This document shows, in pieces, positions 1 through 27,461 of a stretch of 27,461 bases of DNA. Every line of letters starts with the position of its first letter. The first letter of the stretch is position 1. Origin of the DNA: a virus; the IMG/VR virus record IMGVR_UViG_3300032235_000226, positions 1 through 27,461 of that record; one strand, given 5' to 3'. The position numbers and the translations under genes are program-made. The notes under the pieces are model-generated. The model had not been told where the DNA came from. It ran no database searches and saw only the letters and a program-made list of their open reading frames with translations.

Positions 1-1364
1 GATCCGGAATCCGCTACACACCTAACGTTGGTTGGTTTGTGTGGAATGGCAACTATTGGCACCCAGACGTCGAGATGAATGACGTAAAAGAGTTGGCCAA
101 GTCAGTATCTACTTTGATTGCTAGAGAAGTTTCAATGCTGCCAAGCATGGATGACCCTAGAGGTGCTGAACTAGTCAAATGGGCTAACCAGGCAAAGTCC
201 AACGGAAGAATAAACTCTATGTTGGAGCAGGCAACCTCAGACAAGCGAGTCAGAGTCTCCATCGAAGAATGGGATAAAGACCCTTACCTTCTAGGTGTTA
301 AAAACGGAGTGGTAGATCTTCGCACTGGAATTCTACACAAGGGCAATATTGAGTCTCACATTACCCGAGTATCTCCTATTTCATATACCCAGGGGATGGG
401 CAATGTCCGATGGGACACTTTCTTGAATGAAGCAACCAATGGCGATAAAGAGTTCCAAGATTGGCTCCAGAAAGCAGTTGGATATACAGCTACGGGTCTA
501 ACAAACCAGGATGTTCTTTTTCTAATTTATGGTCCTCCGGGTTCTGGAAAGAACACTTTCATCGAAACTATTTTTGAAGCGCTGGGCAAGTCCCAGCACG
601 CATGGTCGCTAGATCCAAACGTTCTAGCAGCAGGCGATAAGATGAGCTCTACGGACGAATACCACATGGCTGAGCTTCGTGGTCGTCGTATGATCTGGGT
701 AGATGAGTTGCCAGAATCAGAGCGAATTAAGGAAAACCAGGTTAAGAAGCTGACTGGTTCTGGAACTATTCAGGGACGTTCACCTGGTGAGCGACCAATC
801 CAGTTTGCATCAACAGGAAAGCTTTGGATTTCAACTAACCACAGGCCGATTATTACAGACGAGGCCATGTGGAGACGTCTATTGCCAATTCCACTAACAA
901 ATAAGCCCGAGAGGCCAGACCCTAACTTGAAGAAGTATCTGGCTGACCCGGAAGGTGCGCTTCCAGCAGTCCTGTCATGGATTGTTGAAGGAGCAATGAA
1001 GTATCTAAGCTCTAGCCAGCAGAACCCACTAGAAATGTGCGGAGTAGTTAGCAAGGCTCACGAGGTGTACAGGCTAAACGAGGATCGAATTGGAGCATTC
1101 CTAGGCGAGGAAACTACCGTAGGAGAAGGTCTCTACGCCAAGGTTAATGACGTATACAAGAGATACAAGCAGTGGTCAGATTCCAGAGGCGAGAGATTCA
1201 TGGCTCAGATTAGCTTCCACAGGAAGCTCGCTGACAGAGGGCTAGACGTAGTTGGCACTGGAAATAAAGCCATAGTTAATGGCATTTCTCTGGCCCCCTA
1301 CTCTGTAGAGCCAGTGAGTCAGATTGACCTAGCTTCTGCTGCTAGATTCTCTTCAGCATTTTAA
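1..1364 (+). CDS. D5-like primase/SF3 helicase, 5' partial
   Basis: This is the C-terminal part of a phage/plasmid P4/D5-type primase-helicase, which unwinds DNA at replication forks. A GTG codon lies at 39, but the frame is open to base 3 and the upstream codons read SGIRYTPNVGWFVWNGNYW, matching the usual D5_N entry motif, so the true start lies outside the window. Numbering from 39, D5_N shows DPYLLGVKNGVVDLRTG (about 81-97). The SF3 ATPase shows a P-loop GPPGSGKNT (165-173), Walker B MIWVDEL (218-224), sensor ISTNHRP (264-270) and arginines at 279-280. The residue after the P-loop lysine is Asn172, not the usual Ser/Thr. The C-terminal 100 residues resemble the winged-helix tail of this family. 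It is first of the + strand genes; the next start is 23 bases on. The family call is firm; whether a primase domain precedes it cannot be seen. Confidence 0.9.
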   Translation, partial: SGIRYTPNVGWFVWNGNYWHPDVEMNDVKELAKSVSTLIAREVSMLPSMDDPRGAELVKWANQAKSNGRINSMLEQATSDKRVRVSIEEWDKDPYLLGVKNGVVDLRTGILHKGNIESHITRVSPISYTQGMGNVRWDTFLNEATNGDKEFQDWLQKAVGYTATGLTNQDVLFLIYGPPGSGKNTFIETIFEALGKSQHAWSLDPNVLAAGDKMSSTDEYHMAELRGRRMIWVDELPESERIKENQVKKLTGSGTIQGRSPGERPIQFASTGKLWISTNHRPIITDEAMWRRLLPIPLTNKPERPDPNLKKYLADPEGALPAVLSWIVEGAMKYLSSSQQNPLEMCGVVSKAHEVYRLNEDRIGAFLGEETTVGEGLYAKVNDVYKRYKQWSDSRGERFMAQISFHRKLADRGLDVVGTGNKAIVNGISLAPYSVEPVSQIDLASAARFSSAF

Positions 1365-1387
1365 AAGTTAGATAGGATAGTAGAACT

Positions 1388-2182
1388 ATGAAGATCTTTA
1401 TTGCTACACCTATGTATGGTGGAATTGCTAAAAATAACTACACCATTTCTTTGCAGAACCTACTAGTGACACTGTCTAGCGCTGGCCACTCCGTCTCCAC
1501 TACAACGGTAGGAAACGAGAGTTTGATCACAAGAGCAAGAAACACTCTAGTCCACAAGTTTATGCAGACTGACTACGACGCTTTGCTTTTTATTGACGCC
1601 GACCACGGCTGGGACTCTAGTGATGTCCTCAGGATGATCGAATCAGGAAAAGACTTTATTGGAGCTATTTACCCAATGAAGGGTATCAACTGGGACAATG
1701 TTCGACTAGCGGCTCGAGTAGGCAAAGAAAATCTGGAATCTTACTCGGGGCACTTTGCTGTAAATTTACTAAATAACTCGGACACATTTAATGTCAATGA
1801 GCCATTTAGGGTTAAAGACGTAGGTACTGGAATGCTTTTCTTGACTAGAAAAGTTTTCGAGGACCTGAAGCCTCACTGCAAGCAGTATAAAAACAATAAC
1901 GTGGGAAATACTGGCGTAGCTTTTGGCGACATGGTCACGGAGTACTTTACGACATTTATTGATGACAATGGCATCTTATTGTCTGAAGATTACGCTCTCT
2001 GCCGGATGTGGCAAAACATTGGTGGAGATGTTTGGTCTGCACCATGGGTAAAGATCACGCACTCGGGAGACTATACTTTCTCGGGGCAGTTTAGCAACAT
2101 GCTAGAACTAAATTCAATACGACGCCAAATTGAAGAGCAGGCCAAGGCTCAGGCCGCACAATCTACACAAGAAGAGAAGTAG
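1388..2182 (+). CDS. GT-A fold phage glycosyltransferase
   Basis: A 264-residue protein resembling phage glycosyltransferases of GT-A fold, which move a sugar from a nucleotide donor. Visible signs are the opening beta strand KIFIATPMYGG, the segment ESLITRARNTLVHKF, then LLFIDADHGW (about 68-77) carrying the DxD metal/nucleotide motif, GAIYPMK (about 93-99), and a late acidic motif LSEDYALCRMW. The C-terminus is a charged Gln/Ala/Glu tail. No membrane segment or signal peptide is seen, so it should act in the cytoplasm. The start follows a weak AGGATAG Shine-Dalgarno. The acceptor is unknown; virion protein, DNA base or wall sugar are all possible. It is one of three glycosyltransferase candidates here. 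Confidence 0.75.
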   Translation: MKIFIATPMYGGIAKNNYTISLQNLLVTLSSAGHSVSTTTVGNESLITRARNTLVHKFMQTDYDALLFIDADHGWDSSDVLRMIESGKDFIGAIYPMKGINWDNVRLAARVGKENLESYSGHFAVNLLNNSDTFNVNEPFRVKDVGTGMLFLTRKVFEDLKPHCKQYKNNNVGNTGVAFGDMVTEYFTTFIDDNGILLSEDYALCRMWQNIGGDVWSAPWVKITHSGDYTFSGQFSNMLELNSIRRQIEEQAKAQAAQSTQEEK

Positions 2183-2206
2183 AACCTTTAAAGTAATGGG
2201 AAAATA

Positions 2207-2243
2207 GTTACCAAGGGAAGCTCCCTAGAACAACCGAGGTAAC
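2207..2243 (+). promoter_or_regulatory. Nested RNA hairpin over a ribosome binding site
   Basis: GTTACC (2207-2212) is the exact reverse complement of GGTAAC (2238-2243). Between them AGGGA (2214-2218) pairs with TCCCT (2222-2226) around a 3-base loop. The outer stem takes in part of the GAGG Shine-Dalgarno (2236-2239) of the microprotein starting at 2250, so folding would reduce its translation. No T-run follows, so it does not look like a terminator. The pairing is seen directly; the regulatory role is inferred. Confidence 0.45.
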
Positions 2244-2249
2244 TTAATA

Positions 2250-2366
2250 GTGGCAAATTCAAAAGAATACTCGTGTGCAGTATGCGCGAAACATCATGTT
2301 GTCCCTTCTCTCGCCAGAGACTGTGAGAAAAAACATGAAGTAATTATTTTGAAAAAAGCTAGCTAA
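2250..2366 (+). CDS. 38-residue Cys/His microprotein (possible zinc knuckle)
   Basis: A GTG-started reading frame of 38 codons with a GAGGT Shine-Dalgarno ten bases upstream. The product has Cys9-x2-Cys12, His15, His16, then Cys25-x3-His29, a spacing that could bind one zinc ion, followed by a basic/hydrophobic end (VIILKKAS). It fills the middle of what would otherwise be a 234-base gap. No family is recognised; small Cys-rich proteins of this kind are common in actinophages and some bind nucleic acid or host proteins. The good Shine-Dalgarno and the Cys pairs support it; short length is the main doubt. Confidence 0.5.
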   Translation: MANSKEYSCAVCAKHHVVPSLARDCEKKHEVIILKKAS

Positions 2367-2384
2367 TTTCCACCTTTGTGATAG

Positions 2385-2419
2385 CATAGTCTCATCTTGT
2401 AGTTTAAGGAGAGACTATG
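2385..2419 (+). promoter_or_regulatory. Perfect 9-bp hairpin at a start codon
   Basis: CATAGTCTC (2385-2393) and GAGACTATG (2411-2419) are exact reverse complements separated by 17 bases. The right arm ends with the ATG of the gene at 2417, and the AAGGA Shine-Dalgarno (2406-2410) sits at the 3' edge of the loop. In mRNA the start codon would be paired and the ribosome binding site partly exposed. The same repeat could instead be an operator in DNA. The repeat is seen; its use is inferred. Confidence 0.5.
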
Positions 2420-2683
2420 TCACTAGCCGAGCGCATTCGCGAAGCTAATGCCGAGTATCAGAATACATTTATCTGCAAACTAATGCAGGTTACCCTTAGT
2501 CCTAAGTTATCTAAGGACGATGTAGACGCCCTTATTATTGCAATCAATTCAGCCCCCTTTGAAGAGTCCCACGTAACTGGTCACCGACTAGCCATGGCCC
2601 TCCGTTCAGAGGGGTTTGATGTAAGCGCGAGTGCAGTAGATCGCCACAGACGTGGAACCTGCTCTTGTACTAGGCTAAAGTAG
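2417..2683 (+). CDS. Small HTH-like phage protein
   Basis: An 88-residue protein of unknown role. The C-terminal half HRLAMALRSEGFDVSASAVDR followed by HRRGTCSC fits a small helix-turn-helix arrangement: a helix, a turn at EGFDVS, a second helix starting ASAVDRH, then a basic and Cys-containing end. Short proteins ending RHRxGxCxC are seen in actinophages and are usually taken as DNA-binding. It has a good AAGGAG Shine-Dalgarno and is followed eight bases later by the phosphoesterase gene, so the two are probably co-transcribed. The HTH call rests on pattern only. Confidence 0.5.
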   Translation: MSLAERIREANAEYQNTFICKLMQVTLSPKLSKDDVDALIIAINSAPFEESHVTGHRLAMALRSEGFDVSASAVDRHRRGTCSCTRLK

Positions 2684-2691
2684 GGAGAACC

Positions 2692-3891
2692 GTGAGCCTA
2701 TCAGAAAAACTAGAAAAACTTCGTATGCCAGGAGTCAGTGGCTCCGATGTGCGGACAACAAAAACACCTGAAGATTGGCGTCCTCGCATGGACATCGACA
2801 CGGTGAAGGGTGGGTTTGTGGTTGCCTCGCCTCGCGGTGAGGGCGAAATCACAGACGCCACTACTGTTCTAGCAGAGTTTGGACTAGACCCTAAAGAGTG
2901 GTGCGTAACCTCTATGCGTAGAGGTAAGTGGCAGAAGCACGATGGTGACTGGCTTGAGTCCGTACGAGTCAACCTGACACCTATGGCACCTACATATGGC
3001 GACAATCTAGACGTGGAACAGCTAGCAGATCACATTAAGAAGTGGCGTCCAGCTAAGGCGACAAAGAAGTCGAGCGGCTCGGGTGCTTATTTGGTTGCCC
3101 CTAGCGACCAGCAAATCGGTAAGAAAGCAAATGGCCAGGGGACAGAGCAGTCTGTTGGCAGAATCCTACAGCTAACAGAGAGTGCGGTGCATAAATTTGA
3201 AGCTTATAAAAAGATGGGTCTTTCTCTTGGGACTATATGTCTTGCGCTTCCAGGTGATCACGTCGAAGGAACCACCAGTCAAAACGGAAGGCTCCAAGGG
3301 CAAGCTGCGTCAGATCTTGGAATCACGGAGCAAACGCGAGTCGCACGAAGACTACTACTGGCGCAGGTCAAAGCCCTAGCCCCTCTCGTCGACCGGATGA
3401 TTATTCCGGTGATTAACGGAAACCACGATGAAGCGACTCGTCAGGTTGTCACGGATCCGGCAGACGGCTGGAACGTTGAGATTGCCTCGGCAGTTCAGGA
3501 CATTTGCGCAGAGAATCCAGAGCTAGCGCACGTTGAGTTCAGATACCCGAGTAGCGGACACCAGACCCTAACGGTAGACATCAATGGAACAATGCTGGGC
3601 CTATTCCACGGACACCAGGCAAGCCCTAACAACACCCTAAAGTATATTTCTCAGCAGTCCGCTGGAAAGACTGCACTAGGCGGGGCAGACATTTGGATCT
3701 CTGGACACTTCCACAACTTCCGCACTATGGATATCGGAGAGCGCCTCTGGGTCCAGGCTCCAACCACAGACCCAGGTAGCGAGTGGTTCAGAGACCGTGC
3801 TGGTATGGAATCTAAGCCAGGACTGCTGACAATGGTGATCGGTGGAGAGTATGAACCAAGAGAGTTCATTAGCGTACTAGCGGTTAAGTAG
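2692..3891 (+). CDS. Calcineurin-like metallophosphoesterase
   Basis: A 399-residue two-metal phosphoesterase of the kind often found in actinophages. After a non-catalytic N-terminal region of about 130 residues, the catalytic motifs run in order: SDQQIG (Asp139, in place of the usual DxH, as in other phage members), GDHVEG (Asp189), GNHDE (Asn244, His245), HGHQ (His306/308) and GHFHN (His339, His341). The start is GTG with AGGGAGAA just upstream. The substrate is not shown by sequence; phage relatives are variously guessed to act on nucleotides or nucleic acid. The next gene starts one base after its stop codon, so the two are likely co-translated. Confidence 0.85.
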   Translation: MSLSEKLEKLRMPGVSGSDVRTTKTPEDWRPRMDIDTVKGGFVVASPRGEGEITDATTVLAEFGLDPKEWCVTSMRRGKWQKHDGDWLESVRVNLTPMAPTYGDNLDVEQLADHIKKWRPAKATKKSSGSGAYLVAPSDQQIGKKANGQGTEQSVGRILQLTESAVHKFEAYKKMGLSLGTICLALPGDHVEGTTSQNGRLQGQAASDLGITEQTRVARRLLLAQVKALAPLVDRMIIPVINGNHDEATRQVVTDPADGWNVEIASAVQDICAENPELAHVEFRYPSSGHQTLTVDINGTMLGLFHGHQASPNNTLKYISQQSAGKTALGGADIWISGHFHNFRTMDIGERLWVQAPTTDPGSEWFRDRAGMESKPGLLTMVIGGEYEPREFISVLAVK

Positions 3892-3892
3892 T

Positions 3893-4975
3893 ATGGCAAA
3901 AATTGCAGTATATACAATTGCCCTTAACGAGGAAAAGTTCGTTGAGAGATGGTATGAAAGTGCCAAAGATGCCGACTATCTCTTAATTGCAGATACAGGT
4001 AGTACGGATGGTACCCGCGAAACTGCAATTAAGCTTGGAATCAACGTAATCGACATTACAGTGCGTCCTTGGCGATTTGATGATGCCAGAAATGCGTCCT
4101 TAGCCGCACTTCCAGCGGACATCGACATGTGTGTTCAGCTCGATATGGATGAGATACTTTTACCGGGGTGGCGTCAAGAAATCGAAAACGCCCTTACTGA
4201 AGGTGCTACCAGGATTAGGTACAACTACACCTGGAACTGGAAAGACGAGGCTCAGACAGTCCCGAGCACAACCTTTGGCGGAGACAAGATCCACGCTCGT
4301 AAAGGGTATAGATGGAAGCATCCGGTACACGAGGTAATAGTTCCTTACGGAGACACTGCAGAGAAGCAGGTTTGGACTAAGCTAGAGCTACACCACCACC
4401 CGGACAACACTAAATCAAGATCACAGTATCTACCTCTACTAAAACTCTCAGTCGAAGAAGATCCTAGTAATGACCGGAATTCTTTTTATTACGCGAGAGA
4501 ACTCTACTTCTATAGATACTACGAGGAAGCAGCAAAAGAATTTAAGCGGCACCTAAGCCTACCGTCCGCAACCTGGGCACCGGAAAGGGCAGCATCAATG
4601 AGGTATCTGGCCAAGATAGAGCCTGAAGCCAGAGAACACTGGCTAATAAACGCTCATATGACTGCTCCATTGAGAAGAGAAGCATTAGTGGAGCTTGCTC
4701 AGCACTTATACTCGGATCAAAGCTGGGCATCCTGCAAGCACTTTGCTGTTAAAGCTCTAGATATAGCGGAAAAACCTATGGACTATCTGTGCGAAGACTT
4801 TGCATGGGGCTCTACTCCATGGGACCTAGCGGCAATTGCTTCATATAATCTAGGTGAGTTCGAGGATGCCTATCGTTTTGGAAAAAAGGCAGCTGAATTG
4901 GAACCTAACGATGAGCGTCTAGCTAAAAACTTAGAGTTTTACGCCGCTAGTTTTGATCGTTCTTCTTCTTTATAG
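3893..4975 (+). CDS. Family 2 glycosyltransferase with helical-repeat C-terminus
   Basis: A 360-residue protein with a GT2 domain in the first 150-200 residues: YTIALNEEKFVERW at the start, IADTGSTDGT (nucleotide-sugar loop) and VQLDMDEIL with the metal-binding DxD. The second half is alpha helical, with TPR-like stretches such as FYYARELYFYRYYEEAAKEF and ASYNLGEFEDAYRFGKKAAELEPND. This pairing of GT2 and TPR is common in bacterial and phage sugar transferases. No membrane segment is seen. It ends the + strand group, and its last 29 bases overlap the convergent WhiB gene. Confidence 0.8.
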   Translation: MAKIAVYTIALNEEKFVERWYESAKDADYLLIADTGSTDGTRETAIKLGINVIDITVRPWRFDDARNASLAALPADIDMCVQLDMDEILLPGWRQEIENALTEGATRIRYNYTWNWKDEAQTVPSTTFGGDKIHARKGYRWKHPVHEVIVPYGDTAEKQVWTKLELHHHPDNTKSRSQYLPLLKLSVEEDPSNDRNSFYYARELYFYRYYEEAAKEFKRHLSLPSATWAPERAASMRYLAKIEPEAREHWLINAHMTAPLRREALVELAQHLYSDQSWASCKHFAVKALDIAEKPMDYLCEDFAWGSTPWDLAAIASYNLGEFEDAYRFGKKAAELEPNDERLAKNLEFYAASFDRSSSL

Positions 4976-5408
4976 CGTGGTAGGCGTCTACAGCATTAGC
5001 ACTAGTTCTGCTCTGCCAAGTAAAACTACAGTTGTCGCATCTAACAATTCTCATTGTGGCCCATCGGCCGCCTTCTGGCCTATCAACCGTGGCAGTCTTT
5101 AGATGATCTGTCTTACATCTGCAGCTTGGGCAAAGAGGGAATCGCTTATAGCGCATCTCCTGGCCATCCCAGTTGACAGATAAAGTATTGCGGATCTGGC
5201 CAGAGTCCAATCCACCCCAGATACCCCAAATCTGTTTGTTGTCAAGTGCCCATTTAGCGCAGTCGCGCTTTACCGGACAACTATTGCAAAGCTTCTTAGC
5301 CTCCCACTGCTGGGCAGGCTTGTTGGCAAAGAAGTTGTCCATCTTGTCAGCGTTTTCTGGCTTAGCGCACTCGGCATCTTCGTGCCATTCTGGTCCATTA
5401 GTCCACAT
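4947..5408 (-). CDS. WhiB-family regulator fused to a C-terminal zinc ribbon
   Basis: A 153-residue protein with a WhiB domain: Cys14, then Cys41-x2-Cys44-x5-Cys50 for a [4Fe-4S] cluster, and the signature GIWGG (62-66). WhiB proteins bind the host primary sigma factor and alter promoter choice; phage members can silence host whiB genes. Instead of the usual short basic tail it carries a second module with Cys93-x2-Cys96 and Cys124-x2-Cys127, a zinc ribbon. The ATG at 5408 was chosen because AGAGG lies six bases upstream; an in-frame TTG at 5414 is too close to it. The start lies inside the end of the upstream acidic gene, which suggests translational coupling. It is the last gene of the - strand set. 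Confidence 0.88.
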   Translation of the reverse strand: MWTNGPEWHEDAECAKPENADKMDNFFANKPAQQWEAKKLCNSCPVKRDCAKWALDNKQIWGIWGGLDSGQIRNTLSVNWDGQEMRYKRFPLCPSCRCKTDHLKTATVDRPEGGRWATMRIVRCDNCSFTWQSRTSANAVDAYHAIKKKNDQN

Positions 5409-5733
5409 ATGCAACCTCTACATATGTAGCATCCCAGTCATAGCTCTCGTCATCTAAATCGCAGTATGCAGGGAGATCAACTTCGGAGTCTTCGGCGCAG
5501 TATCCAGCATGAGAGATAGAAGCACTATCTATCAGAGAAAAAGATTTTCCGAGAGAGGGTGCAATTCCTTCTCTTTGAATGGCTATTGCTAAGTCTTTAC
5601 GAAGCTCTTGGTCAGAGTCTAAGTCAAAATGTCCTGTTATATAGAAAACAACAGAATCAGAATGAAGAGTGCGAGGAAAGTCGTCGCCTTCCCAGGTAAG
5701 CCACTCAGACTTAGAAACTTTTCTTCTACGCAT
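5398..5733 (-). CDS. Acidic hypothetical protein
   Basis: A 111-residue protein I do not recognise. The N-terminus is basic (MRRRKVSKS), the middle includes VVFYITGHFDLD and a possible helix DQELRKDLAIAIQREG, and the last third is strongly acidic (about 12 Asp/Glu in the last 32 residues). The charge split could suit a nucleic-acid mimic or a protein-binding tail, but nothing specific supports that. No clear Shine-Dalgarno precedes the ATG, which lies in the loop of a 7-bp hairpin. Its end overlaps the whiB-like gene start by 11 bases, so both are likely on one message. Confidence 0.6.
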   Translation of the reverse strand: MRRRKVSKSEWLTWEGDDFPRTLHSDSVVFYITGHFDLDSDQELRKDLAIAIQREGIAPSLGKSFSLIDSASISHAGYCAEDSEVDLPAYCDLDDESYDWDATYVEVAYVD

Positions 5734-5744
5734 CTTACGTAGAA
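5724..5744 (-). promoter_or_regulatory. 7-bp hairpin with start codon in its loop
   Basis: On the + strand TTCTACG (5724-5730) and CGTAGAA (5738-5744) are exact reverse complements. The 7-base loop holds the ATG (read on the - strand at 5733-5731) of the acidic protein gene. It could display or gate the start codon in mRNA, or act as an operator in DNA. Only the repeat itself is certain. Confidence 0.35.
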
Positions 5745-5766
5745 TTTAACGCATTTAAGAGATAAC

Positions 5767-5777
5767 TTTACCGTAAA
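5767..5777. promoter_or_regulatory. Operator-like palindrome in an AT-rich spacer
   Basis: TTTAC-C-GTAAA is a perfect 11-base inverted repeat in the 52-base AT-rich gap between the glycosylase gene and the acidic protein gene. Its position ahead of the acidic/WhiB pair would suit a repressor site. I found no convincing -35/-10 pair beside it, so this is a weak call. Confidence 0.25.
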
Positions 5778-5785
5778 TTACAAAA

Positions 5786-6277
5786 TTACTGCACTGGCCA
5801 GATATAGTCATAAGTTTCTGGCCTGTGACCAGGATCCTCAGCCCATCCAAACTGGCTATACCACTCGTAGTCCTTGCTAAGCAGCGCCATGCGGTGGCTG
5901 GCTGCAATAGGACCGAAAGTGGCAGAGTCACGCATCCAGTCAGGAAGCCTGTGGCTGTCCTTAGTGATGCGACCCAGCTTAACGGCCTGATAGTAAGTGG
6001 TTAGAGTCTTCTCACCGATAGTGGACTTGTAGCCACGTCGCTGCCACTCAAGGACCATTTTAAGGATGTAGTAGGTAAGGGCACCTTCGTGACCTCGCCA
6101 CATCTTTACAGCAGGGTGGTTGGACCAACCCTTGGAGATGCGGTCATTGCCCTGAGGGTCCAGCTGGACAAGGTTCATAAGAATCTGCCAGCCCTCTAGA
6201 GCTTGCTTATTAAGACGGGCACGGTCAAGAACCTTAGCGGTATCCGCCGAGCCATTTAGCGGTACAAATGTTTGCAT
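5786..6277 (-). CDS. Pyrimidine-dimer DNA glycosylase-like protein (MSMEG_6728 type)
   Basis: A 163-residue protein resembling actinobacterial MSMEG_6728-type proteins, which are annotated as pyrimidine-dimer DNA glycosylases related to T4 endonuclease V. The family pattern is clear: MQTFVPL at the start, VLDRARLNKQALEGWQIL (about 16-33, with Arg21, Lys24 and Glu28), then GWSNHPAVKMWRGHEGALTYY. Such an enzyme would cut UV dimers from phage DNA, useful for phage exposed to sunlight. There is no Shine-Dalgarno; a promoter ends six bases before the ATG, so the message is probably leaderless. It is set apart from its neighbours by short gaps and has its own promoter. Confidence 0.75.
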   Translation of the reverse strand: MQTFVPLNGSADTAKVLDRARLNKQALEGWQILMNLVQLDPQGNDRISKGWSNHPAVKMWRGHEGALTYYILKMVLEWQRRGYKSTIGEKTLTTYYQAVKLGRITKDSHRLPDWMRDSATFGPIAASHRMALLSKDYEWYSQFGWAEDPGHRPETYDYIWPVQ

Positions 6278-6312
6278 AACTACAAAGTAGCAGTTGCTTC
6301 TCAGTTTGTCAA
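6278..6312 (-). promoter_or_regulatory. Sigma-70-type promoter giving a leaderless transcript
   Basis: On the - strand a perfect -35 TTGACA (6312-6307) is followed by a 17-base spacer and the weaker -10 TACTTT (6289-6284). Six bases later comes the ATG at 6277, so the expected transcription start is the A of the start codon. Leaderless messages are common in actinobacteria, and the absence of a Shine-Dalgarno fits. Confidence 0.6.
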
Positions 6313-6313
6313 G

Positions 6314-6568
6314 CTAAAAGCCAAAAGGTTTTGCAACACTCTGCTTAACAGAGCCAAAAACTATAATCTGGAAAACTTTAGAGGCTACGGATTCTTCGAT
6401 CTCGGGAACAGTTTCTGCTTTAGGGTATGAGACCTTAAGCTCTAGAGACACTTTGTCTTCTAGTTCAGATTCGTCAATCCCGAGGAACTCGGAAATCTGC
6501 TTAACTGCAGTAGCTTTAGCTTCTTTTAGGTTGGAAGCTACAATCTTTAGCTCAAAACTTGTTCTCAT
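6314..6568 (-). CDS. Hypothetical protein, alpha/beta
   Basis: An 84-residue protein I do not recognise. It begins with a strand-like segment FELKIVAS, then a helix LKEAKATAVKQISEFLG, an acidic turn, a second strand VSLELKVSY and a hydrophobic VFQIIVFGSV near the end, a beta-alpha-beta pattern of a small ferredoxin-like or dodecin-like fold. Its ATG shares one base with the stop of the upstream gene (TAATG), so it is translationally coupled. It is the last gene of the operon that starts at 8006. Confidence 0.55.
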   Translation of the reverse strand: MRTSFELKIVASNLKEAKATAVKQISEFLGIDESELEDKVSLELKVSYPKAETVPEIEESVASKVFQIIVFGSVKQSVAKPFGF

Positions 6569-7002
6569 TAGGCTTTCCTAACTCGCTTTTCTAGCTTATA
6601 TGGAGAATAGTGGACGCCCTTAAGTTCAGGCGACTTTCCATCGGTGCTGTTTACAATGATGTCACCATATCTAACAGCAACCACTACACCCCTACGTCCA
6701 TTGTGAATGGGGCCAAGTTTGTCAGTATAGGCATCCGCTTTGACGCGAATAACATCACCAACTGTCACCTGACCTGGTTGCAGGTCAATCCAAAAAAAGT
6801 CATCTTCGGTCTCATCAATTTTAAGTACGTGACCTAGAGCAAGTTTAGGGAAAACAGTCAAAACTTCTTCCGTCATTTTGTCACTTAGCTCAGGGATCTC
6901 GCTCCAAGTTTCTAGAAGCTTAAGAATTGCTTTTCCCGATCCAACTTTAACCTTGGCAGCCTCTAGCTGCTCCATGATCCACTTCTTATCAATTTCTGGC
7001 AT
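6568..7002 (-). CDS. Hypothetical protein with a KOW/SH3-like C-terminal segment
   Basis: A 144-residue protein of unknown function. The N-terminal half is helical (KKWIMEQLEAAKVKVGSGKAILKLLETW). The C-terminal half has a small beta-barrel look: GDVIRVKADAYTDKLG then HNGRRGVVVAVRYGDIIVN, similar in arrangement to KOW or SH3-like barrels that bind RNA or ribosomal/transcription partners. AAGGAGAG lies just upstream. Both its start and its stop form TAATG overlaps with neighbours, so it is the middle of a tightly coupled three-gene set with the glycosyltransferase-like gene upstream and the 84-residue gene downstream. The KOW resemblance is by eye only. Confidence 0.55.
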   Translation of the reverse strand: MPEIDKKWIMEQLEAAKVKVGSGKAILKLLETWSEIPELSDKMTEEVLTVFPKLALGHVLKIDETEDDFFWIDLQPGQVTVGDVIRVKADAYTDKLGPIHNGRRGVVVAVRYGDIIVNSTDGKSPELKGVHYSPYKLEKRVRKA

Positions 7003-8006
7003 TATATTCTCTCCTTAGTAGAGTCTATCAGATTATTTTTAAGGCTCTCTAGCGTCTCATCAGCAGTGTAGATTCCTTGCATATAAGAGTCCCGCTGGCG
7101 AGCAGCTAAGTGCTGGCGTTCCGCAGGGGACATGTCCTCGACCTGGTACGCGATCATTGACCAGGACGGATCAAACCTCTGAGTTGCAGGCCAATACGTC
7201 ACCACTGGAGTCTGCGTGTTAAGTGCTTGAATCATCCTATAGTTCCACCATGTGATCATATTTCTCTCCTGAGGAGGGAGCAATAGTCCCATGCTCTCTT
7301 TTACAACCTCTAAAGCATAAGAGTCATCAGTCTTTCTTCCTAGCTTAGTTGGAGTTCTAGGAAACACGGTGACCTTGTCTAGAGACTCTACCCAAGAGTT
7401 CTTAGGGTTCTCGATAGACCAAAAGTCCTTCCTACCGATTCGGGGAAGTTCGGGCGTGAGAAGTAACGCGTCCAGATTTACAGGTGTAATATCGGATGCA
7501 TCTACAAACTTTAACGCAGACGCCACTATTTCCTTAGAATTCCAAGGAAGACTCGGATATAAAATTTCTGGCCAAGGCGACACCAACATGTGTGCCGCAG
7601 CTCTTTCTAATATAGATGTGTTGGATTTTGCCGCTGAATAGCCTTCTCTTTTTTCGTAAGCTTTGCCCAAGAGCAATCCAGGGTCTCTAGTCACAGCTGA
7701 GATGCTGTTTTTGTACTGCCAAACTTGCGGACTATCTACAACAATTTTTAGTTTAGGGGAATCAAACATCAACCCTAAAACATTCATAGCGCCGTACAGT
7801 TTATTTGCGCTAAGGGATGTTGGAGGCATTAAGCCAAATATTACTAAATCAAACTTGTCTAAATCCTGGTGTGTCCAGGAAACGTTCGGAGACATCCAAA
7901 CAACTTCGGCAAAAGTAGAGAGTGCGTCCGATAAAACAGTAAAGAAACTGGTGTTTTCGGGACGCTTACAGTGGTGTGATCCCATTCCAGTAAAAAGAAT
8001 TCTCAT
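7002..8006 (-). CDS. GT-B-like glycosyltransferase (probable)
   Basis: A 334-residue protein. The ATG at 8006 was chosen over the longer frame because GAGGT sits five bases upstream and the protein then opens with a Rossmann-like strand MRILFTGMGSHHC. The N-terminal half includes FDLVIFGLMPP and KIVVDSPQVW. The C-terminal half has ITWWNYRMIQALNTQTPVVTYWP, the arrangement seen at the donor-binding side of GT-B enzymes, then a final helix. No membrane segment is seen. It is the first gene of a three-gene coupled operon placed just after a strong terminator hairpin, so it may be read by run-through or by a promoter I cannot pick out. The fold assignment is moderate; substrate is unknown. Confidence 0.5.
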   Translation of the reverse strand: MRILFTGMGSHHCKRPENTSFFTVLSDALSTFAEVVWMSPNVSWTHQDLDKFDLVIFGLMPPTSLSANKLYGAMNVLGLMFDSPKLKIVVDSPQVWQYKNSISAVTRDPGLLLGKAYEKREGYSAAKSNTSILERAAAHMLVSPWPEILYPSLPWNSKEIVASALKFVDASDITPVNLDALLLTPELPRIGRKDFWSIENPKNSWVESLDKVTVFPRTPTKLGRKTDDSYALEVVKESMGLLLPPQERNMITWWNYRMIQALNTQTPVVTYWPATQRFDPSWSMIAYQVEDMSPAERQHLAARQRDSYMQGIYTADETLESLKNNLIDSTKERI

Positions 8007-8030
8007 ATTAACCTCGCCGTATGTAAATAA

Positions 8031-8054
8031 GTGGGGCACCCGAAGATGCCCCAC
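8031..8054 (-). terminator. UUCG-tetraloop hairpin terminator
   Basis: On the - strand GTGGGGCA and TGCCCCAC form a perfect 8-bp GC-rich stem, extended by a T-G wobble and a C-G pair that closes a TTCG loop: a cUUCGg tetraloop, among the most stable RNA hairpins. It begins ten bases after the SSB stop codon and is followed by TTATTTAC, a modest U-rich run. It should end the SNF2-nuclease-Sak4-SSB message, perhaps with some read-through. Confidence 0.85.
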
Positions 8055-8064
8055 TCACTACTAT

Positions 8065-8613
8065 TTAGAACGGAGCGTCTTCCGACCCGATGATCGGGGA
8101 AGCAGGCGCTGGAGCTGCAGCAGGAGCTGGAGCAGGTGCTGGAGCAGGAGCTGCAGCTGCGGCCACAGGGGCAGCAAAAGGAGTAGCAGCTGCACCAAGC
8201 TGTGAAGCTGAGTAGCGCTGGATCTCATTACCCTGCTTGCCCTGGTAGGTGCGGATAGCTACGCGGCCACGGAAAGCGCGACCCTGTAGTGCCTGCTCTA
8301 CCTGCGCTGGGCTAGGGTTAGCCAACCAGAACTCCTTGCTTAGGCCAACAGAAGCAGCCTTACCAAAGAAGATGTTCATAGCGGTTTCGTTGTCTGTGGA
8401 GACAACCCACTGGTCCCATACACGACGCTTAGCGTGTGGTCCGCCCTGAACTTCGGTAGTAAGCTTGAACATCAACTTACCGGTGCTGGTTGTGGTGGCA
8501 GTTGCCTCCACTACCTTAAGCTCGTAGTCACCCTCTGGGAGTGGCTCGTAGTTTGTGGTTGCAGCTGCATCTCCAGCCTTCTGGACTAGCTCTGCGAAAT
8601 TGACCGTGGTCAT
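8065..8613 (-). CDS. Phage single-stranded DNA-binding protein (DUF669-like)
   Basis: A 182-residue protein with a beta-rich core (about 25-140) including PLPEGDYELKVVEATATTTS and GKLMFKLTTEVQGG, as in phage DUF669-type SSB proteins. A linker of about 30 residues of Ala and Pro follows (coding strand opposite 8100-8185, a GC-rich low-complexity run), then an acidic tip SEDAPF. That is the same plan as bacterial SSB: OB core, flexible linker and an acidic tip ending in Pro-Phe (DDDIPF in Escherichia coli) that recruits partner proteins. It follows the Sak4 gene by five bases with GGAAGG upstream. Sak4 recombinases work with a cognate SSB, so the position is telling. It is the last gene before the terminator. 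Confidence 0.8.
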   Translation of the reverse strand: MTTVNFAELVQKAGDAAATTNYEPLPEGDYELKVVEATATTTSTGKLMFKLTTEVQGGPHAKRRVWDQWVVSTDNETAMNIFFGKAASVGLSKEFWLANPSPAQVEQALQGRAFRGRVAIRTYQGKQGNEIQRYSASQLGAAATPFAAPVAAAAAPAPAPAPAPAAAPAPASPIIGSEDAPF

Positions 8614-8618
8614 AGGGG

Positions 8619-9395
8619 TTAACCTTCCTTGTTAGTTGTTTTTGTTGTTGCAGCCTTCTTTTCTCCGAAGACTATGTCGAGCATGCGTTCTACTCCGAGG
8701 TCGCCCTGCTCTACTACTTTACCTAGACGTCCCTGGACGCGCTCGCCTGCCTCGTACTCAGGGGTACGCTCGACATACATGCGACGAACCTTGAAAGGTG
8801 CCTGAAGTGGATCCGGATTTGGCATTGTCTCCACTGTAATAGCGCCTAGGATGTCGTAGAAATACGGGGCCTGAATTGCTAGCTGACCCTGTAGGTAAGG
8901 ACGGTATACGCCATCCTGACCCTTACGAGCCATAGCAGTCAGTACTACAGCCTCAAGAGGCTGAGTTGGGTGCATTGTTAGGTCACGAAGGTCACGAAGT
9001 AGTGCACCCATGTGGCGAAGTAGCTCGCCCCACTGCTGCATCTTCATCTGCTCTGTGCCTGCGATGTTGTCCATGCACTTGACCTGCAACTCAGAGATTG
9101 AGTCAATGATCAAGGACTTGAACTGGTGCTTCCCAGACTGAAGCCACTGGAACGTCTTCATAACGACGTCGTACTCGCGGACCTGGACCACAACAGTGTC
9201 CCAGGTGCCGTCAGCCAGTGGTGGCTCTTCGGTCATGGGGTCCCAATACTTAACGTTGATAGGTAGGAACCTGTGTCCACCTTCAACATCAAGCATTAGG
9301 CGTGGGTATGGTGCTGTTACAGCAAAGCTGGACTTTCCAACCTTTGATTCGCCATAAACCATAATTGTTAAACTGCGATCAACTGCGTTAGCCAT
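8619..9395 (-). CDS. Sak4-like RecA-fold ATPase (AAA_24)
   Basis: A 258-residue single-domain RecA-fold ATPase. The P-loop is GESKVGKSS (15-23), Walker B is LIIDSISEL (Asp98), and LEAVVLTAMARKG lies where the sensor strand is expected. This fits the phage Sak4/AAA_24 group, which promotes single-strand annealing with help from a matching SSB. The C-terminal VERTPEYEAGERVQGRLG and a Lys/Thr-rich tail complete it. Its ATG shares a base with the stop of the nuclease gene (TAATG), and the SSB gene follows five bases later. The nuclease, Sak4 and SSB form a likely phage recombination unit. Confidence 0.85.
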   Translation of the reverse strand: MANAVDRSLTIMVYGESKVGKSSFAVTAPYPRLMLDVEGGHRFLPINVKYWDPMTEEPPLADGTWDTVVVQVREYDVVMKTFQWLQSGKHQFKSLIIDSISELQVKCMDNIAGTEQMKMQQWGELLRHMGALLRDLRDLTMHPTQPLEAVVLTAMARKGQDGVYRPYLQGQLAIQAPYFYDILGAITVETMPNPDPLQAPFKVRRMYVERTPEYEAGERVQGRLGKVVEQGDLGVERMLDIVFGEKKAATTKTTNKEG

Positions 9396-10327
9396 TACTC
9401 ACTTCCCTTCTCTTCTTTGATTCCGTAGTAACCGTATGGGTCGGATGACACAAACGCATCGCTCAGAGCGGCCTCTGCTGCCGAGCCGTCGTCAAACAGC
9501 GGGCAGATAGCGAAGAACTGGCACTTCCACTTACAGTCTTTGCTTGGCTTTGGGTAGACGTGCTTAAAGTGGCTCTCTCCTTCATCCAACGCGTCACGGA
9601 CGCGAAGCATGTCCTCGAGGGTGCCTTCTAGCTGTTCTAGAAAGGCACGAAGTGCAAACCTATTGTGACGAACCTCGATCTGGTCGTAGAATGGTGGCTT
9701 AGCATAAGCACCGCGCTTCACCTTACGAAGCATTGTGAAGATAGCACCGTCAGTGCGAGTACCATCCTCGGTGTCCTGGACTTCATCCAAAAGCATGTAA
9801 GTCTTTACCTGCTCGTTCATGTGAGCCATAGCCCCGAAATCGGCGAAAGACCCACCAACAGTCTTGAAGTCACGGATCATACGAGCGCCGTCAATCTTAC
9901 GGCGGACACGCATGTCAATCTTGCCCTGAAGAATAACCTTACCGTCCATCATCGGACGCTCAAGAATTTCTTCAGTAGAGATTAGCTCAAGCTCAGCGTC
10001 AATGCCTTCGTGCTCTACCCACTCAAGGTAGCCCTCAAGCATGATTCGGCCTAGGTCAGCATCAGCCTCCAGCCCAGAAGTATCTCTATACTCGTCATTG
10101 AGCTTCTTCATGTCTTCCTTGACTAGGTCAGCGTGAGCCTCTAGTAGGTCCTGCCCGGTCGAGTAGTGCCTATCTAGGGCTTCGTGAATCCTAGAACCTA
10201 GAGCTAGCGCTCCGGTAAATTCTGTGACCTTAGGGCGGAGCCTACGGTAATATGTGAGCCACCATCTGCGACGGCAGTCCTTAAACGTCTGGATCTCCGA
10301 GTTGGAAATCCTAACTGGCTCTGACAT
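9395..10327 (-). CDS. PD-(D/E)XK nuclease with Fe-S cluster (Cas4/RecB-like)
   Basis: A 310-residue nuclease of the RecB/Cas4 family. The active site is visible: His48 (GSRIHEALD), Asp138 (GKIDMRV), Asp153-Phe-Lys155 (IRDFKTVG) and Gln173-x3-Tyr177 (EQVKTY). Four cysteines, Cys18 and Cys265-x3-Cys269-x5-Cys275, frame the nuclease core as in AddB and Cas4, where they hold a [4Fe-4S] cluster; the first spacing here is x3 rather than the more usual x2. It should resect DNA ends to give single strands for the Sak4 protein. It overlaps both neighbours by TAATG junctions. There is no CRISPR context, so it is a phage recombination enzyme rather than an adaptation protein. Confidence 0.88.
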   Translation of the reverse strand: MSEPVRISNSEIQTFKDCRRRWWLTYYRRLRPKVTEFTGALALGSRIHEALDRHYSTGQDLLEAHADLVKEDMKKLNDEYRDTSGLEADADLGRIMLEGYLEWVEHEGIDAELELISTEEILERPMMDGKVILQGKIDMRVRRKIDGARMIRDFKTVGGSFADFGAMAHMNEQVKTYMLLDEVQDTEDGTRTDGAIFTMLRKVKRGAYAKPPFYDQIEVRHNRFALRAFLEQLEGTLEDMLRVRDALDEGESHFKHVYPKPSKDCKWKCQFFAICPLFDDGSAAEAALSDAFVSSDPYGYYGIKEEKGSE

Positions 10328-12168
10328 TAGAGCTCCTTCTTGTTGTCATTTAGCATCTTTAGTAGCTGGTTCTTGTCGCGTACAACCTGCTCGAAGTTTT
10401 CAGCCTTACCATCTAGAGCTTCAATAACACGCTCTTCAATGGTGCCCTCGGTCACATAGTCAGTAATGAGAATCGAATCGTGAATCTCAGAGCCAATTCT
10501 GTGAACTCGGTCCAGGGCCTGCTTGTAGTCAACAAGGGACCATGGTCTCTGTAGCATAACAAGTCTTCTTGCAGTTGTCAAGGTAACCCCAACACCACCA
10601 GCCTGAGCAGTGAAAAGAATCCACTTGGTACGTCCAGCCTGGAAGTCGTCAATAGCTTTCTGACGCTCGTCACCAGACTGAGCACCAGTGATTAGACCGT
10701 GAGGAATCTTCTCTTTAGTGAGCCTAGCGCTGAGGATATCAATTAACTGACGCGACACGGCACAAACTGCAACCGAGTCATCGCCAAAGTCACCATTTTC
10801 GATGTCATCCATAAGTGCATCTACCTTACAAGAAGGGTCTGACAATAACATCTTTTCCTTGCCGTCCACAAGCTCCATAGTCCCATAAGAACTTGCAAAC
10901 TGCAACAGCCTCATGGTCTGAGTTAGTGGGTTAGGTGCAACAACAATTTCTGTTTCGCCCTGCTCATATGCCTCCAAGAATCTATCTTCTGGAGTCTTAT
11001 CTAGCTCAGCAATCATGTTCTCAAGCATCTGCTTGTAGGCCTTAGCCTGCTTCGCACCCATCTCGACGTCCCTACGGTCATTGATGACCTCTGGTAGCCA
11101 CGGGAGTACTCGCTGCTTCAACATACGACGCATACGTGGGTGGATGCCAGCATAGAATTCAGATTCCATAGCAGGCTTGAGACCAAGAATCATCAGACCG
11201 CCAAAGGCATTCATCATCGTATTGACGTAGCGGTCTAGCCACTTAGTCTTGCTTGGCCACTCCTTTTCATCCAACCAATGCAGGATAGGCCAAAGGTCAA
11301 CAACAGTGTTGGCAATCGGAGTTCCGGTCAGAGCAAACCTGATGTCTGCTGTGCCAGAAGCTGCCCAAAGAGCACGAGTCTGCTTAGATTTCGGGTCCTT
11401 AGAGCGGTGGATCTCGTCAGCAATTACAGCCTTGAACGGGATCTCGTTTAGTTCGCGCTTGTGGACTTCGCAGCGAGCAACCGTAATCTTGGAATCGTGA
11501 CCACCGCATTCTGGGCAGCGAGCCAAAGCAATGCTCCCGTAAGACTGGAGTCTTGAGTGTGACCTGATTGACTCCCAGTTAATAACATAGACCTGAGCCT
11601 GATCCTCAAACGCCTTGCGCCTCTGAGTGGCAGAACCCTTAATGACCTGAACGTTGATTCCTGGCCACCATCTATCAAACTCACGCTCCCAGTTGCTCTT
11701 AAGAGTGTTCGGGCAGACAATTAGCGCAGGGAAAACTTCTTCTCCCTGGTCCTGTAGACGCTTCAGCGAACGGATCGCCTGAGCAGTCTTACCTAGACCC
11801 GGCTCGTCTGCGAGCAATGCGCGTCTGGCTTTAGCTAAGAATGCTACTCCAGCTCTCTGGTGAGGGAACAAATCTTCATCGCCCTCCTCAGACATCTCTA
11901 CGTCACGTAGAAAGTTGGCAGGGTCAATCCTATTAGACTTCTCGTTTCTAGCCCATTCGGCCAGCGCTGGACCGATCTGCAGCTGTTCGCCAAAAGTTGA
12001 ACGCAGGGACAGACAGCCAGTCCAAGAGACAGGGATACGCCAGACGTTCTTATCGGCATCCCACTTAGAGCCAGGCAGAGATCGGCACACCTCTTTTAGT
12101 CGCCACTCAGCACTAATAATGATGTGCTGGTTCTCTAGTTCTACAAAAACACCCAATTGGGTCTCCAT
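10327..12168 (-). CDS. SNF2-family helicase/translocase with HARP-like N-terminus
   Basis: A 613-residue SF2 motor protein. Residues 1-66 resemble the HARP domain of SMARCAL1 (LPGSKWDADKNVWRIPVSW). Then come motif I ADEPGLGKTAQAI (Lys127), motif II DEIH (251-254), motif III ALTGTPIANT, motif V AQAGGVGVTLTTA and motif VI QALDRVHRIG (550-559). Between motifs I and II is an insert with CPECGGH and CEVH, a possible zinc site. SMARCAL1-like enzymes anneal strands and remodel stalled forks, so it likely helps phage replication or recombination. A promoter ends 14 bases upstream of the ATG; no Shine-Dalgarno is evident. It leads the four-gene operon that ends at the UUCG terminator. Confidence 0.9.
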   Translation of the reverse strand: METQLGVFVELENQHIIISAEWRLKEVCRSLPGSKWDADKNVWRIPVSWTGCLSLRSTFGEQLQIGPALAEWARNEKSNRIDPANFLRDVEMSEEGDEDLFPHQRAGVAFLAKARRALLADEPGLGKTAQAIRSLKRLQDQGEEVFPALIVCPNTLKSNWEREFDRWWPGINVQVIKGSATQRRKAFEDQAQVYVINWESIRSHSRLQSYGSIALARCPECGGHDSKITVARCEVHKRELNEIPFKAVIADEIHRSKDPKSKQTRALWAASGTADIRFALTGTPIANTVVDLWPILHWLDEKEWPSKTKWLDRYVNTMMNAFGGLMILGLKPAMESEFYAGIHPRMRRMLKQRVLPWLPEVINDRRDVEMGAKQAKAYKQMLENMIAELDKTPEDRFLEAYEQGETEIVVAPNPLTQTMRLLQFASSYGTMELVDGKEKMLLSDPSCKVDALMDDIENGDFGDDSVAVCAVSRQLIDILSARLTKEKIPHGLITGAQSGDERQKAIDDFQAGRTKWILFTAQAGGVGVTLTTARRLVMLQRPWSLVDYKQALDRVHRIGSEIHDSILITDYVTEGTIEERVIEALDGKAENFEQVVRDKNQLLKMLNDNKKEL

Positions 12169-12182
12169 TCGTCGCTACGTCT

Positions 12183-12211
12183 ACTATATTATCAGAAAAA
12201 ATGTTTGTCTA
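12183..12211 (-). promoter_or_regulatory. Sigma-70-type promoter of the SNF2-to-SSB operon
   Basis: On the - strand TAGACA (12211-12206) is followed by exactly 17 bases and TATAGT (12188-12183), each one base from consensus. An overlapping pair TTGTAG/TAATAT, also 17 apart, lies three bases upstream. The ATG at 12168 is 14 bases after the -10, giving a leader of about 7-8 bases, too short for a normal Shine-Dalgarno. Confidence 0.55.
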
Positions 12212-12228
12212 CAACTTTTTTTGATAAT
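12188..12228. promoter_or_regulatory. Inverted repeat across the promoter
   Basis: ATTATCAGAAAAAA (12188-12201) and TTTTTTTGATAAT (12216-12228) are reverse complements apart from one extra base in the first arm. The 14-base centre holds most of the -35 element, and the outer arms reach the -10. It may be an operator or a weak terminator for the resolvase gene, which ends at 12232. Confidence 0.4.
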
Positions 12229-12231
12229 AAC

Positions 12232-12699
12232 TTAATCTTTTAGTAATCCTACAGGCTTCCAGCCACTTTTTACAAGTTTTAGTAGGGCGTGTCGTATTGA
12301 ATCTAGTGCGTGTCCACCGCCACCAACGTGCCAATATGAAAGCTTCTTTAGCTTTTTGTTGTCAAACATAGACATCGCGTCAGCTGGAGCCTGGAAGAAT
12401 ATGTCATCCATCGGACGCCCATTGTCTAGGAGGCATTGCTTGAGAATGCCGATAACTTCTAGGGAGTACGGAGCCTGAGAGTTCCGAACAGTCTGAGCAT
12501 TAATGATGAATCTTTCGCAGACAACATCTAGGTTGTAACGCACCTCTGGAGCCCACAGAATGCTTCGTACAGCCTCTGCAACTTCATGCTGCTCTAGCTC
12601 CCCAGACCACTCTAAAGTTGGTTCAGAACCAGCCTGGTAGCTAAATAAGCACATTCCAGTGAGCTTCCCAGGGTCGACAGCTAAAACATATTTAAGCAT
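12232..12699 (-). CDS. RuvC-like Holliday junction resolvase
   Basis: A 155-residue RNase H-fold nuclease. Its metal-binding residues fit RuvC: Asp9 in YVLAVDPGKLTG, Glu62 in VVCERFI, and the late pair His130 and Asp133 in GHALDSIRH. Length matches phage and bacterial RuvC. It would cut branched DNA before packaging. The ATG overlaps the end of the DNA polymerase gene by eight bases, so the two are coupled. It is followed by the promoter for the SNF2 operon. Confidence 0.85.
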   Translation of the reverse strand: MLKYVLAVDPGKLTGMCLFSYQAGSEPTLEWSGELEQHEVAEAVRSILWAPEVRYNLDVVCERFIINAQTVRNSQAPYSLEVIGILKQCLLDNGRPMDDIFFQAPADAMSMFDNKKLKKLSYWHVGGGGHALDSIRHALLKLVKSGWKPVGLLKD

Positions 12700-14512
12700 A
12701 TTTACTGCCCCAGTTCTCTAGTGGACCATCTACGTCAGCAGTCAGCGGAACAGCCCAGCCATCTGTGGTAGTCATGCATTTGCGAACAAGCTGCTTAATT
12801 TCTTCAGCATCCTTGCGCGGGGCATTAAGAACAATTTCATCGTGCACAGGCACAATAAGTAAGTCAGTGAGGTCAGCCTGGTCTAGCTTAACCAGATTTG
12901 ACTTAAACACCTCGGCGGCTCCACCCTGGATTAGGTAGTTGACCAAGGTATATACGCGGTCCTCGTCACAAGGGATACGACGCCCAGTCCAAGTATTGAC
13001 ATAGCCCTGCCCCTCGAGTTCTAGCCTCTGGGTTCCTCGCTGCTCTACAGCTTTCTGGAACATCTGCATGCCAGGGTATCGCTCGTCGAAAGCGTTAGAT
13101 ACAGCACGCATCTGCTCTTCTGGTACGCCAGCAGTGATTGCCTGCTTAGCTACACCAGCACCATATAGACGCCCATACACAACGCCCTTAATTAGAGCAC
13201 GACGCTTGTCAGATTTCTGCATGGTTGGGTCATTGTAAACTTCTCGACCAATTTCGGTGAACGGGTCCGACCCAGTTGCGTCAGAGCGCAGGAATAGCTG
13301 AATCAAGTTCGGGTCCTGAGATAGCGACGAGAACATACGGAACTCAACCTGGTCAAGGTCGGAAGTTACGATTACGTGGTCGTCGTCTTTCGGAAGGAAT
13401 GCGCGGCGCACCGTGTCATCGCCCTTCGGTAGAGTCTGTAGCGCAGGATTCTGGATGGACATGCGGCCTGTACGCGCGCCCATTGTGTTGATAGACGGGT
13501 GCACAAATCCGTCAGTGTTGTCGTTAATGAAGTTGGCAAAGTATGTGTTAGCAACTTTTAGAGACTGTCTGTAGGACAATGTTGTTTCCGCAAGCTGCTT
13601 CACTTCAGGGCTACCATCACGAACAAGCATCTTTAGCTGATCCTTCGATGCAGACTTCTGGCCCTTTTCGGTTTTCTCAGTGATCTCTGCCCCAAGCTTT
13701 TCGAAGAGCGCTACCAACTGCTGGTTACTGCCAATACCTAATCCATAGTTCGTCTTTGCCCATTTAGCTACCTGGTCTGTATAGGAAAGAAGTTCTTCGT
13801 ACTTTTTCTTTGAATACTCTAAATCAAGACGCGCCCCATTGAGTTCCATCTTGGTTGCGATACGTCTGGTATTCATCTCTAGCTCGTAGGCCATGCTGTA
13901 TGGCTTACCAGGAGCAGTGCTCTCCCAAAAATTCTCAAAGAGCTTCATGGTCAGAACAGGGTCTAGTGCACCATAAGACCAGTAAGGTTCAAAGTTGATC
14001 GGCACAGACCCCCAGGTCCAACCATTCTCAGTCAACCCCTGATCTAGGATGCTTTGGAGTGCAGCTGCTCTAGGATCTACGTGGACCCTAGTCAGCTCTT
14101 TAAGAGCCGCACTTTCTAGAGGATTAATGATTTTGGACATAATCATGGTGTCATGCGCTCGGTGCCAAGGCATTTTCCAGTCCGAGTGAATCTCAAACCA
14201 TTTAGCTTCGAAAGCAATATTGTGGCAGACAAGCGGGCCATCGAACTTATTCATGGCCTCGTAAAAGACGCCCTTCCAGTCATCCCAAGGGATTGACCAG
14301 CCGGTTCTAGCGTCGCCTACCTGAACTAGCCTGAGGCATCCATGCCAGGGGGAGAGTGCGTCTTTTTTGTGTCTTCCTGGAAGCTCTCCAGTTTCGGTGT
14401 CGATAGCTAGAGCATTTAGAGGTCTGCGTTCACCAAGCCATGTCATAAACTGATTGGCTTTTTCGACATTGTCTACCAGGTGGAGAGAGACTCCCTCTAG
14501 GCCACTTGTCAT
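12692..14512 (-). CDS. polA: Family A DNA polymerase with 3'-5' exonuclease
   Basis: A 606-residue replicative polymerase without a 5' nuclease domain, as is usual in phages. Exonuclease motifs: ALAIDTETG (Asp38, Glu40), VCHNIAFEAKW, and YGALDPVLTMK. Polymerase motif A is SDLDQVEFR (Asp385, Glu390), motif B is RRALIKGVVYGRLYGAG (Lys442, Tyr446) and motif C is VHDE (557-559). Tyr446 stands where Escherichia coli Pol I has Phe762 and T7 polymerase has Tyr526; Tyr there lowers discrimination against dideoxynucleotides. The gene follows the unknown 156-residue gene by 13 bases and overlaps the resolvase gene. All catalytic residues are present, so it should be active. Confidence 0.95.
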   Translation of the reverse strand: MTSGLEGVSLHLVDNVEKANQFMTWLGERRPLNALAIDTETGELPGRHKKDALSPWHGCLRLVQVGDARTGWSIPWDDWKGVFYEAMNKFDGPLVCHNIAFEAKWFEIHSDWKMPWHRAHDTMIMSKIINPLESAALKELTRVHVDPRAAALQSILDQGLTENGWTWGSVPINFEPYWSYGALDPVLTMKLFENFWESTAPGKPYSMAYELEMNTRRIATKMELNGARLDLEYSKKKYEELLSYTDQVAKWAKTNYGLGIGSNQQLVALFEKLGAEITEKTEKGQKSASKDQLKMLVRDGSPEVKQLAETTLSYRQSLKVANTYFANFINDNTDGFVHPSINTMGARTGRMSIQNPALQTLPKGDDTVRRAFLPKDDDHVIVTSDLDQVEFRMFSSLSQDPNLIQLFLRSDATGSDPFTEIGREVYNDPTMQKSDKRRALIKGVVYGRLYGAGVAKQAITAGVPEEQMRAVSNAFDERYPGMQMFQKAVEQRGTQRLELEGQGYVNTWTGRRIPCDEDRVYTLVNYLIQGGAAEVFKSNLVKLDQADLTDLLIVPVHDEIVLNAPRKDAEEIKQLVRKCMTTTDGWAVPLTADVDGPLENWGSKYA

Positions 14513-14525
14513 TTATTGTCTTTCG

Positions 14526-14996
14526 TTAAGGAACTATTTCAAGAGTATACACACCAGCGATACCGATGTCAACTCTAGACGCATCCTTAAGAAGTCTCTG
14601 AGCCACGCTAGTTAAATACCTAGCACCATTATTGTCATATTTATGTAACGCTTCCAACACAGCCTCGGGGCGGTCACTTACTTGCGCCCAGTATCTATAT
14701 TTTTCAGGAAATATAAGATCTAGAGTCTCGTCCGGGTTGCACTCTTCGCAAGGAGTTGCAGCCGAAGATAGATGAGATGTGGACGCCTCTTTTAGCCCAT
14801 ATCGGGAGACTAAGGAGCATGCAGCACCATGATAGATTAGCGACACGCCGACACGGGACAGAATATAAGAGCCTGATTCTGTTTTATATAGCTCGAATTC
14901 AATCCAACGATAAGCCCCTCTACGCTCCGAGGTGGACTTAGCTAACAGAACACCGTTAAATTGTAGGGTTCTGTCGCCGTCTTTTACTTCTAGCAA
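14526..14996 (-). CDS. Hypothetical protein beside DNA polymerase
   Basis: A 156-residue protein I do not recognise. The N-terminal half is beta-rich with RTLQFNGVLLAKSTSERRGAY and RWIEFELYKTESGSYILSR, then VSLIYHGAACSLVSRYG. A CEEC motif at the middle is followed by a helical part YWAQVSDRPEAVLEALHKYDN and ARYLTSVAQRLLKDAS. The start is a TTG at 14996, two bases after the stop of the coiled-coil gene, with only AAGAAG as a possible Shine-Dalgarno. Its place directly before the polymerase suggests a replication or DNA-metabolism role, but that is position only. Confidence 0.55.
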   Translation of the reverse strand: MLEVKDGDRTLQFNGVLLAKSTSERRGAYRWIEFELYKTESGSYILSRVGVSLIYHGAACSLVSRYGLKEASTSHLSSAATPCEECNPDETLDLIFPEKYRYWAQVSDRPEAVLEALHKYDNNGARYLTSVAQRLLKDASRVDIGIAGVYTLEIVP

Positions 14997-14997
14997 T

Positions 14998-15174
14998 TTA
15001 GTCTTCTTTTTTAAGCTCTGCCGCCTGCTGTTCTGCTTTAATAGCCCTTTGACGTTCGAAGGTAACTAAAGCTTCTAGCTCGGTTATGGTGACTAGTGCA
15101 TTTGCAAGTCGCTCTCTAGTTACTAGCACTAGATTTCTTAGATATTCAGGGTCATTTTGTATTTCGTTATTCAT
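14998..15174 (-). CDS. 58-residue coiled-coil protein
   Basis: A 58-codon frame starting ATG at 15174 with AAGG eight bases upstream. Nearly all of the product looks like one long helix: YLRNLVLVTRERLANALV, ITELEALVTFERQRAIK and AEQQAAELKKED show hydrophobic residues at heptad spacing with many charged residues between. No membrane segment is present. It lies between the tail fibre and the polymerase-linked genes and ends two bases before the next start. Function is unknown; a small structural trimer or an adaptor would be plausible. Confidence 0.6.
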   Translation of the reverse strand: MNNEIQNDPEYLRNLVLVTRERLANALVTITELEALVTFERQRAIKAEQQAAELKKED

Positions 15175-15209
15175 AACTACTACCTTACTACACTAGGTTT
15201 TGTTTGATT

Positions 15210-18200
15210 TTAGGAAGAAAGTCTACTTTCAAGGTCATCAATCTTGTCAGATAGCTGCTGAACTGCCCTGATAAGCGGAGCAACAAAAGATATGTATTCC
15301 ACGCTAAAGTACGTTTCGCCGTCGTCAGCAGGGTCCATCTCGTTTACAACATGGTCTCTATCATCAAACAGTTCTCGCACTTCCTGAGCGATAAGACCGT
15401 AATTTACCGGGCCATCTGGTTCTGATTTGTACGTAAACTTGACCGGGCGAAGCCTCTTAATAATATCTAAACTATCAGCTAGCGCCTCGATGTTTTCCTT
15501 AAGTCGAAGATCAGAAGGGGTGGGGCCAAAAAATCCAGTCGTGGCAAATCTACCTACAGCCGCTACAGTCCCCAGGGAAGAGAACTGGTTCTGTCCCAGA
15601 CGACCCGCAGCAAGAATACTAGACGTTCCGGAAGTAGACAAGTTTCCATCAAAAACTGTAGACACCGATCCAATTGACATAGAGGCTGTACCACTACCCG
15701 TAAAATCAAAAGTTCCCGTGCCAGAGAGCCCGCCTTGAATTCTACCAGCCTCAGCACCAGTCGGATCAAAAAATACGACCGAGTTCGAGGTAGAGCTGAT
15801 TAGAACCCTTTTACCTGTTAGCGAAGTTCTAAAAGTGCCTCCCGAGAAAGAACCACCATTGATGTTTCCCGTCACCTCTAGAGTGCCGCTCAGGGTGCCA
15901 TCATTTATAAAGATATCATCGCCGTAGAAGTCTCCGTCTTTGGTCAACCTAAAACTGGTCGATCCGTTCAACCTAAATGCAGCAATTCTGTCTTTTGTTA
16001 TGCTGATTTTTGGATTGCTATTGTCATTTTCGGGAAACGCGGAAAGCCTTATCTCTCTACCAGAGATAAGATACGCTGTTAATGTATTTACACCGATTCG
16101 ATCAGCATCAATACTGCCAGTGGTAATCTTTCCACCATTAATTGTGGTCGTGTTGGCTGGGTTATTGATATCTGCAGCCGCGCCGCCAGTTGGAATGTAG
16201 CCGGATAGTCCACTAGTAATTGTTAGGGAGCCGCCGTTAATTACTACTGCTCCTGTAGTAGCATCTACACTAAATGTTGGCGTCGGAGATGATCCGTTAT
16301 AGGCAAACAATCCGCCATTATTCATCTTTATACCGGTGTTTGCCTGAGAGGTAGTTTGTATTGTTCCACCAGTAATCGTGGAAGAGGTCAACGTGCCTCC
16401 AACAATGAGCACGTTTCCGGTCTGGGATTGCAGTTCAAAGCTGTAGTTGGTAGGAGAGCCAGTGGAGTAGGCAGTAATTCCAGACGCCTTTATTTCTACT
16501 CTTCGAGTAGATAGAGGCTCCTGAGCAATGATGCTACCACCACGAACAATTTCGGCTGTTACAAAACCAGCTTCAAGATTATTGGTCGTAATAGATCCGG
16601 CGACAATGTCCGGACCCACGACGCCCTGAACTTTAATACCAGGAGATTCAGCAGAGGGGTCAGACTTTACCAGTTCGGTGGAACTAATCTGACGGACAAA
16701 CACTATCTTGTAGTAGTAAGTAGTGATGTTATCAAAGAGTCTTCCGGTGAGCACTGCATAGTTTCCACCGCTACTAACTGGAATAACCTGAACAAGGGTT
16801 GCATCCGAAGGTGTAAACCCAGGACTCGTGGATTCATGGATTTCTACAGCAAGAACGCCTGCTGCTGGTAGATTCCCCGCCGAGTCTAGGCCAGACCAAT
16901 CTACAGTTATTGTCCCCAACTTGGACGTTACGGTAGGCGCTTCGGGAGGATTAAGTACTTCGGAGTACTTGGCGGTAAGGACTTCAACAGTGGCCTCTGT
17001 AGAGCGCTGAACCATAATGTCTACGGCATATACGCTGATTGTGTATGTAAAATTTTGTTGAATAAGTTGATCTTTTATCTGATGCGTAACAGTAGAAGAT
17101 CCAGGGTCTCTAACAAATTCATACTTATATTTAGTTTCAGCAGCTCGTTTGTAGTATACCTCGTAGCCGGCTAGAACTCCCGAAATAGGGGAGCCATCTG
17201 ACCTAGTTGTGGGGGCAGTCCATGTCAAATCTATTACGGGAGAAGTTTCGCCTTCAGGTAGCGTGCTTGTTCCAGATAGATCAGTTACAGGGGACGGGGC
17301 TACTCCATCTTGAGTCGCGGCCACGTCTCCAATCGGATCTGCTGTGTCGTACCAGCGGTATTCTTTCCACACATAAACTTTTGCAGGTGAGACGCTAGTG
17401 TCATTCCAGATGGTGCCGTCTTCAACATACTCATGAGCTACCGGGTAGACGTACTTAGTGCCCAGCCCTGAGCCAGAGAGCGATATTGGAGATGTAAGGG
17501 GGGTCTCTAACTCATATTCGATGGTGTTGCTGTCAACAACAGTAGAAACCTTAAAGAGACCGTCTCGTCCATACAAAGCGCCCTCTAGATCTACCGAAAT
17601 TACATCGCCTTCTCTAAAAACATGAGTCGAGTTGAAATTAACAGTGACCGTAGACCCGGTGGCAGAGACAGAGTCGATTCGTCTAGTAGTGATTAATTCC
17701 CTACCACTAGTAGTCGAGTAGGTGATAGGAACTTCAATATCAGGGTTAAACCAAATAGTGTGGGTAACTGTCTGGCCGTTGTTCCCCGTGTCAGGGGTGT
17801 CTCTCCAGTCTTGGTTGGCACGTGCCCCATCATTCCACGGCGGAGTATCAACCGCGTATACAGCATATTTAGCAGGTGACATCTCTTCCCAGGTATCTGT
17901 GCTGGTTCCGTTGATTCCCTGAATCTGTACGAATGCCCCCTGAGCAATTTTCGGATCTTCTCCGAAATAAAGCTCCATACGCGGAGTGTTTCCAGTAACT
18001 TTGCTGCCGTAGATAAAAGCTTTTATGACTCTTTTATATAGATATAGAGGAGTAGGGCTACTGATACCAGGAGCACTACCAGCATCGTCATTACCAGACG
18101 GTGTGATGGATGATACGGATGAACCAGTCGTTGTGCCCCTGGCTTGTAAAGTTTCAATATTTAACTTAACGTCACTTAGGACACCAGTTAAACTTGTCGG

Positions 18201-18218
18201 ACGCCTTAGCCCCGCCAT
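15210..18218 (-). CDS. Tail fibre with Fn3 repeats and S74 chaperone domain
   Basis: A 1002-residue host-contact protein. After an N-terminal beta region come two fibronectin type III-like modules (about 309-415 and 423-526), then a Gly/Thr/Ser-rich stretch with repeated GGTL/GGTI/GGSF motifs fitting a beta-helical shaft. The end (902-1002) is a Peptidase_S74 intramolecular chaperone: SDLRLKENI with Ser902 and Lys907 at the five-residue spacing of the known Ser/Lys dyad, then VKFTYK, YGLIAQEVRELF and a closing coiled coil. Such domains fold the trimer and then cut themselves off before the Ser. GGAGGT lies five bases before the ATG; the gene overlaps the minor tail gene by 13 bases. Host wall sugars are the likely target. 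Confidence 0.88.
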   Translation of the reverse strand: MAGLRRPTSLTGVLSDVKLNIETLQARGTTTGSSVSSITPSGNDDAGSAPGISSPTPLYLYKRVIKAFIYGSKVTGNTPRMELYFGEDPKIAQGAFVQIQGINGTSTDTWEEMSPAKYAVYAVDTPPWNDGARANQDWRDTPDTGNNGQTVTHTIWFNPDIEVPITYSTTSGRELITTRRIDSVSATGSTVTVNFNSTHVFREGDVISVDLEGALYGRDGLFKVSTVVDSNTIEYELETPLTSPISLSGSGLGTKYVYPVAHEYVEDGTIWNDTSVSPAKVYVWKEYRWYDTADPIGDVAATQDGVAPSPVTDLSGTSTLPEGETSPVIDLTWTAPTTRSDGSPISGVLAGYEVYYKRAAETKYKYEFVRDPGSSTVTHQIKDQLIQQNFTYTISVYAVDIMVQRSTEATVEVLTAKYSEVLNPPEAPTVTSKLGTITVDWSGLDSAGNLPAAGVLAVEIHESTSPGFTPSDATLVQVIPVSSGGNYAVLTGRLFDNITTYYYKIVFVRQISSTELVKSDPSAESPGIKVQGVVGPDIVAGSITTNNLEAGFVTAEIVRGGSIIAQEPLSTRRVEIKASGITAYSTGSPTNYSFELQSQTGNVLIVGGTLTSSTITGGTIQTTSQANTGIKMNNGGLFAYNGSSPTPTFSVDATTGAVVINGGSLTITSGLSGYIPTGGAAADINNPANTTTINGGKITTGSIDADRIGVNTLTAYLISGREIRLSAFPENDNSNPKISITKDRIAAFRLNGSTSFRLTKDGDFYGDDIFINDGTLSGTLEVTGNINGGSFSGGTFRTSLTGKRVLISSTSNSVVFFDPTGAEAGRIQGGLSGTGTFDFTGSGTASMSIGSVSTVFDGNLSTSGTSSILAAGRLGQNQFSSLGTVAAVGRFATTGFFGPTPSDLRLKENIEALADSLDIIKRLRPVKFTYKSEPDGPVNYGLIAQEVRELFDDRDHVVNEMDPADDGETYFSVEYISFVAPLIRAVQQLSDKIDDLESRLSS

Positions 18219-20395
18219 GACTCACCTCCGGTTATGTCGATACTTGGTTCAGTCACGAGTTCCAACGTGACTTCTTCGGGCAAAATAGGGTTTGTAGAGA
18301 GCTGTACCTGGACAGAAGCTATTTTTCTAAGCAAAACATTTCTAGATGTGTCTCCCTTATTTTCATAGTAGCTAGCAAGTCGCTGACTAACAAAAGGGTC
18401 ATCGATTGAGACTACGCACCAGTCGCCAGGCTTATAGTCACTCACCTGAGGTGTAATAGCTCCATTAACGGTGATTGCAAATGCACTGATAGGCAGCTGA
18501 GCCTGAGAAATAAGCTTATCTGCTACAGACTTCAATGCTTTATTTGTAGATATCTTATCTTTAGAGATTTTTACGTCAAAAATTGGCCAGCGTCGTCCTT
18601 CAGCGCTGTCTGGAGATAGAAACTCGTGATCTGCTCTAACAGCATATGGCTGAGATGCATCAGAAGAAACATCTTCGACTCTTCCCTGAACCCAAGCTCT
18701 AGTTCCGCCGCCTTGAATAGTCTCGACTAGGGTGACCGAGCTTATGTTTCCAGGGTACTCAAACGCCAGTCGATCTGCATTGAAGTATGAGACTTTAGCT
18801 AGCTCATCCTCAGGGAGAACTCCACCAGGAAGATCGGCAATAGCAGCAGTAACAGACTTAGGCTTGAGAGGTAAGAATACGAATTGTTTGCTGAAAGTAT
18901 TGCTTTCCGCATCATATGAGCAATCTATTCTGTAATCAAACCCCACAACATCCGTGGCATAACTATCTAGGATTTCTTTAAAAGTTTTTAGTTCGTATCC
19001 TCTAATCGGATCTATGTACGATATCTTCCCATCAACCTCGGAGTCGGCAGCAAACTCAATGCCGATGTCGGCATTTTGGCCAAAAGATCCAGCAGAATAT
19101 GCTTCAACTATAGGTAGCCTAGTGACTTTTGCTCCGCTACCAGCAGGGGCATACTTTACATTTTTTCCATTGCTAAGAATCTGAAAATTACGCAGCGGGT
19201 TAGTGTCTGGATTGCTTGTTCCAATGTTATTTACGTAATATTCGAGAGTAGAGTCCAAAGCAACTTCTAAGCCTTCGACCCTCACGATGTCGCCAGCCGC
19301 AAGTCCATGATTAGTGGCTGTAGTTACGGTTACAACATTATTAGCCCTCTGCCAGTGTGTGATAGTCACATCGCTTGTAGTAACGGCAGTGTTTGCTACG
19401 TTTGCTCCAGTAAATGCATAAGTGAAGGATCTGTCGTCAATTACACTGAGAACTTTTGTTTTAGACGTGCTAAATCCTGGCAAGTCTCTGATTGCAACAA
19501 TTTGCCCTGGCACAAGGTAGTGAGGGGAATCCTCTTCCGCCACCGTGACAGTTGCAACGTTATTGGACCTGCTGTAGCTAGTAATCTCCATTCTAGCCAA
19601 CTCTGCAGGGGCAATGAATTGATTTGCAATGTTGATATTTTGTAGGTCATTAACAAAGTGATCTGAAAGCAAATCTTCTATAAAGTCATCAGTTTTTTGC
19701 TTTAGTCGCACATACGCTAGCTCTGAGGAAACGGTAGTTTCTTTCATAGGCTGCAAATTCTTTTTTCCAGTTGCTCTGTAGTATGCGGCAAAATGAAAGC
19801 TGGTTGTCGTTATGCCAAACGTGGAGTTGTTTGGGGCAGTGGAGTCGAGAACCTTAAACTGACCTGCATACTCTACAAGCTCGGAACCGAAATATAGGTA
19901 TACCCAGGTATTAGCGGCAATCCCCGTAGGAAGAGTGTCGGTACCGGTAAGTGTGACCTTTCCAATCATTCTTCCAGAAACATTCGGGTCTTCGAAGATA
20001 GAAATATTGCAGGCTTTGTCTAGGGAATATGTCTTCCACAGGAAACGGCGATCCAAGTAGCTAATAAAATCATCAGCAGTGATATCTAAGATTTTCTCTT
20101 TAATGTTGTAACTTCTTGTTGAGATTATGCCACCCCAAACGCACTCGCCGTTTCTAAGCACGTAGATGGATGTCTTTCCTGGAAGAGTGGTGTTGTAGAT
20201 GTCGTACGCGGTCGTCGCGCTGGTAATTGGTAGCGATCCATTAAAAGTCCCAGCAGCGTTGAGCACGTTTGTATATGAAACGTCAACTAAAGGAAGTTCA
20301 GCCAAAACCTGGTCACTCATAGTGTCAACAACGATATACCTGTAGTTAGTAGATAACTGACTACCAGGTAATTCCTGAGTGATTATTGGTGACAT
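18206..20395 (-). CDS. Minor tail protein (Gp37-like tail hub)
   Basis: A 729-residue tail protein. The N-terminus YRYIVVDTMSDQVLAELPL, AGTFNGSLPI, GECVWGGIISTRSY and ILDITADDFISYLDRR is the pattern of siphovirus ReqiPepy6 Gp37-like hub proteins that sit at the tail tip after the distal tail protein. Between about 270 and 400 are two beta repeats: NNVATVTVAEEDSPHYLVPG with a following IVAIRDLPG, and NNVVTVTTATNHGLAAGDIV with a following RVEGL. The C-terminal part (RVEDVSSDASQPYAVRADHE, GDWCVVSIDDPF) is typical of this group. No peptidase or lysozyme motif was seen. AAAGGA precedes the ATG. It lies between the distal tail and fibre genes, as expected. Confidence 0.75.
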   Translation of the reverse strand: MSPIITQELPGSQLSTNYRYIVVDTMSDQVLAELPLVDVSYTNVLNAAGTFNGSLPITSATTAYDIYNTTLPGKTSIYVLRNGECVWGGIISTRSYNIKEKILDITADDFISYLDRRFLWKTYSLDKACNISIFEDPNVSGRMIGKVTLTGTDTLPTGIAANTWVYLYFGSELVEYAGQFKVLDSTAPNNSTFGITTTSFHFAAYYRATGKKNLQPMKETTVSSELAYVRLKQKTDDFIEDLLSDHFVNDLQNINIANQFIAPAELARMEITSYSRSNNVATVTVAEEDSPHYLVPGQIVAIRDLPGFSTSKTKVLSVIDDRSFTYAFTGANVANTAVTTSDVTITHWQRANNVVTVTTATNHGLAAGDIVRVEGLEVALDSTLEYYVNNIGTSNPDTNPLRNFQILSNGKNVKYAPAGSGAKVTRLPIVEAYSAGSFGQNADIGIEFAADSEVDGKISYIDPIRGYELKTFKEILDSYATDVVGFDYRIDCSYDAESNTFSKQFVFLPLKPKSVTAAIADLPGGVLPEDELAKVSYFNADRLAFEYPGNISSVTLVETIQGGGTRAWVQGRVEDVSSDASQPYAVRADHEFLSPDSAEGRRWPIFDVKISKDKISTNKALKSVADKLISQAQLPISAFAITVNGAITPQVSDYKPGDWCVVSIDDPFVSQRLASYYENKGDTSRNVLLRKIASVQVQLSTNPILPEEVTLELVTEPSIDITGGESWRG

Positions 20396-20435
20396 CTTTT
20401 GTCCTTTATTTCGTCATTAATACTAAAATTTTACA

Positions 20436-21371
20436 CTAACCAATCCACCCTGAGCGGTAATACAAAGTGCAAGTAGGAGAAGTTCCTGTAGCTTGAAACT
20501 TGACTGTATTAGTGCCTGGGTAGATATAGATCCAGTCAACCAAAGTGCTTGCGTATGATCTGGCAAGCTCCGGATCACCGCCGTTAACCGTTCTCAGCAT
20601 GCTGCGGTTGTATGTATCAATCTGAAGAGTTCCAGTCCAGTCTTTAGTGATTCCACCGATAGTGTCAGTTTTACTGGAATTAGTAAAAGGGGACGTATAT
20701 GTGTTTGTCAGAGAGCCACTGGTTATAGTTCCGCCAAGTTGAAAAATAACTGGAGTTCTTGTGTTGCCAGAGTTTGTCACAGTTACTCCAGTAGACCCTT
20801 GCGTTACAGAAATTTCCCTATATGTGTCTGCCAGGTATTCATATTTAATAGGGTCTGGAGCCTTTAGCTGGATAGAAAAGTCCATGCGCCCTCTAGGATT
20901 TACGCTCCTAATTATTGGTCTACCGCTAAGACGCACAAAAGCAGTTTTAGCTGTGCCTGGCTCATTTACCTTTAAAATTGCACCTTTGTACACCAAGTCA
21001 GTTGCCTCAATTAGAGTTTGTCTTGCTGCTGCAGCCAACGACGGGTCTGGGGGAAGAATAGATCCAGTCAGAGTAATGATTCGAGACTGGTACCTACCGT
21101 CTGCGTCATAGGAACCGTCGCCCCAGCCTCGAGTAAGGTCAGGAAATTGATTCTCTGGCGCTCCCCACCACCCCTCTATGTCAGAGATAACCCAAATGAC
21201 ATTGTTACTATCAATTTTGTTAAAAACTAAACTTCCAAGCGAAATATCTTGTTCTAGTTTTAGTCCGCTTAGGTAGGGAGTTGGTTGTCTAGTGAGGGAA
21301 AGATTGACTTTCTTATTTTCCAGCCCTTGGGCGGTCGGGTCTAGATTAACATTTTCGTAGTAAGGGGACAT
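20436..21371 (-). CDS. Distal tail protein (Dit-like)
   Basis: A 311-residue beta-rich protein directly after the tape measure gene, the standard place for Dit, which forms the hexamer joining tail tube and tip. The N-terminal domain has IEGWWGAPENQFPDLTRGWG and the family-like YQSRIITLTGSI, then a helix AAAARQTLIEATDLVY and a strand set ending RGRMDFSIQLKAPDPIKY. The second half is a galectin-like beta sandwich (VTVTNSGNTRTPVIFQLGG, IYIYPGTNTVKFQATG). Its ATG shares one base with the tape measure stop (TAATG). Fold and position agree. Confidence 0.8.
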   Translation of the reverse strand: MSPYYENVNLDPTAQGLENKKVNLSLTRQPTPYLSGLKLEQDISLGSLVFNKIDSNNVIWVISDIEGWWGAPENQFPDLTRGWGDGSYDADGRYQSRIITLTGSILPPDPSLAAAARQTLIEATDLVYKGAILKVNEPGTAKTAFVRLSGRPIIRSVNPRGRMDFSIQLKAPDPIKYEYLADTYREISVTQGSTGVTVTNSGNTRTPVIFQLGGTITSGSLTNTYTSPFTNSSKTDTIGGITKDWTGTLQIDTYNRSMLRTVNGGDPELARSYASTLVDWIYIYPGTNTVKFQATGTSPTCTLYYRSGWIG

Positions 21372-24300
21372 TATCTTACAACTCCACTTCTAAGTTCAAA
21401 GGCAATCTTTCTCGAGACCTCATTGACAAGCTCTGAAGTGTTCATTCCAGGAGCAGCATTTACTGTCATATTTATGACAGGTCCTGGTTGACCGCCATTG
21501 GCAAGTTTTGCTCCGCCAATTCCCTCTGAATTAATCGCTCTCAATAGCGGCAAATACTTTTCAGTCGAGGCTGCATTAACTACGAACTCGCCGTTTGAGA
21601 GCATAGCAGGGATCATGTCGGATCTAGGGCCGCCCGGACCGTAAACCTCTCCACCGTCATAGAATCCTCTGATTAGTCCGCCGTCTTTCTTTTTAGTTCC
21701 AGCAGGCAACCAGGGGATACCAGACCCCTTCCAGGTTTTAGGGTCAGTCATAAACGTAGGCAATGTTGGTGTTTTCCCTGAAACTGCAGCATCCCATGTC
21801 TCTTTTGCTTTTGTGGCTGCCGCTTCAGCTTCTGCCTTAGTTAGCTCCTTGACTTTAATCTTGATATCATAGTCAGTGCCGACAAGCTGGTCTGCTAACT
21901 TTTCTGCCTCTGTTTTTGATGCACCAAATGCTTCTGCACCCTTTATAGTTTCGTCTCGAAGCTTTAATAGGGCAGCTTCTAGTTCTGGACCACTACCAGT
22001 CAACTCAAAGTTAGCATTAGCAGCATCTAAGCCTGATCGAACAAGACCGTCCAAAGCCTCTTGATTGGATCTACCTGCTTCAGTGGTTATGTCTAGGGTC
22101 TTACCATTTTTCTTCAAAGCAGCACGGAGATCGTCTAGCGATGCCTCAAACTGGCGCTCTGCAGAATTGACGTCTAGTTGAACTTTACCAAAATTGAAGA
22201 TCGAATCTTCGAGTCTTTGAACTTCATTTCTAGCTTTAGTAGCTGCTTCGCTAACGCCATTGACGCCTCCAGCTAGAAGCTTAGCTCCGGTTTCTCCCTC
22301 ACCAAAAGCAATATTCATTGCTTCTTGCTCATCTACATATACACCAACCGCGCCACCAGCATCCATAATTGCGTTCTTGAAGTCATCGCCCATTAGGTTG
22401 TATAGGTCTTTGCCCTGCGCCTCATTGAGGCCCATTCCGTCGCGGAGTTCTTTGAACTTTTGGATAGCTAGAGGTAGGTTTGTCTGGGCAACAGTAGCTA
22501 GGGTTGTGCCAATATTTTTAAAGCCCTGCTCTGCAGCTTTACGGGTACTGTCGTTCATATCATTGATGGCATTGACGCCATCGCTTGATGCTCCATTTAT
22601 ACCCTCAAGAAGAAGCTTAAACGTATCACCGTCGGTTAGGGCATCTTGGAGAGTAAACCTTAAGTTTTCAGTTGCTGCATCGAAGTCGTTTAGAGATTCT
22701 CCATTGATGGTTTTAATAATCTCGAACTGGCCGTTAACATCTCCGAACGCGGTGGCCAGTAGTTGGATTCCGTCAACGTCTGACGCTGCTCCCACCCTAA
22801 GCAGGGCATCCTGAGCACCAAGGGCCTCAATCTTGACTCTGGTGGCTTCATCACTAATAGCCTTTAGTCCAGCGTATACTGCTGTACCAACTCCAACTGC
22901 TATACCTACAGGACCTAGGAATCTAGTAAACGCGGCCTGAAGAGCGGCTCCTGTTGTTGCAGCCATTACACCAGTAGAAACTAGAGCAGTCTGTATAGGA
23001 ACAAATGCACCAGCTATGATCTTGAGCGAGAATAGCGCGATAGTCTTTAGAGTTTGAAGCGCCAAGCCAAAAGCTACTATTTGACCGATGGTGTTTACAA
23101 TGTTTCTTATTGTCTCGTTCTCTAAGATATCTGCGAGTAGTTTTGCAAAATCATTTAGCGTTCCGAAGAATACTTTGATTGCACCCGAATCCGCCAAAGA
23201 AGCAAGAATTTTAGTCAAGTTAGCCAATAGCTCTGCAAAAATTGGACCGGCTTCTGCTCCAGATTCGATTATTTGACCTAAAGCAGGCCCGCCCTGAGCT
23301 AGAGCGTCAAAAGTCTCTTTAACGTTTCTATTCGCTCCTAGCTGAGCAAAAGCTTTTATGACTGGCTTAAATGCTGTCAAAATTGCTCTAGTGTTTACAG
23401 CTGCAGATAGTAGGAAAGCGTTAAATTCTGACTCCCCTACGCGTTCTTGTAGGGTCTTCCACCCGGCTGTAGCCTGTCTTAGCCAGCTAAGCAGATACGC
23501 GCCTCCGCTAACACCACTAGGACTGAAGTTGTCCTCGATAAGGTCACCTATGAACCCAAAAACATTGCCAAAGATGTCACCTAGCTCTGACATCAAGCTT
23601 GCGGCTCTATCAAAAAATACTTCTAATTCTCCAGTAGCCTGCTTAGCATTTAAGAACTCTGCAAAGCCGCCTGCTTTATTGCTCAGGAAGTCTAGGAATC
23701 TCTGGGTGGATGCATTTGATGCTGTTGTTATGCTCAAGAACGAGTCGTAGACAGACCCTAAAATCTCCCCGAACTTAGCTATAGTGATGCCAGCATTGTC
23801 GAAGACCCGAGACAGTTTTCCTAAATTACCTGGCTGAGTCAGCGAGTCAAAAAACTTGGTTACTGATTCTCCAAGCGCCCCGCTTATGATACCTAGCCCG
23901 CGCTCTATCACGCTAAAGAAGGACCCTACCCCATTCTCGTTGGTCAGCAGTCTAGTAATTTGTTGCTGTAGTACTGGCAAGAACCCGTTAGCTGCAGCAG
24001 CCTTGAGTTTCTTTAGTTCGCCTTGGATTGAAACAAGGAACTTGGCAAATTCTTTCTGGGAAGGAAGCAGGCCAGCATAAGGATCGGTACCCCCGCCGCC
24101 ACCATTGCCGCCAGATTGCGCTCGTTTTAGTTCATCAGCTAGATCTTTTCGCCTATCTATGGCTTTACGAAGCGCTAGATCGGCCTCTCTGGCATCTAGC
24201 TCTGCCTCTCTACGAGCTCTCGATGCTACTGGAAGGTCTTGAACTCTAAGTAGGTTTTCCCTGGCTCTTTCAAGATTGATTCCAGCTCGTTCGACACTTA

Positions 24301-24784
24301 GAGCAGCCTCTTCTTGGTCAAACTTTAATTGTTGTAGTTCTTCGTTTATCTCTCTAAGAGATTTGCCATAGCCAGTTCCTGCCTTTGTTGCTTGTTGGAC
24401 AGCCTGTCCAACTCCCCCGAGGGCAAGTTTAGCCGTAGTCAGCCCTAGAGGAAGGGCAACGATAATTCCTGATAGAGATGCAAGTGACGCAGCAGCTCCA
24501 CCAGCAGCTCCAACTATAGATCCTAGGCTAGAGACAAGAGAGGATCCGGCTGCTGCAATAGAGCCAATGGCTGTTTGCAGTAGGAATCCGCTTTTTTGTA
24601 GCCTTTGCCAAGCTCTCCTGGCCCCGTCCGCTTCTCTGGCAAAGTCATTCTTAAATGTCTTTTGAATTTGCTTGCCAGCATCATTAATGACACCATCAAC
24701 ACCGCTAAAGCCGCGCTTAATGTCATCTTTGACCTGGGTAGTTATGGCGCGAACAATAATGTGCGCTTCACCAACTACTGCCAT
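21371..24784 (-). CDS. Tail tape measure protein
   Basis: A 1137-residue protein that sets tail length; at about 0.15 nm per residue it predicts a tail near 170 nm. Early residues form coiled coils, with the repeats EINEELQQLKFDQEEAAL and ARREAELDAREADLALRK. Hydrophobic stretches lie at about 74-122 and 560-641, as is usual for proteins that cross the host membrane during DNA entry. Near the end are FYDGGEVYGPGGPRSDMIPA and LSNGEFVVNAAS, the common C-terminal motif of these proteins. No peptidase or lysozyme domain is evident. A perfect AGGAGGT lies five bases before the ATG, the strongest ribosome binding site in the window. Confidence 0.93.
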   Translation of the reverse strand: MAVVGEAHIIVRAITTQVKDDIKRGFSGVDGVINDAGKQIQKTFKNDFAREADGARRAWQRLQKSGFLLQTAIGSIAAAGSSLVSSLGSIVGAAGGAAASLASLSGIIVALPLGLTTAKLALGGVGQAVQQATKAGTGYGKSLREINEELQQLKFDQEEAALSVERAGINLERARENLLRVQDLPVASRARREAELDAREADLALRKAIDRRKDLADELKRAQSGGNGGGGGTDPYAGLLPSQKEFAKFLVSIQGELKKLKAAAANGFLPVLQQQITRLLTNENGVGSFFSVIERGLGIISGALGESVTKFFDSLTQPGNLGKLSRVFDNAGITIAKFGEILGSVYDSFLSITTASNASTQRFLDFLSNKAGGFAEFLNAKQATGELEVFFDRAASLMSELGDIFGNVFGFIGDLIEDNFSPSGVSGGAYLLSWLRQATAGWKTLQERVGESEFNAFLLSAAVNTRAILTAFKPVIKAFAQLGANRNVKETFDALAQGGPALGQIIESGAEAGPIFAELLANLTKILASLADSGAIKVFFGTLNDFAKLLADILENETIRNIVNTIGQIVAFGLALQTLKTIALFSLKIIAGAFVPIQTALVSTGVMAATTGAALQAAFTRFLGPVGIAVGVGTAVYAGLKAISDEATRVKIEALGAQDALLRVGAASDVDGIQLLATAFGDVNGQFEIIKTINGESLNDFDAATENLRFTLQDALTDGDTFKLLLEGINGASSDGVNAINDMNDSTRKAAEQGFKNIGTTLATVAQTNLPLAIQKFKELRDGMGLNEAQGKDLYNLMGDDFKNAIMDAGGAVGVYVDEQEAMNIAFGEGETGAKLLAGGVNGVSEAATKARNEVQRLEDSIFNFGKVQLDVNSAERQFEASLDDLRAALKKNGKTLDITTEAGRSNQEALDGLVRSGLDAANANFELTGSGPELEAALLKLRDETIKGAEAFGASKTEAEKLADQLVGTDYDIKIKVKELTKAEAEAAATKAKETWDAAVSGKTPTLPTFMTDPKTWKGSGIPWLPAGTKKKDGGLIRGFYDGGEVYGPGGPRSDMIPAMLSNGEFVVNAASTEKYLPLLRAINSEGIGGAKLANGGQPGPVINMTVNAAPGMNTSELVNEVSRKIAFELRSGVVR

Positions 24785-24807
24785 AACTACCTCCTATCTG
24801 TGGTTAC

Positions 24808-25203
24808 TTATCCAATTGGAGCGTCTAAGACGGCACCAAACGGGTTAGCGGAGTCTGGGTCAATTTCTGTAGGCGGAATGTATGGCTTTATGGCCGTACC
24901 ATCCTCCGAAGTTTCTCCCGTGTCTGCGTCAGAGATGCCATACAAATACTCCTGTTCATAGAAGTTTTCGTAGAATCTCTTACGCATCTTTGTTCTAGCA
25001 ACTGCTTGTTCTGGAGTTGCGTAGTTAGAATCTTCTTCAAAGAAATAGTGAATGACGTCTAAAAAGTCTTTTGCATCAAGACTTGACAAATCTACGCCGC
25101 TCACTATTGCCTTTCCGTTTATGTAATGCCAGAGGTCTACTGCCCAGGTGAGGAGTCCTCTGGCTGCTTTTCCGGGCGGTTGGTGTACTCGACCATCAGC
25201 CAT
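24808..25203 (-). CDS. Tail assembly chaperone, frameshift extension
   Basis: This frame overlaps the upstream chaperone gene in the -1 frame and lies directly before the tape measure gene, the standard layout of G/GT (gp13/14-type) chaperones. An ATG exists at 25203 but has no Shine-Dalgarno, which favours entry by ribosomal slippage. The fused protein would be 108 residues from the first frame plus 119 from this one, 227 in all. The extension has helices RGLLTWAVDLWHYINGK and AKDFLDVIHYFFEED, then AVARTKMRKRFYENFYEQEY and a Pro/Asp-rich end. It would bind the tape measure during tail assembly. Confidence 0.82.
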   Translation of the reverse strand: MADGRVHQPPGKAARGLLTWAVDLWHYINGKAIVSGVDLSSLDAKDFLDVIHYFFEEDSNYATPEQAVARTKMRKRFYENFYEQEYLYGISDADTGETSEDGTAIKPYIPPTEIDPDSANPFGAVLDAPIG

Positions 25204-25490
25204 GTAACAATTTCACTTAGGGTTTCCACTAAGACAATTCGATTCTTGTCTTCTAGAAGCGCGTTAAATCGTTCATAGCTTTCGTCTGTAAGAACGTGAT
25301 TGAAAAATTCGGTAATCATCTTTAAAGAAGATGAGTTGTCTTCGTCGTCCGAGGCACTTGCTACAAGGTTAATTAAAAACTTTCCTTGAATCGCAGGTAA
25401 GCAGAAAAATTCTTCTCCGTGAAGCTTGAATGACACTGGCTCTAAGGAGCTAATGTCCTTACCAGCGCCAAAATCTTTAAATCTTGCCAT
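25137..25490 (-). CDS. Tail assembly chaperone, short form
   Basis: A 117-residue protein when started at the ATG at 25490, giving MARFKDFGAGKDISSLEPVS, a usual opening for this family; the longer frame to a TTG at 25541 adds an unlikely basic leader inside the promoter region. It continues with FKLHGEEFFCLPAIQGKFLI and helical ETLSEIVTWLMVEYT, and ends in a Pro/Glu-rich tail where the slippery site lies. The short form and the frameshifted long form together fold the tape measure and help recruit tail tube subunits. An extended -10 promoter lies about 50 bases upstream of the start. Confidence 0.82.
   Translation of the reverse strand: MARFKDFGAGKDISSLEPVSFKLHGEEFFCLPAIQGKFLINLVASASDDEDNSSSLKMITEFFNHVLTDESYERFNALLEDKNRIVLVETLSEIVTWLMVEYTNRPEKQPEDSSPGQ
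25167..25173 (-). other. Candidate -1 ribosomal frameshift site
   Basis: The - strand heptamer G-GAA-AAG is read in the zero frame as GAA AAG and after a -1 slip as GGA AAA. It lies in the 67-base overlap of the two chaperone frames and resembles the lambda GGGAAAG site. The Lys tRNA re-pairs perfectly; the Glu tRNA would have one mismatch, so slippage may be weak or rely mainly on A-AAG. Confidence 0.6.
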
Positions 25491-25545
25491 CTTGTTTAGT
25501 CTTTCTTGTATGTATGTATGTCTTCTAGGCGGAATGCCCAATAAA

Positions 25546-25554
25546 ATTATACCA
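25546..25554 (-). promoter_or_regulatory. Extended -10 promoter of the tail operon
   Basis: On the - strand TGG followed by a perfect TATAAT gives a TGnTATAAT extended -10 box. No good -35 is present, which extended -10 promoters can do without. Start of transcription should be near 25539, leaving a leader of about 49 bases before the chaperone ATG. CTAGT/ACTAG (25569-25573 and 25581-25585) form a short inverted repeat at the -35 position, a possible operator. Confidence 0.5.
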
Positions 25555-25581
25555 AGATATAGACGGAACTAGTATGGTCGA

Positions 25582-26121
25582 CTAGCGGTCGAAGTACCTA
25601 AGCTGATCTCTAAGGTACGCGTTAGGTCTGGTGCCAGGATGATTAACTTCTGGAACGCGAATTACTCGGCCTTTAAAAGATTTGGTTCCACCAAAAACTA
25701 AAACACCCCCAGGCTCTGCCTTTATGGTGCGAGGCTTAGTTCCCTCGTGGTGGTCGTATGCGTATGGAACTTTGGACCCTATCCAAATGTATTGACCGGT
25801 GTAGTTTCCAAGATGTCTCTTATGGATGGATCTTTGAAGTCTGCCTGTCTTATACCCAACTTGGCGTTTTGCCGCTCTAACTGCGATATCAGATCGTTTT
25901 TCTAGATATCGCCAAAGACTACCTTTATTTGTGTTTAACTCTGCCAGCAAAGCCGAGTCATAGATTTTTACACCTCTAAATGAGTACTGTATGGTGGTGC
26001 TAGTCGTCGTGTACCTGCTAGAACGGAAAGATCCTACTCGAGCCGCTCCTCTAGTCCCTCTAAGCCCTTTCTGAGCAGCATACAAAATTGCACTATCGTG
26101 GACTAACCCATAGAGAGGCAT
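25582..26121 (-). CDS. HK97 gp10-like neck/tail completion protein
   Basis: A 179-residue protein that starts at the ATG at 26121, one base after the upstream stop; a longer frame to 26169 lies inside the upstream gene and is unlikely. The core RAAKRQVGYKTGRLQRSIHK followed by GSKVPYAYDHHEGTKPR matches the HK97 gp10-like group, which forms part of the head-tail joint: a helix, the TGRLxxS turn and a strand with PYAxxxHxGT. A Ser/Thr/Arg-rich segment lies between about 27 and 47. Its order just after the other neck protein supports the role. Confidence 0.7.
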   Translation of the reverse strand: MPLYGLVHDSAILYAAQKGLRGTRGAARVGSFRSSRYTTTSTTIQYSFRGVKIYDSALLAELNTNKGSLWRYLEKRSDIAVRAAKRQVGYKTGRLQRSIHKRHLGNYTGQYIWIGSKVPYAYDHHEGTKPRTIKAEPGGVLVFGGTKSFKGRVIRVPEVNHPGTRPNAYLRDQLRYFDR

Positions 26122-26122
26122 T

Positions 26123-26632
26123 TTATGGCACCGCCATAGTGACCGTGAGATTGGTAGTCTGGAATCCACCCTCTGGCGGAGTCACATCAAGAGTAGCAAT
26201 AATGCCCACTCCATACCCAGTCTCGTCCCACATGTCTAGTTGGTTAATCGACTCCATCAATACCCATGAGTCAATGGCTAGCACCTCAGAAGCGGCCTCG
26301 ATTCGCTCAGGGGCAGGAGGCCTACCATTTTGCTGTGCTATAGGTGTAGCCCTAGATAGAGAAATAGTTACAGTGGCGCTCCGAGGGACGTGGCAACGTT
26401 GCGGTTCGCCAACCTGCGCTCCTGGAGGGCCTAAGTATAGTTGCTGGAAATAGATAACTAACTGCTCGCAGTCAATTGCTGGCTGCCCCATCATCCAATA
26501 CTGACGTGCTGGTAGCTCAACGTTATATGACTGAAAAACAGACTGCACCCTCTCCAGGACACCCTGCATCATGTCTCTGAGGTTTACCGCATCCTCGGAG
26601 ACACCAGTTAGGTCTAGTTCTTGACTTGGCAT
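26123..26632 (-). CDS. Neck/tail terminator-like protein
   Basis: A 169-residue protein. An N-terminal helix (LRDMMQGVLERVQSVFQSY) is followed by VELPARQYWMMGQPAIDCEQ, LVIYFQQLYLGPPG, SATVTISLSRATP, a helix with EVLAIDSWVLMESI, and a last strand NLTVTMAVP. That alpha/beta order, and its position between connector and gp10-like genes, fit proteins that cap the tail tube or close the neck in actinophages. The start has GAGGAA ahead of it inside the previous gene. I am fairly sure it is a neck or tail-completion protein, less sure which one. Confidence 0.5.
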   Translation of the reverse strand: MPSQELDLTGVSEDAVNLRDMMQGVLERVQSVFQSYNVELPARQYWMMGQPAIDCEQLVIYFQQLYLGPPGAQVGEPQRCHVPRSATVTISLSRATPIAQQNGRPPAPERIEAASEVLAIDSWVLMESINQLDMWDETGYGVGIIATLDVTPPEGGFQTTNLTVTMAVP

Positions 26633-26635
26633 GGA

Positions 26636-26812
26636 TTATTCCTCGGTGGAAATCTCTTCTGCTACAACTACGTCTTCAACAACTGCAACTGGCTCCACTA
26701 CAACTGGCTCTACCTTCTTGGCAGGGGCAACGTACTTTGGAGCAGCCTTCTTTACTACAGGCTTCGCAACACCCAGCATGTCTTGGGCACGGAAGTTAGT
26801 CTGAATTGACAT
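26636..26812 (-). CDS. 58-residue Lys/Pro/Val/Glu-rich virion-region protein
   Basis: A 58-residue protein started at the ATG at 26812, where AAGAGA lies just upstream; the longer in-frame start at 26866 would run into the connector gene. After SIQTNFRAQDMLGVAKPVV it becomes low complexity: a Lys-rich part (KKAAPKYVAPAKK), then VEPVVVEPVAVVEDVVVAEE, so positive charge gives way to negative. It is likely disordered. No family is recognised. It sits between the connector and the neck protein, with gaps of 13 and 3 bases, so it is probably made with the head-tail joint. Confidence 0.6.
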   Translation of the reverse strand: MSIQTNFRAQDMLGVAKPVVKKAAPKYVAPAKKVEPVVVEPVAVVEDVVVAEEISTEE

Positions 26813-26825
26813 ATTCTCTTCTTTC

Positions 26826-27461
26826 TTAGTACATCTTGATCTGGAGGTTTCCAGACGCAAGTTCAACTAGGCTCTCTACGCCATCCTCGGTTTGAGAAGC
26901 GTATAAGGTCCAAGTTCCTGGGTCCACCATTCCTAGAGCGGCCTGAGCCTTTTCGTAGGAGATGGTGAAGTCTAGTTTCTCATCTTCGTAGTCAAGAACG
27001 ATGCTGCCGCTCTCTAAAGTCGAGGAAGTGCTCTCTCCGTAATTTCTTAGGATCACCTTTGGTGTCCAGTCAGAGTTTTGTGGAAAGAAGTTACTTAGGT
27101 CGGTGCCACTATCAGTTGAAGTCCAGCTAATAGATCCAACAGTAGAGGAGAGGCTTAGGTCAAAGTCTGCATCAGCAGTTAACTTAAGCGGCTTCGGGGT
27201 GTACTTACGCGCACGAGGAGTGTCTACAGAGAAGACCTTAGACTTGCGACGGGCGTTGTCCGGGTTTACGACCTTGAGGAATAGGTCAATTTCGTAAAGA
27301 CCAGTGCGTAGCTCGTCGATGAACTCTTGGTTGTCGAGAATGGTGTAAGAAACGCCCTGACGCGAGACAGAAGTGACACGCTGAGGGAGTTCGCACATCT
27401 CATCGCCAGCCCATAGGCGAGCTAGCTCAATAGCCAGCTTTCTAGCTGCCATCTTTCCAGC
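26826..27461 (-). CDS. Head-tail connector with extra beta domain, 5' partial
   Basis: The frame is open to the right edge (upstream codons read AGK before the ATG at 27452), so the true N-terminus is outside. The first 85 residues, with AARKLAIELARLWAGDEMCE, LPQRVTSVSRQGVSYTILDN and LRTGLYEIDLFLKVVNPDNARR, match the C-terminal half of actinophage head-to-tail connectors, which normally stop soon after a basic RxR motif. Here about 115 further residues follow (LTADADFDLSLSSTVGSISW, LESGSIVLDYEDEKLDFTIS, PGTWTLYASQTEDG, LASGNLQIKMY), a beta domain like the N-terminal part of BppU-type baseplate or virion decoration proteins. It is first in this - strand series. Confidence 0.65.
   Translation of the reverse strand, partial: AGKMAARKLAIELARLWAGDEMCELPQRVTSVSRQGVSYTILDNQEFIDELRTGLYEIDLFLKVVNPDNARRKSKVFSVDTPRARKYTPKPLKLTADADFDLSLSSTVGSISWTSTDSGTDLSNFFPQNSDWTPKVILRNYGESTSSTLESGSIVLDYEDEKLDFTISYEKAQAALGMVDPGTWTLYASQTEDGVESLVELASGNLQIKMY

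Follow-up and report, generated by a model that had tools for sequence, protein, structure and literature searches.

Gene organization of the whiB locus

The window analysed here is a whole stretch of viral DNA of 27,461 nucleotides (IMG/VR virus record IMGVR_UViG_3300032235_000226, positions 1 to 27,461), and it carries a complete gene for a WhiB-like (Wbl) protein in which the Fe-S domain is followed by a linker, a predicted zinc ribbon and a C-terminal helix (Table 1). The coordinates given for this gene in the initial annotation were correct; the strand, which had not been stated, is the minus one, and on the plus strand stops interrupt the corresponding frame.

Table 1. Features of the whiB locus and its surroundings (positions are those of the window).
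Feature	Position	Strand	Details
Complete gene, WhiB-like protein with C-terminal zinc ribbon	4947..5408	-	153 aa; ATG 5408; stop TAG 4949-4947
Wbl domain, residues 8-76	5181..5387	-	Cys14/41/44/50; beta-turn G62-I-W-G-G66; sigma-4 contact residues W8, F26, F27, W64
Linker, residues 77-90 (SVNWDGQEMRYKRF)	5139..5180	-	Sequence conserved; 82-88 predicted with pLDDT <50
Zinc ribbon, residues 91-132	5013..5138	-	Cys93/96/124/127; strands 103-109, 118-124, 130-132; conserved P111, G114-R-W116
C-terminal helix and Lys-rich end, residues 133-153	4950..5012	-	SRTSANAV invariant in 31 relatives
Upstream gene, 111 aa, no family match	5398..5733	-	11-base overlap with whiB start
Pyrimidine-dimer DNA glycosylase gene, next in leftward run	5786..6277	-	Pfam PF03013, E 3e-18; order same in DSL-LC01
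Promoter-like site TTGACA-17-TATACT	14544..14572	-	Before DNA polymerase gene heading leftward replication/repair run; consensus match only

The whiB gene is the last of a leftward run that comprises genes for DNA polymerase, helicase, exonuclease, a Sak4-like protein and SSB, unknown genes, and the glycosylase and 111-aa genes. Tail-to-tail with it lies a rightward run encoding a D5-type primase/helicase, an exonuclease-like protein and a glycosyltransferase, and the 3' ends of the two runs overlap by 29 bases. In Actinomycetia phage DSL-LC01 the order is glycosylase, unknown gene and WhiB, and in Microbacterium phages RecA, unknown genes and WhiB are followed by a convergent DnaQ gene. These settings thus place whiB in an inherited replication-repair block. 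A homologue of the 111-aa protein was detected in 65 of the 72 loci with room for one, and it ends at most 80 bases from whiB in 56 of the 72. This protein is acidic, is kept beside whiB in most relatives and is a possible partner. Two further proteins of the replication-repair run, of 350 aa (7002-8054, minus strand) and 144 aa (6568-7002, minus strand), had no convincing family match, and their homologues were found in 63 and 67, respectively, of the loci compared. A promoter scan gave a total number of sites not above that of shuffles, hence no target promoter is claimed. Elsewhere in the window, at 25541-24808 (minus strand), two overlapping frames lie upstream of the tape-measure gene; they contain a correctly phased GGAAAAG (25173-25167) and likely encode a tail assembly chaperone made by -1 programmed frameshift. 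A defence-system library search gave no match.

The Wbl domain and its predicted sigma contact

A profile domain search, which the initial annotation had suggested as a check, agrees with the assignment to WhiB, since PF02467 covers residues 8-69 (E 9.7e-17; 61.7 bits, cut-off 23.6). The Fe-S domain shows the C...CxxCx5C pattern of Wbl proteins. The beta-turn motif of the family, defined as G[I/V]W[G/A]G (PMC10245118), reads GIWGG in the window protein and GI/VWGG in 74 of 79 distinct cores; in the remaining five, all from Microbacterium phages, the turn is GTR[AG]G. An AlphaFold model built from 31 sequences (mean pLDDT 82.6) has helices at residues 8-11, 17-27, 31-42, 47-56 and 69-76 in this half, and displays the Wbl helical fold when compared with WhiB1 bound to sigma-A region 4 (6ono; VIA-align Z 8.8, rmsd 1.1, 67 residues), which is the best fold match; the closest solved sequence is that of Streptomyces venezuelae WhiB (8dy9).

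Residues F17, F18 and W60 of WhiB1 (F31, F32 and W76 of WhiB3) are needed for binding of sigma-A region 4, W3 supports it, and a single Ala change at F31, F32 or W76 of WhiB3 abolishes this binding (PMC10245118). WhiB1 W3, F17, F18 and W60 correspond to W8, F26, F27 and W64 of the window protein, of which W8 and W64 are invariant in 31 relatives and F26 and F27 are found in at least 90% of them. Since these four residues are kept, the predicted contact of the Wbl half with the host sigma factor is plausible.

The four-Cys Fe-S domain, the GIWGG turn, the helical fold and the aromatic sigma-4 contacts are thus features in common with the Wbl family, and every family-defining feature that was checked in the window sequence identifies the protein as a Wbl member. 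It is the second module that sets it apart. Unlike many Wbl proteins, it bears no short basic tail or AT-hook, elements that are common in the family but optional for membership; in their place come the linker, the structured ribbon and a long helix. The spacing between its first two cysteines, of 26 residues, is a further difference from the Wbl family.

The zinc ribbon and the C-terminal helix

The four cysteines of the second module are placed exactly as had been claimed, forming a CxxC...CxxC pattern. In the AlphaFold model, the weakly predicted part of the linker is read as flexible, and the three strands of the ribbon are followed by a long helix (residues 134-152); the ribbon modelled alone gives the same structural elements as in the full protein. 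The two CxxC knuckles stand on the three-stranded sheet, as in a zinc ribbon fold, from which we infer that this module binds zinc. Its charge shows a slight positive excess (K+R 7 versus D+E 4 within residues 91-132).

The second half gave no match above chance level to Pfam, NCBIfam or PHROG models, and the strong PHROG matches stop at about residue 97, i.e., past the WhiB half. An origin of the ribbon from a named family was considered and set aside, as sequence searches of Pfam, PHROGs, NCBIfam and PDB were all sub-threshold; weak matches to VdcD/ShdD (E 0.003-0.1) were also seen. Fold matches of the ribbon were weak, with RPB9, TFIIS, NrdR and RNase P ribbons at Z 3-3.7, level with chemokines, and no kinship is claimed from a fold search in which chemokines, RPB9, NrdR and RNase P proteins are tied at Z <4. 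In a structure search of BFVD the first matches were Lar restriction-alleviation proteins and TFIIS-type ribbons, and pairwise profile comparison (hhalign) gave 92% for RPB9, 81% for RalR/Lar and 59% for NrdR.

The likeness to Lar/RalR (PF14354), the top structural match in BFVD, lies in a CPxCG...CxxC ribbon followed by a helix, and sub-threshold Lar sequence matches occurred in 13 of 17 ribbon rows. However, none of eight records rose above the Pfam cut-off (Pumpernickel 16.3 bits, cut-off 28.6), and RalR is a stand-alone protein with neither the GRW loop nor the SRTSANAV run of ribbon-WhiB. The TFIIS/RPB9 ribbon (PF01096) resembles the module in its three strands and its CPxC...CxxCxxxW knuckles, a pairwise profile similarity only, and the acidic DE pair of its hairpin loop is absent: the window protein has VDRPEGGRW and some relatives VNRPNGGRW, whereas RPB9-type rows have DEP. 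For NrdR (VIA-align Z 3.4), no run like its signature DSR...RRRRxC...RFTT was found in the ribbon family. To us the module looks like a phage zinc ribbon of generic type to which a helix is appended; its shape is nearest to that of Lar, but no kinship is claimed.

Conservation and distribution of ribbon-WhiB

A search of IMG/VR with the full-length protein yielded 69 loci, from which 31 representatives (52-91% identity to the window protein) were aligned almost without gaps. The initial annotation would have given up the fusion if the cysteines were not kept, and all eight proved invariant in 31 of 31 aligned relatives, as did L103, P111, G114-R-W116, F129, W131 and S133-R-T-S-A-N-A-V140; the eight-Cys pattern is also fitted by the 79 distinct cores from fetched loci. 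Within the protein, mean conservation is highest in segment 133-145 (0.92); the Wbl domain and the ribbon reach 0.74 and 0.73, respectively. The best-conserved segment, SRTSANAVDAYH, lies within residues 133-145 directly after the ribbon, and is absent from the initial annotation. Median dN/dS, a rough estimate with synonymous sites near saturation and few usable pairs, was 0.15 for the WhiB domain and 0.17 for ribbon plus tail, which indicates purifying selection on both modules. This selection and the eight invariant cysteines rule out a ribbon produced by chance or by a frame error.

The ribbon alone, used as a query against IMG/VR, recovered at least 555 confirmed relatives, and in 79 of the best 80, in which the architecture was examined, it shares an open frame with a WhiB domain, which precedes it, the exception being a contig that ends inside the gene. 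The proposed fusion of WhiB and ribbon is borne out; it is real, old and widespread. A ribbon standing alone or on other proteins was looked for and not seen in these best 80, although more distant cases are possible. Among phage records, the ribbon at a meaningful E-value matches WhiB proteins only, in 8 of 50,697 named records: DSL-LC01, from Dishui Lake, and Microbacterium phages of ~190 kb (Pumpernickel, two; Cece, Big4, Zooman, A3Wally and one further). Some WhiB match (E up to 1) is found in 955 of these records, so that phages with the ribbon form make up only a small minority of those isolated. Its carriers are many actinophages, chiefly known from uncultured freshwater sequences. Four Arthrobacter phages (Atuin, Racecar, Talia1610, Mimi) have matches to the whole protein (86% coverage, ~30% identity); in Atuin, the one of the four in which it was read, there is a shorter, diverged CxxC...CxxC module with neither GRW nor the tail. 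In 84,980 cellular species, two pattern-based scans confirmed no relative, although divergent ones could escape such scans, and WhiB matches on plasmids covered at most 75% of the query.

In a tree of the Wbl domain only (27 rows, 73 columns, without host proteins), all 15 ribbon carriers fell on one side of a single branch with support of 99/97; Atuin sits on a long branch and its placement is unsure. For ribbon-WhiB, the fusion, its conservation, the single grouping and the synteny are established directly.

Ribbon-WhiB among other WhiB architectures

Ordinary actinophage WhiB proteins (Nibb, Ekdilam and the short second WhiB of freshwater relatives) have the same N-terminal domain; however, they are ~80-115 aa long and end soon past it, mostly with basic residues and without a ribbon. 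The premise that phage WhiB proteins usually end in a short basic tail is thus only partly true, since Mycobacterium phages such as BigPhil bear a different, Cys-rich tail. Proteins of the BigPhil gp56 type also join WhiB to a long Cys-rich C-terminal part, but its cysteines are spaced otherwise and form several modules, so that this WhiB with a zinc-finger tail looks like an independent fusion. The gp56 gene (747-1394 of its locus) is annotated as WhiB only, and its tail matches 25 phage records at E 1e-3.

The initial annotation had also named, as grounds for refutation, a profile search showing the ribbon to be common to a known WhiB subfamily. This turned out to be half the case: an entire subfamily of phage WhiB proteins shares the ribbon, but among Pfam, PHROG and NCBIfam no model was found that covers it. 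A literature search for phage WhiB with a zinc ribbon, zinc finger or C-terminal extension, with subscription journals mostly outside its coverage, returned no description of this architecture. Ribbon-WhiB is therefore a variant of the known Wbl family with an architecture that has no name in the libraries or literature searched.

Possible function of the two modules

The sigma site is common to known Wbl proteins, whereas the part that contacts DNA varies with the subclass: it is a C-terminal AT-hook in WhiB7, an Arg-rich loop in WhiB3 and the partner WhiA for Streptomyces WhiB (PMC10245118). The explanation that we favour, to which we give an even chance of being right, is that the protein is a Wbl-type phage regulator that contains two metal modules and docks on sigma, the ribbon standing in for the basic tail as a second contact, probably with DNA. 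To judge from the conserved residues and the fold, the [4Fe-4S] domain would use W8, F26, F27 and W64 to dock onto the host housekeeping sigma factor at its region 4, as in WhiB1 and WhiB3. The flexibly tethered ribbon and C-terminal helix, at the position of the AT-hook or basic tail of host proteins, would provide the other point of attachment, most likely on promoter DNA, either at the -35 element or upstream of it, and host RNA polymerase might thereby be steered to chosen phage or host promoters. The position of the gene points to early or middle expression, and the protein may affect later transcription or the shutting-off of the host.

Several observations bear on this proposal. The conserved ribbon (GRW, SRTS) and the Lys-containing end occupy the DNA-contact position of Wbl proteins, which is why we read the ribbon as the DNA-contacting part. 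Because the ribbon is tied to WhiB in nearly all of the best 80 matches, the two modules are expected to act together. As the last gene in the leftward replication/repair run, whiB would yield its protein with the early or middle genes. Freshwater relatives usually have a second, short Wbl protein, with an Arg-rich tail in those that were read, and DSL-LC01 has three WhiB-type genes. The presence of a second plain Wbl in the same phages suggests that the ribbon form is a separate tool, and the two forms probably differ in promoters or timing.

Sigma region 2 was not found in 17 records, the window included, although a diverged phage sigma could be missed, and the host sigma factor is thus the likely partner. 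A phage sigma was considered for this role and rejected: the PF04545 matches, where the frame was readable, correspond to a two-HTH protein of ~200 aa in which region 2 was not found. This conserved ~200-aa protein, with TRERVRQ and LGxTHGALRFRLxRYGYK motifs and a weak Sigma70_r4 match, occurs twice in Microbacterium phages, near both ends, and is possibly a phage DNA-binding regulator.

The slight charge excess of the ribbon and its fold matches at Z <4 count against the favoured explanation. Moreover, in the Microbacterium phages Pumpernickel, Cece, Big4, Zooman and A3Wally GIWGG is changed to GTRAG or GTRGG, while the eight cysteines and the ribbon are kept. The Trp that is essential for sigma binding, according to WhiB3, is lost there, a warning against a sigma-only account; these proteins have either another hook or a ribbon that carries the main function, and on this branch the ribbon is better kept than the sigma hook. 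In a bolder form, which we advance tentatively and would not expect to hold in full, ribbon-WhiB may be a Wbl subclass so far confined to phages, in which ribbon plus helix reads the promoter, making a self-contained sigma adaptor with no need for a WhiA-like partner, and in which Microbacterium phages may have given up the sigma hook with the ribbon as main anchor.

The zinc ribbon fold widely serves protein contacts, not DNA alone, which also speaks against the favoured explanation. In one alternative, the ribbon might grip either the 111-aa product or RNA polymerase (at the beta flap, beta-prime or another subunit), leaving DNA contact to sigma alone, so that the protein would be a holoenzyme clamp and not a DNA reader. 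The RPB9/RPC10 ribbon is the best profile match among those tried, structural matches include RPB9, RPA12 and TFIIS, and the 111-aa gene is conserved along with whiB and overlaps its start. Nevertheless, zinc ribbons cross-match widely and the pairwise value does not prove kinship, the acidic loop of the TFIIS type is missing, and some relatives lack any acidic residue at that place; we regard this alternative as rather unlikely.

Among phage WhiB proteins, only that of mycobacteriophage TM4 has been studied in the course of infection (PMC8612146). Ribbon-WhiB could be a host-takeover inhibitor that blocks sigma region 4 or competes with host WhiB, halting host division or transcription as reported for TM4, with a ribbon that only stabilises the protein itself or blocks an essential Wbl. 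The nearest solved sequence, Streptomyces WhiB, is indeed the orthologue of the host target WhiB2 (PMC10245118); yet a ribbon and tail as conserved as these would be superfluous for a pure competitor, and the second plain Wbl of many of these phages could serve instead, which makes an inhibitor quite improbable.

An accessory role in phage DNA replication or repair, with a Lar-like ribbon bound to damaged or single-stranded DNA, seems to us very improbable. The gene closes a run that also encodes DNA polymerase, helicase, exonuclease, a Sak4-like protein, SSB and DNA glycosylase, which makes a role outside transcription possible, and the same setting in Microbacterium phages with the lost Trp and the Lar-type top match in BFVD point the same way. 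Yet the full sigma-binding turn is kept in the window protein and in 74 of 79 distinct cores, and we know of no replication role for Wbl proteins.

Significance for actinophage biology

Genes for WhiB are an actinophage marker, also in phages of the abundant freshwater Nanopelagicales (PMC10202952, PMC6802176), and our comparison reveals that annotations as "WhiB" span at least three architectures. As a conserved gene of a large actinophage group ribbon-WhiB is ordinary; as an architecture it is new to the libraries and literature searched. The Microbacterium proteins without the sigma-essential Trp are the most interesting lead, and they are found in cultured phages. There, the ribbon-WhiB subfamily offers a concrete protein with which redirection of host RNA polymerase by actinophages can be tested.
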